From Streptomyces spinoverrucosus (GTDB lineage Bacteria > Actinomycetota > Actinomycetes > Streptomycetales > Streptomycetaceae), in contig NZ_JADPZX010000001.1 in assembly GCF_015712165.1 (NCBI RefSeq), positions 6,212,001-6,276,000 of the forward strand: a stretch of 64,000 nucleotides of DNA, written 5' to 3'. Position 1 is the first letter of the stretch. The number at the start of each line of letters is the position of its first letter. The notes beneath the pieces were generated by a model. The model worked only from the letters and a program-made list of their open reading frames with translations, did not search any database and had not been told where the DNA came from. Shown here one piece after another: positions 1 through 64,000 of the stretch. Both the position numbers and the translations under genes were made by a program.

Positions 1-444
1 CAGTGCCTCGCCGGTGGTGGGGGCCGTGGCGCCGAGGGCCACGGGAGCGACACTCGCGACCGGCGCGGACAGCCTCGCCAGCACCAGGTCCCGATCGGGC
101 CGGGGGACCAGTTCCACGATGTCGCGCACCTGACCGGACGTCGTCGTGAGGTCGGTGCGTCCCACGGTGACCTTCGCGGGGAGCGATGGCGCGCCCGCCG
201 GGACCGACGCGTACTGCGCGGGGTCGTCGGCGAAGCAGCTCGCCGCCGTGACCACCCACCGCGCCTCGACGAGCGCGCCGGAGCAGGCGCGGTCCGTGTT
301 GCCTATCTCGATCTTCGCGACGTAAGTCTTCGCCCCGTCACCGGCCGGATCGCCCACGATCGCCTGGGCCGGGCTGGCAACGAGCGTTCCCGCCGCGACC
401 AGCACACCGGCGACCAACGCCCCGTATCTCGCTGTCCTACTCAC
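1..444 (-). CDS. Secreted trypsin-like (S1) pseudo-protease, partial
   Basis: The first 148 codons are present; the C-terminus lies outside the window. A GTG start at 444 follows an AGGGAG ribosome site. A signal peptide with an Ala-rich core ends near SPAQA, and the mature chain begins IVGD, as in S1 peptidases. The block around the usual TAAHC histidine motif reads VVTAASCF, so the catalytic His is replaced by Ser. The Asp motif appears as RDLVLARL. It is either an inactive protease-fold domain or the N-terminus of a larger secreted protein. It lies 20 bp downstream of the next secreted gene and is probably cotranscribed with it. Confidence 0.75.
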   Translation of the reverse strand, partial: MSRTARYGALVAGVLVAAGTLVASPAQAIVGDPAGDGAKTYVAKIEIGNTDRACSGALVEARWVVTAASCFADDPAQYASVPAGAPSLPAKVTVGRTDLTTTSGQVRDIVELVPRPDRDLVLARLSAPVASVAPVALGATAPTTGEAL

Positions 445-464
445 GTTTCTCCCTGTCTGGTGTG

Positions 465-965
465 TCACTTGGTGGCGGTGATCTCCACGAGCATGTGCTC
501 GCGCCCGTCCGGATCGGCGCTTTCCCCAACTGGGGTCCAGGTGTTCTGGTCGACCTCGAAGGTCTTCTGCTCGGCGTCGACGGTCATCTCGACCTGGGTC
601 TGGTAGTCGTTGCCCCGCACGGCGTAGACGGCGGGGATCTCCAGCGTCAGCCAGCCCGAGTTGCCCGTGACGTCGAAGCAGACCTTGTCCGAGCTGCGGG
701 CCCAGACCTCGAGTTGGCCGGTGCCGCTCACACAGTCGGCGAGCAGGATGTGGCCGTCGCCCCGCTTGAGGGTGATGCCCTGCTCGGCCAGGATCCTGTC
801 GGCGCCCGGGTAGTTGAAGTCCTCCACCGTGTAGCCGGGGGCTTCGTCGGCGACCGCGCGGACCGCCGGCCCGTCCGCACCGCCGGAACCGTCGGTCGTG
901 AAGGCGAGCACCATGGCACCGGCCGCGGCCAGTCCTGCGGCCAGCACCCGAGAAACAAATCTCAT
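465..965 (-). CDS. Secreted protein of unknown function, 166 aa
   Basis: A clear Sec signal peptide (RFVSRVLAAG, then a hydrophobic core up to about residue 25) is followed by a roughly 140-residue mature domain with two cysteines (DCVSG and KVCFD), likely disulfide-bonded, and a beta-rich pattern. I do not recognise the family. It lies directly upstream of the S1-like gene on the same strand with a 20 bp gap, so the two exported proteins probably form an operon. The 248 bp upstream of its ATG, up to the next gene, would hold its promoter; I see no distinctive operator there. Confidence 0.7.
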   Translation of the reverse strand: MRFVSRVLAAGLAAAGAMVLAFTTDGSGGADGPAVRAVADEAPGYTVEDFNYPGADRILAEQGITLKRGDGHILLADCVSGTGQLEVWARSSDKVCFDVTGNSGWLTLEIPAVYAVRGNDYQTQVEMTVDAEQKTFEVDQNTWTPVGESADPDGREHMLVEITATK

Positions 966-1213
966 GGATGTTCCGTTTCGTGTGTCCGTGAATCAGAAGA
1001 GAGAACACGCAGAAATTGCGACTCGATAAAGTCGATTCATTTGGATGTCAGGCTTCCGACACCGCACATTCACCATCCCGAGGTGGGCAGTTCGCTTCCC
1101 TCGGTCAACTCCCCCCGCATTGAACCTGGTTGCCGCCCTGAACCCCTGATCGACAGGCATATTGCTATCACCGGAAACAAGTCGAACAGAAGTTCACCAG
1201 GCGGTGACGGGCA

Positions 1214-1639
1214 TCACAATGCAGCGGCCTCGCATTCGAACCAGACCGTTTTGCCGCCGTCCGCCCTCGGTTCCACTCCCCATTTGTCGGCCACCGAGTC
1301 GAGCAACAACAGCCCGCGGCCGTTCTCCGCGTCGGACGACAGCACGTTGGCCGGGACGGGGAGCCGCGGCGAACCGTCCGACACCTCCACCCGCGCGCCC
1401 GACTTCTGCCGCAGGAGCAGCAACGTGCAGCGGCGGTCCGGGACATGGCGTACGACGTTGGCGACCAGCTCCGTCACGCCGAGCTCCACCGCGTCGGCCA
1501 GGTCCGGCATCTCCCACTCCGTCAGCAGCGAGCGGACGATGCGGCGGATGTGCCGCGCCGAGTGCTCGCCCACGGCCAGGCTCATGCGGTACTGGACGGG
1601 GCGCGCGGCCAAGTAGGCCGGAGGAATGTATTCGTTCAC
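1214..1639 (-). CDS. RsbW-like ATP-binding regulatory protein (HATPase_c_2)
   Basis: This is a small GHKL ATPase of the anti-sigma-factor kinase type. The N box reads TELVANVVRH, the G1 box VSDGS, and the G2 box GRGLLLLDSVADKWG. It has no sensor domain. I chose the GTG codon giving VNEYIPP; an ATG 60 bp upstream (1699) is also open but would run into the divergent promoter region. It is divergent from the XRE/DUF397 pair, the usual arrangement of Streptomyces WhiJ/AbaA-like regulatory loci, where such ATPases are thought to act on an unknown sigma or anti-sigma partner. The partner is not identifiable here. Confidence 0.85.
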   Translation of the reverse strand: MNEYIPPAYLAARPVQYRMSLAVGEHSARHIRRIVRSLLTEWEMPDLADAVELGVTELVANVVRHVPDRRCTLLLLRQKSGARVEVSDGSPRLPVPANVLSSDAENGRGLLLLDSVADKWGVEPRADGGKTVWFECEAAAL

Positions 1640-2539
1640 GCTACGAGGCTGGCCAGCCGCGACTACTCTGGGCAACGGAACGGATACAACCCGTCCCAAT
1701 GTGGGCGGAGTTGCGTGAGAGGGGACCGTGCGTGACCCACATCAACGTCCTCGACCCGGGTGCCTCGCCGCTCGACTACTACGGGTACGAGCTGCGGCGA
1801 TTCCGGGAAGCGGCCGGACTGACACAGCGGCAGCTCGGGGAGATCATCAACTACACCGGTTCGCTGGTCGGCCAGATCGAGACCGCGCGCAAGCTGCCGA
1901 CGCCCGCTTTCAGCGAACGGGTGGACGCGGCCCTGGGGACGGGCGGTCTGCTGTCGCGACTGACCGAGCTGGTGTTGCGTAGCCAACTTCCGGCCTGGTT
2001 TCAGCAGACAGCGGAACTTGAGGCTCGGGCCGTCGAGATGTGCACCTTCCATACGCACTTGGTGCACGGCCTTCTCCAGACAGCGGCCTACGCGCGTGCC
2101 GTCCTGGGCGTGCTGGACCAGGCCAACCTCGACGACCGCACCACCGTACGACTGGCACGACAGCGCATCTTCGAGAAGGAGCAGCCGCCGGTCTTCTGGG
2201 CGATCGTCAGTGAGGCTGCGCTCTACCAGCAGACCGGCGGCCCCGAGACCATGCGGCAGCAACTGGCCCACCTGTTGTCCTTCGAGAGCAATCCCCGGAT
2301 CAACGTCCAGGTGCTGCCGTTCTCGGCAGGTGCCCACGCCGGACTGCAAGGCTCGTTCGACCTCTTTCGCTTCCCGAGCGATCCGACCATCGTCTACACC
2401 GAGGGATACGGCAGCGGGCATCCAACCGCTAATCCGGACACCGTCAGGGACTGCTCGCTCCGTTACGATCATCTCCAAGCCGCCGCGCTCTCCCTCAAGG
2501 ACTCGGCGGAGTTGATCCGGCGCGTAATGGAGGAACGCT

Positions 2540-4034
<1,495 letters not shown>

Positions 4035-4044
4035 TTACCAGCGG

Positions 4045-4066
4045 GAACTAGTACGTGTTCTAGTTC
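4045..4066. promoter_or_regulatory. KstR-type operator between thiolase and P450
   Basis: The 14-mer TAGTACGTGTTCTA (4049-4062) matches the mycobacterial KstR consensus TNNAACNNGTTNNA at all but one fixed position. It sits inside a larger perfect inverted repeat with 7 bp arms, GAACTAG and CTAGTTC, separated by 8 bp. Its position between divergent steroid-type genes, and the presence of a KstR-like repressor at 24 kb, support the assignment. Confidence 0.7.
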
Positions 4067-4084
4067 TGTGAGCAGTCTGCTGAC

Positions 4085-4098
4085 GTGACGTCCGTCAC
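4085..4098. promoter_or_regulatory. Palindrome GTGACG-TC-CGTCAC upstream of P450
   Basis: A perfect 6 bp inverted repeat with a 2 bp spacer lies 81 bp before the P450 start. It resembles CTGACG-N3-CGTCAG palindromes elsewhere in the window (32862-32876, 41846-41860, 45014-45028). It may be a second operator, but no cognate regulator is assigned. Confidence 0.35.
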
Positions 4099-4178
4099 CG
4101 CAAGGGTCTTGCAGTCTTCGGAGTCCGCCGTTACGTTCACGGCACTTCCTGATGGGTCGTCAGATGGCTGGAGCCGCC

Positions 4179-5414
4179 ATGCCCTGTCCAGCGCTTCCCG
4201 ACGGGTTCGACTTCACCGACCCCGATCTGCTGCACCGCCGTGTGCCCCTGCCGGAGTTCGCCGAACTGCGCCGCGTCGAGCCGGTCACCTGGATCGCCCA
4301 ACCCGCGAACCTGGCCGGTTTCCAGGACGAGGGCTACTGGGCCGTCACGCGGCACGCCGACGTCAAGTACGTCTCCACCCACCCCGAGTTGTTCTCCTCC
4401 ACCCTCAACACCGCGATCATCCGCTTCAACGAGCACATCGAACGGGACGCGATCGACGCGCAGCGGCTGATCCTGCTGAACATGGACCCGCCGGAGCACA
4501 CGCGGGTGCGGCAGATCGTGCAACGCGGGTTCACGCCCCGGGCGATCCGGGCGCTGGAGGAGCGGCTGCGGACGCGGGCGCACGCCATAGTCGAGGGCGC
4601 CCGCGCGCACTCCGGTCCGTTCGACTTCGTGACGGAGGTCGCGTGCGAGCTGCCGCTCCAGGCGATCGCCGAGCTGATCGGCGTACCGCAGGACGACCGG
4701 GCCAAGATCTTCGACTGGTCCAACAAGATGATCGCGTACGACGATCCCGAGTACGCCATCACGGAGGAGGTCGGCAAGGAGTCGGCCACCGAGCTGATCG
4801 CGTACGCCATGAACATGGCCGCCGACCGCAAGCAGTGCCCGGCGCACGACATCGTCTCCACGCTGGTGGCGGCGGAGGACGAGGGCAATCTCGGGTCGGA
4901 CGAGTTCGGGTTCTTCGTGCTGATGCTGGCGGTGGCGGGCAACGAGACGACCCGCAACGCCATCACGCACGGCATGCACGCCTTCCTCACGCATCCCGAC
5001 CAGTGGGACCTCTACAAGCGGGAGCGTCCGTCGACGACGGCCGAGGAGATCGTGCGCTGGGCGACGCCGGTGGTGTCCTTCCAGCGCACGGCGACCCAGG
5101 ACACCGAGCTGGGCGGCAAGCGGATACGCAAGGGCGACCGGGTCGGCATCTTCTACGCCTCGGCGAACCACGACCCCGAGGTGTTCGAGAACCCGGGCCT
5201 GTTCGACATCACCCGCGACCCGAACCCCCACCTCGGCTTCGGCGGCGGCGGCCCCCACTACTGCCTCGGCAAGTCCCTGGCCGTCCTGGAGATAGACCTC
5301 ATCTTCAACGCACTGGCCGACGCGATGCCGAACCTGCGTCTGGCGGGAGACCCACGACGGCTGCGATCGGCGTGGATCAACGGGGTGAAGGAGCTGCGGG
5401 TCAGCGCGGGGTGA
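4179..5414 (+). CDS. Cytochrome P450, CYP125-like
   Basis: The protein has 411 residues from an ATG preceded by CTGGAG; an in-frame ATG at 4152 is possible. The I-helix reads AVAGNETTRN, the K-helix ExxR is EEIVRW, and the heme loop is GFGGGGPHYCLG with the Cys thiolate near residue 362. The N-terminus (PCPALPDGFDFTDPDLL, then RVPLPEFAELR) resembles the CYP125 family, which oxidises the sterol C26/27 terminal methyl. Electrons could come from the 3Fe-4S ferredoxin at 22.6 kb, which also follows a KstR-type box. Substrate is inferred, not shown. Confidence 0.88.
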   Translation: MPCPALPDGFDFTDPDLLHRRVPLPEFAELRRVEPVTWIAQPANLAGFQDEGYWAVTRHADVKYVSTHPELFSSTLNTAIIRFNEHIERDAIDAQRLILLNMDPPEHTRVRQIVQRGFTPRAIRALEERLRTRAHAIVEGARAHSGPFDFVTEVACELPLQAIAELIGVPQDDRAKIFDWSNKMIAYDDPEYAITEEVGKESATELIAYAMNMAADRKQCPAHDIVSTLVAAEDEGNLGSDEFGFFVLMLAVAGNETTRNAITHGMHAFLTHPDQWDLYKRERPSTTAEEIVRWATPVVSFQRTATQDTELGGKRIRKGDRVGIFYASANHDPEVFENPGLFDITRDPNPHLGFGGGGPHYCLGKSLAVLEIDLIFNALADAMPNLRLAGDPRRLRSAWINGVKELRVSAG

Positions 5415-5424
5415 GGACGCAGAA

Positions 5425-5456
5425 GGCGGCGGCCCCGGGGATCGGGGGCCGCCGCC
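5425..5456. terminator. Bidirectional terminator hairpin
   Basis: A perfect 12 bp stem (GGCGGCGGCCCC and GGGGCCGCCGCC) with an 8-nt loop lies between the convergent P450 and transglycosylase genes. Confidence 0.8.
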
Positions 5457-5510
5457 GTCATGGGGGGCTGGTTTTTGAGGGCCAGCCGGTGTGGTGCTGG
5501 GGGTCGGCTC

Positions 5511-5927
5511 TTAGTACCAGCCGTTGGCCTGCCAGAAGTTCCAGGCGCCGACCGGGCTGCCGTAGCGGGACTTCATGTAGTCCAGGCCCCACTCGATCTG
5601 GGTCTGGGCGTTGGTCTTCCAGTCGGAACCGGCGGTGGCCATCTTGTTGCCCGGCAGGGCCTGGACCAGGCCGTAGGCGCCGGACGACGGGTTGGTGGCG
5701 TCGATGTCCCAGCCGCTCTCGTGCTCGACGATCTTGCTGAAGGCGTTGAACTGGGCGGCGTCCGGGATCATCTTCTTCGCGATCGCCTTGGCCTGGGTGG
5801 GCGAGGCGGCCGGCGCGGCGTGGGCCGGGGCGGCGGAGAGCGCCATACCGGCGGTGGCGGCGGCGACGGCGACGCCGGTGAGGGCCTTCTTCGGGGTGGC
5901 GATGCGGCGGAGGATGGAGACGGACAC
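5511..5927 (-). CDS. Secreted transglycosylase-like protein
   Basis: A 138-residue protein from a GTG start with AAAAGG upstream; an in-frame ATG at 5966 would add 13 residues but spoils the signal peptide. The signal peptide ends AAPAHA. The C-terminal domain has the lysozyme-like pattern IVEHESGWDIDATNPSSGAYGL with a candidate catalytic Glu, and ends SPVGAWNFWQANGWY, typical of small Streptomyces SLT-type secreted proteins. It probably cleaves peptidoglycan at the surface. The 330 bp upstream are GC-rich with no gene; I looked for a c-di-AMP (ydaO) riboswitch, common before such genes, and could not recognise one. Confidence 0.85.
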   Translation of the reverse strand: MSVSILRRIATPKKALTGVAVAAATAGMALSAAPAHAAPAASPTQAKAIAKKMIPDAAQFNAFSKIVEHESGWDIDATNPSSGAYGLVQALPGNKMATAGSDWKTNAQTQIEWGLDYMKSRYGSPVGAWNFWQANGWY

Positions 5928-6275
5928 AGGCGGACCTTTTCGTCGGGGACGGGGCGGTCGCGACAAGCCGGAACCACGCGGTGCGCGGCGGTGGCATGCG
6001 TTGGCGCCGCGACCCTGTGGGCTCGTCGGCGCCGTGCGACGTCATCCAGAGAAGCAGCCGGGCGAAGTGTCCGCAATGACCCCTTTTACTAGTTGTGGTC
6101 GCATGCGGGGTGAACGTCCTCTGTGTGACGTGGCTCTCAATGCGCAGGTCAGGGGGCATTATGCCGCGTGCATGACAGGCGTGCGGATCTACTAGGGAGG
6201 GTCGTTGGTGACGTAGGTCATGTGGGGTGCTTCACCGTCCGGGTAACCGTCCGCGTGCGAGCGCTTATCTGTCCG

Positions 6276-7253
6276 TCACCGAGTGGGCGGGTCGAATGTG
6301 ACCGGGGTCTCGAAGGCGGCGCGGCGGGTGGCGCGGCGGAGGGCCTTGAGGACTGCCGGGCCGAGCGTGAGGGTGAGGACGACCGTGACGAGCGCGCGGC
6401 CCAGGTCCCAGCCGAGGGAGGTGGCCAGGCAGTACGCCACGAAACGGGCCAGGTTGGCGGGGACCGGTGCCTCCGGATCGAAGGCGATGTTCGAGGCCAG
6501 CGCGCTCATGAAGGGCCAGCCCGCGAGGTTCATGATCGTGCCGTAGGCGAAGGCCGCGAGGAAGCCGTAGCCGGACAGGAGGAGCAGCTCGGCGCGGCCG
6601 CGCAGGCGGTCCGGCGCCGGGAGCAGTCCGGCCGCCATCGTGAACCAGCCCATCGCCAGCATCTGGAACGGCATCCACGGACCCACCCCGCCCGTGAGCA
6701 GCGCGGACGCGAACATCGTGATCGCGCCGAGCACGAACCCGAAGCCCGGGCCGAGCACGCGTCCGCTCAACACCATCAGGAAGAACATCGGCTCGATGCC
6801 CGCCGTACCGGCACCGATCGGCCGCAGCGCCGCGCCCGTCGCGGCCAGCACCCCGAGCATGGCCACGGCCTTCGGGCCGAGCCCCGACTCGGAGATCGTC
6901 GCCGCAACGACCGCTATGAGGAGGACGAGCAGTCCCGAGAAGAGCCAGGGGGCGTCCTGGGCGTGGGCCGCGACCTGGGAGGTGGGCGGCGCGAGGAACG
7001 GCCAGAAGAAGGCTGCCGCGCCGACCGCGCTGGTGAACGCGAGGGCGACGAGGGAACGGGGGCCGAGACGGACGGGCCGGGCTTGGCGGGTGCGGCCCGG
7101 GGCGGGCGCGGTGCTGCCGGCGGCGGTCGGCGCGGTGCTGCCGACGGCCACCTTCCGCGTGGCGGGCTCGGTCGGCGCGGTGCCTGCGGCTGCCTTCCGC
7201 GTGGCGGGCTCGGTCGGGTCGGCGTCCGCCGTGGGCCGCGTCCAGTCCGTCAT
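6276..7253 (-). CDS. ECF transporter S component (corrinoid/cobalamin, CbrT-type candidate)
   Basis: A 325-residue membrane protein with about six transmembrane segments after a long Ala/Thr/Pro-rich N-terminal tail containing a repeated EPATRK(A/V)A unit. It gives substrate specificity to the adjacent ECF transporter: its start overlaps the stop of the fused ATPase gene by 4 bp, and EcfT lies just upstream. The cobalamin riboswitch heading the operon makes cobalamin or a corrinoid precursor the best substrate guess, cobalt being the alternative. It resembles the ECF S components annotated CbrT in actinobacteria, from memory. Confidence 0.82.
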   Translation of the reverse strand: MTDWTRPTADADPTEPATRKAAAGTAPTEPATRKVAVGSTAPTAAGSTAPAPGRTRQARPVRLGPRSLVALAFTSAVGAAAFFWPFLAPPTSQVAAHAQDAPWLFSGLLVLLIAVVAATISESGLGPKAVAMLGVLAATGAALRPIGAGTAGIEPMFFLMVLSGRVLGPGFGFVLGAITMFASALLTGGVGPWMPFQMLAMGWFTMAAGLLPAPDRLRGRAELLLLSGYGFLAAFAYGTIMNLAGWPFMSALASNIAFDPEAPVPANLARFVAYCLATSLGWDLGRALVTVVLTLTLGPAVLKALRRATRRAAFETPVTFDPPTR

Positions 7254-8977
7254 GACAAGGCCTCCCGGACCTGGGTGACCGTGAGCCACTGCTGTGGGGC
7301 CAGGATCTTGGTGATCTGCGGGGCGAAGGACGGGGACGAGACGACCACGTCCGCCGTCGGGCCGTCGGCGATCACCTCGCCCTCGGCCAGCAGGATCACG
7401 CGGTGGGCCAGCTCGGCGGCCAGTTCCACGTCATGGGTGGCGAGGACGATCGCGTGGCCCTCGGCGGCCAGCTCGCGCAGGAGCGTGACCAGGCGGGACT
7501 TCGCCGCGTAGTCCAGGCCCCGGGTCGGTTCGTCGAGGAGCAGGAGTGGGGGGCGGGCGGTGAGGACGACCGCCAGGGCGAGGGTGAGGCGCTGGCCCTC
7601 GGAGAGGTCGCGGGGGTGCGTGTCGTCGGTGATACCGGGGAGCAGCTCGGAGACCAGGGCCCGGCAGGTGCCGGGGGTGGCGCCCGCGTCGGCGTCGGCG
7701 GCCGCGCACTCGGCGGCGACCGTGTCGGCGTAGAGGAGGTCGCGGGGTTCCTGCGGTACGAGGCCGACGCGGCGGACGAGGTCGGGGGGTGGCGTGCGGT
7801 GCGGGACGGCTCCGCCGACGTGGACCTTTCCGGAGGACGGTTCGACCAGGCCTACCAGCGTGTTGAGGAGCGTGGATTTTCCGGCGCCGTTGCGGCCCAT
7901 GAGGGCGATGGTTTCGCCGGGGGTGATGGTGAGGTCGATGTGGCGTAGGGCTTGGATGCGGGTTCGGGTTACCGAGAGGGCTTGTATTTCGGCTGTGTGG
8001 GGGGTGTTTGGGGTGGTGGTGGTGCGGGTGCGGGTGCGGCGGAACCAGCGGCGGTGGGGGGTGGTGCCGAAGGACTCGGGGGGTGCGGATTGGGGGTGGG
8101 TGCGGGTTGTCTTTGGCTGGTCGCGCAGTTCCCCGCGCCCCTGCTCTGCGTTGCTGTGCTGCTTCTCGAGTTGTTGCCGTAGGGGTGCTGCTCGTCGCCT
8201 TGCGTCGCGGACCGTCAGGGGCAGGGGGGTCCAGGCTGCCAGGCGGCCCAGGGCTACGACCGGGGGGTAGACCGGGGAGATGGCCATCATCTCCTCCGGG
8301 GTGCCGAGGATCGGGGGTGCGCCGGGGGTCGGGAGGAGGGCGACCTGGTCGGCGTACTGGATGACGCGTTCCAGGCGGTGTTCGGCCATCAGGATCGTCG
8401 TACCGAGGTCGTGGACGAGGCGCTGGAGGACGGCGAGGACCTCCTCGGCGGCGGCCGGGTCCAGAGCCGAGGTCGGTTCGTCGAGGACGAGGACGCTCGG
8501 GTGCGGGGTGAGGACCGAGCCGATCGCGACGCGCTGCTGCTGGCCGCCGGAGAGGGTGGCGATGGGGCGGTCGCGGAGGTCGGCGAGGCCGAGCAGGTCC
8601 AGGGTCTCCTCGACTCGGCGGCGCATCACGTCCGGGGCGAGGCCCAACGACTCCATGCCGTAGGCGAGTTCGTCCTCGACGGTGTCCGTGACGAAGTGGG
8701 AGAGGGGATCCTGGCCGACGGTGCCCACGACGTCGGCGAGCTCGCGCGGCTTGTGGGTGCGGGTGTCGCGGCCGGCGACCGTGACCCGGCCGCGCAGGGT
8801 GCCGCCGGTGAAGTGCGGGACGAGGCCGCTGACCGCGCCGAGCAGGGTGGACTTGCCGACGCCGGACGGGCCGACGAGCAGGACGAGTTCGCCTTCCGGG
8901 ACCTCGAAGTCGACGCCCTGGACGGTGGGTTCGGCGGCCCCGTCGTAGGTCACGGAGACGTCGTCGAAGCGGATCAT
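7250..8977 (-). CDS. ECF transporter ATPase, fused EcfA1-EcfA2 (two ABC domains)
   Basis: A 575-residue protein with two ABC ATPase domains. The first has Walker A GPSGVGKSTL, signature LSGGQQQR and Walker B VLVLDEPTSALD. The second has Walker A GRNGAGKST, a variant signature LSEGQRL and Walker B LLLLDEPTRGLD. Together they energise the EcfT/S-component complex. The Ala-, Pro- and Arg-rich linker (about residues 255-330) contains GRGELRDQPKTTRTH, which is the in-frame translation of a widespread intergenic repeat (see 8100-8142). The ATG overlaps the upstream EcfT stop by 4 bp, so all genes of this operon appear translationally coupled. Confidence 0.92.
   Translation of the reverse strand: MIRFDDVSVTYDGAAEPTVQGVDFEVPEGELVLLVGPSGVGKSTLLGAVSGLVPHFTGGTLRGRVTVAGRDTRTHKPRELADVVGTVGQDPLSHFVTDTVEDELAYGMESLGLAPDVMRRRVEETLDLLGLADLRDRPIATLSGGQQQRVAIGSVLTPHPSVLVLDEPTSALDPAAAEEVLAVLQRLVHDLGTTILMAEHRLERVIQYADQVALLPTPGAPPILGTPEEMMAISPVYPPVVALGRLAAWTPLPLTVRDARRRAAPLRQQLEKQHSNAEQGRGELRDQPKTTRTHPQSAPPESFGTTPHRRWFRRTRTRTTTTPNTPHTAEIQALSVTRTRIQALRHIDLTITPGETIALMGRNGAGKSTLLNTLVGLVEPSSGKVHVGGAVPHRTPPPDLVRRVGLVPQEPRDLLYADTVAAECAAADADAGATPGTCRALVSELLPGITDDTHPRDLSEGQRLTLALAVVLTARPPLLLLDEPTRGLDYAAKSRLVTLLRELAAEGHAIVLATHDVELAAELAHRVILLAEGEVIADGPTADVVVSSPSFAPQITKILAPQQWLTVTQVREALS
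8100..8142. repeat. Streptomyces dispersed repeat (CGCGCAGTTCCCCGCGCCCC type), inside a coding sequence
   Basis: The segment GTGCGGGTTGTCT...GGTCGCGCAGTTCCCCGCGCCCCT is nearly identical to the intergenic copy at 27723-27773. This copy lies within the linker of the fused ATPase and is translated. I recall this sequence as a common short repeat in Streptomyces genomes, normally intergenic. Confidence 0.8.
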
Positions 8978-10137
8978 GACCGTTCCTTGGGTGGTGCGGT
9001 GAGGAACGCCGGGAGCAGGCCGAGGAGTACGGCTGCCGCGGGCCAGAGGGGGAGCGTGGGGGCGACCAGGGGGATCACGCCGGGGTGCAGGGCGGCGGGG
9101 TCGGTGGAGGCCGCGAGGGTGAGGAGCGCGGCGACGGCGGCGCCGGACGCGGCGACCAGACAGGAACGGGTGTTCCAGGTGTCGGGGCGGTAGCGGGTGC
9201 GCGGGGTGCGGCGGCCGCCCAGCCAGAGGCCGGCGAGGGCGGCGGCGAGGCCGGCGAGCAGGACCGGGAGGCCGTAGGTGCCGCCTTCGGCGGTGAGCAG
9301 GCCGTACGTTCCCGCGCAGACGCCGAGCAGGCCGGTGAGCGTGAGGGCGGCGGTCGTACGGCGGATCGCGGGCGGGACCTGGGCGGTACGGCCGTAGCCG
9401 CGGGCGTCCATGGCGGCGGCGAGGGCGACGGAGCGTTCGAGGGCGCCTTCGAGGACGGGCAGGCCCACCTGGACCAGGCCTCGCACGCCCCTGTCCGGGC
9501 GGCCGCGCAGCCGGCGGGCGGCGCGCAGGCGCCGGACGTCGGCGATCAGGTGCGGGGCGAAGGTGAGGGCCACGACCACGGCCACGCCGGTCTCGTAGAG
9601 GGCGCCGGGGAGGGACTTCAGGAGGCGGGTGGGGCTGGCCAGGGCGTTGGCGGCGCCGACACAGATCAGGAGCGTGGCCAGTTTCAGGCCGTCGTAGAGG
9701 GCGAAGACGAGCGTCTCGGCGGTGACCCTGCCGCCCAGGCGGATGCCCTGGGCCCAGTCGGGGAGGGGGACTTCGGGGAGGGTGAGGAGGGTGTGGGTGC
9801 CGGGGAGGGGGGAGCCGAGGGTGATGGCGAAGAGGAGGCGGATGAGGAGGACGGCGAGGGCGAGTTTGACGAAGGCGCCGTAGGAGCGGGACCACGGCGT
9901 GGCTGGGCGGCGGGTTGCTACCACGTATGCCGTGACCGTGATGAGGAGGGTGAGGAGGAGGGGGTTGGTGGTGCGGGTGGCTGCGGTGCCTAGGGAGAGG
10001 GACCAGAGCCACCAGGCGCCGGGGTGTGTTTGTGCCCTGCGTTGTGCTTTGTGGTGTGCGCCGTCTTTCCTCTGCGGGCCGTGGGGGGCTCGTCGCGCAG
10101 TTCCCCGCGCCCCTAGAGGGCGTTGGTGCTCAGCCAT
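8974..10137 (-). CDS. ECF transporter transmembrane component EcfT (CbiQ-like)
   Basis: A 387-residue membrane protein with about eight hydrophobic segments. Its coupling helices carry the two Ala-Arg-Gly-like motifs of EcfT proteins (ARRLRGR and AAAMDARGYGR) that dock on the ATPases. The ATG at 10137 overlaps the preceding stop by 8 bp, and no good in-frame alternative start lies before the first membrane helix. The first 45 residues are therefore an unusual Arg-rich tail. Residues about 7-20 (PLGARGTARRAPHG) are encoded by a second copy of the dispersed repeat, read in a different frame from the copy in the ATPase. Confidence 0.9.
   Translation of the reverse strand: MAEHQRPLGARGTARRAPHGPQRKDGAHHKAQRRAQTHPGAWWLWSLSLGTAATRTTNPLLLTLLITVTAYVVATRRPATPWSRSYGAFVKLALAVLLIRLLFAITLGSPLPGTHTLLTLPEVPLPDWAQGIRLGGRVTAETLVFALYDGLKLATLLICVGAANALASPTRLLKSLPGALYETGVAVVVALTFAPHLIADVRRLRAARRLRGRPDRGVRGLVQVGLPVLEGALERSVALAAAMDARGYGRTAQVPPAIRRTTAALTLTGLLGVCAGTYGLLTAEGGTYGLPVLLAGLAAALAGLWLGGRRTPRTRYRPDTWNTRSCLVAASGAAVAALLTLAASTDPAALHPGVIPLVAPTLPLWPAAAVLLGLLPAFLTAPPKERS
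10089..10122. repeat. Dispersed repeat copy inside the 5' end of the EcfT gene
   Basis: The sequence CTCGTCGCGCAGTTCCCCGC followed by GCCCCTAGAGGGCG matches the core of the repeats at 8100 and 27723. It falls within codons about 6-17 of EcfT. Confidence 0.78.
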
Positions 10138-10759
10138 GTTTACGGCGGCGGGTCTGCCATATCGCCGCAGCGGCCAGTACGGCGATCGCCGCGATGCCCG
10201 CCCATACGCTTGCCGTCGGTCCCGCGTCGTCGTTGCTCGGCGTGGACTGCTCGCTGTCCGTCGATACCTGCTCGCCGCAGCCCTTCTCCGGATACCCCGC
10301 GATCGCGCACAGCAGGGCGTTCGTGTTGTAGCGGAGGGGCTTGGCGACCGACGCCAGGGCCTCCGCTGTTGTCGCGTCGGGGGAGATCTGGGCGCAGGCC
10401 GTGCGGGCGGGAGGCGGGGTTTCGCCGGAGGGGGCGTCCGACGGTGTGCCGAAGTCGAGGACCAGGGCCACCCGCTTCTTGCCGTCCCGCGCCGGGGTGT
10501 CGGCGCAGATCGTCGTGAAGTCGGCCGTGCCGCGCGGCTGGGACGCGTCCTGGGAGTCCTCGCTGACCGAGAAGCGGAAACCCTGGACGTCGCCGTCGGC
10601 GGGGCGGGCGGTGGCGGGGCCCTGGGTGGCGTACGTCCACGCGTTGCCGCCGCGCTCCCAGAACGACCAGTAGCGGTAGCCGGCGGCCTGCGCCTGGCCG
10701 GTGTTCAGCAGGAGGAACAGCGCGGCCAGGAGCAGGGCGGCGATACGGCGGAACCTCAC
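10130..10759 (-). CDS. SCO2322-family exported membrane-anchored protein
   Basis: A 209-residue protein from a GTG that overlaps the upstream toroid gene stop by 4 bp. It has a signal peptide (FRRIAALLLAALFLLLNTG then QAQA), an extracytoplasmic domain starting GYRYWSFWERGGNAWTYA with four cysteines, and a C-terminal membrane helix followed by RRRKHG. It is the family named after S. coelicolor SCO2322; the function is unknown to me. Its position between the secreted toroid and the ECF genes in a B12-controlled operon suggests a role in substrate capture or hand-over outside the membrane. Confidence 0.85.
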   Translation of the reverse strand: MRFRRIAALLLAALFLLLNTGQAQAAGYRYWSFWERGGNAWTYATQGPATARPADGDVQGFRFSVSEDSQDASQPRGTADFTTICADTPARDGKKRVALVLDFGTPSDAPSGETPPPARTACAQISPDATTAEALASVAKPLRYNTNALLCAIAGYPEKGCGEQVSTDSEQSTPSNDDAGPTASVWAGIAAIAVLAAAAIWQTRRRKHG

Positions 10760-11964
10760 GGCTGCTGCCTCTTGTTGCGGCCGCTGAGCAGGAAGCCGAT
10801 GCCGATGCCGACGACGAGGAAGACACCGACGTACCACCACACGCCGAAGCTCGTGCCCTCGTCCTCCGTCTCGTTCGTCGTCACGGCCCGGTCCTTGAGC
10901 AGGGCCTGCGGCGCCGGGCCCGTCGCGTTGAGCTTCTCGACCAGGTTCGTGCCGCCGAAGTCGCGCGGGTCGGCGCCGGCGGCGTGGGCGGCGAGGATCA
11001 GCTGGGCGTAGGCGGCGGGGCCGCTCTGCATCGCCCAGGCCGTCGCGTTCTGCTCCAGCCAGGTCAGGGGCTTCTTCGCCTGCTCGGCGCCGCCCTGCGC
11101 GGCCAGCGCGACCACCGCGTCGGCCGTGTTGCCGTAGTCGGGCTGGTCCTCGGCGCCGGGGAGGGCGGAGGTGAGGTGGCCGTCCTTGGCGAGAGTCTTG
11201 GTGAGATGGGCGGCACCGTTGGCGGCGGCCTGCTCGGGGGTGTCGGCGTCGACGCAATTCGGCTCGGCCTGCTTGCCCGCCTCGGCCACCAGGCCCTGGC
11301 CCAGCGCGCCCAGGACGGCCGCCGCGGTCGCGTCCGCGTTGGCCGCCAGCTCGCCCTTCTTGTCGGGCTGGTAGGCGAAGGCACCGCCGTCCTTCGCGTC
11401 GCAGCGTATGGACAGCTTCAGCAGGGCGTCGTAGGGGGACTTGCCGTCCTTGACGACGGCGTCCGGCTTCTCGCCCGCCGCCGCGAGGGCGCCGATGACT
11501 ACGGCGGTGGAGTTGGCGTCACTGGGACCGCCGGGGGTGTAGCCCCAGCCGCCGTCCTTGTTCTGCACGGACTTCAGCCAGTCGACGGCCTTGCCGGTGG
11601 CGGCCTCGTAGTCGCCGAGCGCGGCGAGGGCCTGGACGGCGGCGGCCGTGCTGTTGCTGTCGACCATGGTCTTGGCGTCGCAGTCCTTGCCGGGATCGGC
11701 CCGGAACGCGGCGAAGCCGCCGTTGTCGCACTGCTGCCGGGCCAGCCAGTCCGTGGCCTTCCAGGCGGGCTTGACGCCCACGGTGTCCTGCGCGAGCAGG
11801 GCGAGCGACTGCCGCCAGACGCCGTCGTAGGTCGGGTCGGACGTGCCGTACAGGCCCGAGGGCAGCGACGGCGAGGGGCTCGCGGCCTGCGCGACCGGGG
11901 GCGCGGCGACGCCGATCACGGTGGTGACGGCCAGGGCCGCGGCGCTGCGGCGGACGACGTTCAT
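10756..11964 (-). CDS. Exported, membrane-anchored alpha/alpha-toroid protein (prenyltransferase/squalene-oxidase-repeat type)
   Basis: A 402-residue protein with a signal peptide ending VAQAA, five or six toroid repeats of the type WL..QQ.DGGF.......NSTAAAVQALAALG, and a C-terminal anchor (GVWWYVGVFLVVGIGIGFLL) followed by RNKRQQP. Repeats of this kind form alpha6/alpha6 barrels, found in terpene cyclases but also in animal intrinsic factor and transcobalamin. No cyclase DDTA or DxDD acid motif is visible. As first gene after a cobalamin riboswitch and coupled to an ECF transporter, it is a candidate surface corrinoid-binding protein; this is inference. The ATG was chosen for its signal peptide; the upstream open frame is riboswitch sequence. 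Confidence 0.85.
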   Translation of the reverse strand: MNVVRRSAAALAVTTVIGVAAPPVAQAASPSPSLPSGLYGTSDPTYDGVWRQSLALLAQDTVGVKPAWKATDWLARQQCDNGGFAAFRADPGKDCDAKTMVDSNSTAAAVQALAALGDYEAATGKAVDWLKSVQNKDGGWGYTPGGPSDANSTAVVIGALAAAGEKPDAVVKDGKSPYDALLKLSIRCDAKDGGAFAYQPDKKGELAANADATAAAVLGALGQGLVAEAGKQAEPNCVDADTPEQAAANGAAHLTKTLAKDGHLTSALPGAEDQPDYGNTADAVVALAAQGGAEQAKKPLTWLEQNATAWAMQSGPAAYAQLILAAHAAGADPRDFGGTNLVEKLNATGPAPQALLKDRAVTTNETEDEGTSFGVWWYVGVFLVVGIGIGFLLSGRNKRQQP

Positions 11965-12024
11965 GATCGGCGGGTGCCTCTCCCTGCGGGGAGCCGGGCA
12001 GCACGGGGCACCCCCGGGCGGCTC

Positions 12025-12200
12025 GGCTCCGTATACCTCGACGGTGCCGCACACCGGCCGGTTGCCGGTGCACGTGAGCCGGTCACGTTTCCGTGCGGGG
12101 CAGTCCGGCTCACAGCGTGCGCTGCTCACGGTTGCGGGTCAGCGCCGGATTTGCACCGGCTTCCCCCCGTACGGGTGATGACGACGCGGCCACTCTACCC
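12025..12200 (-). promoter_or_regulatory. Cobalamin (B12) riboswitch
   Basis: On the minus strand the leader contains the conserved core GGGAAGCCGGTGCAAATCC followed by GGCGCTGACCCGCAACCGTGA (12124-12167), the hallmark of adenosylcobalamin riboswitches, and a later GCCGGACTGCC element. It lies 60-240 nt before the ATG of the toroid gene, so it controls the whole toroid-SCO2322-EcfT-EcfA-S operon, which should be repressed when cobalamin is plentiful. The outer boundaries are approximate. Confidence 0.88.
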
Positions 12201-12317
12201 GCCCGTAGCGGAACGCCCTGCGCAGAGCCACCACCGTGAGTGGCCCGGCTCACATGGCGTGACAGGCCCGTCCCCGACACCATGGTGCTCACTGCCGGCG
12301 GGCTGAAGGGGGCAAGG

Positions 12318-15300
12318 ATGTTCCGCAAGGTGCTGGTCGCCAACCGCGGTGAGATCGCGATTCGCGCTTTCCGCGCTGGTTATGAACTGGGCGCGCGCAC
12401 CGTCGCCGTCTTCCCCCACGAGGACCGCAACTCGCTGCACCGCCTGAAGGCCGACGAGGCCTATGAGATCGGCGAGCCGGGGCACCCGGTGCGGGCCTAT
12501 CTCTCGGTGGAGGAGATCATCCGTGCGGCGCGCCGCGCCGGAGCGGACGCCGTCTACCCGGGTTACGGGTTCCTGTCGGAGAACCCCGATCTGGCCCGGG
12601 CGTGCGAGGAAGCGGGCATCACGTTCGTCGGGCCGGGCGCGGACATCCTGGAGCTGACCGGGAACAAGGCGCGCGCGGTGGCCGCGGCACGCTCGGCCGG
12701 TGTGCCGGTGCTGGAATCCTCGGCGCCGTCGACCGACGTGGACGAGCTGGTCCGGGCCGGCGAGGACATCGGGTTTCCCGTGTTCGTCAAGGCGGTCGCG
12801 GGCGGTGGTGGGCGCGGTATGCGCCGCGTCGAGGATCCCGCCCAGCTGCGGGAGGCCATCGAGGCGGCGTCCCGGGAGGCGGCGTCCGCGTTCGGTGACC
12901 CCACGGTCTTCCTGGAGAAGGCCGTCGTCGAACCCCGCCACATCGAGGTACAGATCCTCGCCGACGGGGACGGCAACGTCATCCACCTGTTCGAGCGCGA
13001 CTGCTCGCTGCAGCGCCGCCACCAGAAGGTCATCGAACTCGCGCCCGCGCCGAACCTCGACCCGGCGCTGCGCGAGCGGATCTGCGCCGACGCCGTGCGG
13101 TTCGCCCGGCAGATCGGCTACCGCAACGCCGGCACCGTGGAGTTCCTCCTCGACCGCGACGGAAACCACGTCTTCATCGAGATGAACCCGCGCATCCAGG
13201 TCGAGCACACGGTCACCGAAGAGGTGACCGACGTCGACCTCGTACAGGCGCAGCTGCGCATCGCCGCCGGCGAGACCCTGGCGGACCTGGGGCTGTCGCA
13301 GGAGACGGTCACCCTGCGCGGCGCGGCCCTCCAGTGCCGTATCACCACCGAGGACCCCGCCAACGGCTTCCGCCCGGACACCGGCCGCATCAGCGCCTAC
13401 CGCTCGCCCGGCGGCTCGGGCATCCGCCTCGACGGCGGAACCACCCACGCCGGTACGGAGATCAGCGCGCACTTCGACTCCATGCTGGTCAAGCTCACCT
13501 GCCGCGGCCGGGACTTCACCACCGCCGTGGGCCGTGCCCGGCGTGCCGTCGCCGAGTTCCGCATCCGCGGCGTGGCCACGAACATCCCGTTCCTGCAAGC
13601 GGTGCTGGACGACCCGGACTTCCAGGCCGGCCGGGTCACCACGTCGTTCATCGAGCAGCGCCCGCACCTGCTCACCGCACGCCACTCCGCCGACCGCGGC
13701 ACCAAGCTCCTGACCTACCTCGCCGACGTCACCGTGAACAAGCCGCACGGCGAGCGGCCCGACCTGATCGACCCGCTGACCAAGCTGCCGCCGCTGCCGG
13801 ACGGTGAGCCACCGGCCGGCTCCCGGCAGGCGCTCGCCGAACTGGGCCCCGAGGGCTTCGCCCGCCGCCTGCGCACCTCACCGACCCTCGGCGTCACCGA
13901 CACCACCTTCCGCGACGCCCACCAGTCGCTGCTCGCCACCCGGGTCCGCACCAAGGACATGCTCGCCGTCGCTCCGGTGGTGGCGCGTACCCTGCCCGAG
14001 CTGCTGTCGCTGGAGTGCTGGGGCGGTGCCACCTACGACGTCGCCCTGCGCTTCCTCGCGGAGGACCCCTGGGAACGCCTGGCCGCCCTGCGGGCAGCCG
14101 TGCCGAACATCTGCCTGCAGATGCTGCTGCGCGGGCGCAACACCGTCGGCTACACGCCGTATCCGACCGAGGTCACCGACGCGTTCGTGCAGGAGGCCGC
14201 GGCCACCGGCATAGACATCTTCCGCATCTTCGACGCCCTGAACGACGTCGACCAGATGCGGCCCGCCATCGAGGCCGTACGCGAGACCGGCACGGCCGTC
14301 GCGGAGGTGGCCCTGTGCTACACCTCCGACCTGTCCGACCCGTCGGAGCGCCTGTACACCCTGGACTACTACCTGCGCCTCGCCGAGCGGATCGTGGCCG
14401 CGGGCGCCCACGTCCTGGCCGTCAAGGACATGGCGGGCCTGCTGCGGGCACCGGCCGCGGCGAAACTCGTGTCGGCCCTGCGCCGGGAGTTCGACCTGCC
14501 GGTCCACGTCCACACGCATGACACCGCCGGCGGCCAGCTCGCCACCTACCTGGCCGCGATCCAGGCGGGCGCGGACGCGGTGGACGGAGCGGTGGCGTCC
14601 ATGGCGGGCACCACCTCGCAGCCGTCCCTGTCGGCGATCGTGGCGGCGACCGACCACTCCGACCGGCCCACCGGCCTGGACCTGAAGGCCGTCGGTGACC
14701 TGGAGCCGTACTGGGAGAGCGTCCGCAAGGTCTACGCACCCTTCGAGGCCGGTCTGGCCTCGCCGACCGGCCGCGTCTACCACCACGAGATCCCCGGCGG
14801 GCAGCTGTCCAACCTGCGCACCCAGGCGATCGCGCTGGGCCTCGGCGACCGCTTCGAGCAGATTGAGGCGATGTACGCGGCCGCCGACCGGATGCTGGGC
14901 CGCCTGGTGAAGGTGACGCCCTCCTCGAAGGTCGTCGGCGATCTCGCGCTGCATCTGGTGGGCGCGGGGGTGTCCCCGGAGGCCTTCGAGGCGAACCCGG
15001 ACCGGTTCGACATCCCCGACTCGGTCATCGGCTTCCTGCGCGGCGAGCTGGGCACCCCGCCCGGCGGCTGGCCCGAGCCGTTCCGCAGCAAGGCGCTGCG
15101 GGGCCGCGCCGAGCCCAAGCCCGTACAGGAACTGACCGCCGACGACCGTGCGGGGCTCGCGAAGGACCGGCGGGCGACGCTCAACCGACTGCTGTTCCCC
15201 GGACCGACGCGCGAGTTCGACACCCACCGCCACACGTTCGGCGACACCAGCGTGCTGGACAGCAAGGCCTTCTTCTACGGGCTGCGGCCCGCCAAGGAGT

Positions 15301-15692
15301 ACGGCGTCGACCTCGAACCCGGAGTGCGTCTGCTCATCGAGCTGCAGGCCATCGGTGACGCGGACGAACGCGGTATGCGCACGGTGATGTCGTCGCTGAA
15401 CGGTCAGCTGCGGCCGATCCAGATCCGCGACCGGGCGGCTGCCTCCGACATCCCGGTCACCGAGAAGGCGGACCGGGGCAACCCCGGCCACGTCGCGGCG
15501 CCGTTCGGCGGCGTGGTGACCCTCGCGGTCGCCGAGGGCGACGAGGTGGCGGCCGGTGCCACGGTGGCCACCATCGAGGCGATGAAGATGGAAGCCGCGA
15601 TCACCGCTGCGAAGTCCGGCACGGTGGCCAGGCTGGCCATCAACCGAATCCAGCAGGTCGAGGGCGGCGACCTCCTCGTGGAACTCGCCTGA
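12318..15692 (+). CDS. pyc: Pyruvate carboxylase
   Basis: A 1124-residue enzyme that carboxylates pyruvate to oxaloacetate using ATP, bicarbonate and biotin. Domains in order: biotin carboxylase (VLVANRGEIAIR at the start, ATP-grasp GGGGRGMRR, EMNPRIQVEHTVTEEV at about 285), carboxyltransferase (DTTFRDAHQSLLATRVRTKD at about 530; metal ligands in HVHTHDTAGG), a PYC-specific domain, and biotinyl carrier with Lys1090 in EAMKMEA. The ATG at 12318 follows GAAGGGGGC. The length matches bacterial single-chain PYC. It is monocistronic, divergent from the riboswitch operon. Confidence 0.96.
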   Translation: MFRKVLVANRGEIAIRAFRAGYELGARTVAVFPHEDRNSLHRLKADEAYEIGEPGHPVRAYLSVEEIIRAARRAGADAVYPGYGFLSENPDLARACEEAGITFVGPGADILELTGNKARAVAAARSAGVPVLESSAPSTDVDELVRAGEDIGFPVFVKAVAGGGGRGMRRVEDPAQLREAIEAASREAASAFGDPTVFLEKAVVEPRHIEVQILADGDGNVIHLFERDCSLQRRHQKVIELAPAPNLDPALRERICADAVRFARQIGYRNAGTVEFLLDRDGNHVFIEMNPRIQVEHTVTEEVTDVDLVQAQLRIAAGETLADLGLSQETVTLRGAALQCRITTEDPANGFRPDTGRISAYRSPGGSGIRLDGGTTHAGTEISAHFDSMLVKLTCRGRDFTTAVGRARRAVAEFRIRGVATNIPFLQAVLDDPDFQAGRVTTSFIEQRPHLLTARHSADRGTKLLTYLADVTVNKPHGERPDLIDPLTKLPPLPDGEPPAGSRQALAELGPEGFARRLRTSPTLGVTDTTFRDAHQSLLATRVRTKDMLAVAPVVARTLPELLSLECWGGATYDVALRFLAEDPWERLAALRAAVPNICLQMLLRGRNTVGYTPYPTEVTDAFVQEAAATGIDIFRIFDALNDVDQMRPAIEAVRETGTAVAEVALCYTSDLSDPSERLYTLDYYLRLAERIVAAGAHVLAVKDMAGLLRAPAAAKLVSALRREFDLPVHVHTHDTAGGQLATYLAAIQAGADAVDGAVASMAGTTSQPSLSAIVAATDHSDRPTGLDLKAVGDLEPYWESVRKVYAPFEAGLASPTGRVYHHEIPGGQLSNLRTQAIALGLGDRFEQIEAMYAAADRMLGRLVKVTPSSKVVGDLALHLVGAGVSPEAFEANPDRFDIPDSVIGFLRGELGTPPGGWPEPFRSKALRGRAEPKPVQELTADDRAGLAKDRRATLNRLLFPGPTREFDTHRHTFGDTSVLDSKAFFYGLRPAKEYGVDLEPGVRLLIELQAIGDADERGMRTVMSSLNGQLRPIQIRDRAAASDIPVTEKADRGNPGHVAAPFGGVVTLAVAEGDEVAAGATVATIEAMKMEAAITAAKSGTVARLAINRIQQVEGGDLLVELA

Positions 15693-15696
15693 GACG

Positions 15697-15715
15697 CCGC
15701 GCCGGCCCGGCGCGG
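15697..15715. terminator. Short GC-rich hairpin after pyc
   Basis: A 7 bp stem (CCGCGCC and GGCGCGG) with a 5-nt loop lies between the convergent pyc and SpoIIE phosphatase genes. It is a plausible but short terminator. Confidence 0.5.
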
Positions 15716-15722
15716 TCGCCGC

Positions 15723-18497
15723 TCACCACGCGCTGCGCACGTTCGCTTCCCGCACGCTGCGGCCCGGTTGCCGCTGCAGGGGCGGCGCGGCTCGGAGCCC
15801 TGGTGGCGTGTCATGCGCCGGCAAGGCCTGCTCGGCCCAGATGACCTTGCCCTGCGGGGTGTACCGAGTACCCCAGTGGTCCGCCACCTGGGAGACCAGG
15901 AACAGTCCACGGCCGCCCTCCTCCGTCGTGGTGGCGTACTGCAGGTGCGGCGAGGTGCTGGTGCCGTCGGACACCTCGCAGATCAGGGTGCGGTCGCGCA
16001 GGAGCCGTACGTGGATCGGGGGCGAGCCGTGCCGGATGGCGTTGGTGACCAGCTCGCTGAGCACGAGTTCCGTTCCGAAGGAGAGCTCGGACAGGTCCCA
16101 CTCGTCGAGCTTCCGCGCCACGGCGGCGCGCATTCCGGCGACAGCGGCGGGGTCACAGGGCACGTCCCAGTCGGCGACCCGGTCGGCCGGCGTGGCCAGG
16201 GTGCGGGCGATGAGCACCGCGACGTCGTCCTTGGGCCGCCCGTGCAGGAGTTCCTCCACCACGGCCTCGCAGTGTTCGTCGGGCGAGCGGTCGCGGTGCC
16301 GGGCGAGGGCCTCGCGCAGCATTTCCATGCCGACGTCCAGATCCCGCGAGCGGTCCTCGATGAGCCCGTCCGTGTAGAAGACGAGCTGGGTGCCTTCCGC
16401 CAGCTCGAAATCGACGGCCTGGTACGGCATGCCCCCGAGGCCCAGCGGCAGACCCGCCGGCACGTCGGCGAACGTGACGTCGCCGTCGGGGCCCACCAGG
16501 GCGGGGGCCAGGTGCCCGGCCCGTGCCATCGAGCAGCGGCGCTCGACCGGGTTGTACACGGCGTAGAGGCAGGTGGCGCCGATGACGCCGGAGTCCCGGT
16601 CCGCGTCGGACTCGTCCTGGTCGATACGGCTGACGAGCTCGTCGAGACGGCTGAGCAGTTCGTCGGGCGGCAGGTCGAGGGTGGAGAAGTTGTGTACGGC
16701 GGTGCGCAGCCGGCCCATGGTGGCCGCCGCGTGCAGACCGTGGCCGACGACGTCGCCGACCACCAGCGCCACCCGGCCGCCGGGCAGCGGGATGACGTCG
16801 AACCAGTCGCCGCTCACCCCGGACTGTGCCGGCAGGTAGCGGAAGGCGACATCGAGCGCGCTCTGCTCGGGCAGCGCGCGCGGCAGCAGACTGCGCTGGA
16901 GGGCGACGGCGAGGGTGTGCTCGCGGGTGAAGCGGCGGGCGTTGTCGATGCTGAGCGCGGCGCGGGCGACCAGTTCCTCGGCCAGGTACAGCTCCTCCTC
17001 GTCGAAGGGCTCCGGTTTGCGGCAGCGCCAGAAGGCGGCCACTCCGAGCATGATGCCGCGGGCCTGGATCGGGACGGAGATCATGGAGTGGATGCCGCAG
17101 GCCTCGATCGTCTCCATCTGCTCGGCGGCCTGCAGACGGAGTCCCGTCGCGGTGGCCAGATCCGGCACCAGTTCCGAACGACCCGTGCCCATGCCCCGGG
17201 CGTGCGGTGCGGAGGGGGCGAAGTCGATCAGGCTGCCGACCTCGCAGAAGGGATGGTCCTCCCGGATGCTCTTGACGGCGGTACGGCGCATGCCCGTCCC
17301 GGTGCCGGTCGGCTCCTCACCCTGCAGCACTTCGTCGACCAGGTCCACGGTCACGAAGTCGGCGAACCGGGGAACGGCGATGTGGGCCAGTTCCTCGGCC
17401 GTACGCGTCACATCGAGGCTGTCGCCGATGCCCACGCCCGCGTCGTAGAGAAGTTTCAGGCGCTCGCGGGCCATCTCGGCCCGGCCGGAGAGTGCCCGCA
17501 ACTCGGTGGAGTCGCGCAGGACGACCACCGTGCCGCCGGCGCAGCCACCGCCGCGTGCCGTGGGCCGCTGGGTGATCGCGAGCAGGCGCTCCTCGGCGCG
17601 GTGCACTTCGCCGGTGGCCCTGCGCCCGGAGGTCAGCAGTTTCCGGATGCCCGGGGGGAGGCCGGGCAGCTCCGTCACCAGCCTGCCCTCGGCGTCCGGG
17701 GGCAGGTCGAGAAGCCGTGCGGCCTCGTCGTTCGCCAGGAGCAGTCGGCCGTCCGGGCTGACGATGAGCAAACCTTCGCGCATGGAGTGCAGGACCGCGT
17801 CGTGGTGCTGGTACATACGCGTCATCGCGCCGGCGTCCAGGTTGTGGGTCTGCCGCCGCAGTCGCCTGCTGACCAGCGCCGCTCCGGCCGTGACCACCAG
17901 CAGTCCGACCGCTCCGGCACCCAGGATGAGTGGCATCTGCCGTTCCACCTGGCTGGTGACCGTCTCGACCTTCAGACCGGCGGAGACCAGCGCCACCACC
18001 TTGCCGTCGCTTCCCCTGACGGGGACGGTGGCCTGCACCTCGTGGCCGAGCGGCCCGTGCACGCTCTCGGTGTAGACCCGGCCGGCCAGCGACGGCTCGA
18101 TGCGGCCCACGAAGCGCTTTCCGATCCGGTCCGGCTGGGGATGCGTGTACCGGATGCCATGGGTGTCCATGACGACGATGAAGTCGACGCCGGCCGACCG
18201 CCGACCCGCCTCGGTGAGCGGCTGCAGCACCTTCGACGGGTCGGGGGCCCGCAGCGCCGACAGGATGCCGGGGGAGTGGGCGAAGGTCTGGGCAACGGCG
18301 ATGGAGCGCCGCTTGGCCTCTTCGCCGCCGGCCATCCGCGACTGGATCACCTGCGCCACCACGGCGCACGCCACGAGCAGCACCACCAGCGCCACCTGCA
18401 GGAGGAAGACCTGACCAGCGACGCTTCGCGGACTTCTGCCGACCAGAAGCCGCGAGGTTATGCCCCTAAAGCGACTGAATGCGTCCATTTGGACCAT
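15723..18497 (-). CDS. Membrane sensor phosphatase: Cache-PAS-GAF-SpoIIE-HATPase
   Basis: A 924-residue protein with two membrane helices (about 27-49 and 186-207) flanking an extracellular single-Cache sensor domain (FIVVMDTHGIRYTHPQPDRIG). After that come a PAS domain (VLHSMREGLLIVSPDGRLLLAN), a GAF domain (about 340-520), a PP2C-type SpoIIE phosphatase (SGDWFDVIPL, VVGDVVGHGLHAAATM, FYTDGLIE, KDDVAVLIAR), and a C-terminal RsbW-like ATPase (ELVTNAIRHG, EEGGRGLFLVSQVADHWG). Fusion of phosphatase and kinase-like modules in one chain is typical of Streptomyces sigma-factor signalling. Dicarboxylate-type ligands are common for such Cache domains; the ligand here is unknown. It is convergent with pyc. 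Confidence 0.9.
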   Translation of the reverse strand: MVQMDAFSRFRGITSRLLVGRSPRSVAGQVFLLQVALVVLLVACAVVAQVIQSRMAGGEEAKRRSIAVAQTFAHSPGILSALRAPDPSKVLQPLTEAGRRSAGVDFIVVMDTHGIRYTHPQPDRIGKRFVGRIEPSLAGRVYTESVHGPLGHEVQATVPVRGSDGKVVALVSAGLKVETVTSQVERQMPLILGAGAVGLLVVTAGAALVSRRLRRQTHNLDAGAMTRMYQHHDAVLHSMREGLLIVSPDGRLLLANDEAARLLDLPPDAEGRLVTELPGLPPGIRKLLTSGRRATGEVHRAEERLLAITQRPTARGGGCAGGTVVVLRDSTELRALSGRAEMARERLKLLYDAGVGIGDSLDVTRTAEELAHIAVPRFADFVTVDLVDEVLQGEEPTGTGTGMRRTAVKSIREDHPFCEVGSLIDFAPSAPHARGMGTGRSELVPDLATATGLRLQAAEQMETIEACGIHSMISVPIQARGIMLGVAAFWRCRKPEPFDEEELYLAEELVARAALSIDNARRFTREHTLAVALQRSLLPRALPEQSALDVAFRYLPAQSGVSGDWFDVIPLPGGRVALVVGDVVGHGLHAAATMGRLRTAVHNFSTLDLPPDELLSRLDELVSRIDQDESDADRDSGVIGATCLYAVYNPVERRCSMARAGHLAPALVGPDGDVTFADVPAGLPLGLGGMPYQAVDFELAEGTQLVFYTDGLIEDRSRDLDVGMEMLREALARHRDRSPDEHCEAVVEELLHGRPKDDVAVLIARTLATPADRVADWDVPCDPAAVAGMRAAVARKLDEWDLSELSFGTELVLSELVTNAIRHGSPPIHVRLLRDRTLICEVSDGTSTSPHLQYATTTEEGGRGLFLVSQVADHWGTRYTPQGKVIWAEQALPAHDTPPGLRAAPPLQRQPGRSVREANVRSAW

Positions 18498-18559
18498 ATC
18501 TCTACATGAAGAACGCCCCCGTGGCTACACCTGTCTCACGCCGAAGCCGGACACCGGGG

Positions 18560-19228
18560 TCAGTCCACGTAGTCGAGTCCTCGCCACATGCCCCAGATCC
18601 CCACCCCCGTGAGGACGACCGTGATGGTCCAGCCCAGCCACCCCATCGGGTCCAGGCCCAGCAGGCTGTACGTGACATTCAGATACGGAATGATCAGCAC
18701 CAGCCAGCCCCCCACCAGTGGGAACAGCCACGGCCCGAACAGGGCCAGCAAGGCGGCTCCCAGCAGCAGCCACGCGAAAATCAGCCAACCCAACGTGGCG
18801 AACTCCGAGGAGGTCAGGTAGATCTCGGTGTGCCCACGGGTCTCCATCCGGACCACTTGGCCGTGCCAGAGCCGCAGGTCCGCACGGTCTCCCGGGCGCA
18901 CCGCGTCGTGGGTGTGCTCGTCGACGTCCAGCCACTCCTCGCGCTCGCCGAAGCGGACCTGTGCGCTGTAGTGCGTGGTGCAGCTCCGCACTCCGTTGCT
19001 GTCCGTGGTGCACGACTCGTACCAGCTCGTGTCGACGATCTCGGCGACGGTCCGCGCCACGCAGTCGCCGGCCGTCTCCCAGTCGGTTCCGGCGGGACAC
19101 GGGGGAGCGTTCTGGTAGAGCACGACAGCCTGACGGTGTACGTCGACACGGTCCGCGCACACCACGAGTCCCAGCACCGCGACCGCGAGCATCAGCAGCC
19201 GCAGGAACAGCATCGGCCCCCCGGACAT
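18560..19228 (-). CDS. Membrane protein of unknown function, 222 aa
   Basis: It has one N-terminal helix (LFLRLLMLAVAVLGLVVCA), an extracytoplasmic region of about 130 residues with paired cysteines (PPCPAG, AGDCVA, ESCTTD, RSCTTHY) and three helices in the C-terminal third. It starts 10 bp downstream of the acetyltransferase gene stop and probably shares its transcript. No family was recognised; such Cys-containing loops suggest a surface-exposed disulfide domain. Confidence 0.72.
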   Translation of the reverse strand: MSGGPMLFLRLLMLAVAVLGLVVCADRVDVHRQAVVLYQNAPPCPAGTDWETAGDCVARTVAEIVDTSWYESCTTDSNGVRSCTTHYSAQVRFGEREEWLDVDEHTHDAVRPGDRADLRLWHGQVVRMETRGHTEIYLTSSEFATLGWLIFAWLLLGAALLALFGPWLFPLVGGWLVLIIPYLNVTYSLLGLDPMGWLGWTITVVLTGVGIWGMWRGLDYVD

Positions 19229-19238
19229 ACGGGGCCGG

Positions 19239-19922
19239 CTAGACGCGGGAGTGGGTCACGCACGCCGCACGGCAGCGGGCGACCGGGGCGGAGGGCTCGT
19301 GGCGGAACCAGGTGGAGTCGATCTCGCGGCCGTCGCGCAGGGTGTGCGTGGGTGGCCCCTCGGTCGGGACGAAGCCCGCGCGGACGAGGGCGCCCCGGCA
19401 GGCCGAGTTCGTCGCCTCGGTCCCGGCGTGGACGGTGTCCATGCCGAAGTGGCTGTGGCCGAGCAGGGCGGCCGCGTGGAACAGCTCCGCGCCGAGGCCC
19501 TCGCCGCGGGCGTGCGGTGCGAGCCAGCCACCTATCTGGCCGACGGCGTGGTCGAGCTGGAGAGCCCCGGCGTAGCGGCCGTCGTCCCGGCGCACGCCGA
19601 CCATGATCTCGCCCTCCTCGGGGCTGGGCTCGAAGGCCGCGAGCAGCTCCGGGCGGATCTTCCGGTCACTGTCGCCGGGCCGCATCCGCAGCAGGGTCTC
19701 GCGGAGTCGGGCGTCGGCCACGATCTCCTCGCCCCGCATCCCCAGCCACCGCTGGGCCTCGTCGTCCGACCCGGCCGCGATCGCCGCCAGCAGGTCCAGT
19801 TGCGTCTCCGGGGTGTAGAGCAGCAGACGTTCGGTGTGCACCGTGTGCCGCCCGGGCGCGCACGGCCCCGGCACGGGGAGCAGCGTCACGGCCCTGCGGC
19901 GACGCGGTCGCGCCCACAGCAT
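19239..19922 (-). CDS. GNAT-family N-acetyltransferase
   Basis: A 227-residue protein starting at the ATG at 19922; a GTG giving VHTERLLLYTP, about 27 codons in, is the more typical GNAT beginning. The fold signature is TERLLLYTP, then a beta-bulge and the acetyl-CoA loop GGWLAPHARGEGLGAELF (Q/RxxGxG/A-like), then NSACRGALVRAGFVPTEG. The acceptor is unknown. It is followed by the 222 aa membrane protein. Confidence 0.8.
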   Translation of the reverse strand: MLWARPRRRRAVTLLPVPGPCAPGRHTVHTERLLLYTPETQLDLLAAIAAGSDDEAQRWLGMRGEEIVADARLRETLLRMRPGDSDRKIRPELLAAFEPSPEEGEIMVGVRRDDGRYAGALQLDHAVGQIGGWLAPHARGEGLGAELFHAAALLGHSHFGMDTVHAGTEATNSACRGALVRAGFVPTEGPPTHTLRDGREIDSTWFRHEPSAPVARCRAACVTHSRV

Positions 19923-19961
19923 ATGAACCCCCCGCGGGAAGAGAAGGGAAGAGCGAGGGCT

Positions 19962-21011
19962 TCACCATGCCACGTATCGCACGGGATCGGTCCCGGGCAC
20001 CGCCTCCGCCCGCCCCAGCTTCACCAGGCGGCGCAGATGGGCCTCCGCCTCCGAGACGGCGATGTTGCGGGAGCCGTAGGGGATTTGGGCCCAGGGGCGG
20101 TTCCAGTCCATGCGTTCGGCGAGCTGCCAGGGGGTGAGGGGCTCGGTCAGCAGCAGTGCCAGGCCGGTGAGGCGGGCCTCGTGGTGGGTGAGCAACTCCC
20201 TTACCCGGGCGGGGGCGTCGGTGAAGGCGTGCTGGTGGGCCGGGAGGATCTCGGCGGGGGCGAGGCGGGCGACGCGTTCCAGGGAGGCGAGGTAGTCGCC
20301 GAGGGGGTCGGTGACCGTCGTGTCGTCCGGGTCCTCGTACAGGCCGATGTGCGGGGTGATCTCGGGCAGGACGTGGTCCCCGGAGAACAGACGGCCGTAG
20401 CCCGGGAGTTGGGACGGGTGCCGCTCCTCCAGATGCAGGCAGACGTGGCCCGGCGTGTGTCCCGGCGTCCAGATCCCGCGCAGGTGGCGGCCGGGGAGGT
20501 CGAGGAGCTCGCCGGGGACGATCTCCCGGTCGGGGAGCGCGGGGGAGAGGCCGGGTAGCGGGCCGCGGGCGGTGCGCAGCGGGGCCACATGGGCCTCGGG
20601 GGCGCCGGCCGCGGTGAGTTTGTCCGCCATGTACGCGAACCAGTGCTCCGGGCGGGCCTCCCGTGTCCGCCGTACCACCGCCGTGTCCGCCGCGTGCATC
20701 GCGATCCACGCCCCAGACGCCTCCCGCACCCGGCCCGACAGGCCGTGGTGGTCGGGATGGTGGTGGGTGATGACCACGCCGTGGACCTCGGCGACCGAAG
20801 TACCGCACGCCGTCAGCCCGGCGGCGAGCGTGTCCCAGGACGCCGGGTCGTCCCAGCCGGTGTCGACGAGCACCGGGCCCGCGTCGGTGTCGACGACGTA
20901 GACGAGGGTGTGCCCGAGGGGGTTGTCCGGGATGGGGACCTGGAGGGACAGCACGCCACCGCCGTGGTCGTACACCGGCGTCATGGGTCCCTCGGCCTGA
21001 CTGCTGCTCAT
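19962..21011 (-). CDS. MBL-fold metallo-hydrolase
   Basis: A 349-residue metallo-beta-lactamase-fold protein. The metal site motif is THHHPDHHGL, with further ligands in TPGHTPGHVCLH, FSGDHVLPEI and a late LPAHQHAF. A C-terminal winged-helix-like region (NIAVSEAEAHLRRLVKLGRAE) is typical of glyoxalase-II/LACTB2-like proteins. The ATG at 21011 has good spacing from GGAGGG; an ATG two codons upstream is too close. It is divergent from the aldehyde dehydrogenase across a KstR-type box, so it may hydrolyse a thioester or lactone arising in steroid catabolism (inference). Confidence 0.87.
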   Translation of the reverse strand: MSSSQAEGPMTPVYDHGGGVLSLQVPIPDNPLGHTLVYVVDTDAGPVLVDTGWDDPASWDTLAAGLTACGTSVAEVHGVVITHHHPDHHGLSGRVREASGAWIAMHAADTAVVRRTREARPEHWFAYMADKLTAAGAPEAHVAPLRTARGPLPGLSPALPDREIVPGELLDLPGRHLRGIWTPGHTPGHVCLHLEERHPSQLPGYGRLFSGDHVLPEITPHIGLYEDPDDTTVTDPLGDYLASLERVARLAPAEILPAHQHAFTDAPARVRELLTHHEARLTGLALLLTEPLTPWQLAERMDWNRPWAQIPYGSRNIAVSEAEAHLRRLVKLGRAEAVPGTDPVRYVAW

Positions 21012-21068
21012 CCGCATCCGCCCTCCGCCCCACGGCCCCACGGCCCCACGGCCATTGCCCACTATAAC

Positions 21069-21088
21069 TAGAACTGGTATCAGTTCTG
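21069..21088. promoter_or_regulatory. KstR-type operator between metallo-hydrolase and aldehyde dehydrogenase
   Basis: TAGAACTGGTATCA (21069-21082) fits TNNAACNNGTTNNA with one mismatch. It overlaps a perfect inverted repeat AGAACTG-GTAT-CAGTTCT (21070-21087) located 33 bp before the aldehyde dehydrogenase start. Confidence 0.7.
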
Positions 21089-21119
21089 AAACACCGTCAG
21101 GCCGGGAGGGGCAGTCGTC

Positions 21120-22577
21120 ATGACCGAGCTCGTGGAACACGGACAGCTGTTCATCGGCGGGGAGTTGACCGACCCCCTGGGCGCGGACGTCATCGAGGTG
21201 GTCTCCCCGCACACCGAGGAGGTCATCGGGCGGGTGCCGCACGCGTCGGCGGCGGATGTGGACCGGGCGGTCGCGGTCGCCCGGCGGGCGTTCGACGAGG
21301 GGCCCTGGCCGCGGACGTCCCTCGACGAGCGGATCGAGGTCGTCGGGCGGATCAAGGACGGGATCGCCGCCCGGCACGAGGAGATCGCCCGCGTGATCTC
21401 GTCCGAGAACGGGTCGCCGTACTCCTGGAGCGTCCTCGCGCAGGCGCTCGGCGCGATGATGGTCTGGGACGCGGCGATCGGGGTCGCGCGCGACTTCCGT
21501 TACGAGGAGACGCGCGACGGCGTGCTCGGGCGGATCCTCGTGCGGCGCGAGCCGGTCGGGGTCGTCGCGGCGGTCGTGCCCTGGAACGTCCCGCAGTTCG
21601 TGGCCGCCGCCAAGCTCGCGCCCGCGCTGCTCACCGGCTGCACGGTCGTCCTGAAGCCGTCGCCGGAGTCGCCGCTGGACGCCTATCTGCTCGGCGAGAT
21701 CGCCAAGGACGCCGGGCTGCCGGACGGCGTGCTGTCGATCCTGCCGGCCGACCGTGAGGTGAGCGAGTACCTCGTCGGGCACCCGGGGATCGACAAGGTG
21801 TCGTTCACGGGGTCGGTGGCGGCGGGAAAGCGGGTGATGGAGGTGGCGGCACGCAACCTCACCCGCGTGACCCTGGAGTTGGGCGGCAAGTCGGCGGCGG
21901 TCGTGCTGCCCGACGCGGACGTGGCGACGGCCGTGGCGGGGATCGTCCCGGCGGCCTGGATGAACAACGGGCAGGCGTGCGTCGCGCAGACGCGGATCCT
22001 GCTGCCCCGCGCCCGCTACGAGGAGTTCGCGGAGGCGTTCGCGGCGGCCGCGAGCGCGCTCGTGGTGGGGGACCCGCTGGACGCGGCGACACAGGTCGGG
22101 CCGCTGGTCGCACAGCGGCAGCAGCGGCGCAACCTCGACTACATCCGCATCGGCCAGGAGGAGGGCGCCAAGATCCTCACGGGCGGCGGACGCCCTGCGG
22201 GCCTGGAGCGCGGCTGGTACGTCGAGCCGACCCTCTTCGGCGACGTCGACAACTCGATGCGGATCGCCCGCGAGGAGATCTTCGGCCCGGTGATCTGCCT
22301 GCTGCCGTACGGCGACGAGGCCGAGGCCGTGAAGATCGCGAACGACTCCGAGTACGGGCTGAGCGGCAGCGTGTGGACGGCCGACGTCGAGCGGGGCATC
22401 GAGGTCGCGCGGCAGGTGCGTACCGGTACGTATTCGGTGAACACGTTCAGCCTGGACATGCTGGGCCCGTTCGGCGGCTACAAGAACTCGGGCCTGGGGC
22501 GGGAGTTCGGCCCGGAGGGCTACGGCGAGTACCTGGAGCACAAGATGATCCACCTGCCGTCGGGCTGGGAAGGCTGA
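21120..22577 (+). CDS. Aldehyde dehydrogenase, NAD(P)-dependent (Rv0223c-like)
   Basis: A 485-residue ALDH. Cofactor and catalytic blocks: VPWNVPQF, SFTGSVAAGKR, Glu253 in TLELGGKSAA, nucleophile Cys287 in NNGQACVAQTR, and EEIFGPV. It oxidises an aldehyde to an acid. In M. tuberculosis an ALDH of this type (Rv0223c) is, from memory, in the KstR regulon next to a methyltransferase and a glycosyltransferase; the same set is grouped here with kstR. It might oxidise the C26/27 aldehyde made by the P450. A 3Fe-4S ferredoxin follows after 6 bp. Confidence 0.9.
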   Translation: MTELVEHGQLFIGGELTDPLGADVIEVVSPHTEEVIGRVPHASAADVDRAVAVARRAFDEGPWPRTSLDERIEVVGRIKDGIAARHEEIARVISSENGSPYSWSVLAQALGAMMVWDAAIGVARDFRYEETRDGVLGRILVRREPVGVVAAVVPWNVPQFVAAAKLAPALLTGCTVVLKPSPESPLDAYLLGEIAKDAGLPDGVLSILPADREVSEYLVGHPGIDKVSFTGSVAAGKRVMEVAARNLTRVTLELGGKSAAVVLPDADVATAVAGIVPAAWMNNGQACVAQTRILLPRARYEEFAEAFAAAASALVVGDPLDAATQVGPLVAQRQQRRNLDYIRIGQEEGAKILTGGGRPAGLERGWYVEPTLFGDVDNSMRIAREEIFGPVICLLPYGDEAEAVKIANDSEYGLSGSVWTADVERGIEVARQVRTGTYSVNTFSLDMLGPFGGYKNSGLGREFGPEGYGEYLEHKMIHLPSGWEG

Positions 22578-22583
22578 CGGGCC

Positions 22584-22817
22584 ATGGGGGATCGCTGGCA
22601 GGTCGAGGTCGACCGTTCCCTGTGCATCGGCTCCGCGCAGTGCGTCCACCAGGCCCCGGACGCCTTCCACCTCGACACGGGCCGCCAGTCCCACCCCACC
22701 GACCCGGAGACGGACGCGGGCGAACGGATCCTGGCGGCCGCCGAGAACTGCCCCGTCGAGGCGATCACGATCACGCTGCTGGGGAGCGGGGAGGCGGTGT
22801 TCCCGCCGGAGGAGTAG
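22584..22817 (+). CDS. [3Fe-4S] ferredoxin, P450 electron donor type
   Basis: A 77-residue ferredoxin. Cys14 and Cys20 (CIGSAQC) and Cys56 (ENCPVEAI) coordinate the cluster; the position of a fourth cluster cysteine is Ser17, giving a 3Fe-4S rather than a 4Fe-4S centre. Such ferredoxins reduce actinobacterial P450s. It is cotranscribed with the aldehyde dehydrogenase (6 bp gap) and therefore shares its KstR-type box with, plausibly, the P450 at 4.2 kb as partner. Confidence 0.92.
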   Translation: MGDRWQVEVDRSLCIGSAQCVHQAPDAFHLDTGRQSHPTDPETDAGERILAAAENCPVEAITITLLGSGEAVFPPEE

Positions 22818-22836
22818 GGCCCGTGGCCGGGGTGTG

Positions 22837-23157
22837 TCAGGCGCCGGCCGGCCGGTAGTCCACCTTCTGCCGGGCCGCCTCGTCGACCTCTTCGGCCGTC
22901 AGCAGGGCGACCGTGCTCGTGCGGACGCTGCCGGTCGCCGACGTGACCATGCCCAGGGCCGCGGCGGCGGTGTTGTTCGGCAGTTCGGCCGTGAGGTAGA
23001 CGTCGTCGTCGCCGAGGGCCCAGTAGATCGACTCAAGACGGCCGCCGAGGCTGCGGAGCATGCCGTCGGCGACCTCCCGCCGCGCGGTGGCGCCTTCCTT
23101 GAGCAGGCCCTGAAGGCCGTTCGGGGTCAGCCTGACCTTGACGAGGTACATCGGCAT
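22837..23157 (-). CDS. GYD-domain protein
   Basis: A 106-residue protein starting MPMYLVKVRLTPNGLQGLL; the ATG at 23157 was chosen, and an earlier ATG adds six residues. The pattern matches the GYD domain (MYLVKVRLTPNG.....GRLESIYWALGDDDVYLTAEL), a small ferredoxin-like-fold family of unknown biochemical role. It is convergent with the ferredoxin gene, 19 bp apart. Confidence 0.8.
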   Translation of the reverse strand: MPMYLVKVRLTPNGLQGLLKEGATARREVADGMLRSLGGRLESIYWALGDDDVYLTAELPNNTAAAALGMVTSATGSVRTSTVALLTAEEVDEAARQKVDYRPAGA

Positions 23158-23550
23158 CGGAACCAACCTCCACATGTGTCACAAAAGGCGCTTCAGCTCC
23201 TTATCTTCCTTCCGTTTCGCGCTCGCGTCGCGGCGGAGGAGGGGTGCGCCGGAGGGCGTAGGGGAGGGGCGGGAGATTTAGGTAAAAATCACCACGCAGG
23301 GGGTGTTCTTCGCGGACGGACGTTCTACTCTGATATCAGGCCTACGAGGCGAGTGAGGGAGTTCGACCGGAGTAGCCGACTCTGGCGAGAGGCTTCGGCT
23401 TCCGCTGGTGCCGACGTCGACGGTCGGGCTGAGAGGCCGGAAGGTCATAGGACCGAGAGGTCGTATGGCTGGAAGGCGACCCCCAGCCACCTGATCCGGG
23501 CAATACCGGCGAAGGGAACCCGTCTCGTAGGTCGCTTCTCTGCGTCCAGG
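23158..23550. other. Intergenic stretch of about 390 bp
   Basis: It lies between the starts and stops of the GYD gene and kstR. Short open frames exist but lack Streptomyces codon bias, family features or ribosome sites. The part around 23270-23345 is less GC-rich (GGTAAAAATCACC) and could hold a promoter for the GYD gene. No operator recognised. Confidence 0.5.
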
Positions 23551-24180
23551 TCACTTCCGTGCGTCTGATGTCGTCAGGTCGATGAGACGGCACACCGTCT
23601 CGATGTCGATCTTGACCTGGGCGATGGAGGCGCGGCCCGAGAGCCAGGTGATCAGCGCCGAGTGCCAGGTGTGCTCGATGACGCGGACGGCGGAGAGCTG
23701 GGCGGGGGTCGGGTCGTCCAGGCCCATGGCGTCCAGGATGATCGCCGTGGTCTGCCGGGAGACCTGGTCCACCTCGGGGCTCACGCTGCGGTCCGCGAAG
23801 GTGAGGGCGCGGACCATCGCGTCGGCCAGGTGCGGCTCGCGTTGCAGGGCGCGGAAGGCGCGCATCAGGGTCTCCGCGACCCGCTCCGCCGCCGTTTCGC
23901 CCGTCGGGGGCTTCTTGCGCAGCGTGCCGTGCATGTGCTCCAGCTGGTCCTGCATGGTGGCGACCAGCAGATGGACCTTGGACGGGAAGTAGCGGTAGAG
24001 GGTGCCGAGGGCGACCTGCGAGGACTCCGCGACCTCGCGCATCTGCACCGCGTCGAAACCGCCCCGGCTGGCCAGCTGCGCGCTCGCCCGCAGGATGCGG
24101 CGCCGGCGCGCCTCCTGCCGCTCGGTGAGGGGCGGCGCGGCGGGGGTGGCGGTTCGCGCGCTACTGGCTTCCGCTGGCAT
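23551..24180 (-). CDS. kstR: TetR-family repressor of steroid catabolism, KstR-like
   Basis: A 209-residue protein from the ATG giving MPAEASSAR; the frame is open to 24288. The DNA-binding domain RRRRILRASAQLASRGG, then FDAVQMREVAESSQVALGT, then LYRYFPSKVHLLV closely resembles mycobacterial KstR, as does the overall length and the C-terminal region (IEHTWHSALITWLSGRAS). KstR represses the sterol catabolic regulon and is released by sterol-CoA thioesters. A perfect KstR box lies 164 bp upstream, suggesting autoregulation, and three more boxes precede steroid-type genes in this window. Confidence 0.88.
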   Translation of the reverse strand: MPAEASSARTATPAAPPLTERQEARRRRILRASAQLASRGGFDAVQMREVAESSQVALGTLYRYFPSKVHLLVATMQDQLEHMHGTLRKKPPTGETAAERVAETLMRAFRALQREPHLADAMVRALTFADRSVSPEVDQVSRQTTAIILDAMGLDDPTPAQLSAVRVIEHTWHSALITWLSGRASIAQVKIDIETVCRLIDLTTSDARK

Positions 24181-24343
24181 GGGGTCCCGTTTCGTGACAG
24201 TCCGTGAGGGCGTGCGATCAGACAGCATGGCAGGCCCGGGCCGCCCTCGCGTGCCCCGGTGGGCCGTGGCGTGAATCACCTGATCCACTGCTCCCAGCGG
24301 CCCTACCTGCCGGTAGATTCAGAGCCTCTTGAACGATCAAGTC

Positions 24344-24357
24344 TGTAACTTGTTCTA
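24344..24357. promoter_or_regulatory. Perfect KstR box between kstR and the glycosyltransferase operon
   Basis: TGTAACTTGTTCTA fits TNNAACNNGTTNNA at every fixed position. It is 55 bp before the glycosyltransferase GTG and upstream of kstR, so it can control both directions. Confidence 0.82.
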
Positions 24358-24411
24358 GATTAGCGTCCCGGCGTAATCTCGCGGGACAGTGCAGGGAGAA
24401 GGGGGCCCAGA

Positions 24412-25899
24412 GTGACCGCTGAGGCCAGTCAGGCGGGGTCTCCCGAGGACCCGGCCGCCGACGGCGAGCGACCGCTCCGTATCGCACTCCTCACCTACAA
24501 GGGAAACCCGTTCTGCGGCGGCCAGGGCGTCTACGTCCGGCACCTCTCCCGCGAACTCGCCCGCCTCGGCCACCACGTCGAGGTCATCGGCGCCCAGCCC
24601 TACCCCGTCCTCGACGTGGGCTACGACGGCCTCCGCCTCACCGAGCTGCCCAGCCTCGACCTCTACCGCCAACCCGACCCGTTCCGCACGCCGAAGCGCG
24701 ACGAGTACCGGGACTGGATCGACGCCCTCGAAGTGGCGACCATGTGGACCGGCGGCTTCCCCGAGCCGCTCACCTTCTCCCTGCGGGCTCGCCGCCATCT
24801 GCGGGCGCGGCGCGGCGACTTCGACGTCGTGCACGACAACCAGACGCTCGGATACGGGCTGTTGGGGGACGTGGGCGCTCCCCTGGTGACGACGATCCAC
24901 CATCCCATCACCGTCGACCGGCAGTTGGAGCTGGACGCGGCGCAGGGCTGGCAGCGGCGCTTCTCCGTCAAGCGGTGGTACGCCTTCACGCGCATGCAGA
25001 AGCGGGTGGCGCGGCGCCTGCCGTCCGTCCTCACCGTCTCCGGCACCTCACGCCAGGAGATCGTCGACCATCTCGGCGTCCGCCCGGACCGCATCCACGT
25101 CGTGCACATCGGCGCCGACACCGACCTGTTCTCGCCCGACCCGGCGGTGCCGCAGGTGCCGGGGAGAATCGTTACGACGTCCAGTGCGGACGTGCCGCTG
25201 AAGGGGCTCGTCTTCCTCGTCGAGGCGCTGGCGAAGGTGCGCACCGAGCATCCCGACGCCCACCTAGTCGTCGTGGGGAAGCGGCCCACCGAGGGGCCGG
25301 TGGCGCAGGCCGTGCAGCGGTACGGGCTCGAAGGCGCCGTCGAGTTCGTCAAGGGGATCTCCGACGCCGAGCTCGTCGACCTGGTGCGGTCGGCGCAGGT
25401 GGCGTGCGTGCCGTCGCTGTACGAGGGCTTCTCGCTGCCGGCGGCGGAGGCCATGGCCACGGGAACGCCGCTGGTCGCCACGACCGGCGGGGCGATTCCC
25501 GAGGTGGCCGGGCGGGACGGGGAGACCTGCCTCGCGGTGCCGCCGGGCGACGCGGGGGCGCTGGCCGCCGGGCTGAGCAGGCTCCTGGGCGACGCGGAAC
25601 TGCGCGCACGGCTCGGCGCGGCCGGGCGCGAGCGGGTGCTGCGGCACTTCACGTGGGCGCGCGCCGCGGAGGGCACGGCGGCCCGCTACCGGGAGGCGAT
25701 CGCCCGGACAGGGGGCGACGTTCGCGGCGCCTCCCCGGTCGGCGGCTCGCCGGTCGAGAACCCGGCAGGCGGAGTCGTCGGCGCCGTATCCGAGAATCCG
25801 GTAGGCGGAGTCGTCGGCACCGTATCCACGAGCCCCACCCCCGAAGCCACCCCCACCAGTACCACCGGCGTCTACCGCGAAAGCAGGACCACGTGCTGA
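24412..25899 (+). CDS. GT4-family glycosyltransferase
   Basis: A 495-residue GT-B glycosyltransferase from a GTG with AGGGAGAAGGGGG upstream. The N-terminal Gly-rich loop is FCGGQGVYVRHLSREL, and the nucleotide-sugar domain has PSLYEGFSLPAAEAMATGTPLVAT (E-x7-E motif). The C-terminal about 65 residues are a low-complexity tail containing a tandem unit ENP(A/V)GGVVG(A/T)VS. The stop overlaps the following methyltransferase by 7 bp. It resembles Rv0225 of M. tuberculosis in context. Acceptor unknown. Confidence 0.9.
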   Translation: MTAEASQAGSPEDPAADGERPLRIALLTYKGNPFCGGQGVYVRHLSRELARLGHHVEVIGAQPYPVLDVGYDGLRLTELPSLDLYRQPDPFRTPKRDEYRDWIDALEVATMWTGGFPEPLTFSLRARRHLRARRGDFDVVHDNQTLGYGLLGDVGAPLVTTIHHPITVDRQLELDAAQGWQRRFSVKRWYAFTRMQKRVARRLPSVLTVSGTSRQEIVDHLGVRPDRIHVVHIGADTDLFSPDPAVPQVPGRIVTTSSADVPLKGLVFLVEALAKVRTEHPDAHLVVVGKRPTEGPVAQAVQRYGLEGAVEFVKGISDAELVDLVRSAQVACVPSLYEGFSLPAAEAMATGTPLVATTGGAIPEVAGRDGETCLAVPPGDAGALAAGLSRLLGDAELRARLGAAGRERVLRHFTWARAAEGTAARYREAIARTGGDVRGASPVGGSPVENPAGGVVGAVSENPVGGVVGTVSTSPTPEATPTSTTGVYRESRTTC

Positions 25900-26627
25900 C
25901 CGTCGACTTCTCCCGGTTCCCGCTCGCCCCGGGCGACCGCGTCCTGGACCTCGGCTGTGGTGCCGGCCGGCACGCGTTCGAGTGCTACCGGCGCGGCGCA
26001 CAGGTCGTCGCGCTGGACCAGAACGGCGAGGAGATCCGCGAGGTCGCCAAGTGGTTCGCGGCGATGAAGGAGGCGGGCGAGGCCCCCGAGGGCGCCACCG
26101 CGACCGCCATGGAGGGCGACGCCCTCGCGCTGCCCTTCCCCGACGAGTCCTTCGACGTCGTCATCATCTCCGAGGTGATGGAGCACATCCCGGACGACAA
26201 GGGCGTACTCGCCGAGATGGTCCGGGTGCTGAAGCCCGGCGGCAGGATCGCGATCACCGTCCCGCGTTACGGCCCCGAGAAGATCTGCTGGACCCTCTCC
26301 GACGCCTACCACGAGGTCGAGGGCGGCCACATCCGCATCTACAAGGCGGACGAACTCCTCGCGAAGATCCGCGAGGCCGGCCTCAAGCCGTACGGCACCC
26401 ACCACGCCCACGCCCTGCACTCCCCGTACTGGTGGCTGAAGTGCGCGTTCGGCGTCGACAACGACAAGGCGCTGCCCGTGCGGGCGTACCACAAGCTGCT
26501 GGTCTGGGACATCATGAAGAAGCCCCTCGCGACCCGCGTCGCCGAGCAGGCGCTGAACCCGCTGATCGGCAAGAGCTTCGTGGCGTACGCGACCAAGCCC
26601 CACCTGCCTCGGGTGGACGCCAAGTGA
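25893..26627 (+). CDS. SAM-dependent methyltransferase (class I)
   Basis: A 244-residue protein from a GTG overlapping the previous stop (GTGCTGA). Motif I is VLDLGCGAGRHAFECY, followed by VVALDQNGEE and FDVVIISEVMEHIPDD. The C-terminal part (HAHALHSPYWWLKCAFG) resembles lipid-associated methyltransferases such as Rv0224c in context. It is translationally coupled to both neighbours. Confidence 0.9.
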   Translation: MLTVDFSRFPLAPGDRVLDLGCGAGRHAFECYRRGAQVVALDQNGEEIREVAKWFAAMKEAGEAPEGATATAMEGDALALPFPDESFDVVIISEVMEHIPDDKGVLAEMVRVLKPGGRIAITVPRYGPEKICWTLSDAYHEVEGGHIRIYKADELLAKIREAGLKPYGTHHAHALHSPYWWLKCAFGVDNDKALPVRAYHKLLVWDIMKKPLATRVAEQALNPLIGKSFVAYATKPHLPRVDAK

Positions 26628-27694
26628 CCACTCCCCGGACAGAACACCTCGTCCTGCCCGGGGTCCTCACCGCAGAGCAGGCCGCCGCGACCGTACGCGG
26701 GATCCTCGCCGTGCAGCGGGAGGACGGGGCGATCCCGTGGTTCCGTGGGCACCACCTGGACCCCTGGGACCATGTCGAGGCCGCGATGGCGCTGGACGCG
26801 GCGGGCGAGCACGAGGCCGCCGAGCGGGCCTACCTGTGGCTGGCGACCCACCAGAACCAGGACGGCTCCTGGTACGCGGCGTACGCCGACGGGGCGCACG
26901 ACGACGTCACCGACCGGGGATGCGAGACCAACTTCGTCGCCTACATAGCCGTAGGCGTCTGGCACCACTACCTCTCCACCGGCGACGACACCTTCCTCGA
27001 CCGCATGTGGCCGGTCGTCCACGCGGCGATCGAGTGCGTGCTGCGGCTCCAGCAGCCCGGCGGGCAGATCGGCTGGAAGAGGCAGGACGACGGGACGCCC
27101 GTCTCGGACGCGCTGCTGACCGGGTGCTCGTCCGTCCACCACGCGCTGCGCTGCGCGCTCGCCATCGCCGAGCAGCGTGAAGAGGCGCAGCCGGACTGGG
27201 AGTTGGCGGTCGGCATGCTGCGGCATGCGATCCGCCGGCACCCGGAGCGGTTCCTGGACAAGGACCGCTACTCGATGGACTGGTACTACCCCGTGCTGGG
27301 TGGGGCGCTGACCGGCGCCGAGGCCAAGTCGCGTATGGAGGAAGGCTGGGACCGGTTCGTCGTTCCCGGGCTCGGGGTGCGGTGCGTCGTCCCCAATCCG
27401 TGGGTGACGGGTGGGGAGTCGGCCGAACTCGCCCTGGCGCTGTGGGCGATGGGCGAGTCCGACCGGGCGCTGGACATCCTCAAGTCCATCCAGCACCTGC
27501 GCGATCCGGAGAGCGGGCTGTACTGGACGGGGTACGTCTTCGAGGACGACGCGATCTGGCCGCGTGAGCTGACGACGTGGACGGCCGGGTCGTTGTTGCT
27601 GGCCGTTGCGGCGCTGGGTGGGCATGAGGCCACCTGCGCGGTGTTCGGCGGGGAGCGGTTGCCTCTTGGGCTGGACCCGGATTGTTGCGCCTGA
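26624..27694 (+). CDS. Alpha/alpha-toroid protein, annotated-type prenyltransferase
   Basis: A 356-residue cytoplasmic protein from a GTG overlapping the methyltransferase stop (GTGA). It has repeats of the toroid kind (GAIPWFRGHHLDPWDHVEAAMALDAAG; WLATHQNQDGSWYAAYADG), with acidic and aromatic residues reminiscent of glycosidase-type (alpha/alpha)6 barrels rather than a terpene cyclase; no DxDD motif is seen. Third gene of the kstR-linked operon. Acting on the glycan or lipid handled by the two upstream enzymes is the simplest guess; its activity is unknown. Confidence 0.8.
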   Translation: MTTPRTEHLVLPGVLTAEQAAATVRGILAVQREDGAIPWFRGHHLDPWDHVEAAMALDAAGEHEAAERAYLWLATHQNQDGSWYAAYADGAHDDVTDRGCETNFVAYIAVGVWHHYLSTGDDTFLDRMWPVVHAAIECVLRLQQPGGQIGWKRQDDGTPVSDALLTGCSSVHHALRCALAIAEQREEAQPDWELAVGMLRHAIRRHPERFLDKDRYSMDWYYPVLGGALTGAEAKSRMEEGWDRFVVPGLGVRCVVPNPWVTGGESAELALALWAMGESDRALDILKSIQHLRDPESGLYWTGYVFEDDAIWPRELTTWTAGSLLLAVAALGGHEATCAVFGGERLPLGLDPDCCA

Positions 27695-27722
27695 CAGCTC
27701 GGGTGGTTCTGTTGTGGGGCGG

Positions 27723-27773
27723 GTGCGGGTTGTCTGTGGTTGATCGCGCAGTTCCCCGCGCCCCTTAGGGGCG
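27723..27773. repeat. Dispersed Streptomyces repeat, intergenic copy
   Basis: The segment GTGCGGGTTGTCTGTGG...CGCGCAGTTCCCCGCGCCCC then TTAGGGGCG ends in a small inverted repeat (CGCCCCTTAGGGGCG). The same core occurs at 8100-8142 and 10089-10122. It sits between convergent genes and may act as a terminator. Confidence 0.8.
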
Positions 27774-27775
27774 TT

Positions 27776-28069
27776 TCAGTGGCGGTGGACTCGGTTGGCT
27801 ATGGCGTGACCCACGAACAGGTACACCACCGCCGCCAAGCCGTAGCCCGCCACCACCCTCGCCCACTCCTCGTCGAAGGTGAACAGGTCGTGTGACCAGC
27901 CCGCCAGCCAGCGGGCCGCGTCGTGGATGAACTGGACGAAATCGTTCGCGCGGTTGGCGTCCAGTAGGTACATCAGGATCCAGACGCCCAGGATGAGGGC
28001 CATGATGTCGGCGACGATCGCTATGACCGTGCCTGCCTGGTTCGCACCGTTGCGATATCTGGGGGACAT
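27776..28069 (-). CDS. Small membrane protein, 97 aa
   Basis: It has two or three hydrophobic segments (GTVIAIVADIMALILGVWIL, then AARWLAGWS, then VVAGYGLAAVVYLFVGHAI). It resembles small actinobacterial proteins of unknown function. It is transcribed alone, with GTAGGG before the ATG. Confidence 0.75.
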   Translation of the reverse strand: MSPRYRNGANQAGTVIAIVADIMALILGVWILMYLLDANRANDFVQFIHDAARWLAGWSHDLFTFDEEWARVVAGYGLAAVVYLFVGHAIANRVHRH

Positions 28070-28108
28070 GCCCTACGGGTTGCCGCTCGGCCGTGGCTGA
28101 AACCCGAA

Positions 28109-28132
28109 AGCCCCGCCCTCCCGACCGGGGCT
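28109..28132. terminator. Stem-loop in the divergent region
   Basis: A 7 bp stem (AGCCCCG and CGGGGCT) with a 10-nt loop lies between two divergent starts, an odd place for a terminator. It might be a leader attenuator for the 28.2 kb operon or end an unseen small transcript. Confidence 0.4.
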
Positions 28133-28227
28133 CATTTGCCGTGCGTTCGGGCGGAGTTGACCACTCCGGGGGATGATGTTCCACGGGGTCACTGATGATC
28201 CTGCCCCCTTGAGCGGCAGGAGGGCCG

Positions 28228-29499
28228 TTGTCCGACGAACCGAGACTCACGATCCGCAGAACGACACACCGCCGTGTCCCGCTCCTTGTCCGCTGCGCGC
28301 TGCCGCTCGCCCTGGTCGGTCTGCTGTCCCTGCTGATCACCGGCAACGCGCTCCGGCCGTTCGAACGCATCACGGTGATCGAGTCGCGGATGGCGTCCAA
28401 GTCCGACTACTTCCGCGACCCCGAAGTGGAACGGCTGTTGCTCAAGCACGGCATCCGCGTGGACATCCGCCGCCTCGGCTCCCGGGGCATCGCCACACGC
28501 TCGCTGAAGGGCCTCGACGTCGTCTTCCCGTCCGGTCAGCCCGCGGCGAAGCTGATCCTGGACCGGCCGGACGACACCGGCCAGACGGTGCGCCCCTTCG
28601 TCTCCCCGCTGGCCCTCGGCAGCTTCCGCGACTACGCGGAGACGCTGGTGAAGGCGGGCGTGGCCACGCCGCAGCGGTCGACGAACGGCGATCCGACGCT
28701 CTACTACGACCTCGACATGGCGAAGTTCATGACCCTGCTCGACGGCGTGGACGAGCGGAACAACCCGAGCGACGGCGAGGGCACACAGGCCGACACCTGG
28801 AACGGCATCGGCTACGACGACGTGGCCGCCGGCGACCGCAGCAACAGCGGCAGCGTCCTGGTGCGCACGTCCAACGTCTGCGAGTCCAACTCCGCCGGCA
28901 CCTATCTGAGCCTGCTCGCCTTCGTCGCGAACGGTGAGAAGACGCCCGGCTCCAGCCACCCCAACGACCCGAAGCGGGCCGAGGAGGAAGTGGACCGGAT
29001 CTCCGCCGAGATCAAACCCCTCGTCACCCTGCAAGGCATGTGGGCCGACGAACAGGCCGACAGCTACTTCTCCGCCCTCGGCGAGTCCCTGGCGCCCGTC
29101 GCCCTGATCTACGAGCACCAGTTCCTGGCCCACCAGATAGCCCACCACGGCAAGAACGGCAAGCAGGACACCAGCCGCGTCCTGCTCTACCCCAAGCCGT
29201 TCGCGCTCACCGAGCCGCAGCTCATCTCCCTCAGCCCGCAGGGCGACCGGCTGGTCGAGCTGATCGAGGAGGACGCCGAACTGCGCCAGCGGGCCCTGGA
29301 GCTGGGGTTCCGTATCCGCGTCTCCGGCGAGGACGGCGCCAGCAAGGAACTGGACACATACCTGGACGACCACGGCATCCAGGTGCCGGTCCCCAACCGG
29401 AACCAGACCAAGGCGCTGGAACCCAGCCTGGACGTCCTCGACGACATCATCAACTACGTCGGCGACTGCCCGCCGCCCAACCTGGACGACACCGCATGA
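28228..29499 (+). CDS. Membrane-anchored substrate-binding-like protein (first gene of VWA operon)
   Basis: A 423-residue protein with a TTG start after GCAGGAGGG. One N-terminal membrane helix (about residues 20-40) is followed by a large extracytoplasmic region with the sense of a type 2 periplasmic-binding fold (ITVIESRMASKSDYF; GLDVVFPSGQPAAKLI). The stop overlaps the ATG of the VWA lipoprotein (ATGA). It is not part of an ABC transporter here. Function unknown; see the VWA operon finding. Confidence 0.75.
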   Translation: MSDEPRLTIRRTTHRRVPLLVRCALPLALVGLLSLLITGNALRPFERITVIESRMASKSDYFRDPEVERLLLKHGIRVDIRRLGSRGIATRSLKGLDVVFPSGQPAAKLILDRPDDTGQTVRPFVSPLALGSFRDYAETLVKAGVATPQRSTNGDPTLYYDLDMAKFMTLLDGVDERNNPSDGEGTQADTWNGIGYDDVAAGDRSNSGSVLVRTSNVCESNSAGTYLSLLAFVANGEKTPGSSHPNDPKRAEEEVDRISAEIKPLVTLQGMWADEQADSYFSALGESLAPVALIYEHQFLAHQIAHHGKNGKQDTSRVLLYPKPFALTEPQLISLSPQGDRLVELIEEDAELRQRALELGFRIRVSGEDGASKELDTYLDDHGIQVPVPNRNQTKALEPSLDVLDDIINYVGDCPPPNLDDTA

Positions 29500-31070
29500 C
29501 CAGGCTCGTACGCGCCCTGACGGCCTCGCTCACCCTGGCCCTCCTCGCCGGCCTGACCTCCTGCACGCAGGACCAGGACCCGGTCACCCTGCGGGTCCTC
29601 GCCAGCCCCGAACTCGCCGACCTGGCGCCGCTGCTGGACGAGCTGGAGGAGGACACGGGGGTCGAGCTGGAGATGGAGTACGAGGCCAACGCGGACCTCG
29701 AAGGGCAGTACCCGGGCGGCCCGGAGTACGACCTGGCGTGGCTCGCCTCCGACCGCTCCTTCCTGCTCCGCGTCCAGGACTCCGAGGGCCGGCTGACCCG
29801 GCCCGAGTCCACACCGATCATGCGCTCACCGGTCGTCGTCGGCCTCGAACCCGACGTCGCCGACAAGCTGAGCGCGGCCGTCCCCGAGGGCCGGATCTCG
29901 TGGGCGGACGTGGCGGACGCCGCCGCCGACGGCACCGTACGGTTCGGTATGGCCGACCCCCGGCGCAGCGACACCGGCCGCGCCGCACTCGTCGGCGTCG
30001 CCACCGCCGCCGCCGGCACCGGGCGCGCGCTGCGCGAGGAGGACGTCTCCTGCGACCGGCTGCGGGGCTTCCGCTCGGGCCAGACCCTCACCGCGGCCAG
30101 CTCCCGGGACCTGATCGACGCCTATCTGGGCAGGCCGGGCGAGACCAACGCGCTGATCGCGCACGAGGCGGAGCTGCTGTCGCTGAACGCCGGCGACCGG
30201 CGGGGCGAGCCCCTGCGGATCGTGCACCCCGACGACGGCATGGTGCTGTCCGACTTCCCGCTGCTGCTGCTCGACCAGGAGCAGCGGTCCGCGTACGGCA
30301 GGGTGGTGGACTGGCTGCTGGGCGCCGACACCCAGCGCGAGCTGATGGAGCGGACCTTCCGGCGCCCGGTCAACCAGGACGTGGAACCCTCCGAGCCGCT
30401 GCGCACGGACGTCGGCAACGCGCTGTCCTTCCCCGACAGCCTCTCCATCGTCGAGCGGCTGATCAGCGACTACGGTGACCCCCGGAGCCGCACCGCCGAC
30501 CAGGTCGTCTTCGTCCTCGACTTCTCGACGTCCATGCGCGGCGAGCGGATGGCCGACCTGCGCGCCGCCTTCGCCGGGCTGAGCGGCGCCGACGAGACCT
30601 CCACCGGCAAGTTCGCCCGCTTCTACCGGGGCGAGCGGCTCACCGTCGTCCGGTTCGGCGGCCGGGTACTGCAGGAGCGCACGGTGACCGTACGGGGCGA
30701 CGCGGACCTGCGGACCCTCAACCGGCTGGTCGCCGAGGGCGGTTACGACGACGCCACCGCCGTGTGGACCGCACTCGACCGGGGCTACCGCATCGCCACC
30801 GCCGCCGTACGCGAGGAACCCGCACGGCCCGTCGCGATCGTGCTGATGACCGACGGCGAGAACAACGCGGGCATCGGCTATGAGGAGTTCCTGCGCCGCC
30901 ACGGTGCCCTCGGCGGCGACGCGGAGGCGGTGCCCACCTTCCCCGTCCATTTCGGAGAGGCCGACGCGGCCGCCCTCAGGCGCGCCGCCGCCGCGACCGG
31001 CGGCCGCATGGTCGACGCCAACCTCTCCTCCCTCTCCGACGCGTTCAAGGAGATCCGTGGGTGTCATTGA
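29496..31070 (+). CDS. Lipoprotein with solute-binding-like and VWA domains
   Basis: A 524-residue protein. The signal ends in a lipobox LAGLTSC. Residues about 30-330 look like a type 2 solute-binding domain (TLRVLASPELADLAPLLDEL). The C-terminal von Willebrand A domain has a complete MIDAS: DFSTSM, a conserved Thr in TAVWTALDRG, and MTDGENN. VWA domains bind protein partners through a metal. Overlaps both neighbours (4 and 14 bp), so the three proteins are made together and probably form a surface complex. Confidence 0.85.
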   Translation: MTRLVRALTASLTLALLAGLTSCTQDQDPVTLRVLASPELADLAPLLDELEEDTGVELEMEYEANADLEGQYPGGPEYDLAWLASDRSFLLRVQDSEGRLTRPESTPIMRSPVVVGLEPDVADKLSAAVPEGRISWADVADAAADGTVRFGMADPRRSDTGRAALVGVATAAAGTGRALREEDVSCDRLRGFRSGQTLTAASSRDLIDAYLGRPGETNALIAHEAELLSLNAGDRRGEPLRIVHPDDGMVLSDFPLLLLDQEQRSAYGRVVDWLLGADTQRELMERTFRRPVNQDVEPSEPLRTDVGNALSFPDSLSIVERLISDYGDPRSRTADQVVFVLDFSTSMRGERMADLRAAFAGLSGADETSTGKFARFYRGERLTVVRFGGRVLQERTVTVRGDADLRTLNRLVAEGGYDDATAVWTALDRGYRIATAAVREEPARPVAIVLMTDGENNAGIGYEEFLRRHGALGGDAEAVPTFPVHFGEADAAALRRAAAATGGRMVDANLSSLSDAFKEIRGCH

Positions 31071-31833
31071 TGGTCAGTGGTGGGGCCTGTGGTGGCCGTG
31101 GCTGCTCGTCTGGGCCGCCACGGCGGCGTGCTTCGGCATCGTCCTCGGGTTCGGGTGGCGGCGCCTGCGCAGCCGGCGCGGGCCGGGCGGCGGGACGCAC
31201 CTCGACATGTGCTTCTACCTGCACAAGCAGCAGGTCATGGACATCTACGAGGTCGGCGGCTTCACCAAGTCCCTGACCCAGGAGGTCGCCGACCGGCTCC
31301 AGGTCACCAACGACTACGGGCTGCGGGGCAGGCTGTTCTTCTGGATGGGCAGGGCGAACCGGGGCGTCACCAAGGAGCGGGTCACGACCTACCTCCAGGA
31401 GAGCACCCCCATGAACGTGATCGGTGTGCTCATGGACGCCATGCGCAAGGAGGACAAGGTGGTGGACGTCGACCTCGTCGACGGCGAACTCGAGGTCAAC
31501 CAGGAGTTCACCGAGCGGCTGGGCGGCAGATACCCCGACGGCCAGGTGCCCCTGAGCGCCCTGCGGCGGCTGGAGGCGTACGTCTCCGTCAGCGGTGACT
31601 TCACCGCGGCACGACTGCCCAACGGCGACGTGCAGCTGCGCGCCCGGTACGGCACCGGCGAGCCGGCCGCACACGTGGAGATCATCTGCGACGAGACCGA
31701 GGGCCGTGGTGACTTCCGCAAGGAGCGCTACTACCGGGGGAAGAAGATCGCGGCCCGCTGCCTGGGCCGGGTACAGGGCTGGGACGAGCAGACAGGCGAA
31801 CTCACCCTCGACCCACTCGCCATCTTCCAGTGA
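31057..31833 (+). CDS. Membrane-anchored protein of unknown function, VWA-operon partner
   Basis: A 258-residue protein from a GTG within the VWA gene's end. One N-terminal helix (WWPWLLVWAATAACFGIVLG) is followed by a basic stretch and a domain beginning HLDMCFYLHKQQVMDIYEV. With the helix oriented by the positive-inside rule (RRLRSRR after the helix) the soluble domain should be cytoplasmic, linking the surface VWA lipoprotein to the inside. The family was not recognised; the YLHKQQVMDIYE start loosely recalls DUF6414-like proteins. Its stop is 4 bp from the convergent LLM oxidoreductase. Confidence 0.72.
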   Translation: MGVIDGQWWGLWWPWLLVWAATAACFGIVLGFGWRRLRSRRGPGGGTHLDMCFYLHKQQVMDIYEVGGFTKSLTQEVADRLQVTNDYGLRGRLFFWMGRANRGVTKERVTTYLQESTPMNVIGVLMDAMRKEDKVVDVDLVDGELEVNQEFTERLGGRYPDGQVPLSALRRLEAYVSVSGDFTAARLPNGDVQLRARYGTGEPAAHVEIICDETEGRGDFRKERYYRGKKIAARCLGRVQGWDEQTGELTLDPLAIFQ

Positions 31834-31837
31834 CCGT

Positions 31838-32854
31838 CTAGGAGTTGAGCTCGGCCAGCACGCGCAGGGTGTGCGGGTCCGGGGCCAGCACCAGCAGGTC
31901 GGTCACCGGGCCCTTGCGCCACAACTGAAGCCGCCGCGCGATGCGTTCGCGCGGGCCGACGAGGGAGATCTCGTCGGCGAACGCGTCCGGCACCGCCCGC
32001 ACGGCCTCCTCCCGCCGCCCGGCGATGAACAGCTCCTGGATCCGCCGGGCCTCCTCCTCGTACCCCATGCGCGCCATCAGCTCGGCGTGGAAGTTGCGCC
32101 GGGCGTGCCCCATGCCGCCAATGTAGAAGCCGAGCATCGCCTTGACCGGCAGCAGCCCCTCGGCGACGTCCCGGCAGACCCGAGCCTGGGCCATGGGGGC
32201 GACGAGGAAGCCCTCGGGAGCGCCCGCGAGGCACGGCTCGTACACGTCGGTGCGCAGCGGCGACCAGTACAGCGGCAGCCAGCCGTCGGCGATGCGGGCG
32301 GTCTGCGCGATGTTCTTCGGGCCCTCCGCGCCTAGCAGGACGGGCAGGTCGGCGCGCAGCGGGTGGGTGATCGGCTTCAGGGGGCGGCCGAGTCCGGTGC
32401 CGTCCGCGCCCCGGTACGGGTGGGAGTGGAACCGCCCGTCGAGTTGGACGGGGGCCTGCCGTTGGAGGACCTGCCGTACGACGTCGACGTACTCCCGGGT
32501 CGCGGTCAGCGGCGAGGACGGGAACGGCCGCCCGTACCAGCCCTCCACCACCTGCGGCCCCGACAGCCCCAGCCCCAGCATCATCCGCCCGCCGGAGAGG
32601 TGGTCGAGGGTGAGGGCGTGCATGGCGGTGGTCGTGGGGGAGCGGGCGGCCATCTGGGCAACGGCCGTGCCGAGCCTGATCGTTGACGTGTGGGCCGCGA
32701 TCCAGGTCAGCGGCGTGAAGGCGTCCGAGCCCCACGACTCGGCGGTCCACACGGAGTCGTACCCGAGCCGCTCGGCCTCCCGCGCGAGCGCCACGTGGTC
32801 GGGGGAGGGGCCGCGGCCCCAGTAGCCGAGCGCGAGACCGAGTCGCATACCCAC
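31838..32854 (-). CDS. LLM-class F420-dependent oxidoreductase
   Basis: A 338-residue luciferase-like TIM-barrel protein (LGLALGYWG at the N-terminus, then HTSTIRLGTAVAQMAARSPTTTAMHALTLDHLSGGRMMLGLGLSGP), the usual layout of F420-dependent LLM enzymes of actinomycetes, some of which occur in lipid and sterol degradation loci. It is preceded by the perfect palindrome CTGACG-GTG-CGTCAG 8 bp upstream of the start. Confidence 0.9.
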   Translation of the reverse strand: MGMRLGLALGYWGRGPSPDHVALAREAERLGYDSVWTAESWGSDAFTPLTWIAAHTSTIRLGTAVAQMAARSPTTTAMHALTLDHLSGGRMMLGLGLSGPQVVEGWYGRPFPSSPLTATREYVDVVRQVLQRQAPVQLDGRFHSHPYRGADGTGLGRPLKPITHPLRADLPVLLGAEGPKNIAQTARIADGWLPLYWSPLRTDVYEPCLAGAPEGFLVAPMAQARVCRDVAEGLLPVKAMLGFYIGGMGHARRNFHAELMARMGYEEEARRIQELFIAGRREEAVRAVPDAFADEISLVGPRERIARRLQLWRKGPVTDLLVLAPDPHTLRVLAELNS

Positions 32855-32861
32855 TCCTTTC

Positions 32862-32876
32862 CTGACGGTGCGTCAG
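32862..32876. promoter_or_regulatory. Palindrome CTGACG-N3-CGTCAG before the LLM oxidoreductase
   Basis: A perfect 6 bp inverted repeat with spacer GTG, close to the gene start where a repressor would act. The same architecture recurs at 45014-45028 and, with one mismatch, at 41846-41860. Confidence 0.5.
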
Positions 32877-32952
32877 TCGTAGGACGAGCTGCGACTGTAC
32901 GACAACGGCCCCCCGCCGGGAAGGGCGAGGGGCCGTACGTACGGCGGGCGGG

Positions 32953-33756
32953 TCAGCCGCGCTGGATACCGCTCGTGTCCTGCAACACACCCCGGCGGCC
33001 GTCCTGCGTCTGCGCGACCAGCGCCGGACCGCGCTGCTCGACGGCCAGGTACCAGGTGCCCGGCGCCAGCTCGGCGATCGGGGTCGGCGAGCCGTCCTCC
33101 GCGAACAGCGGGCGCGGCACCGGCACCGCGAACCAGAACGGGGAGAAGTCCCCGGCCGGCGGCTGCGGCTGGCCGTAGGGCTGACCGGGCTGGCCCGGCT
33201 GCGGCTGGCCGTATCCGGCGGGCTGCTGGGCGCCGGGGTAGCCGTAACCGCCCTGCGGCTGGCCGCCGTAGGGCTGGGGGGCGGCGGGACGGGGGGCCGG
33301 GATGAGGGCGCCCTTGAGGGCGGGGACCAGCGGGGTGGCGACGGCGGCCGCGGCCATGACGAGGGTGGCGACGAGGGCGAGGATCAGACCGATGCCGGCG
33401 TCGGGGCCGTCGGAGGAGTCACCGCCGAAGTTGTTGGCGGCGCTCGCCGGATCGAAGACGTTGCCGAGCGCGCTCCACGCGGCGAACACCGTGAAGGCGA
33501 CGCCGAACTGACCGAGGTCGAGGCCCGCGACCTTCGGGGCCTGCGGCAGCCCGCGGCCGACGATGACGAGTGCGGCGCCGATGACTCCCGCCAGCACGAC
33601 GCTCATCAGCACCGGGCCGCTGCCCCACAGGCTGGGCATGTCCAGGCCCTCCGGCGCGCCGTCGGACGAGTAGAAGTCGAGGAACGACGCGATCAACAGC
33701 AACACCGCTGCTCCGATCACCACGCCGTCGCCTCGAGTGAGGGAGCGGATATTCAC
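32953..33756 (-). CDS. DUF5336-type membrane protein with PQG-rich linker
   Basis: A 267-residue protein. Four hydrophobic helices occupy the first 155 residues, followed by a Pro/Gln/Gly/Tyr-rich low-complexity segment (PQPYGGQPQGGYGYPGAQQ) and a compact C-terminal domain of about 65 residues (FSPFWFAVPVPRPLFAEDGS; GTWYLAVEQRGPALVAQTQDG). It resembles the 34 kDa antigenic/DUF5336 family. Function unknown, presumably envelope. GTG start. Confidence 0.78.
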   Translation of the reverse strand: MNIRSLTRGDGVVIGAAVLLLIASFLDFYSSDGAPEGLDMPSLWGSGPVLMSVVLAGVIGAALVIVGRGLPQAPKVAGLDLGQFGVAFTVFAAWSALGNVFDPASAANNFGGDSSDGPDAGIGLILALVATLVMAAAAVATPLVPALKGALIPAPRPAAPQPYGGQPQGGYGYPGAQQPAGYGQPQPGQPGQPYGQPQPPAGDFSPFWFAVPVPRPLFAEDGSPTPIAELAPGTWYLAVEQRGPALVAQTQDGRRGVLQDTSGIQRG

Positions 33757-33912
33757 TTCAGGTCCTTCGTAGGTCGTCTCGTCGTCGGTAGAGGCGTCGC
33801 TGTCACCATCGCCGTAAGACGCCGGTGCGAAGCGCGGGGGTGGCCCCTCATCGTAGAGATGACACTATCGTCCGTCCGAACGACCTGTCCGCCGGGATGA
33901 TCGCACCGATCA
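33757..33912. promoter_or_regulatory. 156 bp intergenic region, presumed promoter of the DUF5336 gene
   Basis: No gene. It lies between the start of the DUF5336 gene and the stop of the amidase gene, both on the minus strand. It is noticeably less GC-rich around 33850-33875 (TCATCGTAGAGATGACACTA). No clear operator. Confidence 0.4.
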
Positions 33913-34881
33913 CTACCCGCGCAGGAAACTCACGATTCCATCAGAGATCCCTTGCGCCGCCTTCTGCCGCCAGGCTCCGCTGATCAGCAGTGCCGCGTCC
34001 TTGCTATCGCGCATGTTGCCGCACTCGATGAACACCTTCGGAACCGTTGACAGATTGAGACCGCCCAGGTCCTTACGCGTGACGAGACCGGTGCCGCCCC
34101 CGACGTAGTTGGCGGGCCCGCTGCCGGTGGCGCGGACGAAACTGCCCGCGATGCGCTCGCCGAGTTCGCGCGACGGCGCGACGATCGGCCGGGTGTCGGC
34201 GGCGCCCGCGTGTACCGACGCGGGGAGGATGACATGGAACCCGCGGTTCCCGGACCCGACGCCGTCCGCGTGGATGGACACGACCGCGTCGGCCTTCGCC
34301 TCGTTGCCGATCCGCGCCCGCTCGTCGATGCACGGCCCGTACGTCCGGTCGCCGTTCTGCGTCAGCTTCACGGTGGCGCCCTGCTCCTGCAGGATCGTGC
34401 GCAGTCGGCGGGCGACGTCGAGGGTGAACTCGGCTTCCGTGTAGCCCGCGTTGGTCGCCGTGCCGGTCGTGTCGCATTCCTTCCAGTTCGTCCCGATGTC
34501 CACCTTCTGGTTGATCTCGGTGCTGTGCTGGAAGTTGCGCGGATTGTGACCGGGGTCGATGACGACGACCTTGCCCTTGAGCGAGCCCGCGTCGGTGGCG
34601 GCGGGCGCGGGCTTGTTGCCGGTGGACGTGGGGCTCGCGCTCGACGGGGAGGCGGGGGAGGCGGGGGACGCGGGCGACGGGGACGACTGGATCGTCGAGG
34701 GCGCCTTGGCCTCCGTACGACCCGACCCCGGTCCGCCGGTGTCACCCACCGCCTCGTAGACCAGCCAGCCGAGCAGTGCGCCGGGCACCAGGGCCGCGAC
34801 GGCGACAGTCATGGCCCCGCGGCGAGGGCGGCGGGGCGCGGGCGAATCGAACTCCGGACCTGTGTACGACACGTCTGTCAC
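33913..34881 (-). CDS. N-acetylmuramoyl-L-alanine amidase (Amidase_3), membrane-anchored
   Basis: A 322-residue protein. The N-terminal anchor helix is AMTVAVAALVPGALLGWLVY, followed by a Ser/Pro/Ala-rich stalk with SP(A)SP repeats. The catalytic Amidase_3 domain holds the zinc ligands: VVIDPGHNPRN (His), an EFTLDVARRL helix (Glu supplied nearby), VVSIHADG (His), and the catalytic Glu in VFIECGNMRD. It cleaves the amide between MurNAc and the stem peptide. Start: GTG at 34881, with a second GTG three codons later equally possible. Confidence 0.9.
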   Translation of the reverse strand: MTDVSYTGPEFDSPAPRRPRRGAMTVAVAALVPGALLGWLVYEAVGDTGGPGSGRTEAKAPSTIQSSPSPASPASPASPSSASPTSTGNKPAPAATDAGSLKGKVVVIDPGHNPRNFQHSTEINQKVDIGTNWKECDTTGTATNAGYTEAEFTLDVARRLRTILQEQGATVKLTQNGDRTYGPCIDERARIGNEAKADAVVSIHADGVGSGNRGFHVILPASVHAGAADTRPIVAPSRELGERIAGSFVRATGSGPANYVGGGTGLVTRKDLGGLNLSTVPKVFIECGNMRDSKDAALLISGAWRQKAAQGISDGIVSFLRG

Positions 34882-34939
34882 CCTAGCCGCCGGGACGGCG
34901 ACACCTGGATTTGTGTACGTCTCAATGGGTGGCGGCGTG

Positions 34940-35590
34940 TCAGATCCCGGCGCCGGTGCGGCGCAGCACCCGCAGTGAGTCCGTCGCCGAGACCTCCGTG
35001 AAGGCGCCCGAGGAGAGGGCGCGGAGGTAGACGCGGTACGGGGCCTGGCCGGTGAACTCGTCCACCGGGTCCGGGAACACGTCGTGGATGACGAGCAGGC
35101 CGCCGTCCGCCACATGGGGCGCCCAGCCCTCGTAGTCGGCGGTGGCGTGTTCGTCGGTGTGGCCGCCGTCGATGAACACCAGCCCGAGGGGGGCCTGCCA
35201 GATCTTCGCCACTTGCGGGGAGCGGCCGACCAACGCCACCACGTGCTCCTCGAGGCCCGCCCGGTGCAGGGTGCGGCGGAAGGCGGGCAGGGTGTCCATC
35301 AGGCCGATCTCGGGGTCGACCGTCTCCGGGTCGTGGTAGTCCCAGCCCGGCTGCTGCTCCTCGCTGCCCCGGTGGTGGTCGACGGTGAGCGCGGTGACAC
35401 CGGCCGCGCGGGCCGCGTCGGCGAGCAGGATCGTGGAGCGCCCGCAGTACGTGCCGACCTCCAGCAGCGGCAGCCCGAGCCGCCCGGCCTCGACGGCCGC
35501 CGCGTACAGGGCCAGCCCCTCCCCGGTGGGCATGAACCCCTTCGCCGCCTCGAACGCGGCCAGGATCTCGGGCTTGGGGGCCGGGGTCAT
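34940..35590 (-). CDS. Class I SAM-dependent methyltransferase (Methyltransf_24 type)
   Basis: A 216-residue protein. The SAM motif is LLEVGTYCGRSTILLADAA, followed by the acidic VDHH and the metal/substrate motif GLVFIDGGHTDEHATADY. This pattern is like small-molecule or sugar O-methyltransferases of the TylF/Methyltransf_24 kind. The ATG at 35590 was chosen over the long open frame upstream. Substrate unknown. Confidence 0.85.
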   Translation of the reverse strand: MTPAPKPEILAAFEAAKGFMPTGEGLALYAAAVEAGRLGLPLLEVGTYCGRSTILLADAARAAGVTALTVDHHRGSEEQQPGWDYHDPETVDPEIGLMDTLPAFRRTLHRAGLEEHVVALVGRSPQVAKIWQAPLGLVFIDGGHTDEHATADYEGWAPHVADGGLLVIHDVFPDPVDEFTGQAPYRVYLRALSSGAFTEVSATDSLRVLRRTGAGI

Positions 35591-35691
35591 GGGCAGGGGC
35601 CTTCCGGTCGTACGTGTCTCTGGGCGCCCCATGCTGCCGCACCCCCGGTCGATGCGGTGACCAGGGGTGCGGAGACGGGTGCCGAGGCGGC

Positions 35692-37425
35692 TCAGGCCGT
35701 GACCGCCTCGCCGGGCAGGGAGAGGTCGAGGTCGATCGGGTGGGCGTCGCCGGAGTGGGTCGCGGACAGGGCGCTCGGGGCGTGGCCGGTGGCCTGGGCG
35801 GCGAGGACGTAGGAGCCCTCGGCGGGGACGGTGAGCGCGTAGCCGCCGTCCTCGGCGGAGACGGTCGCGCCCGCGTGCCGGCCCCGGCGGTCGATCAGCG
35901 TGACCTTGGCGCGGGCGACCGGCGTGCCGTCGGCGGCCAGGACCCGGCCGCGGAAGCCGCCCAGCGTCTCGATCGCGCGCTGGAGGTTCGCGTCCTCCTC
36001 GCTGCTCGCCCGCAGCTGCGGCGCGCGGTTCGGCTTCGGCAGGAACAGGGCCATCAGCAGGCCGATGGCCACGGCGCCCGTGGCGATCAGGAAGGAGACC
36101 CGGAAGCCGTGCATGGTCGGGACGGCGACGCCGTTCACGTTGTTCGCGGTGTTGGCGAGCACCATGCCGATCACGGCACTCGACACCGACGTACCGATGG
36201 AACGCATCAAGGTGTTCAAGCCGTTGGCCGCACCCGTCTCCGACGCCGGGACAGCGCCCACGATCAGCGCGGGCAGGGACGAGTACGCGAGGCCGATGCC
36301 CGCGCCCAGGACGATCGCGATGACCAGGGACTGCCAGGCGGCGCTCATCAGGCCGAGGCCGGCGCCGTAGCCGATTCCGATGATCAGCATGCCGATGATG
36401 AGGGTGACCTTGGGGCCGTACTGCGCCGACAGACGGGCGTAGACGGGGGCCGTGAACATCATCGTCAGGCCCAGCGGAGCGACGAGCAGACCCGCCACGA
36501 CCATCGACTGGCCGAGGCCGTAGCCGGTCGCGGTGGGCAGCTGGAGCAGCTGGGGCAAGACGAGGGAGACGACGTAGAAGGAGACACCGACCATGATCGA
36601 CGCGAGGTTGGTGAACAGCACGGCCGGGCGGGCGGTGGTGCGCAGGTCGACGAGGGGGGCGGCGGTGCGCAGCTCGTAGACGCCCCAGAGGACGAGTACG
36701 ACGGCGGCCGCGCCGAACAGGCCCAGTGTGGTGCCGGACGTCCAGCCCCAGTCGCTGCCCTTGGTGATGGGGAGGAGGAAGAGGACCAGACCGGCGGACA
36801 GGCCGAGCGCCCCCGGCAGGTCGAAGCCGCCCTCCGCGCGCATCGGGGACTCCGGTACGACGAGCAGGGTGAGGGCGATGGCGAGGACGCCGAGGCCGGC
36901 GGCGCCGTAGAAGAGGACGTGCCAGTCGGTGTTCTGGGCCACCAGGGCCGCCGCGGGCAGCGCGAGGCCGCCGCCGACGCCGATCGAGGAGCTCATCAGC
37001 GCCATCGCCGAGCCGAGCCGCTCGCGGGGCAGCATGTCGCGCATCAGGCCGATGCCGAGCGGGATCGCGCCCATCGCGAAGCCCTGGAGCGTACGGCCGA
37101 CGATCATCGGGAGCAGTGCGCTGGTGAACGCGCTGACCAGCGCGCCGACCACCATCACCGCCAGGCTCACGACCAGCATGCGCCGCTTTCCGTACAGGTC
37201 GCCGAGCCGGCCCATGATCGGGGTGGCCACGGCGCCCGAGAGCAGGGTTGAGGTCAGGACCCAGGTGGCGTTGCTGGGGGAGGTGTCCAGCAGCTGCGGC
37301 AGGTCCTTGATGACCGGGACGAGCAGGGTCTGCATCACCGCGACAACGATGCCCGCGAAGGCGAGCACCGGGACGACGGCTCCGCTCGCTCTTCCGGTGG
37401 GCCGGTCGGTCGTCGTGAGCGTCAT
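35692..37425 (-). CDS. MFS (DHA2-type) transporter with C-terminal carboxypeptidase-regulatory-like domain
   Basis: A 577-residue protein. The N-terminal about 480 residues are a 14-helix drug:H+ antiporter (motif A GRLGDLYGKRRMLV; SALLPMIVGRTLQGFAMG). It continues into about 95 residues with LGGFRGRVLAADGTPVARAKVTLIDRRGRHAGATVSAEDGGYALTVPA, the beta-sandwich signature of carboxypeptidase-regulatory-like/CarboxypepD_reg domains. Such domains are normally extracytoplasmic adhesive modules and are rarely fused to an MFS pump. GGAGG precedes the ATG. Confidence 0.9.
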   Translation of the reverse strand: MTLTTTDRPTGRASGAVVPVLAFAGIVVAVMQTLLVPVIKDLPQLLDTSPSNATWVLTSTLLSGAVATPIMGRLGDLYGKRRMLVVSLAVMVVGALVSAFTSALLPMIVGRTLQGFAMGAIPLGIGLMRDMLPRERLGSAMALMSSSIGVGGGLALPAAALVAQNTDWHVLFYGAAGLGVLAIALTLLVVPESPMRAEGGFDLPGALGLSAGLVLFLLPITKGSDWGWTSGTTLGLFGAAAVVLVLWGVYELRTAAPLVDLRTTARPAVLFTNLASIMVGVSFYVVSLVLPQLLQLPTATGYGLGQSMVVAGLLVAPLGLTMMFTAPVYARLSAQYGPKVTLIIGMLIIGIGYGAGLGLMSAAWQSLVIAIVLGAGIGLAYSSLPALIVGAVPASETGAANGLNTLMRSIGTSVSSAVIGMVLANTANNVNGVAVPTMHGFRVSFLIATGAVAIGLLMALFLPKPNRAPQLRASSEEDANLQRAIETLGGFRGRVLAADGTPVARAKVTLIDRRGRHAGATVSAEDGGYALTVPAEGSYVLAAQATGHAPSALSATHSGDAHPIDLDLSLPGEAVTA

Positions 37426-37577
37426 TGAGGGGGGCCTCCGGGCCGGAAGAAGGTCGTGGATGCGGTTGGATCCGTTCGTGGGTACGTGGGTGATGAACCC
37501 CGTGCGCTGGGGCAACTATTCCGTTGCTTACGCCCGCTAACGAATTCTTGACCTTCTCGTGAGGAACTGACGCAACC

Positions 37578-38759
37578 TCAGTTCGACGGAGGCTTCTGTG
37601 TGAAGGGCCCGTTGGCGGTGAAGGCGAGTTCGGCGAAGCGTTCGCCGATGCGGCGGTGGGTGGCGGCGTCGGGGTGGAGTTCGTCGGGGAGGGGGAGTTC
37701 GGCGTAGTCGGCCTCGCCGTAGAGCTCGCGGCCGTCGAGGTGGTGGAGGTGAGGGTCGTCGGCCGCGCGTTGCTGGACAATTCTGGACAGTTCGGTGCGG
37801 ATGACGCTCAAGGTGAGTTTTCCGGCGGCCGTCTCCGCCGGGTCGCCCGCGGCCTGGAACCGGAGTTGACCGGCGCCGAGGGCGCTGAAGTCGAAGGCGC
37901 AGGGGCCGGGGGTGTCCTCGTGGATGGGGCACAGGATGGGGGAGACGACCAGCAGCGGTGTGGTGGGGTGACCCTCGCGGATGGTGTCCAGGAAGCCGTG
38001 GACGGCCGGGGCGAAGGCGCGCAGGCGCATCAGATCGGCGTTGACCAGGTTGATCCCGATCTTGACGCTGATCAGGTCGGCAGGGGTGTCACGCATCGCG
38101 CGCGCCGTGAACGGGTCGAGCAGGGCGCTCCCGCTCAGGCCCAGGTTGATCAGCTCCACCCCGCCGAGGGCGGCGGCCAGGGCGGGCCAGGTGGTGGTGG
38201 GGCTCGCGGCGTCCGAACCGTGACTGATCGAGCTGCCGTGGTGCAGCCAGACCTTGCGGCCGTTGTCCGGGGCGGGCTCGACGGGGGCGTCGGTGCGCAG
38301 GGCGACGAGTTCGGTGATCTCGTTGTGCGGCAGCCAGATCTCGACCGTCTTGGCGCGGTCGGGCAGGCCGCTGAAGCGGAGGGTGCCGGGCGGGCCGGGG
38401 TGGTGCTCGGCGGTGCCGGTGGCCATGTCGACGGTGACGGTGTTGCCGCCGCTCGCCGTGGCCTGCTCGGTCAGGCGGCCGTCGACGAGGAGGTCGTACA
38501 CGCCGTCCGGGCGCGGTGGGGCGCCGACGTAGGCCCGCTTGGTGGGGAGCGTGTCCAGTTCGACGACGGTGGCGCGGGTGTGGAAGGCCAGTCGTACGCC
38601 GGAGGGCTGGGACTCGGCCATGGCGAGCTGCCCGTCCGTGTTCTGCGCGCGGGCGGCGGCGGGGAGTCGGTGCGGGAGCAGGCCGTGTGCGGTGCGCTCG
38701 ACGTCGAGGGCGCCGCGCAGGAGGGAGGGGGTGAGAGGGGTGGTGATCAAGGGGTGCAT
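37578..38759 (-). CDS. SGNH/GDSL hydrolase
   Basis: A 393-residue protein with an N-terminal beta-rich domain (about 1-170) and an SGNH esterase domain: block I HHGSSISHGSD (Ser nucleophile), a Gly near INLGLSGSA, an Asn in KIGINLVNAD, and the His in DELHPDAATH. No signal peptide is seen. It lies 41 bp downstream of the TetR gene on the same strand and so is likely the main target of that repressor and its operator at 39402-39430. Acyl or acetyl substrate unknown. Confidence 0.88.
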   Translation of the reverse strand: MHPLITTPLTPSLLRGALDVERTAHGLLPHRLPAAARAQNTDGQLAMAESQPSGVRLAFHTRATVVELDTLPTKRAYVGAPPRPDGVYDLLVDGRLTEQATASGGNTVTVDMATGTAEHHPGPPGTLRFSGLPDRAKTVEIWLPHNEITELVALRTDAPVEPAPDNGRKVWLHHGSSISHGSDAASPTTTWPALAAALGGVELINLGLSGSALLDPFTARAMRDTPADLISVKIGINLVNADLMRLRAFAPAVHGFLDTIREGHPTTPLLVVSPILCPIHEDTPGPCAFDFSALGAGQLRFQAAGDPAETAAGKLTLSVIRTELSRIVQQRAADDPHLHHLDGRELYGEADYAELPLPDELHPDAATHRRIGERFAELAFTANGPFTQKPPSN

Positions 38760-38800
38760 GGCCTCCGCCTTAAGGTCCTTCTTCGGGGGCTTTTGTGTGG

Positions 38801-39370
38801 TCAGGTCGTGGGCCAGTTGCGCAGGAGGGCGTCCAGGGCGTCGAGGATCCGCGACCAGGATTCCTCGGAGTCGGGGGTGCTGTGGCTGAAGCCGCCGGCC
38901 AGCTCCAGGCTGACGTAACCGTGGAAGACGCTGCCCAGCATGCGGACCGCGTGGGTCTGGTCGGGCTCGGTGAGGTCGTAGCCGCGCAGGATGGCCCGGC
39001 TCATGGTGGCGTGCCGGACGCCCGCACTGGCGGCGGCCGTCTCGGGGTCGAGTCTGAGCTGGGCGGCGGCATAGCGGCCGGGGTGCTCGCGGGCGTAGTC
39101 GCGGTAGACGTCGGCGAAGGCGGTCAGGGCGTCCTTGCCGGCCCGTCCGGCCAGGGCGTCGGCGGCACGGTCGGCCATCTCCTCCAGGGCGAGCAGGGCG
39201 ATCCTCGTCCTGAGGTCCTGCGAGTTCCGCACGTGCGAGTAGAGGCTCGCGACCTTGACGTCGAAGCGGCGGGCGAGCGCGGAGACGGTCACCTGGTCGA
39301 AGCCGACCTCGTCGGCCAGCTCCGCGCCGGCCCGGGTGACGCGTTCCGTGGTCAGTCCTGCGCGTGCCAT
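38801..39370 (-). CDS. TetR/AcrR-family regulator (TetR_C_13/WHG-type)
   Basis: A 189-residue protein from the ATG giving MARAGLTTERV after GGAAGGGC. The HTH is LADEVGFDQVTVSALARRF, then DVKVASLYSHVRNSQDL. The C-terminal ligand domain (YRDYAREHPGRYAAAQ; MLGSVFHGYVSLELAGGF) matches the TetR_C_13/WHG class. Its own promoter carries a 29 bp perfect palindrome. It is divergent from the MFS pump at 39.6 kb and upstream of the SGNH hydrolase. Confidence 0.92.
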   Translation of the reverse strand: MARAGLTTERVTRAGAELADEVGFDQVTVSALARRFDVKVASLYSHVRNSQDLRTRIALLALEEMADRAADALAGRAGKDALTAFADVYRDYAREHPGRYAAAQLRLDPETAAASAGVRHATMSRAILRGYDLTEPDQTHAVRMLGSVFHGYVSLELAGGFSHSTPDSEESWSRILDALDALLRNWPTT

Positions 39371-39401
39371 GAGCGCCCTTCCTTTTGCCGAAAGCAATTG
39401 T

Positions 39402-39430
39402 GCACTTGCCTAAAGGTTTTAGGCAAGTGC
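39402..39430. promoter_or_regulatory. TetR operator: 29 bp perfect palindrome
   Basis: Arms GCACTTGCCTAAA and TTTAGGCAAGTGC are exact reverse complements, 13 bp each, around a GGT spacer. It lies 31 bp before the TetR ATG and 127 bp before the divergent MFS gene, the classic position for autoregulation and control of both directions. Confidence 0.88.
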
Positions 39431-39557
39431 TGGTGATGCGTAGGTCCGCTGCCGGATAGGGGGCATGGGCGTGCCGGAGCCGTAGGGCGAACGGCGGAGA
39501 CCCGGGGCGGGTTGTAGGGCGAAAGCCCGATGCGGGAGTCACGGGGCGGTTGGAAGG

Positions 39558-41006
39558 ATGGCCCGTATGCTCCGAGCCGCAGCGGATCCCCGCATATCCC
39601 GTCGTACCGGCGCCCCGACGTGGCTGGTGGTGGCGCTCGCCTGTTCCGGCCAGTTCCTCGTCGTCCTCGATGTGTCCGTCGTGAACGTGGCGCTGCCCTC
39701 GATGCGGGCCGATCTGGCGCTGGGCGGCTCCGGGCTGCAGTGGGTGGTGAACGCGTACGCGATCGCCTTCGCCGGGTTCATGCTGCTCGGCGGGCGGGCC
39801 GGTGATCTGTACGGGCGCAAGCGGATGTTCCTGGTCGGGCTCGCGCTGTTCACGCTGGCCTCGCTGGGCGGTGGGCTGGCCCGGGAGGGGTGGGAACTGC
39901 TGGCCGCGCGGGCGGTGCAGGGGCTGGGCGCGGCCGTGCTGGCGCCCTCGACGCTGACGATCCTCACGGCGGCGGTGCCGGAGGGCGCGGCGCGGGCGCG
40001 GGCCATCGCGACGTGGACGGCGGTCGGCGCGGGCGGCGGGGCCGCGGGTGGGCTGGTCGGCGGGCTGCTGGTGGACGGGTTGTCGTGGCGGTGGGTGCTG
40101 CTGATCAATGTGCCGGTCGGGGCGGTCGTCCTGCTGGGCGCGCTGCGGCGGCTGCCGGAGAGCCGGGCCGGGGACGGGCGGCGGCTGGATCTGCCGGGCG
40201 CGTTGCTGGTGACGGCCGGGCTGGGGGCGCTGGCGTACGGGATCTCGCAGACCGAGGTGGCGGGGTGGACGGCGGGGGCGACGCTGGGGCCGTTGGTCGC
40301 GGGGCTGGTGCTGATCGGGGTGTTCCTGCTGGTCGAGGCGCGCACGGCGGCTCCGCTGATGCCGCTGGGGCTGCTGCGGCTGCGGTCGGTGGCGTCGGCG
40401 AACGTGGCGATGTTCCTGAGCGGGTCGGCGATGTTCTGCATGTGGTTCTTCATGACGCTGTACGCGCAGAACGTGCTCGACTACACGCCGCTGGAGGCCG
40501 GACTGGCCCTGGTGCCCAGCTCGCTGGCGGTGGTGGCCGGTTCCAAGCTCGCGCCTCGGCTGATGCGGGGTGCGGGGGAGCGGAACGTGGCCGTGCTGGG
40601 GACGGTGGTGGCCGCGGTCGGTTTCGGGTGGCAGTCGACGATCAGCGTGGAGGGGGCGTATCTGACGGCGATCATGCTGCCCGGGATTCTGATGATGCTC
40701 GGGGCCGGGCTGGCGATGACGCCGCTGGCCGCGCTGGCCACGTCGGGGGCGGAGCCGGGGGAGGCCGGGCTGGTGTCCGGGCTGATCAACACCTCGCGGA
40801 TCATGGGGGGTTCGCTGGGCCTGGCGGTGATGTCGACGCTGGCGGCGGCACGCACCGAGGGGAGCGCGGCGGTGGGGGCGGACGCCGGGGGGCCGGTGGC
40901 GCTGGTGGAGGGGTATGCGCTGGCGTTTCGGGCGAGTGCGGGGGTGTTGGTGGTGGGGGCGGTGGTGATGGGGGTCTGGTTGCCGCGGAGGGTTGGGGTG
41001 CGGTGA
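39558..41006 (+). CDS. MFS transporter, DHA2 (EmrB/QacA) family
   Basis: A 482-residue antiporter with 14 predicted helices. It has SVVNVALPSM (motif D1), GGRAGDLYGRKRMFLVG (motif A), and GLGAAVLAPSTLTILTAAVPEGAARARAIA. It exports drugs or metabolites with proton antiport. It is divergent from the TetR/SGNH pair and may be controlled by the shared palindrome. ATG preceded by GGAAGG. Confidence 0.92.
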   Translation: MARMLRAAADPRISRRTGAPTWLVVALACSGQFLVVLDVSVVNVALPSMRADLALGGSGLQWVVNAYAIAFAGFMLLGGRAGDLYGRKRMFLVGLALFTLASLGGGLAREGWELLAARAVQGLGAAVLAPSTLTILTAAVPEGAARARAIATWTAVGAGGGAAGGLVGGLLVDGLSWRWVLLINVPVGAVVLLGALRRLPESRAGDGRRLDLPGALLVTAGLGALAYGISQTEVAGWTAGATLGPLVAGLVLIGVFLLVEARTAAPLMPLGLLRLRSVASANVAMFLSGSAMFCMWFFMTLYAQNVLDYTPLEAGLALVPSSLAVVAGSKLAPRLMRGAGERNVAVLGTVVAAVGFGWQSTISVEGAYLTAIMLPGILMMLGAGLAMTPLAALATSGAEPGEAGLVSGLINTSRIMGGSLGLAVMSTLAAARTEGSAAVGADAGGPVALVEGYALAFRASAGVLVVGAVVMGVWLPRRVGVR

Positions 41007-41315
41007 GGAAGGGGGGCGGGCAGGGCTGGGGGCAAGGGGGGCCGCCTGGTGGTCGGCTGGGGGTGAGGGGGCGGATCTGGTGGTCCGTTGGGGGTGAGGG
41101 GGCGGATCTGGTGGCCCGTTGGGGGTGAGGGGGCGGATCTGGTGGCCCGTTGGGGGTGAGGGGGCGGACCCGGTGGTCCGTTGGGGGTGAGGGGGCGCAC
41201 CTGGTGACCCGCTGGGGCTGAGGGGCGGACCCGTGATCCGTGATCGACCAGGTCGCCAAGTCGGCCCGGCAGGTCACGTGCATGTGGAAGGACGGTGGCC
41301 CGGGCGTCTGGTGGC
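41007..41315. other. Intergenic region dominated by a tandem repeat
   Basis: This 309 bp stretch lies between the MFS gene and the truncated response regulator. It consists mostly of the 31 bp repeat array below; the last 80 bp contain no gene and no recognisable HTH remnant. Confidence 0.6.
41048..41232. repeat. Tandem repeat, six units of 31 bp
   Basis: The unit GGTGGCCCGTTGGGGGTGAG followed by GGGGCGGATCT occurs six times head to tail. Units 2-4 are nearly identical; the first, fifth and sixth carry substitutions and the last is 1 bp short. There are no CRISPR-like spacers. The array separates the MFS gene from a response regulator that lost its DNA-binding domain. Confidence 0.92.
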
Positions 41316-41759
41316 TCAGTCGGTGAGGCGGTGCTCCGCACCCGCCAACGCCGGGTCGATCACCGTCTCGCCCCTGAGGGCGCGGCGGATCGCCGTCGCC
41401 AGCTCCTCCACGGGGCCGTCCTTGATCAGGAGGCCGGCGGCTCCGGCCGCCAGGGCGCGTTGCGGCAGGCCGGGGCGGGCGAACGTGGTGAGGATCAGCA
41501 CCCGGCAGTCCGGGACCTGGTCGCGCAGGTCGGCGGCGGCGTCCAGGCCGCTGACGCCGGGGAGTTCGACGTCGAGGAGGGCGACGTCGGGGCGGTGCAC
41601 GAGGGCCGCGTCCACCAGGGCGTCCCCGGTCGGCACCTGGGCGACCACCTGGATGTCGTCCACCAGACCGAGCAGCACGGCGAGCCCCCCACGGCTCATC
41701 GCCCCGTCCTCGGCGAGCAGCACCCTGATGGACTTGGCGGGCCGGTGATCACGGGGCAT
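41316..41759 (-). pseudogene. Response regulator receiver domain lacking its LuxR-type HTH
   Basis: A 147-residue chain from an ATG (a GTG three codons earlier is possible). It is a full receiver domain: acidic pair in LLAEDG, phospho-acceptor Asp in DVALLDVELPG, Thr in ILTTF, and Lys in GLLIKDGP. The family (DesR/NarL-like, IRVLLAEDGAMSRGGLAVLL) always continues into LTxREREVL of a LuxR HTH. Here the reading stops at RLTD, exactly where that domain begins, and the next DNA is the tandem repeat. No histidine kinase is adjacent. It is probably a remnant; a functional stand-alone receiver is the alternative. Confidence 0.8.
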
Positions 41760-41845
41760 CTCGTTCACGGCCTCAGCGTAGGCCCACGGAGGGGGTCGCC
41801 GCGCGTCGTCGTGCGTTGTCGTGCCAGGAGGTGAGTCACGCTCAC

Positions 41846-41860
41846 CTGACAGGCCGTCAG
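41846..41860. promoter_or_regulatory. Imperfect CTGAC(A)-N3-CGTCAG palindrome
   Basis: CTGACA-GGC-CGTCAG differs by one base from the perfect palindromes at 32862 and 45014. It is in the divergent region ahead of the MaoC-ADH-SDR operon, 49 bp from the KstR box. Confidence 0.4.
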
Positions 41861-41908
41861 TAGTCTTCCCAAGTCGGAGGAGCTCGGCTATACAGAGGTT
41901 CGCCGTAC

Positions 41909-41926
41909 TGGAACGCGTTCTAGAAC
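41909..41926. promoter_or_regulatory. Perfect KstR box upstream of the MaoC-ADH-SDR operon
   Basis: TGGAACGCGTTCTA (41909-41922) matches TNNAACNNGTTNNA at every fixed position and contains the 10 bp palindrome GAACGCGTTC. It overlaps a second 10 bp palindrome GTTCTAGAAC (41917-41926). The operon starts at 42020. Confidence 0.85.
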
Positions 41927-42019
41927 GGGCGGGTTCACGGCCTCGTGACGACCTCGGTGCGGCCGACGGTGCGGACGGTCGCACCGAGGTTCTCAGTTCC
42001 GCGAGCACTCAGGAGCCCC

Positions 42020-42877
42020 ATGCCGATCGACGCAGCCAAGGCACTCGCCGCCGAACCCCGGACCGGCGAGATCACCTGGACCCCCAAGGACGTCCTGCTC
42101 TACCACCTCGGCATCGGCGCCGGCCTCCCGGCCACCGACCCCGACGAACTGCGCTACACCCTGGAGTCCCGCCTGCACGTCCTGCCCAGCTTCGCCACCG
42201 TCGCCGGCGCGGGCTCGCCCGGCGTGATCAGCGGGCTGTCCATGCCGGGCGTGGAAGTCGACCTCGCCCGCGTCCTGCACGGCGGCCAGGCACTTCGGCT
42301 GCACCGGTCGATCCCGGCGGCGGGCACCGCGACCGCCACCTCCCGCATCGCCGCCGTCTACGACAAGGGCAAGGCCGCCGTCCTGGTGCTGCGCACCGAG
42401 GTCGCCGACGCCGACGGCCCGTTGTGGACCAACGACGCGCAGATCTTCGTACGGGGAGAAGGCGGGTGGGGTGGCGAGCGTGGGCCGTCCGCGCGTCTGG
42501 AAGAACCAGGTGGACAGCCCGACCGGACCGTGGAGCGGGCCGTCCGCGAGGACCAGGCCCTGCTCTACCGCCTCTCCGGGGACTGGAACCCGCTGCACGC
42601 CGATCCGGAGTTCGCCAAGGTCGCCGGGTTCGAGCGGCCCATCCTGCACGGGCTGTGCACCTACGGCATGACGCTGAAGGCCGTCGTGGACACGCTGCTC
42701 GGCGGGGATGTGACCCGGGTGCGCGCGTACGCCACCCGGTTCGCGGGCGTGGTGTATCCGGGCGAGACCCTGCGCATCCGCATGTGGCGGCAGGAGACGG
42801 CCGTGCGGGTCTCCGTGAGCGCGGTCGACCGGGACGACGCGCCGGTCCTGGCCGACACGATCGTTCAGCACACATAA
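42020..42877 (+). CDS. MaoC-type enoyl-CoA hydratase (Hsd4B-like)
   Basis: A 285-residue double hot-dog hydratase; the ATG follows AGGAG. The catalytic Asp/His motif is SGDWNPLHADPEFAKVAGFERPILHGLCTYG in the C-terminal hot-dog. It hydrates 2-enoyl-CoA to (R)-3-hydroxyacyl-CoA. Size and layout match mycobacterial Hsd4B of cholesterol side-chain beta-oxidation. First gene of a three-gene operon behind a perfect KstR box, followed by ADH after 26 bp. Confidence 0.9.
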   Translation: MPIDAAKALAAEPRTGEITWTPKDVLLYHLGIGAGLPATDPDELRYTLESRLHVLPSFATVAGAGSPGVISGLSMPGVEVDLARVLHGGQALRLHRSIPAAGTATATSRIAAVYDKGKAAVLVLRTEVADADGPLWTNDAQIFVRGEGGWGGERGPSARLEEPGGQPDRTVERAVREDQALLYRLSGDWNPLHADPEFAKVAGFERPILHGLCTYGMTLKAVVDTLLGGDVTRVRAYATRFAGVVYPGETLRIRMWRQETAVRVSVSAVDRDDAPVLADTIVQHT

Positions 42878-42903
42878 CGACCGACTCTTGAGGGAGCCGC
42901 ACC

Positions 42904-43980
42904 ATGCGCGCAGCCGTACTGCACGAGATCGGCCAGGAGAAGCTGGAGATCCTCGACGACGTCGAGGCGACGGGTTTTGGCCCCGGCAAGGTGAGGATCC
43001 GGGTGCGCGCCACGGGGCTGTGCCATTCGGATCTGTCGGCGATGAGCGGGGTACTGCCGCAGCCGGCACCGTTCGTGCCGGGCCACGAGGGGGCGGGCGA
43101 GATCGTCGAGGTCGGCGAAGGCGTCACCGGCCTGAACGCGGGTGACCGGGTCGTCGTCTGCTGGCTGCCCGCCTGCGGTGCCTGCCCCTCCTGCAAGCGC
43201 GGCCAGACCCAGCTGTGCCTGGCCGGTTTCATGAACGCGGGCACCCCCAACTACCGGCGCCCCGCCGGAGACCTCTTCGGCTTCGCGGGCACCGGCACCT
43301 TCGCCGAGGAGGTCGTCGTCGACGCCGGCTGCGCGGTGCCCGTCCCGGACGACGTGCCCTTCGACATCGCCGCCCTCATCGGCTGCGGGGTCACCACCGG
43401 GCTCGGCGCCGCGCTCAACACGGCCGACGTGGAGGCCGGTGCGTCGGTCGCCGTCATCGGCTGCGGAGGCGTCGGTATCTCCGCGATCCAGGGCGCGCGG
43501 CTGAAGGGCGCCGCCGAGATCGTCGCCGTCGACCCGGTCGCCGGACGCCGGGAGGCCGCGCTGAAGTTCGGCGCCACCAGGGCCGTGTCGCCCGACGAAC
43601 TGGCCGACGCCAAGCAGCGGACAACCGGCGGCGAGGGTTTCGACTACGTCTTCGAGGTCGTCGGCAGGTCCGCCACCGCCCGCACGGCCTACGAGAACAC
43701 CCGGCGCGGCGGCACCCTGGTCGTCGTCGGCGCGGGCGCCATGGACGACTTCCTCCAGCTCAACATGTTCGAGCTGTTCTTCGACGAGAAGCGGATCCTG
43801 CCGTCCATGTACGGCGGTGGCGACGTGCTGCGTTCGTACGAGCGCACGATAGCGCTGTGGCGCGCGGGCCGAATCGACCTCGCCGGCCTGATCACCCACC
43901 GCGTGCCGCTCGCCGAGATCAACGAGGCCCTCGACCAGATGCGCACCGGCACCGCGCTGCGCACCTGCATCGAGATCTGA
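42904..43980 (+). CDS. Zinc-dependent MDR alcohol dehydrogenase
   Basis: A 358-residue class III-like ADH. Catalytic zinc ligands are GLCHSDL and GHEGAGEI with a later Cys (IGCGVTTGLGA); structural zinc cysteines are in CGACPSCKRGQTQLC; the Rossmann loop is IGCGGVGISAIQGARLKGA, followed by an acidic VAVDP for NAD. It resembles NDMA- or mycothiol-associated actinomycete ADHs. It would oxidise an alcohol such as the P450-made C26 hydroxyl, inferred from the operon. Confidence 0.9.
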   Translation: MRAAVLHEIGQEKLEILDDVEATGFGPGKVRIRVRATGLCHSDLSAMSGVLPQPAPFVPGHEGAGEIVEVGEGVTGLNAGDRVVVCWLPACGACPSCKRGQTQLCLAGFMNAGTPNYRRPAGDLFGFAGTGTFAEEVVVDAGCAVPVPDDVPFDIAALIGCGVTTGLGAALNTADVEAGASVAVIGCGGVGISAIQGARLKGAAEIVAVDPVAGRREAALKFGATRAVSPDELADAKQRTTGGEGFDYVFEVVGRSATARTAYENTRRGGTLVVVGAGAMDDFLQLNMFELFFDEKRILPSMYGGGDVLRSYERTIALWRAGRIDLAGLITHRVPLAEINEALDQMRTGTALRTCIEI

Positions 43981-44007
43981 GCGCGCGCTTCGAGCCGAAG
44001 GGGTCGT

Positions 44008-44940
44008 ATGTCACTGCCACTTGAGGGGCTGTCCGCGATCGTCACCGGCGCCGGGCGCGGTCTCGGCCGGGCCGAGGCGCTTGAGCTGGCCCGGCTCGGC
44101 GCGGCCGTCGTCGTCAATGACTACGGGCAGCCCGGCCGGGACGGCACGGGTCGGGCCTCGGCCGGTCCCGCCGAGGAGACGGTCGCCGAGATCCGCGCGG
44201 CGGGCGGCACGGCCGTCGCCCACACCGGCGACGTGGCCGACTTCCAACAGGCCGGAGCACTGGTCGAGTTGGCCGTCAGGGAGTTCGGCAAGCTGGACAT
44301 CCTGGTCAACAACGCGGGCATCCTGCGCGACCGCATGGTCTTCTCCATGGCGGAGGACGAGTGGGACTCGGTGATACGGGTCCACCTCAAGGGCCACTTC
44401 AACACCACCCGGTTCGCGGCCGCGCACTGGCGGGAGCGGAGCAAGGCGACGGGGCGGCCGGTGTACGGGCGGATCGTGAACACCTCCTCGGAGGCGTTCC
44501 TCGCGGGCTCCGCCGGACAGCCCAACTACGCGGCGGCGAAAGGCGGCATCGTCGGGCTGACCACGTCCACCGCCCACGCCCTCGCGAAGTACGGCGTCAC
44601 CGCCAACGCCATCTGCCCGCGCGCCCGGACCCGGATGACCGAGGACGTCTTCACCGACGTACCCGCCACCGGCCTCGACCCCCTCGCTCCCGAGCATGTC
44701 GCCCCGCTCGTCGGCTATGTGACCGCACCGGCCGCCGGGCGGATCAACGGGCAGCTGTTCGTCGTGCACGGCGGCATGGTGGCGGTCGTCGAACGGCCGC
44801 GGGTGGGCGCGAAGTTCGACAGCAAGCAGGACACGTTCACCTACGACGAGTTGGACGCGCTGCTCACCGCGCACTTCGCCGAGCGGGGGCAGGGGGAGAC
44901 GTTCGCGGCGGTGGAGGTGCTGGGGCTGCGGCGCGAGTAG
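44008..44940 (+). CDS. SDR-family hydroxysteroid/3-hydroxyacyl-CoA dehydrogenase (Hsd4A-like)
   Basis: A 310-residue SDR. The NAD-binding motif is VTGAGRGLGRAEA, NNAG motif DILVNNAGIL, catalytic residues in IVNTSSEAFLAGSAGQPNYAAAKGG (Ser-Tyr-Lys). The length, the VVVNDYG strand and a C-terminal extension are those of the MFE-2-type SDRs such as Hsd4A, which oxidise the 3-hydroxyacyl-CoA made by a MaoC hydratase. With Hsd4B-like MaoC in the same operon it completes two consecutive beta-oxidation steps. Confidence 0.9.
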   Translation: MSLPLEGLSAIVTGAGRGLGRAEALELARLGAAVVVNDYGQPGRDGTGRASAGPAEETVAEIRAAGGTAVAHTGDVADFQQAGALVELAVREFGKLDILVNNAGILRDRMVFSMAEDEWDSVIRVHLKGHFNTTRFAAAHWRERSKATGRPVYGRIVNTSSEAFLAGSAGQPNYAAAKGGIVGLTTSTAHALAKYGVTANAICPRARTRMTEDVFTDVPATGLDPLAPEHVAPLVGYVTAPAAGRINGQLFVVHGGMVAVVERPRVGAKFDSKQDTFTYDELDALLTAHFAERGQGETFAAVEVLGLRRE

Positions 44941-44967
44941 CGGCGCCCCGCTCAAGGGAGGAACGGC

Positions 44968-45001
44968 GAGGCCCCGCTCACCGGTAGGGGAACGGGGCCT
45001 C
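44968..45001. terminator. Terminator hairpin after the steroid operon
   Basis: A perfect 9 bp stem (GAGGCCCCG and CGGGGCCTC) with a 16-nt loop between convergent genes. Confidence 0.82.
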
Positions 45002-45013
45002 GCTTCCAACCGA

Positions 45014-45028
45014 CTGACGTACCGTCAG
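45014..45028. promoter_or_regulatory. Palindrome CTGACG-TAC-CGTCAG overlapping the end of a small gene
   Basis: A perfect 6 bp inverted repeat with a 3 bp spacer, overlapping the stop codon of the 52-codon ORF. Identical in design to the one at 32862. Here it might be part of the terminator region rather than an operator. Confidence 0.4.
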
Positions 45029-45183
45029 GCCGCCGACTCGGTCTGCTGCTCCAGCACCGGTTTGCGGTGCCGGCCGCGAGGAGCCGTCTCGGTTTCCTGC
45101 GTCGAGACCGGACCCCGGTGCCGGCCGTGGCCGGTGGTGTCCTGGAAGTCGGGCAGCGGCTGGGACGTGCTGGCGTCGCTCAT
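45025..45183 (-). CDS. Small protein of 52 aa with duplicated GRHR motif
   Basis: The frame starts ATG at 45183 and encodes MSDASTSQPLPDFQDTTG, then HGRHRGPVSTQETETAP, then RGRHRKPVLEQQTESAA. A basic G/R-R-H-R-x-P-V unit occurs twice, about 19 residues apart, between acidic and Gln-rich spacers. There are no cysteines and no hydrophobic helix, so it is not an obvious lantipeptide or toxin. Codon third positions are strongly GC, as expected for a real gene. It is 106 bp downstream of the 410 aa hypothetical gene on the same strand. Function unknown; a precursor-like or nucleic-acid-binding peptide are both possible. Confidence 0.6.
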   Translation of the reverse strand: MSDASTSQPLPDFQDTTGHGRHRGPVSTQETETAPRGRHRKPVLEQQTESAA

Positions 45184-45289
45184 CGGAAGAATTCACCCCG
45201 TCAACATGATCTTTTGCTCACAGCCGGGCGAGTTTAACCAGGACACCTCGGGCCGAATCCAGGCGCACACGCCAACCGGCACTACTTCG

Positions 45290-46519
45290 TTACCTACTTG
45301 CCATACGACCGCCCAACGGCGCCTGCTGCAACGGCACCGGACGCGGCGCGGCGGGTTCCGGAGGACCCGGTTCCGACGGCTCCGCGGCTGCCCGAGCCGA
45401 CGAAGCCGCGCCGTCCGGAACCGGATCCCCCGGGCTCATGGCCCCCGTGTCCCCCGTCTGCGCGCCCCCGGTGCTCGCCTGCGGCACCTCCCGGGGCACG
45501 GCCCACTCGGCCACCCCGCACGGCACCCCCTCCGTGGCGTACGGCAGCCGCAGCGCGCCGTCCCTCGTCCAGAGCCCGGCGCCCGCCAACCACCCCTGCG
45601 GCGCGGGAAGATGACGTACCTGACGCTCCGTCGGCCGCCACACGCCCACCCAGCTGCCGGCCGGACCGTCGATGCGCAGCGCCACCCCGCAGCTCTCCGG
45701 TGTCAGCACCTGCCCCGGCTGGATCGCGAACGGCAGCACCGCGCAGTCCGCGCCCGCCCGCAGACACTCCGGGAACCGCACCGGCAGCGTGCTGCCCAGC
45801 ACCCCCCAGCCCAGCCGGCCCTCGTCGCCGGGGCAGGGCGCGTCGGAGCGGATGAGGAGCAGTCCGCTGTCGGGGTCGGCGAGCAGCAGCCGGTCGTCGC
45901 TGTCGTCGGCGATCTGCAGCAGCGGCGACACCTCGCCGCCGCGCCCGAGGTCCACCACGACCGTCTTGGTCCGGCCGCCCGACTCCCGGTCCAGGGCCAG
46001 CATCCGCCCCGTCCGGTCCAGCCACACCCCGCCCGAGCAGTGCCCGGGGATCCGGGCGACGTGCTCCGGCCCGAACGCGCCGCCCGCGACCAGCCACACG
46101 GTGCTGGAGTCCCGGCCGACGGCCAGGGCGTACGCGCTGTCGCCGCCCGGCGCGGGCGGCAGTAGCCGCAGCCGGGTGCCGGGGTCGTGGCACTCGACCG
46201 CGCCGAGCGGCAGTTCGCCGGTGCCGGGGCCGGTCGGGTAGAGCAGCGAGAAGGCGTGCCGGCCGGCGGCGAGGCGGCGGATGAGCACCCGGCCGTCGCT
46301 CATCGGCTGCACCTCGGTGCCGGGTTCCTCGGGCTGGTTGCCGGGCAGCGGCACGGCGTAGGGCTCGGGGCCGTCCAGTGTCCAGCGCTCCGGGAACCAG
46401 GAGTCGCCGCTGCGGGCGAGGCGTGCGGCGTACGCGCCGTCCACCGTGATCACGCAGCCCGGCGGCGGGGAGGGCGCGTCCTCGTTCCCCGCCGTGGGCT
46501 CGACAACACAGGCAGTCAT
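45290..46519 (-). CDS. Conserved-type hypothetical protein, likely beta-propeller
   Basis: A 409-residue protein with ATG after GGAGGTGACC. It has repeated blades of the sort WLDRTGRMLALDRESGGRTKTVVVDL and SDDRLLLADPDSGLLLIRSD, suggesting a beta-propeller, and a Pro/Ala/Gly-rich C-terminal 60 residues. No signal peptide or membrane helix. It is divergent from the Nif3-family gene. Function unknown. Confidence 0.75.
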   Translation of the reverse strand: MTACVVEPTAGNEDAPSPPPGCVITVDGAYAARLARSGDSWFPERWTLDGPEPYAVPLPGNQPEEPGTEVQPMSDGRVLIRRLAAGRHAFSLLYPTGPGTGELPLGAVECHDPGTRLRLLPPAPGGDSAYALAVGRDSSTVWLVAGGAFGPEHVARIPGHCSGGVWLDRTGRMLALDRESGGRTKTVVVDLGRGGEVSPLLQIADDSDDRLLLADPDSGLLLIRSDAPCPGDEGRLGWGVLGSTLPVRFPECLRAGADCAVLPFAIQPGQVLTPESCGVALRIDGPAGSWVGVWRPTERQVRHLPAPQGWLAGAGLWTRDGALRLPYATEGVPCGVAEWAVPREVPQASTGGAQTGDTGAMSPGDPVPDGAASSARAAAEPSEPGPPEPAAPRPVPLQQAPLGGRMASR

Positions 46520-46706
46520 CGCTCGGTCACCTCCAGCGACGAAACTAGTTTTCGTACGCACGGGCGGGGAACCGGCCGACCGCCGCTTCACACGTAAGGG
46601 TGGCGGTCCAGCGGTTCAGCTGAGGAGACGGGGGCCGGTGTGCTGGGCGTGGCGGGGGCGGCGAGACAGGTTCAACGGCGCAGAACAGCCAGGTAGCCTT
46701 TGTCCC

Positions 46707-47561
46707 GTGCCCCGTCTGTCTGAAGTCATCGCCGCGCTGGAGAACCTGTGGCCCGCCGAGCGGGCCGAGTCCTGGGACGCGGTCGGCACGGTCGTGGGCG
46801 ACCCCGGCCAGGACGTCACCCGGGTCCTGTTCGCGGTCGACCCGGTGCAGGAGATCGTCGACGAGGCCGTGAAACTGGGCGCCGACCTGCTGGTCACCCA
46901 CCACCCGCTCTACCTGCGCGGTACGACGACGGTGGCGGCGACCCACTTCAAGGGCCGCGTCGTGCACACCCTCATCAAGAACGACATCGCGCTGCACGTC
47001 GCCCACACCAACGCCGACACCGCCGACCCGGGAGTCAGCGACGCGCTGGCCGGGGCGCTGGACCTGCGGGTCGTACGGCCCCTGGTGCCCGACGCGACCG
47101 ACCCGGACGGGCGTCGCGGCCTCGGCCGGGTGTGCGAGCTGGATCACCCGCTGACCGTCCGTGAGTTCGCCGCGCTCGCCGCCGAACGCCTGCCCGCCAC
47201 CGCGCAGGGCCTGCGCGTGGCCGGCGACCCCGAGGCCCTGGTCCGTACGGTCGCCGTGAGCGGCGGCTCCGGCGACAGCCTCTTCGACGCCGTACGGGCG
47301 GCCGGGGTCGACGCCTTCCTCACCGCGGACCTGCGCCACCACCCGGCGAGCGAGGCCCGCGCCCACAGTCCCCTCGCGCTGCTCGACGCGGCGCACTGGG
47401 CCACCGAGTGGCCCTGGTGCGAGCTGGCCGCCGCCCAGCTCGACGAGATCTCCGACCGCCACGGCTGGGACCTGCGCGTCCATGTCTCGAAGACGGTCAC
47501 CGACCCCTGGACCGCCCACGCGGCGTCCAACCCGACGACAACTCCTGGAGCCCCCAACTGA
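46707..47561 (+). CDS. Nif3-like dinuclear metal-centre hexameric protein
   Basis: A 284-residue protein from a GTG. Metal ligands: LLVTHHPLYLRG, HVAHTNADTA and, at the end, ADLRHHPASEA with a Glu in WATEWPWCE. It resembles the YbgI/Nif3 family (GTP cyclohydrolase 1 type 2-like) whose role is debated. It is coupled to the zinc-ribbon protein through a 4 bp overlap (CTGA), an arrangement common in actinobacteria. Confidence 0.92.
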   Translation: MPRLSEVIAALENLWPAERAESWDAVGTVVGDPGQDVTRVLFAVDPVQEIVDEAVKLGADLLVTHHPLYLRGTTTVAATHFKGRVVHTLIKNDIALHVAHTNADTADPGVSDALAGALDLRVVRPLVPDATDPDGRRGLGRVCELDHPLTVREFAALAAERLPATAQGLRVAGDPEALVRTVAVSGGSGDSLFDAVRAAGVDAFLTADLRHHPASEARAHSPLALLDAAHWATEWPWCELAAAQLDEISDRHGWDLRVHVSKTVTDPWTAHAASNPTTTPGAPN

Positions 47562-48301
47562 ACGCCGCGCCCGCCGACCAGATCCGACTCCTCGACGTCC
47601 AGGACTTCGACGTCCGCCTCCAGCAGCTCGCGCACCGGCGGAAGTCGCTGGCCGAGCACGCCGAGATCGAGTCGCTGACCAAGGACCTCACCCAGCTGCG
47701 CGACCTGCTGGTGGCCGCGCAGACCGAGGAGAGCGACTGCGCCCGCGAGCAGACCAAGGCCGAGCAGGACGTCGACCAGGTGCGCCAGCGTGCCGTCCGT
47801 GACCAGCAGCGTCTCGACTCCGGCGCGGTGACCTCGCCGAAGGACCTGGAGAACCTCCAGCGCGAGATCGCCTCCCTCGCCAAGCGGCAGGGCGACCTGG
47901 AGGACGTCGTACTGGAGGTCATGGAGCGCCGGGAGTCCGCGCAGGAGCGGGTCGCCGAGCTGACCGAGCGGGTCGGCTCCGTCCAGGCGAAGATCGACGA
48001 CGCGACCGCGCGCCGGGACGCCGCGTTCGAGGAGATCGACGGTGAGGCGGCGTCGGTGACGAAGGAGCGCGAGGTCGTGGCCGGGTCCGTCCCCGCCGAC
48101 CTGCTCAAGCTCTACGACAAGCTGCGCGGGCAGCAGGGCGGCATCGGCGCGGCCAAGCTCTACCAGCGGACCTGCCAGGGCTGCCGCCAGGAGCTGGCCA
48201 TCACCGAGCTGAGCGAGATCCGCGCGGCGGCGCCGGAGACGGTGGTGCGGTGCGAGAACTGCCGGCGCATCCTGGTGCGTACCTCCGAGTCGGGCCTGTA
48301 G
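47558..48301 (+). CDS. Coiled-coil zinc-ribbon protein (CT398-like), CTG start
   Basis: A 247-residue protein with a long alpha-helical coiled coil (about 15-180) and a C-terminal zinc ribbon with two CxxC pairs (RTCQGCRQEL and RCENCRRIL). The only in-frame start matching the expected N-terminus LNAAPADQIRLLDVQ is a CTG overlapping the preceding TGA. It is predicted to scaffold nucleic acid or flagellar-like complexes in other bacteria; its role in Streptomyces is unknown. It forms an operon with Nif3 and RNase H/phosphatase genes. Confidence 0.88.
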   Translation: MNAAPADQIRLLDVQDFDVRLQQLAHRRKSLAEHAEIESLTKDLTQLRDLLVAAQTEESDCAREQTKAEQDVDQVRQRAVRDQQRLDSGAVTSPKDLENLQREIASLAKRQGDLEDVVLEVMERRESAQERVAELTERVGSVQAKIDDATARRDAAFEEIDGEAASVTKEREVVAGSVPADLLKLYDKLRGQQGGIGAAKLYQRTCQGCRQELAITELSEIRAAAPETVVRCENCRRILVRTSESGL

Positions 48302-48312
48302 GGGCCGCTGCG

Positions 48313-49842
48313 GTGCGGGAGTTCATCGTCGAGGCCGACGGCGGATCCCGGGGCAACCCGGGGCCCGCGGGCTACGGCGCCGTGGTCATCGACGCGGCGA
48401 CCGGGGAGACACTGGCGCGGACGGCCGAGTATCTGGGCGTCGCCACGAACAACGTCGCCGAGTACCGGGGACTCCTGGCCGGCCTGCGCGCGGCCCACGC
48501 CCTGGACCCCGCCGCGTCCGTGCGCGTCCGGATGGACTCCAAGCTGGTCGTGGAACAGATGTCCGGCCGCTGGAAGATCAAGCACCCCGACATGAAGCCG
48601 CTGGCCATGGAGGCGGGGCGGGTGTTCCCGGTGGGCCGGGTGACGTACGAGTGGATCCCGCGCGAGGAGAACAAGCGGGCGGACCGCCTGGCCAACGAGG
48701 CGATGGACGCGGGCGCGCGGGGCGAGACCTGGACACCGTCCCCGACGTCCGCGACACCGGCGCTTCCCGAGCCGCAGGGGCCACCCGGGGACGCGACGGC
48801 AGGCGCGGCAAAGGCCCGCGCGGCACTGGCGGGGCGGGCTTCGGGGGGTGCGGCGTCCGGGGCGGGGCCGACTTCGGCGGGTGTGTCTTCCGGGGCGGGG
48901 CCGACTTCGGCGGGTGTGTCTTCCGGGACGGGGCCGACTTCGGCGGGTGTGTCTTCCGGGGTTGTGGGACGGTCTTCGGCGGGTGCGGCTTCTGGGGCGG
49001 CCGGGCGGTCTTCGGTGGGTGTGGCTTCTGGGGCGGGGCCGACTTCGGCGGGTGTGTCTTCCGGCGGGGCCGGGCGGTCCTCGGCGGGGGCGTCTTCCAG
49101 CCCGCAGTCTTCGAGTTCTGCTGCTCCTGAGGCCGTTGGTTCCGCCTCCGCGGGCGTTGATGAGAACGCCGCCCGCAACGTCGCCACCCCCCGGGTCGGC
49201 TGGGGCGCCCCGGACATGGGTGCGCCCGCCACCTTCGTGTTGCTGCGGCACGGCGAGACGCCGCTGACGCCGGAGAAGCGTTTCTCGGGAAGCGGCGGCA
49301 GCGACCCCGCCCTCTCCGACGTCGGCCGGGAGCAGGCCGAGCGGGTGGCCGTGGCGCTGGCGAGGCGCGGGACGATCCAGGCCGTCGTCGCCTCGCCGCT
49401 CGCGCGGACCCGCGAGACCGCCGGTATCGTCGCCGCGCGCCTCGGGTTGGAGGTCGGCATCGACGACGGGCTGCGCGAGACCGACTTCGGCGCCTGGGAG
49501 GGCCTCACCTTCGCCGAGGTCCACGAACGCCACCCCGACGACCTCAGCGCCTGGCTGGCCTCGCCGGACGCCGAACCCACCGGCGGCGGCGAGAGCTTCG
49601 CGGCGACCGCCACCCGGATCGCCGCCACCCGCGACAAGCTCGTCGCGGCGTACTCCGGCCGCACGGTCCTGCTCGTCACGCACGTCACCCCGATCAAGAC
49701 CCTGGTACGCCTCGCCCTCGGCGCCCCGCCCGAGTCCCTGTTCCGCATGGAACTCTCGGCGGCCTCCCTGTCGGTCGTGGCCTACTACGCCGACGGCAAC
49801 GCCAGCGTCCGCCTCCTCAACGACACCTCTCACCTGCGCTGA
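48313..49842 (+). CDS. Bifunctional RNase H / histidine phosphatase with minisatellite-encoded linker
   Basis: A 509-residue protein from a GTG. N-terminal RNase HI domain (EADGGSRGNPGPAGYG, then EYRGLLAGLRAAHAL, then RMDSKLVVEQMSGRWKIK, ENKRADRLANEAMD). C-terminal histidine phosphatase domain (VLLRHGETPLTPEKRFSG, with the second His in VTHVTP), similar to cobalamin alpha-ribazole phosphatases such as Rv2228c. The roughly 100-residue linker (about 175-275) is a run of 11-residue units SGAGPTSAGVS encoded by 33 bp repeats, with variants. It is convergent with the KDPG aldolase gene, overlapping it by 26 bp. Confidence 0.92.
   Translation: MREFIVEADGGSRGNPGPAGYGAVVIDAATGETLARTAEYLGVATNNVAEYRGLLAGLRAAHALDPAASVRVRMDSKLVVEQMSGRWKIKHPDMKPLAMEAGRVFPVGRVTYEWIPREENKRADRLANEAMDAGARGETWTPSPTSATPALPEPQGPPGDATAGAAKARAALAGRASGGAASGAGPTSAGVSSGAGPTSAGVSSGTGPTSAGVSSGVVGRSSAGAASGAAGRSSVGVASGAGPTSAGVSSGGAGRSSAGASSSPQSSSSAAPEAVGSASAGVDENAARNVATPRVGWGAPDMGAPATFVLLRHGETPLTPEKRFSGSGGSDPALSDVGREQAERVAVALARRGTIQAVVASPLARTRETAGIVAARLGLEVGIDDGLRETDFGAWEGLTFAEVHERHPDDLSAWLASPDAEPTGGGESFAATATRIAATRDKLVAAYSGRTVLLVTHVTPIKTLVRLALGAPPESLFRMELSAASLSVVAYYADGNASVRLLNDTSHLR
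48840..49110 (+). repeat. 33 bp minisatellite inside the RNase H/phosphatase linker
   Basis: The unit TCTTCCGGGGCGGGGCCGAC then TTCGGCGGGTGTG is repeated about seven to eight times in frame, with some units changed to ...GGCCGGGCGGTCTTCG. Because 33 is a multiple of 3, unit gain or loss keeps the frame. Confidence 0.9.
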
Positions 49843-50452
49843 GCGAGGCCGCCTCCCGGGCCAGCCCCTCGATCCGCCCCCAGTCGCGCGCCGCCACCGC
49901 CTCCGCCGGAACCATCCAACTGCCGCCCACGCACCCGACGTTGGGCAACGCCAGATACTCCGGCGCCGACGCGAGCCCGATCCCACCCGTCGGGCAGAAC
50001 CGCGCCTGCGGCAACGGCCCGGCGAGCGACTTCAGATACGCCGTACCCCCCGCGGCGGCCGCCGGGAAGAACTTCATCTCCCGCACCCCGCGCTCCAGCA
50101 ACGCCACCACCTCGGACGTCGTCGACACGCCCGGCAGATACGGCACCCCGGACCCCCGCATCGCCGCCAGCAGGACGTCCGTCCAGCCCGGGCTCACCAG
50201 AAAACGCGCCCCCGCCGTCACGGCGTCCTCGACATGCCCGGGCGTGATCACCGTCCCGGCCCCGACCACCGCGTCGGGCACCGCCCCGCTGATCGCCCGG
50301 ATCGCGTCGAGCGCGGCCGACGTCCGCAGGGTCACCTCGATCGCGGGCAGCCCCCCGGCGACCAGCGCCCGCGCGAGCGGTACGGCGTCGGCGGCGTCCG
50401 GGACGACGACCACGGGGACGACAGGGGCGAGATCAAGCACGGAGTCGGTCAT
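49817..50452 (-). CDS. eda: 2-dehydro-3-deoxy-phosphogluconate (KDPG/KHG) aldolase
   Basis: A 211-residue class I aldolase from ATG giving MTDSVLDLAP. Schiff-base Lys in REMKFFPAAAAGG; Glu in IEVTLRT; RFCPTGGI phosphate loop; AGTV(I) loop. It cleaves KDPG to pyruvate and glyceraldehyde-3-phosphate. No other Entner-Doudoroff gene is nearby, so 4-hydroxy-2-oxoglutarate aldolase activity is also possible. Confidence 0.9.
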   Translation of the reverse strand: MTDSVLDLAPVVPVVVVPDAADAVPLARALVAGGLPAIEVTLRTSAALDAIRAISGAVPDAVVGAGTVITPGHVEDAVTAGARFLVSPGWTDVLLAAMRGSGVPYLPGVSTTSEVVALLERGVREMKFFPAAAAGGTAYLKSLAGPLPQARFCPTGGIGLASAPEYLALPNVGCVGGSWMVPAEAVAARDWGRIEGLAREAASLSAGERCR

Positions 50453-50528
50453 GCGCCTCATCGTGCCCGGGCTGTGCAGTATGCGCAAAGGTCATTGCAC
50501 ATACTGCAACGGTGGATCTGTGTGGACC

Positions 50529-51311
50529 TCAGTGGATCTCGTCCACCAGCACGTCCAGCGACCAGGCCCGCCCCGCTCCCGCGGGCGCCTCGGCCTCCAC
50601 CACGTACCCGAGCTCCCGCAGCACCTCCACCAGCTCCGCCGGCCCCTTCGGCGCCGCCCCCGCCGCGAGCAGGCCGCGCACGATCCGCCCCTTCGTCGCC
50701 TTGTTGAAGTGGCTGACCACCTTCCGGGTCGGCGCGTGCAGCACCCGTACCGTCGCCGTCCGCCCCGCGACCTCGCCCTTCGGCTTCCACGCCGCCGCGT
50801 ACGCCGACGACCGCAGGTCCAGCACCAGCCCACCCCCGGCCGCCTCGGGCAACGCGGACGCCATCGCCGTACGCCAGTGCGCGCCCAGCGCGCCCAGCCC
50901 CGGCAGCTTCACACCCATCGAGCAGCGGTACGACGGGATCCGGTCCGTCACCCGGACCGCACCCCACAACCCCGAGAACACCAGCAGCGACCGCGCGGCA
51001 CGCCGCTTCGCGGCCGCGTCCAGCGAGGCCAGGTCCAGGGCGTCGTACAGCACGCCCGTGTAGATCTCCCCGGCGGGCCGGGCACCGGCGGTGCGCAGTT
51101 CGGTGTTCTTGGCGACCTCGCCGCGCAGTCCCTCGCTCAGCCCCAGCACCTCGCGTGCCTTGTCCTCGTCGCCGGAGCACAGCTCGACCAGTTCGTCGAG
51201 GACGGCTTCCCGGGCGCCGTTCAGCTCCGGCAGCGCGAGCGACTGAAGCTTCAGCGGTGCGCCCCGGCCGGAGGACGCCTTGCCCTCCGAGGGCGGCAGC
51301 AGGACCAGCAC
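50529..51311 (-). CDS. yaaA: YaaA-family (DUF328) peroxide-stress protein
   Basis: A 260-residue protein from GTG giving VLVLLPPSEGKA with GGAG upstream. Family hallmarks are LLPPSEGKA, GEIYTGVLYDALDL, FSGLWGAVRVTDRIPSYR, LDLRSSAYAAAW and HFNKATKGRIVRGLL. YaaA homologues lower intracellular free iron and protect DNA from peroxide damage. It is divergent from the RNB ribonuclease. Confidence 0.93.
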   Translation of the reverse strand: MLVLLPPSEGKASSGRGAPLKLQSLALPELNGAREAVLDELVELCSGDEDKAREVLGLSEGLRGEVAKNTELRTAGARPAGEIYTGVLYDALDLASLDAAAKRRAARSLLVFSGLWGAVRVTDRIPSYRCSMGVKLPGLGALGAHWRTAMASALPEAAGGGLVLDLRSSAYAAAWKPKGEVAGRTATVRVLHAPTRKVVSHFNKATKGRIVRGLLAAGAAPKGPAELVEVLRELGYVVEAEAPAGAGRAWSLDVLVDEIH

Positions 51312-51387
51312 GGATACTCCTTCGGTAGACCTCCGCGACAGGGTACGGCGTGTTGCCGCGCGCCCCGTTCTGCCTAGGCTCATTGAC

Positions 51388-52824
51388 ATGCCCCGCCGCC
51401 CCATCCGCGTGACCGGCGCCCCCGAAGCCCCGCTCCGGGCCGCCCTCGCCGCGCTGCGAGCCGAGCTCGGTGTGTCCGACGGCTTCCCGCCCGAGGCCCT
51501 CGCCGAGGCCGAGCGGGCGGCCGGGTCCCCCGCCCTGCCGTCGTACGACGCCACGGACATCCCCTTCTTCACCATCGACCCGCCCACCGCCACCGACCTC
51601 GACCAGGCCCTCCACCTGTCCCGGCAGGGCACCGGCTACCGCGTCAGGTACGCCATCGCGGACGTCGCCGCCTTCGTCGTACCCGGCGGCCCGCTCGACG
51701 CGGAGACCCACCGCCGCGTGCTGACCCTCTACTTCCCGGACGGCAAGGTCCCCCTGCACCCGGCGCTGATCGGCGAGGGCGCGGCCAGCCTGCTGCCCGG
51801 GCAACCACGTCCGGCCGTCCTGTGGACCATTGACCTCGACACGGACGGCCGTACCCTCGCCGTCGACGTCCGCCGCGCCCTCGTCCGCAGCCGCGCCAAG
51901 CTCGACTACGCGGGCGTACAGAAGGAGATCGACGCCGGAACCGCCGAGGAGCCGCTCGCGCTGCTCAGGACGGTCGGCTCGCTGCGGGAGCGGCTGGAGG
52001 TCGCGCGCGGCGGCATCTCGCTGAACGTGCCCGAGCAGGAGATCGTCGAGCGGAACCACACCTGCGAACTCCACTACCGCGCCCCGCACCCCGCCGACGG
52101 CTGGAACGCCCAGATCTCCCTGCTCACCGGCATGGCCGCCGCCGATCTGATGCTGGCCGCCGGCACCGGCGTCCTGCGCACCCTGCCCGCCGCGCCCGAC
52201 GGCGCCGTCGGCCGCCTCCGCCGTACCGCGACCGCCCTGCACATCGACTGGCCGCACCACGTGTCGTACGCCGACCTGGTCCGCTCCCTCGACCCGCACG
52301 ACCCCCGGCACGCGGCGTTCCTCCAGGAGTGCACGACCCTGCTGCGCGGCGCCGGCTACACGGTCTTCCGCGACGGCGCCCTCCCGCCGATCACCACCCA
52401 CTCCGCCGTGGCCGCCCCCTACACCCACTGCACGGCCCCCCTGCGCCGCCTGGCCGACCGCTACACCTCCGAACTCTGCCTCGCCGCCGCGGCCGGACAG
52501 GAACCCCCGGAGTGGGTGCTCGCCGCGCTCGACGCACTGCCCGAGGAGATGGCCGAGGGCGCGCGGCGGGCGGGGACGGTGGAGCGGGAGTGCGTGGACA
52601 TCGTGGAGGCCGCGCTGCTGAAGGACCGCGTCGGGGAGGTCTTCGAGGGCTGCGTGGTCGATGTCGTCGAACGCCGCCCCACCGTGGGCACCGTCCACCT
52701 GGAGTCCCCGGCCGTCATCGGCCGGATCGAGGGCGACCGCGCCCTGCCGCTCGGCGAACGCCTCCGCGTCCGCCTCACCCAGGCAGATCCGGGAGCGGCG
52801 AAGGTACGCTTCGCGCCCGCGTGA
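51388..52824 (+). CDS. RNB-domain ribonuclease (RNase II/R-like)
   Basis: A 478-residue protein. The RNB catalytic region starts TIDPPTATDLDQALHL, with the metal-binding aspartates in the TATDLDQA loop, followed by YAIADVAAFV and the late APYTHCTAPLRRLADRY motif. It lacks the cold-shock and S1 domains of full RNase R, as do the short actinobacterial members. It is a 3'-5' exoribonuclease. Convergent overlap of 50 bp with the next minus-strand gene. Confidence 0.92.
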   Translation: MPRRPIRVTGAPEAPLRAALAALRAELGVSDGFPPEALAEAERAAGSPALPSYDATDIPFFTIDPPTATDLDQALHLSRQGTGYRVRYAIADVAAFVVPGGPLDAETHRRVLTLYFPDGKVPLHPALIGEGAASLLPGQPRPAVLWTIDLDTDGRTLAVDVRRALVRSRAKLDYAGVQKEIDAGTAEEPLALLRTVGSLRERLEVARGGISLNVPEQEIVERNHTCELHYRAPHPADGWNAQISLLTGMAAADLMLAAGTGVLRTLPAAPDGAVGRLRRTATALHIDWPHHVSYADLVRSLDPHDPRHAAFLQECTTLLRGAGYTVFRDGALPPITTHSAVAAPYTHCTAPLRRLADRYTSELCLAAAAGQEPPEWVLAALDALPEEMAEGARRAGTVERECVDIVEAALLKDRVGEVFEGCVVDVVERRPTVGTVHLESPAVIGRIEGDRALPLGERLRVRLTQADPGAAKVRFAPA

Positions 52825-53380
52825 CCTCCCGTACGAGGGCGTCCGCCTGGTCGGCGTACAGGCGCACCACGCTCACCTCCCGCCGCCGGCCGAGGAAGGT
52901 GACGTGGGTGACGGGTTCGGCGAGCTCCAGCGTGACCGTCGTCTGCCCGCCGACCGCGACATTGAGTTCGCCGTCGGCCTTGTCGTGGGTGGTGCGCAGC
53001 TCCCGCCGCACGGCCGCGATCCGCCCCAACGGTATGCGCACGTCGACATGGGCGGCGTAGCGGATCCGCAGCACCCCCGGCTCCAGCACGTGCGGCCGTA
53101 CCACGGACGCGGCGTGGATCCCGAGGACGAAGAAGACGCCGCTGTAGACGTCGATGAACAGCACCACATGGTGCACGGTCGGCCACCGGGACAGCAGCAC
53201 GGACATCACGACCGTCTCGACCACGCACACGAACATGAAGCCGAACATGATCGCGCTCTGCCCGCGCGCATACCCGAAAGCGGCGCCGTGCCGTGTCCCG
53301 TGGGTCCGTCGGGCCATCCACAGCCCCAGACTCGCGAACAGCCGCAGCTCGTGCCGGACCAGCCGGTACGCCACCCTCAT
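52775..53380 (-). CDS. Membrane protein of unknown function, 201 aa
   Basis: Two hydrophobic helices (about 42-62 and 72-90) with short termini, followed by a soluble domain VDVRIPLGRIAAVRRELRTT, then VTLELAEPVTHVTFLGRRREV typical of bacterial PH-like membrane domains. Its start overlaps the stop of the MerR gene (TAATG), so the two are coupled: the regulator is translated first. Confidence 0.78.
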   Translation of the reverse strand: MRVAYRLVRHELRLFASLGLWMARRTHGTRHGAAFGYARGQSAIMFGFMFVCVVETVVMSVLLSRWPTVHHVVLFIDVYSGVFFVLGIHAASVVRPHVLEPGVLRIRYAAHVDVRIPLGRIAAVRRELRTTHDKADGELNVAVGGQTTVTLELAEPVTHVTFLGRRREVSVVRLYADQADALVREVTRARSVPSPLPDLPG

Positions 53381-54126
53381 TACTCGGCCTCCCCGGCGAG
53401 CCGCAGCGCCCGGCGGATCGCCTCCGCCTGGGCCGGGGCCATGTCCGCGTACAACGCGCGCAAGAAGCCGTGGCCCTGATCGACAGGCTCAGCCGGGAGC
53501 ATCTCGCGGGGCATCAGCGCGGCGAGGGCGCGGGCGGCCTCCTCGACGCGCGGGTCGTCCGTCCCGGCGTCGGCGAGCTCGTCCAGCAGGGCGTACGCCT
53601 CGTGCGCCCGCGCGACGGCGGCGGGGCCGCGCAGGGCACCGCCGACGGCGGCGAGCAGCCGCTCCCGCTCCTCCGGGCCCGCCGCGGTCTCCAGCAGCGC
53701 GAAGATCTCCCGGTCCTTGGCGGCCATGGGGGAGTCCGAGGCGGGCGCCAGCCCCGAGAACAGCTCGGCCAGCTCGGGCGAGACCGGGCCCTCGGCGGGC
53801 AGCTCCGCCGCGTCCAGCAGCGCCCGCAACCGCGCCCGGCGTTCCTGGATCGCCGCCTCCTGCCGCGCCAGATCCGCGTCCAGCTCCTCCAGCACCTCGG
53901 CCAGCTCCCGCCCCGCGTCGTCCGCGAGCACGTCGCGCACCTCGGCCAGGCCCAGCCCCAACTCCGTCAGCCGCCGAATCCGCGCCAGCACGACGGCGTG
54001 CCGCAGGGTGTAGTCCCGGTAGCCGTTGGACAGCCGCTCCGGCTCGGGCAGCAGCCCCAGGTGGTGGTAGTGCCGCACGGTCCGCGTGGTGACGCCGACG
54101 GCGGCGGCGAGTTCTCCGATCCGCAT
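53380..54126 (-). CDS. MerR-family transcriptional regulator
   Basis: A 248-residue protein. The N-terminal MerR HTH is MRIGELAAAVGVTTRTVRHY then HHLGLLPEPERLSNGYRDY, followed by a coiled-coil dimerisation segment and a long C-terminal effector domain without conserved cysteines, so it is not a metal sensor. It precedes and is coupled to the 201 aa membrane protein gene. Confidence 0.92.
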   Translation of the reverse strand: MRIGELAAAVGVTTRTVRHYHHLGLLPEPERLSNGYRDYTLRHAVVLARIRRLTELGLGLAEVRDVLADDAGRELAEVLEELDADLARQEAAIQERRARLRALLDAAELPAEGPVSPELAELFSGLAPASDSPMAAKDREIFALLETAAGPEERERLLAAVGGALRGPAAVARAHEAYALLDELADAGTDDPRVEEAARALAALMPREMLPAEPVDQGHGFLRALYADMAPAQAEAIRRALRLAGEAE

Positions 54127-54285
54127 GCCTTCAGTAGAGACGTTGACGTTGCGGCGGGGTCAAGCGAGACGTGCGCTGACGGCGCGCATGATCGTGTGCC
54201 ACGATCGTGGGAACGGTTCCCGATCTCACGGGCGGGTGATCAGCCGATGTCCCAGTCCGGCGAGCGACAGAAGGAGGGGCGTGAC

Positions 54286-54864
54286 ATGACTGCCATGGCC
54301 CACGAGCCGCTCACGCAGGAACAGGTCCTGCTGGAGGGCTTTCTCGCCCTGGACACCCCGGAGGGTTTCCGGGCCGAGCTGTTCGAGGCGGAGATCGTCG
54401 TGACGCCGCCGCCGGACGGGGATCACGAGAAGTACATCAGCCGGATCGTGAGGCAAGTGATCAAGCCATCCAAGACGGACATGGACTTCTCCGGGAACAA
54501 GGGGCTGAGGCTGAAGAGTGCGGGGGCCTGGCCGATGGACCACGTGATCCCGGATGTCACGTTCGCACCCGTCGAGGTCGACTTGTTCGGGGGCGCCCAC
54601 TCCTGGATGCCCTGCGACGGCGTCGCCATGGTGTTGGAGGTGACATCGACCAAGCCTCAGGCCGACCGCGAGGCCAAACGCCGTTGCTACGCCCGTGGAG
54701 GCATCCCCCTCTACCTGCTGGCCGACCGGGACGCCTCCCAGGTGACCCTCTTCAGCGAGCCGGAGAAGGGCGACTACCGACAGCACTGCACCCGCCCCTT
54801 CGGCAAACCGATCGCTCTCCCGGAACCCTTCGCCTTCGACCTGGAGACCGCGGACTTCCTCTGA
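54286..54864 (+). CDS. Uma2-family (DUF820) PD-(D/E)XK protein
   Basis: A 192-residue protein after AAGGAGG. The restriction-endonuclease-like core shows VIPDVTFAPVEVD (Asp), AMVLEVTSTKPQADREAKRRCYARGG (Glu and the basic partner Lys) and IPLYLLADRD. Uma2 proteins are abundant in Streptomyces and cyanobacteria; their biological role is unclear. It ends 27 bp before the 5' end of rnpB. Confidence 0.9.
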   Translation: MTAMAHEPLTQEQVLLEGFLALDTPEGFRAELFEAEIVVTPPPDGDHEKYISRIVRQVIKPSKTDMDFSGNKGLRLKSAGAWPMDHVIPDVTFAPVEVDLFGGAHSWMPCDGVAMVLEVTSTKPQADREAKRRCYARGGIPLYLLADRDASQVTLFSEPEKGDYRQHCTRPFGKPIALPEPFAFDLETADFL

Positions 54865-54891
54865 ACCCTCGCCCGGTACCATGGTCGACAC

Positions 54892-55302
54892 GGCAGACGA
54901 GCCGGGCGGACGGCCGCGTGGAGGTTCTTGTGGATCTCCCCGAGGAACGTCCGGGCTCCACAGGGCAGGGTGGTGGCTAACGGCCACCCGGGGTGACCCG
55001 CGGGACAGTGCCACAGAAAGCAGACCGCCGGGGATCTCGGTCCTCGGTAAGGGTGAAACGGTGGTGTAAGAGACCACCAGTGCCCAGGGTGACCTGGGCA
55101 GCTAGGTAAACCCCACCTGGAGCAAGGTCAAAAGGAGCGCCGTAAAACGCGCTCTGCGCGGACGTTCGAGGGCTGCCCGCCCGAGTCCGCGGGTAGACCG
55201 CACGAGGCCGACGGCAACGTCGGTCCTAGATGGATGGCCGTCACTCCGGGCGCCGCGAGGCCCCGGAGCACAGAACCCGGCGTATAGCCCGACTCGTCTG
55301 CC
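54892..55302 (+). ncRNA. rnpB: RNase P RNA (type A)
   Basis: The 5' segment GGCAGACGAGCCGGGC pairs with the 3' end GCCCGACTCGTCTGCC, defining helix P1 and the gene ends. Inside are the universal elements GAGGAACGTCCGGGCTCCAC then AGGGCAGGGTG, GGTGGCTAACGGCCACCC, ACAGTGCCACAGAAA, GTAAACCCCACCTGGAGCAA, AGATGGATGGCCGTCA, and ACAGAACCCGGCGTATAG. It is the catalytic subunit that processes tRNA 5' ends. It is intact but followed after 22 bp by an IS110-family element; two extra partial copies of its 3' end lie downstream. Confidence 0.97.
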
Positions 55303-55307
55303 GCTCT

Positions 55308-55324
55308 TTATTTCCGCAGGTCAG
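55308..55324 (+). other. Insertion target, left half
   Basis: TATTTCCGCAGGTCAG immediately precedes the first IS copy and resembles the IS right end TATTTACGCGTCAG. The shared GTCAG (55320-55324, 56955-56959) is the likely crossover core. Confidence 0.6.
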
Positions 55325-55616
55325 CGAACCAGCGCACCTTTGGTGCGCGCCGGGGGCGTGGTAAATCCCGTGGCGTGCGCCGAAGGTGCTTCCGTCTGCC
55401 CTGACGTGGGGTGATGCCGGTCCGGGACGCTGGAGGGGTTCGTTCCGGCCGAAGCCGATGTCTCTGTGATGCCGGTGAGCTCGCAGGTCAGCGTGGCACT
55501 GAGGGCCGTCCACGGGAACCGTGGAGTGTTGCTGTGAGCACGTGCGTCAGAATTCCTGTTTCGCCCTGGCCCTCCCGGAACGGTGTACCGGTTGCCGGCT
55601 GGGAGGGAGCAGAGCT
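55325..55616 (+). ncRNA. Candidate bridge RNA region of IS110 element, copy 1
   Basis: This noncoding part of about 290 nt upstream of the transposase is where IS110-group elements encode the bridge RNA. It contains a strong hairpin GCGCACC-TTT-GGTGCGC (55332-55348), an 11 nt direct repeat GTGATGCCGGT (55411-55421 and 55466-55476), a 12 nt copy of the left junction CGCAGGTCAGCG (55482-55493), and GCGTCAG (55544-55550) matching the IS right end. The exact transcript ends are unknown. Confidence 0.55.
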
Positions 55617-56861
55617 GTGGACGTGCTGCACGAACGCTGCGCTGGTGTGGACATCAGCAAGAAGGACGCCAAGGTGTGCGTTCGGACGCCGACTGCGAAA
55701 CGGCGGGGGTCGTTCACCACCGAGACCACGACGTGGGGTTCGACGACGAACGCGGTCCTTGCGCTGCGGGATCACCTGCTCGCCGCCGAGGTCACCCTGG
55801 TGGTGATCGAGGCAACCAGCGACTACTGGAAGCCGTTCTACTACCTGCTGTCCGAGGACTTGGCCGTGATCCTGGTCAACGCCCGGCAGGTCAAGAACCT
55901 GCCCGGCCGCAAGACCGACGTCTCCGATGCGGCCTGGCTGGCCCAGCTCGGCGCCCACGGCCTGGTCAGGCCGTCGTTCGTGCCCGACCAGCCCGTGCGT
56001 GAACTGCGGGACCTGACCCGCGCCCGCACCCAGCTCACCCGCGAGCGCGGCCAGATCGTCCAGCGCCTGGAGAAGCTGCTGGAGGACACCGGGATCAAAC
56101 TTGCCGCGGTTGCCTCCGACATCATGGGCGTCTCCGGCCGGGCCATGCTGGAGGCTCTCGTCTCGGGCGAACGCGAACCACAGACCCTCGCGGAGCTGGC
56201 CAAACGCAAGCTCCGCAACAAGATTCCCGAACTCACCGAGGCCCTGACCGGCCGCTTCCGCGACCATCATGCCTTCCTGGTCCGGCTGCACCTGGACCAC
56301 TACGACCAGCTCACGGATGCGGTCGGGCAGCTGGATGCGCGGATCGAGGAGGCGATGGCCCCCTTTCGAGGCGCCCTCGACCTGCTCGACACCATCCCCG
56401 GGATCAACCGCGCGGTCGCCGAGGTGATCGTCGCGGAGACCGGCGGCGACATGGCCCGCTTCGCCTCCGCCCGGCACCTCGCCTCCTGGGCCGGGGTCTG
56501 CCCCGGCCACCACGAGTCCGCCGGCCGCACCAAGAACACCAAGGTCCGCCCCGGCAATCCCTACCTGAAGGGAGCACTCGGGCTCGCGGCGTTCGGCGCG
56601 GTGAGAACCAAAGACACCTACCTGCAAGCCCGTTACAAGCGGCTCACCGCCCGCCGCGGCCCGCTCAGGGCCCTGGTCGCCGTCGAGCACTCGATCATCA
56701 CCGCGATCTGGCACATGCTCACCGACCACGTCACCTACCGCGAGCTCGGCGGCGCCTACTTCACCCAGCGCGACCCCGAACGCGCCACCCGCCGCGCGAT
56801 CAACGCCCTCAACCAGCTCGGCTACACCGTCACCCTCAACCCGCTGGGAACCACAGCCTGA
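55617..56861 (+). CDS. IS110-family transposase (DEDD), copy 1
   Basis: A 414-residue recombinase from a GTG after GGGAGGGAG; an upstream in-frame GTG at 55521 is less likely because it lies in the bridge RNA region. DEDD (RuvC-like) N-terminal domain: CAGVDISKKDAKVCV (Asp12), VVIEATSDYW (Glu), NLPGRKTDVSDAAWLA (Asp pair). C-terminal Transposase_20 domain: LLDTIPGINRAVAEVIVAETGG and ASWAGVCPGHHESAGRTK then PGNPYLKGALGLAA, with the candidate nucleophile Ser301. It recombines DNA guided by a bridge RNA. Confidence 0.95.
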   Translation: MDVLHERCAGVDISKKDAKVCVRTPTAKRRGSFTTETTTWGSTTNAVLALRDHLLAAEVTLVVIEATSDYWKPFYYLLSEDLAVILVNARQVKNLPGRKTDVSDAAWLAQLGAHGLVRPSFVPDQPVRELRDLTRARTQLTRERGQIVQRLEKLLEDTGIKLAAVASDIMGVSGRAMLEALVSGEREPQTLAELAKRKLRNKIPELTEALTGRFRDHHAFLVRLHLDHYDQLTDAVGQLDARIEEAMAPFRGALDLLDTIPGINRAVAEVIVAETGGDMARFASARHLASWAGVCPGHHESAGRTKNTKVRPGNPYLKGALGLAAFGAVRTKDTYLQARYKRLTARRGPLRALVAVEHSIITAIWHMLTDHVTYRELGGAYFTQRDPERATRRAINALNQLGYTVTLNPLGTTA

Positions 56862-56959
56862 CCACCCCACGACCGCCCGGCAGCCCCGGCAGCCCCTGCG
56901 GCCACCGGACGCTCAGCCCTGCCCAAACAACCCCTGACCTGGACCTATTTACGCGTCAG

Positions 56960-57010
56960 AACCCGGCGTATAGCCCGACTCGTCTGCCGCTCTTTATTTC
57001 CGCAGGTCAG
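56960..57010 (+). repeat. Duplicated rnpB 3' end (29 nt) plus insertion flank
   Basis: After the right end of copy 1 (GTCAG) the sequence resumes in rnpB at AACCCGGCGTATAG, runs to the rnpB 3' end (56988) and through the 22 bp flank to copy 2. It is an exact copy of 55274-55324. Confidence 0.95.
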
Positions 57011-57302
57011 CGAACCAGCGCACCTTTGGTGCGCGCCGGGGGCGTGGTAAATCCCGTGGCGTGCGCCGAAGGTGCTTCCGTCTGCCCTGACGTGGGGTGA
57101 TGCCGGTCCGGGACGCTGGAGGGGTTCGTTCCGGCCGAAGCCGATGTCTCTGTGATGCCGGTGAGCTCGCAGGTCAGCGTGGCACTGAGGGCCGTCCACG
57201 GGAACCGTGGAGTGTTGCTGTGAGCACGTGCGTCAGAATTCCTGTTTCGCCCTGGCCCTCCCGGAACGGTGTACCGGTTGCCGGCTGGGAGGGAGCAGAG
57301 CT
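57011..57302 (+). ncRNA. Candidate bridge RNA region, copy 2
   Basis: Same sequence as in copy 1, with the GCGCACC hairpin and the repeated CGCAGGTCAGCG and GTGATGCCGGT segments. Confidence 0.5.
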
Positions 57303-58547
57303 GTGGACGTGCTGCACGAACGCTGCGCTGGTGTGGACATCAGCAAGAAGGACGCCAAGGTGTGCGTTCGGACGCCGACTGCGAAACGGCGGGGGTCGTT
57401 CACCACCGAGACCACGACGTGGGGTTCGACGACGAACGCGGTCCTTGCGCTGCGGGATCACCTGCTCGCCGCCGAGGTCACCCTGGTGGTGATCGAGGCA
57501 ACCAGCGACTACTGGAAGCCGTTCTACTACCTGCTGTCCGAGGACTTGGCCGTGATCCTGGTCAACGCCCGGCAGGTCAAGAACCTGCCCGGCCGCAAGA
57601 CCGACGTCTCCGATGCGGCCTGGCTGGCCCAGCTCGGCGCCCACGGCCTGGTCAGGCCGTCGTTCGTGCCCGACCAGCCCGTGCGTGAACTGCGGGACCT
57701 GACCCGCGCCCGCACCCAGCTCACCCGCGAGCGCGGCCAGATCGTCCAGCGCCTGGAGAAGCTGCTGGAGGACACCGGGATCAAACTTGCCGCGGTTGCC
57801 TCCGACATCATGGGCGTCTCCGGCCGGGCCATGCTGGAGGCTCTCGTCTCGGGCGAACGCGAACCACAGACCCTCGCGGAGCTGGCCAAACGCAAGCTCC
57901 GCAACAAGATTCCCGAACTCACCGAGGCCCTGACCGGCCGCTTCCGCGACCATCATGCCTTCCTGGTCCGGCTGCACCTGGACCACTACGACCAGCTCAC
58001 GGATGCGGTCGGGCAGCTGGATGCGCGGATCGAGGAGGCGATGGCCCCCTTTCGAGGCGCCCTCGACCTGCTCGACACCATCCCCGGGATCAACCGCGCG
58101 GTCGCCGAGGTGATCGTCGCGGAGACCGGCGGCGACATGGCCCGCTTCGCCTCCGCCCGGCACCTCGCCTCCTGGGCCGGGGTCTGCCCCGGCCACCACG
58201 AGTCCGCCGGCCGCACCAAGAACACCAAGGTCCGCCCCGGCAATCCCTACCTGAAGGGAGCACTCGGGCTCGCGGCGTTCGGCGCGGTGAGAACCAAAGA
58301 CACCTACCTGCAAGCCCGTTACAAGCGGCTCACCGCCCGCCGCGGCCCGCTCAGGGCCCTGGTCGCCGTCGAGCACTCGATCATCACCGCGATCTGGCAC
58401 ATGCTCACCGACCACGTCACCTACCGCGAGCTCGGCGGCGCCTACTTCACCCAGCGCGACCCCGAACGCGCCACCCGCCGCGCGATCAACGCCCTCAACC
58501 AGCTCGGCTACACCGTCACCCTCAACCCGCTGGGAACCACAGCCTGA
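57303..58547 (+). CDS. IS110-family transposase, copy 2
   Basis: The 414-residue product is identical to that of copy 1, with all DEDD and Ser motifs intact; start and ribosome site as in copy 1. Confidence 0.95.
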   Translation: MDVLHERCAGVDISKKDAKVCVRTPTAKRRGSFTTETTTWGSTTNAVLALRDHLLAAEVTLVVIEATSDYWKPFYYLLSEDLAVILVNARQVKNLPGRKTDVSDAAWLAQLGAHGLVRPSFVPDQPVRELRDLTRARTQLTRERGQIVQRLEKLLEDTGIKLAAVASDIMGVSGRAMLEALVSGEREPQTLAELAKRKLRNKIPELTEALTGRFRDHHAFLVRLHLDHYDQLTDAVGQLDARIEEAMAPFRGALDLLDTIPGINRAVAEVIVAETGGDMARFASARHLASWAGVCPGHHESAGRTKNTKVRPGNPYLKGALGLAAFGAVRTKDTYLQARYKRLTARRGPLRALVAVEHSIITAIWHMLTDHVTYRELGGAYFTQRDPERATRRAINALNQLGYTVTLNPLGTTA

Positions 58548-58645
58548 CCACCCCACGACCGCCCGGCAGCCCCGGCAGCCCCTGCGGCCACCGGACGCTC
58601 AGCCCTGCCCAAACAACCCCTGACCTGGACCTATTTACGCGTCAG

Positions 58646-58740
58646 ATGGATGGCCGTCACTCCGGGCGCCGCGAGGCCCCGGAGCACAGAACCCGGCGTA
58701 TAGCCCGACTCGTCTGCCGCTCTTTATTTCCGCAGGTCAG
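58646..58740 (+). repeat. Duplicated rnpB 3' end (73 nt) plus insertion flank
   Basis: After copy 2 the sequence resumes in rnpB at ATGGATGGCCGTCACTCC, 44 nt further upstream than in the previous junction, and continues through the rnpB 3' end (58718) and the 22 bp flank to copy 3. It copies 55230-55324. Confidence 0.95.
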
Positions 58741-59032
58741 CGAACCAGCGCACCTTTGGTGCGCGCCGGGGGCGTGGTAAATCCCGTGGCGTGCGCCGAA
58801 GGTGCTTCCGTCTGCCCTGACGTGGGGTGATGCCGGTCCGGGACGCTGGAGGGGTTCGTTCCGGCCGAAGCCGATGTCTCTGTGATGCCGGTGAGCTCGC
58901 AGGTCAGCGTGGCACTGAGGGCCGTCCACGGGAACCGTGGAGTGTTGCTGTGAGCACGTGCGTCAGAATTCCTGTTTCGCCCTGGCCCTCCCGGAACGGT
59001 GTACCGGTTGCCGGCTGGGAGGGAGCAGAGCT
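58741..59032 (+). ncRNA. Candidate bridge RNA region, copy 3
   Basis: Appears identical to the corresponding regions of copies 1 and 2. Confidence 0.5.
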
Positions 59033-60277
59033 GTGGACGTGCTGCACGAACGCTGCGCTGGTGTGGACATCAGCAAGAAGGACGCCAAGGTGTGCGTTCG
59101 CACGCCGACTGCGAAACGGCGGGGGTCGTTCACCACCGAGACCACGACGTGGGGTTCGACGACGAACGCGGTCCTTGCGCTGCGGGATCACCTGCTCGCC
59201 GCCGAGGTCACCCTGGTGGTGATCGAGGCAACCAGCGACTACTGGAAACCGTTCTACTACCTGCTGTCCGAGGACTTGGCCGTGATCCTGGTCAACGCCC
59301 GGCAGGTCAAGAACCTGCCCGGCCGCAAGACCGACGTCTCCGATGCGGCCTGGCTGGCCCAGCTCGGCGCCCACGGCCTGGTCAGGCCGTCGTTCGTGCC
59401 CGACCAGCCCGTGCGTGAACTGCGGGACCTGACCCGCGCCCGCACCCAGCTCACCCGCGAGCGCGGCCAGATCGTCCAGCGCCTGGAGAAGCTGCTGGAG
59501 GACACCGGGATCAAACTTGCCGCGGTTGCCTCCGACATCATGGGCGTCTCCGGCCGGGCCATGCTGGAGGCTCTCGTCTCGGGCGAACGCGAACCACAGA
59601 CCCTCGCGGAGCTGGCCAAACGCAAGCTCCGCAACAAGATTCCCGAACTCACCGAGGCCCTGACCGGCCGCTCCCGCGACCATCATGCCTTCCTGGTCCG
59701 GCTGCACCTGGACCACTACGACCAGCTCACGGATGCGGTCGGGCAGCTGGATGCGCGGATCGAGGAGGCGATGGCCCCCTTTCGAGGCGCCCTCGACCTG
59801 CTCGACACCATCCCCGGGATCAACCGCGCGGTCGCCGAGGTGATCATCGCGGAGACCGGCGGCGACATGGCCCGCTTCGCCTCCGCCCGGCACCTCGCCT
59901 CCTGGGCCGGGGTCTGCCCCGGCCACCACAAGTCCGCCGGCCGCACCAAGAACACCAAGGTCCGCCCCGGCAATCCCTACCTGAAGGGAGCACTCGGGCT
60001 CGCGGCGTTCGGCGCGGTGAGAACCAAAGACACCTACCTGCAAGCCCGTTACAAGCGGCTCACCGCCCGCCGCGGCCCGCTCAGGGCCCTGGTCGCCGTC
60101 GAGCACTCGATCATCACCGCGATCTGGCACATGCTCACCGACCACGTCACCTACCGCGAGCTCGGCGGCGCCTACTTCACCCAGCGCGACCCCGAACGCG
60201 CCACCCGCCGCGCGATCAACGCCCTCAACCAGCTCGGCTACACCGTCACCCTCAACCCGCTGGGAACCACAGCCTGA
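59033..60277 (+). CDS. IS110-family transposase, copy 3 (diverged)
   Basis: A 414-residue product with three substitutions against copies 1 and 2: Phe214Ser (GRFRDHH to GRSRDHH), Val272Ile (EVIVAE to EVIIAE) and Glu300Lys (GHHESAG to GHHKSAG), the last adjacent to the candidate catalytic Ser301. Two further base changes are silent. The frame is otherwise intact. Confidence 0.95.
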   Translation: MDVLHERCAGVDISKKDAKVCVRTPTAKRRGSFTTETTTWGSTTNAVLALRDHLLAAEVTLVVIEATSDYWKPFYYLLSEDLAVILVNARQVKNLPGRKTDVSDAAWLAQLGAHGLVRPSFVPDQPVRELRDLTRARTQLTRERGQIVQRLEKLLEDTGIKLAAVASDIMGVSGRAMLEALVSGEREPQTLAELAKRKLRNKIPELTEALTGRSRDHHAFLVRLHLDHYDQLTDAVGQLDARIEEAMAPFRGALDLLDTIPGINRAVAEVIIAETGGDMARFASARHLASWAGVCPGHHKSAGRTKNTKVRPGNPYLKGALGLAAFGAVRTKDTYLQARYKRLTARRGPLRALVAVEHSIITAIWHMLTDHVTYRELGGAYFTQRDPERATRRAINALNQLGYTVTLNPLGTTA

Positions 60278-60384
60278 CCACCCCACGACCGCCCGGCAGC
60301 CCCGGCAGCCCCGGCAGCCCCTGCGGCCACCGGACGCTCAGCCCTGCCCAAACAACCCCTGACCTGGACCTATTTACGCGTCAG

Positions 60385-60617
60385 AGCCACGCGGGTGTGA
60401 AGGTGGTTGGAAGTCGGCGTGCAGCGGCACGGGAAGCCACCGGACGAGCTCGAAAGTATCGTCCGAGGTGTCCCCATCCGGAGCGGCGTGATGGGGCTGA
60501 TCGTGTTCGACCAGACGCCGTTCGTTGCCTTCCAGGGCGGCGCCGGCGCACAGTGACCGTGACGCAACACGTGCCGACGCGACTGGCTCTGCGGAGACAC
60601 CATGTTGTAATGGTCAA
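60385..60617. promoter_or_regulatory. 233 bp between the IS array and the CGNR gene
   Basis: No gene supported; a short open frame on the minus strand lacks features. The 3' part contains an inverted repeat CCATGTTGT (60600-60608) and ACAACATGG (60634-60642) that spans the start of the CGNR gene and could be an operator. Confidence 0.45.
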
Positions 60618-61142
60618 GTGCAGTTCGAGCATGACAACATGGTCGGGGTTCACTTGGCCTTGGCGCTGGTGAACCTCGATTCGAGCGGTTCATGGCTGCC
60701 CGAGACGCTGGAACAGACGCTGCGGGCGCATCAGATTCGTCGTCCGCATGTCACTGGCTCCACATCCGAGCGCATCAGAGCGTGGTCGCGGCTGATGAGG
60801 CCGGTCTTCGACGCATCCTCACAGGCCGAACGCTGCGAGAACATCAACGCTCTGCTCGCGGACGGCGCCGGAAGCGTGTACCTGACCACGCATGACAACC
60901 TGCGGCCGCATTTGCATTTTGCTCCGGATACCAAGGACCTCCAAGGCCGCGTGAAAGCCGTGACTGCCGGAGGTCTGGCCATTTTCGCCTTGGAAGCCGA
61001 AGGGGAACGACTGGGCGTATGCGCGCTGGGCTCTTGCCGGACCGCTTTTGTCGACACCAGCCGCAACGGCCGCCGTGCCTACTGTTCCTCCCGCTGCGCC
61101 AACACCGATGCGGTCCGCCGCCACCGGAGCAAGCAGCGCTAG
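60618..61142 (+). CDS. CGNR zinc-finger (ABATE-type) regulator, variant
   Basis: A 174-residue protein from a GTG giving VQFEHDNMVGVHLALALVN; an ATG seven codons later is possible. The N-terminal stress-induced ABATE-like region is followed by a C-terminal zinc finger VCALGSCRTAFVDTSRNGRR then AYCSSRCANTDAVRRHR. The usual CGNR tetrad reads CANT here, while the four Cys ligands are kept. It is a putative DNA-binding stress regulator. Confidence 0.85.
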   Translation: MQFEHDNMVGVHLALALVNLDSSGSWLPETLEQTLRAHQIRRPHVTGSTSERIRAWSRLMRPVFDASSQAERCENINALLADGAGSVYLTTHDNLRPHLHFAPDTKDLQGRVKAVTAGGLAIFALEAEGERLGVCALGSCRTAFVDTSRNGRRAYCSSRCANTDAVRRHRSKQR

Positions 61143-61237
61143 CGTTCGGTCGGCGCTATGCCTGGACGAGCGCCACGACTACCGGGACAGCGGCTGTTCC
61201 CAGGAGTGTTTTGCGTTGCCGTGATCCCGGCCATCAG

Positions 61238-62161
61238 AGGTGCGTCGCCACGGCCGTCCGCACGCTCGCCGACCTGGAGCTGGAGCCGGCCGAACTGCTC
61301 GGCCATCTCAACGAACTCGTCGGCGACCTGGGCTACGACCACTACGCCACCTGCGCGTACGCCGTCTGCGACCCGGTCGCGCGCACCTGCTCCTTCTGCC
61401 TGGCAGGTCATCCGCCGCCACTCGTGGTGCATCCCGACGGCACGGTGCACAGTCCAGAACTGGCCGTCAACCCTCCCCTCGGCGCCGCCGAACCGCCCTT
61501 CGACGTCCACGAGGTGTACCTGCCCGACGAGAGTCTGCTGGTGTTCTGCACGGACGGTCTCGTCGAGTCCGCCACCCGGGACACGGAGGAAGGCCTCGTC
61601 CAGCTGCGCCGGACCCTGGCCGAAGTAGTGGGCCGTACACCGTACTTCGACGTCGGCTCGCCGGGCGACGGGGGCGATCTCGACAGGCTGTGCGACCACA
61701 TAGTCTCAACCCTGGTACCCGATCGGGAGCAGACCACCGACGACGCCGCACTGCTGATCGCTCGCATCCGCTGCACCCCCGCCGCCTACGTCGTCTCTTA
61801 CGACCTGCCCCATGACCCCAAAGCGGCCGGACAGGCCCGAGCCCACGTCCGAGACCGGCTCGGCGTCTGGGACCTGGACGAACTGGTCATGGCCACCGAG
61901 TTGTTGGTGAGTGAGCTGGTGGGAAACGTGGTCCGGCACGCACAGGGACCCATCCGCCTGCGCCTCCTGCGCAGCCGGTCACTCATCTGCGAGGTGTACG
62001 ACCACAGCCTCACCACCCCGCGCATCCGGCGTGCTGGGTACACGGACGAGGGCGGCCGAGGCCTCCACCTGGTCGCTGCCCTCTCCCGGCGCTGGGGCAC
62101 CCGCTTCCTCGGGGACGGCAAGTGCATCTGGACCGAGCAGGACCTGCCGCCGGGATCCTGA
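61238..62161 (+). pseudogene. 5'-truncated SpoIIE phosphatase-HATPase fragment
   Basis: About 307 codons encode the second half of a SpoIIE PP2C domain (CVATAVRTLADLELEPAELL, FCTDGLVESATRD, DDAALLIARIR) and a complete RsbW-like ATPase (ELVGNVVRHAQG, DEGGRGLHLVAALSRRWG). The first phosphatase aspartates (SGDW.D and GDV.GHG) and all sensor domains are missing, and no credible start or ribosome site precedes the point where homology begins (compare the intact gene at 15.7-18.5 kb). It directly follows the CGNR gene and looks like a deletion remnant. Confidence 0.82.
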
Positions 62162-62690
62162 TCAGGTGTACTTGTGATGAACCGCAGCAGAAAACTGCTG
62201 TTCTTCCTCCATGCAACGCGGATATCACGCTGAGCGGGCGTTGACGCGGCAGGGCTGTGCAGAGGCAGTTCTTCGCCCACGGCCACCAGCGTCCTTCTTG
62301 GACACGCCCTTATGAACACGATCTTCCGCATCACCGTGCTCGGCTGCGGACTCATGGGTTCTGGCGAGGTCGATCAGTGGGATGGAGAAGGTGTTGCCGG
62401 CCAGGACGCGTAGGCATCGGTGGGCTCGGTGTGGAGTCTGTCGACGTCGCGGAAGAGGGTCAAATCTGGGCGCCTCCATCGGCAACCTGCTGTCTGCCGA
62501 ACGCGTCGGCCTCCTCGCGCGCATGCGGACGGATCCTACGCCGTGATTGTCGCATCCAGTGACCGGCAGTCACGGGACAAGAATTACTGGATTGGCCTTT
62601 CCAGTTGATGTAACCTCAACTGGAGTACCTTATCCGCTTGGGGGTTCCGGGCCGTCGCGGCCCGACGCCCACCACCAGCAGGGGACTTTG
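62162..62690. other. 529 bp without a supported gene
   Basis: It contains a small hairpin CAGCAG-AAAA-CTGCTG (62185-62200), possibly a terminator for the SpoIIE fragment, then sequence with open frames lacking family features and with lower GC skew than neighbours. The last 110 bp (GAATTACTGGATTGGCC, then TTGATGTAACCTCAACTGGA) are AT-richer and contain the inverted repeat CAGTTGATG..CTCAACTG, a plausible promoter/operator for the dioxygenase. Confidence 0.5.
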
Positions 62691-63566
62691 ATGAGCACGT
62701 CGGAAAGCACCAGGCTCCAGGTCGTCTTCGACGACCTCCAGTCGACGATCGCGGATCTGATCATCAAGCACGGAGTGACCGAGCAGGAGTTCCAGCAAGC
62801 CATCGCATGGGCCCTGGAACTCGCCGAAGCCGGCGAAATGCCCATGACGATCTACCAGTTCTTCATGCATCCGGTACTCGAGGTCAACCTGGGCGCCGCG
62901 TATGCGAATCCGGAGAAGGACGGTGCGAGCCCCTGGATCGGCAGGGGACCGGCCTATGCACCCGGGGCGCCGGTCCTGGAACGCCCGTACGCGCTGCCCA
63001 TGCGCCCCGACGAACCCGGCGAGGCGCTCTTCGTCTCGGGACAGGTGCGCTCCACGAGCGGCGAGCCGATCGCGGGCGCGGAGCTCGACATCTGGATGAC
63101 CAACGCCAAGGGCGACTACTCGAACTTGACCGCGGAGATGATCCGGCCTCTGGTCATAGACATTGACGAGAGCCTGCCCCCGTTCAACCTGCGCGGAAAG
63201 CTGCTCACGGACGACGAGGGTCGCTTCGAGTACCGGACGGTCATGCCCGGCATCGAGGTCATGGGCATCGCCGAGGACGGCCCCCTGGGCAAGCTCATCA
63301 AGAAACTGGACCGGGTCGACACCCGCCCGCTGCACATCCACGCGATCGTCACCGCCGCTGGCTTCCACACGCTGACCACGCAGTCCCACTTCGAAGGCGA
63401 CCCGAGGGTCGGCAACACCCTCGAACCCCGCACGACGCCCGAGTCCAGCGTGCACGCCACACAGCTCCACGACGACCCGGCCGACTTCAAGGCGCGCGGC
63501 CTGGACGCGCCCTACCACACCGTGACCCACGACTACGTACTGCGCCCGGTGACCCCAGCAGTCTGA
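62691..63566 (+). CDS. Intradiol ring-cleavage dioxygenase-like protein with altered iron site
   Basis: A 291-residue protein after AGGGGA. N-terminal helical dimerisation domain (about 10-75), then the intradiol beta-sandwich (VSGQVRSTSGEPIAGAELDIW). Fe(III) ligands expected: Tyr143 (KGDYSNL), His215 and His217 (RPLHIHAIV) are present. The second Tyr, normally in P..Y.IP..GP, is replaced: the segment reads MPGIEVMGIAEDGPLG with Met191 at that place. Catechol or hydroxyquinol 1,2-dioxygenase is the parent family; activity here is uncertain. A strong terminator follows. Confidence 0.85.
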   Translation: MSTSESTRLQVVFDDLQSTIADLIIKHGVTEQEFQQAIAWALELAEAGEMPMTIYQFFMHPVLEVNLGAAYANPEKDGASPWIGRGPAYAPGAPVLERPYALPMRPDEPGEALFVSGQVRSTSGEPIAGAELDIWMTNAKGDYSNLTAEMIRPLVIDIDESLPPFNLRGKLLTDDEGRFEYRTVMPGIEVMGIAEDGPLGKLIKKLDRVDTRPLHIHAIVTAAGFHTLTTQSHFEGDPRVGNTLEPRTTPESSVHATQLHDDPADFKARGLDAPYHTVTHDYVLRPVTPAV

Positions 63567-63587
63567 GCGAACCGGACCCAGGAAGCT

Positions 63588-63622
63588 CGGCGGAGCGCGG
63601 GGCGCCAGACCGCGCTCCGCCG
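63588..63622 (+). terminator. Strong terminator after the dioxygenase
   Basis: A perfect 13 bp stem (CGGCGGAGCGCGG and CCGCGCTCCGCCG) with a 9-nt loop. Confidence 0.88.
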
Positions 63623-63781
63623 CAGCCCAGGGACTGGCGGCGATGTCCCTAGTGGGGCGGACATCCATCGCGCCGGCTCGATTTCGCGACGTCCGGGCGT
63701 CGACACCTCCCGTCCACGCCCGGACCGGACGCCATCAAGCTCACAACTCCGTGCTGCACGGAGCGATCAAGGAGGATTTAC

Positions 63782-64000
63782 GTGCCCGACAGGGTCGCTG
63801 ACGAGTTGGCCATCCGTGGCCTTACCGCACGCTTCAATCACATGGTCGACCAGCTGCGCGGCGCCGATTGTGCCGCAGCCTTCACCGAGAACGGCGTACT
63901 CGAGTCGGCCGGGCGCCTCGAGGGCAGAGCGGCCATCGCAGCCTTCTTCGACGCCCAGGCCCATGGAGAGCCTGTCGATATTGGCTTCGGAATGACGGGA
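63782..64000 (+). CDS. NTF2/SnoaL-like protein, partial
   Basis: A GTG start after a strong AAGGAGG (63770-63776). The 73 codons present read VPDRVADELAIRGLTARFNH, then MVDQLRGADCAAAFTENGVLES and GRLEGRAAIAAFF, the typical start of SnoaL-like/NTF2-fold proteins, some of which are dehydratases or aromatic dioxygenase small subunits. The gene runs beyond the window. Confidence 0.8.
   Translation, partial: MPDRVADELAIRGLTARFNHMVDQLRGADCAAAFTENGVLESAGRLEGRAAIAAFFDAQAHGEPVDIGFGMTG

Follow-up and report, generated by a model that had tools for sequence, protein, structure and literature searches.

Bridge editing is built on IS110 recombinases. One-sided transposition in other IS families leaves one fixed end and one variable end, as in the array described here. 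Tandem IS dimers (IS30) likewise carry head-to-tail copies, made by a different chemistry; in our array, variable pieces of a host gene lie between the copies.

IS621, a bridge RNA IS110 element, has a recombinase with PF01548 and PF02371 domains and a long leader with target and donor guides, and it inserts at a short shared core (PMC11208160, as available in part). The IS in our window (the whole 64,000-nucleotide stretch of Streptomyces spinoverrucosus DNA that was analysed) is alike in all these respects, its guides being predicted, but the IS621 core is CT, whereas our element shares GTCAG with its target and its core is probably AG. The same partial text describes off-target insertions of IS621, most of which retain the core dinucleotide, as well as deletions and inversions that arise rarely between insertion sites; it has no array with captured host flank. 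The seekRNA elements ISEc21 and ISEc11 (IS110/IS1111) also insert site specifically, and in the IS110 type the guide RNA comes from the upstream leader, as predicted here, where the leader lies upstream of the gene. These elements form circles by joining their ends, which needs flanking target bases (PMC11187229, as available in part). Unlike in that account, the right end of our element appears to have been joined to nontarget host sequence.

Anatomy of the array and its element

An intact rnpB gene is followed by three head-to-tail IS110 copies (Table 1), an order that was rechecked by sequence and coordinates and that bears out the array, with rnpB-tail pieces between copies, described in an earlier note. 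Exact duplicates of the rnpB tail and spacer precede copy 2 (54 nt) and copy 3 (97 nt). These are the stretches over which copy 1 agrees with copy 2 and with copy 3, respectively, when read leftward from the IS left end, and they include 4 and 3 nt, respectively, common to the IS right end; the CAGA and AGA concerned can be assigned neither to the IS nor to rnpB. The earlier note had rnpB resuming at its last 29 and 73 nt. The duplicates stand, but these exact lengths vary with the rnpB end chosen, because the Rfam model stops at 55300.

Table 1. Features of the rnpB-IS110 array (window positions; guide assignments are predictions)
Feature	Position	Strand	Remark
rnpB, RNase P RNA class A, intact	54898..55300	+	Rfam RF00010, 299.6 bits, E 4.9e-97, full model 1-367
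Remaining rnpB tail, with flank up to and including left half of IS target, CGCAGGTCAG	55301..55324	+	
IS110-family copy 1	55325..56959	+	ends set by isolated copies
Predicted target-binding part of bridge RNA	55482..55502	+	left guide equals target left half
Predicted target left guide CGCAGGTCAG	55482-55491	+	GCAGGTCAG exact in 13/16 related leaders
Possible target right guide CACTGA	55497-55502	+	by eye, one mismatch
Predicted donor-binding part of bridge RNA	55542..55564	+	left-guide match to right end
Predicted donor left guide GTGCGTCAG	55542-55550	+	matches right end ACGCGTCAG in 7/9
Possible donor right guide GTTTCGC	55558-55564	+	by eye
Transposase/recombinase gene, copy 1, stop included	55617..56861	+	GTG start inferred
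Duplicate of 55271-55324 (rnpB tail and spacer)	56957..57010	+	initial CAGA common to IS right end
IS110-family copy 2	57011..58645	+	recombinase gene to 58547
Duplicate of 55228-55324 (rnpB tail and spacer)	58644..58740	+	initial AGA common to IS right end
IS110-family copy 3	58741..60384	+	5 substitutions, +9 bp; recombinase gene to 60277
Right flank of array, AGCCACG...	60385..60493	+	

Seven isolated copies elsewhere in the genome define the element as about 1,635 bp (55325-56959), reading ...GTCAG/CGAACC...ACGCGTCAG/AG (slashes mark junctions), with GTCAG common to target and right end. None of the seven has rnpB at its left end, which fixes the element ends; the earlier note had named the opposite outcome, isolated copies with the rnpB segment at their left end, as one that would refute its reading. 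At these occupied sites, CAGGTCAG precedes the IS and ...GTCAG/AG closes it in all seven; the longer left side CGCAGGTCAG occurs in five, and no flanking duplication is apparent beyond the short shared core. We compared 20 isolated right junctions, our 7 and a further 13 that match exactly and come from 10 other genomes. In 3 of them the base following GTCAGA is not G, so GTCAGA/A and GTCAGA/T are not forbidden. Read from the array junctions, the core within GTCAG is probably AG.

The recombinase contains the DEDD domain PF01548 (97.4 bits) and PF02371 (72.1 bits), both above cut-offs, and matches NF033542, the IS110 RNA-guided transposase, at 264 bits. With its DEDD recombinase, specific target, and long, predicted structured noncoding end, the element belongs to IS110. 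The codon of the inferred GTG start is ATG in three relatives (L061, L065, and L078).

Copies 1 and 2 are identical to each other and to an isolated copy (L015, contig C3), whereas copy 3 differs by five substitutions and a 9-bp gain, as the earlier note had stated. The gain adds one unit to a short repeat that has different numbers of units from copy to copy. Four of the five substitutions and the extra 9 bp are also present in other copies in the genome, and the three array copies are not a closed family. Since its variants form a mosaic of those in other genome copies, the earlier view of copy 3 as just the older sister is not supported; its variants may have come by gene exchange between copies. 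The copy order could not be read from the variants, as every one of the four possible combinations of positions 511 and 936/1109 is present among copies.

Predicted guides and the insertion target

The leader upstream of the recombinase gene is predicted to hold a bridge RNA. Its computed fold beats 200 of 200 shuffles (z, -3.04). Sixteen related leaders, two of them from one genome, were compared (loci L057-L080, L167, and L189; left-end motif found with at most three mismatches). The predicted donor left guide is exact in 10 and has no more than two mismatches in the remaining 6. Guide and target are both GCTGGTCAG at L070, but L068 has target GCTGGTCAG and guide GCAGGTCAG, and guide-target agreement is thus not universal.

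rnpB itself is not the IS target; the ordinary target sits just downstream. The spacer consists of ordinary rnpB flank and closes with CGCAGGTCAG/AG, and the empty site that the earlier note suggested seeking is present as unoccupied CGCAGGTCAGAG behind full rnpB in four relatives (G121, G086, G310, and G268). In a fifth genome, G316, a rnpB tail fragment rather than full rnpB stands at the empty site. The rnpB tail was duplicated because it adjoins the target, and the earlier picture of an IS array repeatedly recombining with an essential RNA gene was overstated. Among the IS loci examined, none had the same IS directly behind rnpB in another species; G217 has it inverted, 8 bp from a rnpB tail fragment and away from its own rnpB. 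The IS-locus and rnpB-match surveys scored 2 candidates per genome in 392 genomes.

Origin of the internal junctions

Both internal junctions join one IS right-end core to different AGA sites in rnpB, which supports the two distinct joinings proposed earlier and makes the recombinase's right-end core the likeliest agent of both. The breakpoint is the natural right end seen at isolated copies. Of 410 rnpB positions, 7 match at least the last three bases of the right end and 3 at least the last four; both junctions fall at positions sharing at least three, the identity being 3 to 4 nt. When rnpB AG sites were ranked by target likeness, site 55272 was 3rd of 30 and weakly target-like, but site 55228 was 18th, a score equalled or bettered by 55% of the 3,185 AG sites in the window. 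No match to the right-donor side was seen by eye at either site. The suggestion that the recombinase joined pseudotargets in rnpB is thus partly supported: it fits the fixed right-end core, but only one of the two partner sites is target-like. Partner choice looks largely unguided.

With slightly better than even confidence, we favour the following course. A bridge-RNA-guided IS110 element would first have entered CGCAGGTCAG/AG, immediately downstream of rnpB, in keeping with its usual target rule. On two or more later occasions, its right-end core (GTCAG/A) would have joined an AGA inside rnpB, 50 or 94 bp upstream of the IS left end, instead of its own left end, each joining linking rnpB tail, spacer, and IS into one unit. 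An oversized circle may have reentered when it recombined homologously with the resident IS, or sister chromosomes may have exchanged unequally; both routes would give the observed order with rnpB intact. The anatomy, element ends, target rule, reuse of the right-end core, and 3- to 4-nt identity at both partners are observed; recombinase cutting, either of these steps, and the order of events are our inference. Predicted target and right-end guides conserved in relatives, and the agreement of guide and target at L070, speak for this course; the disagreement at L068 speaks against it. One array, however, records two events only. The genomes searched showed no intermediate state of the array. 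In a public genome collection (from which our own genome may be left out), five stretches have this right end with a non-G base after it: three come from two Streptomyces genomes (S. luteolifulvus L187 and L190; sp. Ag109_O5-1 L189) and have no rnpB match within the stretch examined, and two are 17-mers without the IS in other phyla.

A break of any cause at or near the IS right end could instead have been repaired through AGA or CAGA in the rnpB of a sister chromosome. Such microhomology-mediated duplication, with no core-specific joining, is consistent with the 3- to 4-nt identity at both junctions and with the one rnpB site that does not resemble a target. We consider it unlikely, since two independent events would have to share a right breakpoint within a few bases of the natural end, which is improbable unless the recombinase makes the break.

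Less likely still, the IS may have entered rnpB at the two AGA sites on one of several chromosomes in a multinucleoid hypha, and IS-IS recombination may then have restored the gene. Each internal right junction does look like what an insertion at that place would leave on its right, site 55272 ranks third among the rnpB AG sites, and the four variant combinations are expected if copies exchange sequence; but site 55228 is not target-like, and a presumably lethal intermediate plus an extra crossover in the IS would be required twice.

The chief complication for the recombinase explanation, absent from the earlier note, is that integrative elements in Streptomyces commonly use the rnpB 3' end as their attachment site. 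Both duplicate starts coincide, within the 3- to 4-nt ambiguity, with attachment boundaries in relatives, which counts against that explanation: among 70 partial matches listed, judged by eye, at least 2 begin at the long-fragment start and at least 9 at the short-fragment start (80 of 113 genomes picked by eye as having two matches; G192 left out). We regard the coincidence as mostly accidental. As here, integrative elements at gene 3' ends leave partial 3' copies of RNA genes near or far from the intact gene. At L183 and L184, an integrase gene ends 80 to 90 bp before the rnpB fragment, whereas only IS copies lie between the fragments in the window. The attachment piece gave one weak 29-bp match in phage records and, in plasmid records, one short fragment and two long rnpB matches. 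Nothing linking rnpB with IS110, attB, integrase, or an attachment site was found in the open-access literature, as far as its text was available; additional rnpB copies are predicted in mycobacteria (PMC9569102, as available in part).

The fragments might accordingly be preexisting attachment scars or older tandem repeats that the IS entered separately, which would account for two IS lineages. Fragments with a similar arm and an empty IS target exist at six loci (L125, L126, L172, L175, L178, and L179), and the right neighbour of the window fragments, the spacer, does resemble an element arm. Their left neighbour, however, is the IS right end rather than an arm or integrase gene, and none of 30 relatives' fragments whose left side was inspected starts right after GTCAGA. 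The 97-nt duplicate is identical to its own rnpB, unlike same-start fragments in G033 and G236 (86% and 78% identical to their own rnpB, respectively), and thus looks freshly copied from the host gene. Two repeat junctions would still have to land exactly at the IS core, and we hold this origin to be improbable. Within fragment L169, internal letters GTCAGACCCCGG approach a GTCAGA-type junction.

From 60394, the array flank is 74% identical over 101 bp to sequence about 120 bp past the rnpB tail fragment of G185 (L126). A third right-end rearrangement, with about 120 bp missing relative to L126, may have occurred here, but AGAGCCACG also resembles the arm start AGAGGCCATG. Domain scanning of five ORFs near the array gave MerR, Uma2, CGNR zinc finger, SpoIIE, and one without a match; none was an integrase.

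That the array is an assembly artefact with one or two real copies is the least probable account: near-identical 1.6-kb repeats are hard to assemble and the array is known from assembled sequence alone, but its spacers are of unequal length, copy 3 can be told apart by its variants, and the contig around the array is 7.83 Mb long.

Meaning for IS110 elements and Streptomyces

We see in the array an odd and informative accident, not machinery of a novel type. Recording two right-end errors, it offers a fixed, testable substrate with one core, two partners, and an essential RNA gene kept intact, and it points to a way in which an IS array could grow with no need for the IS to find its target again. 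A bridge-RNA recombinase that can join its own right end to almost unguided, core-sharing partners, making oversized circles or sister exchanges that capture adjacent host DNA and amplify it stepwise by one IS, is a possibility that we put forward tentatively and rather doubt. If true, the RNA-guided recombinases that now serve as editing tools would have an off-target mode that occurs in nature and is inherited. Natural records of IS110 recombinase errors would be useful. The attachment hot spot at the Streptomyces rnpB 3' end may have wider use.

Structure of the array and ends of the element

In the window, three copies of a single IS110-family element lie head to tail downstream of an intact rnpB gene. 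A domain scan of copies 1 and 3 found IS110 domains in both, and copy 2 is identical to copy 1. Copies 1 and 2 are separated by 54 nt and copies 2 and 3 by 97 nt, each an exact duplicate of the sequence directly before copy 1. This bears out the layout described in the earlier note, except that a few junction bases cannot be assigned to either the IS or rnpB: the first 4 bases of the 54-nt piece and the first 3 of the 97-nt piece also fit the IS end.

Features of the window, with positions and strand
Feature	Position	Strand
Cobalamin riboswitch match (37.7 bits)	12087-12164	minus
Source of 97-nt duplicate	55228-55324	
Source of 54-nt duplicate	55271-55324	
IS110 copy 1	55325-56959	
IS110 copy 2	57011-58645	
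IS110 copy 3	58741-60384	
Right flank of copy 3	60385-60493	

The genome (8.85 Mb, 5 contigs) carries ten copies of the element, seven of them isolated. The isolated copies, to which the earlier note had looked for the true ends, agree on both: in 7/7 the left junction reads ...CAGGTCAG then CGAACC and the right junction ...ACGCGTCAG then AG, and 0/7 have rnpB at the left end. Since these copies show the same left motif and no rnpB, the spacer behind rnpB is ordinary flank with the target at its end. In four relatives (G121, G086, G310, and G268), full rnpB is followed by a similar spacer with an empty site, CGCAGGTCAG then AG. The 10-mer CAGGTCAGAG occurs 25 times in the genome, versus 4 for the reversed control, so the rnpB-side site is one possible target among many. 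A second IS110-type element, with a 403-aa frame, is present in two copies (L001 and L002; C1:3289001 and C3:26986), one of which has an isolated copy of the studied IS ~3 kb away.

Leader and predicted bridge RNA guides

The leader upstream of the recombinase gene folded better than 200/200 shuffles (z -3.04). It contains CGCAGGTCAG, which is the left half of the target, and, beginning 60 nt further on, GTGCGTCAG, which matches the IS right end at 7 of 9 bases. The portion of PMC11208160 consulted describes bridge RNA left guides that include the core and pair with the bottom strand of both the target and the donor. By this published logic, leader CGCAGGTCAG and GTGCGTCAG are predicted left guides; right guides were assigned by eye. 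Of 16 related leaders, 13 have an exact GCAGGTCAG and 10 an exact GTGCGTCAG at the same places, and the others have at most two mismatches. One related locus (L070) has GCTGGTCAG in both guide and target; another (L068) has a target of this form but not the guide. By its domains, target rule, and leader, the element is an ordinary IS110 member. The array is unusual as an arrangement, on the basis of one assembly and two events, and no account of such an rnpB-tail/IS110 array was found in the portions of the literature searched.

Growth of the array

The right-end core is one partner in both internal joints; the second partner is different in each. At least 3 right-end bases are matched at 7/410 rnpB positions and at least 4 at 3/410; both joints lie at such positions. 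The simplest account is that the right-end core was joined to a nearby core-like AGA, which would have occurred either within an oversized circle or between sister chromosomes. When the AG sites of rnpB were scored for target-likeness with a matrix built on eight of the genome's own targets, 55272 ranked 3/30 and 55228 ranked 18/30. These ranks count against guided partner choice, and we favor a recombinase that acts at the right end and specifies its partner poorly. A close rival is that a break at the IS right end was repaired by microhomology. A random duplication would have needed to strike the natural IS end twice.

That the window's rnpB fragments are attachment scars is unlikely: among the 70 matches listed, 9 and 2 fragments start where the short and long fragments do, but 0/30 relatives' fragments with a known left side start right after GTCAGA (GTCAGACCCCGG, inside the L169 fragment, comes close), the long fragment exactly matches host rnpB, and the IS would still need to abut both fragment boundaries. 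The 97-nt duplicate is 100% identical to the genome's own rnpB; attachment fragments with the same start in G033 and G236 are 86% and 78% identical to the rnpB of their own genomes.

Copies 1 and 2 and L015 (contig C3) are all identical. Of the variants in copy 3, 936C and 1109A also occur in L010, 511A in L011 and L014, and the additional 9 bp in L011 and L012, while 1193A is private to copy 3. All four combinations at positions 511 and 936/1109 are seen among the copies, indicating that copies exchange sequence or mutate repeatedly, and the array cannot be dated from differences between copies. Identity of copies 1 and 2 is as expected if one of them came last (copy 2, as previously proposed), but L015 is equally identical. 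To the right of copy 3, the flank is similar to sequence lying ~120 bp past the L126 rnpB fragment, possibly as the result of a further deletion next to the right end of the IS.

The rnpB 3' end as an attachment site

Relatives carry additional partial rnpB 3' copies at other genome places (at least 70 partial matches in 80 genomes, which were chosen for a second rnpB match). These span ~27 to 106 nt of the rnpB tail, downstream or elsewhere (L086, L091, L092, L125, L126, and L171-L185). The fragments in L183 and L184 are preceded, at a distance of 80-90 bp, by the end of a tyrosine integrase gene (PF00589). In other Streptomyces genomes, integrative elements frequently use the rnpB 3' end as their attachment site. 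In one genome (G192, L131), two full copies of rnpB lie ~3.3 kb apart in opposite orientation. In G217 (L166), an inversely oriented relative of the IS is located 8 bp away from a fragment of the rnpB tail, an independent landing beside an rnpB 3' end.

An arm like the window's IS-target-bearing arm follows six fragments (L125, L126, L172, L175, L178, and L179). Arms of one element family (L171, L172, L174-L176, and L094) carry GCAGGTCA or GCAGGTCAG repeats, like the IS110 target, and those of L094 and L171 contain GTGCGTCAG, the same sequence as the predicted donor guide. Given these repeats and GTGCGTCAG, attachment arms may be a preferred landing place of the studied IS.
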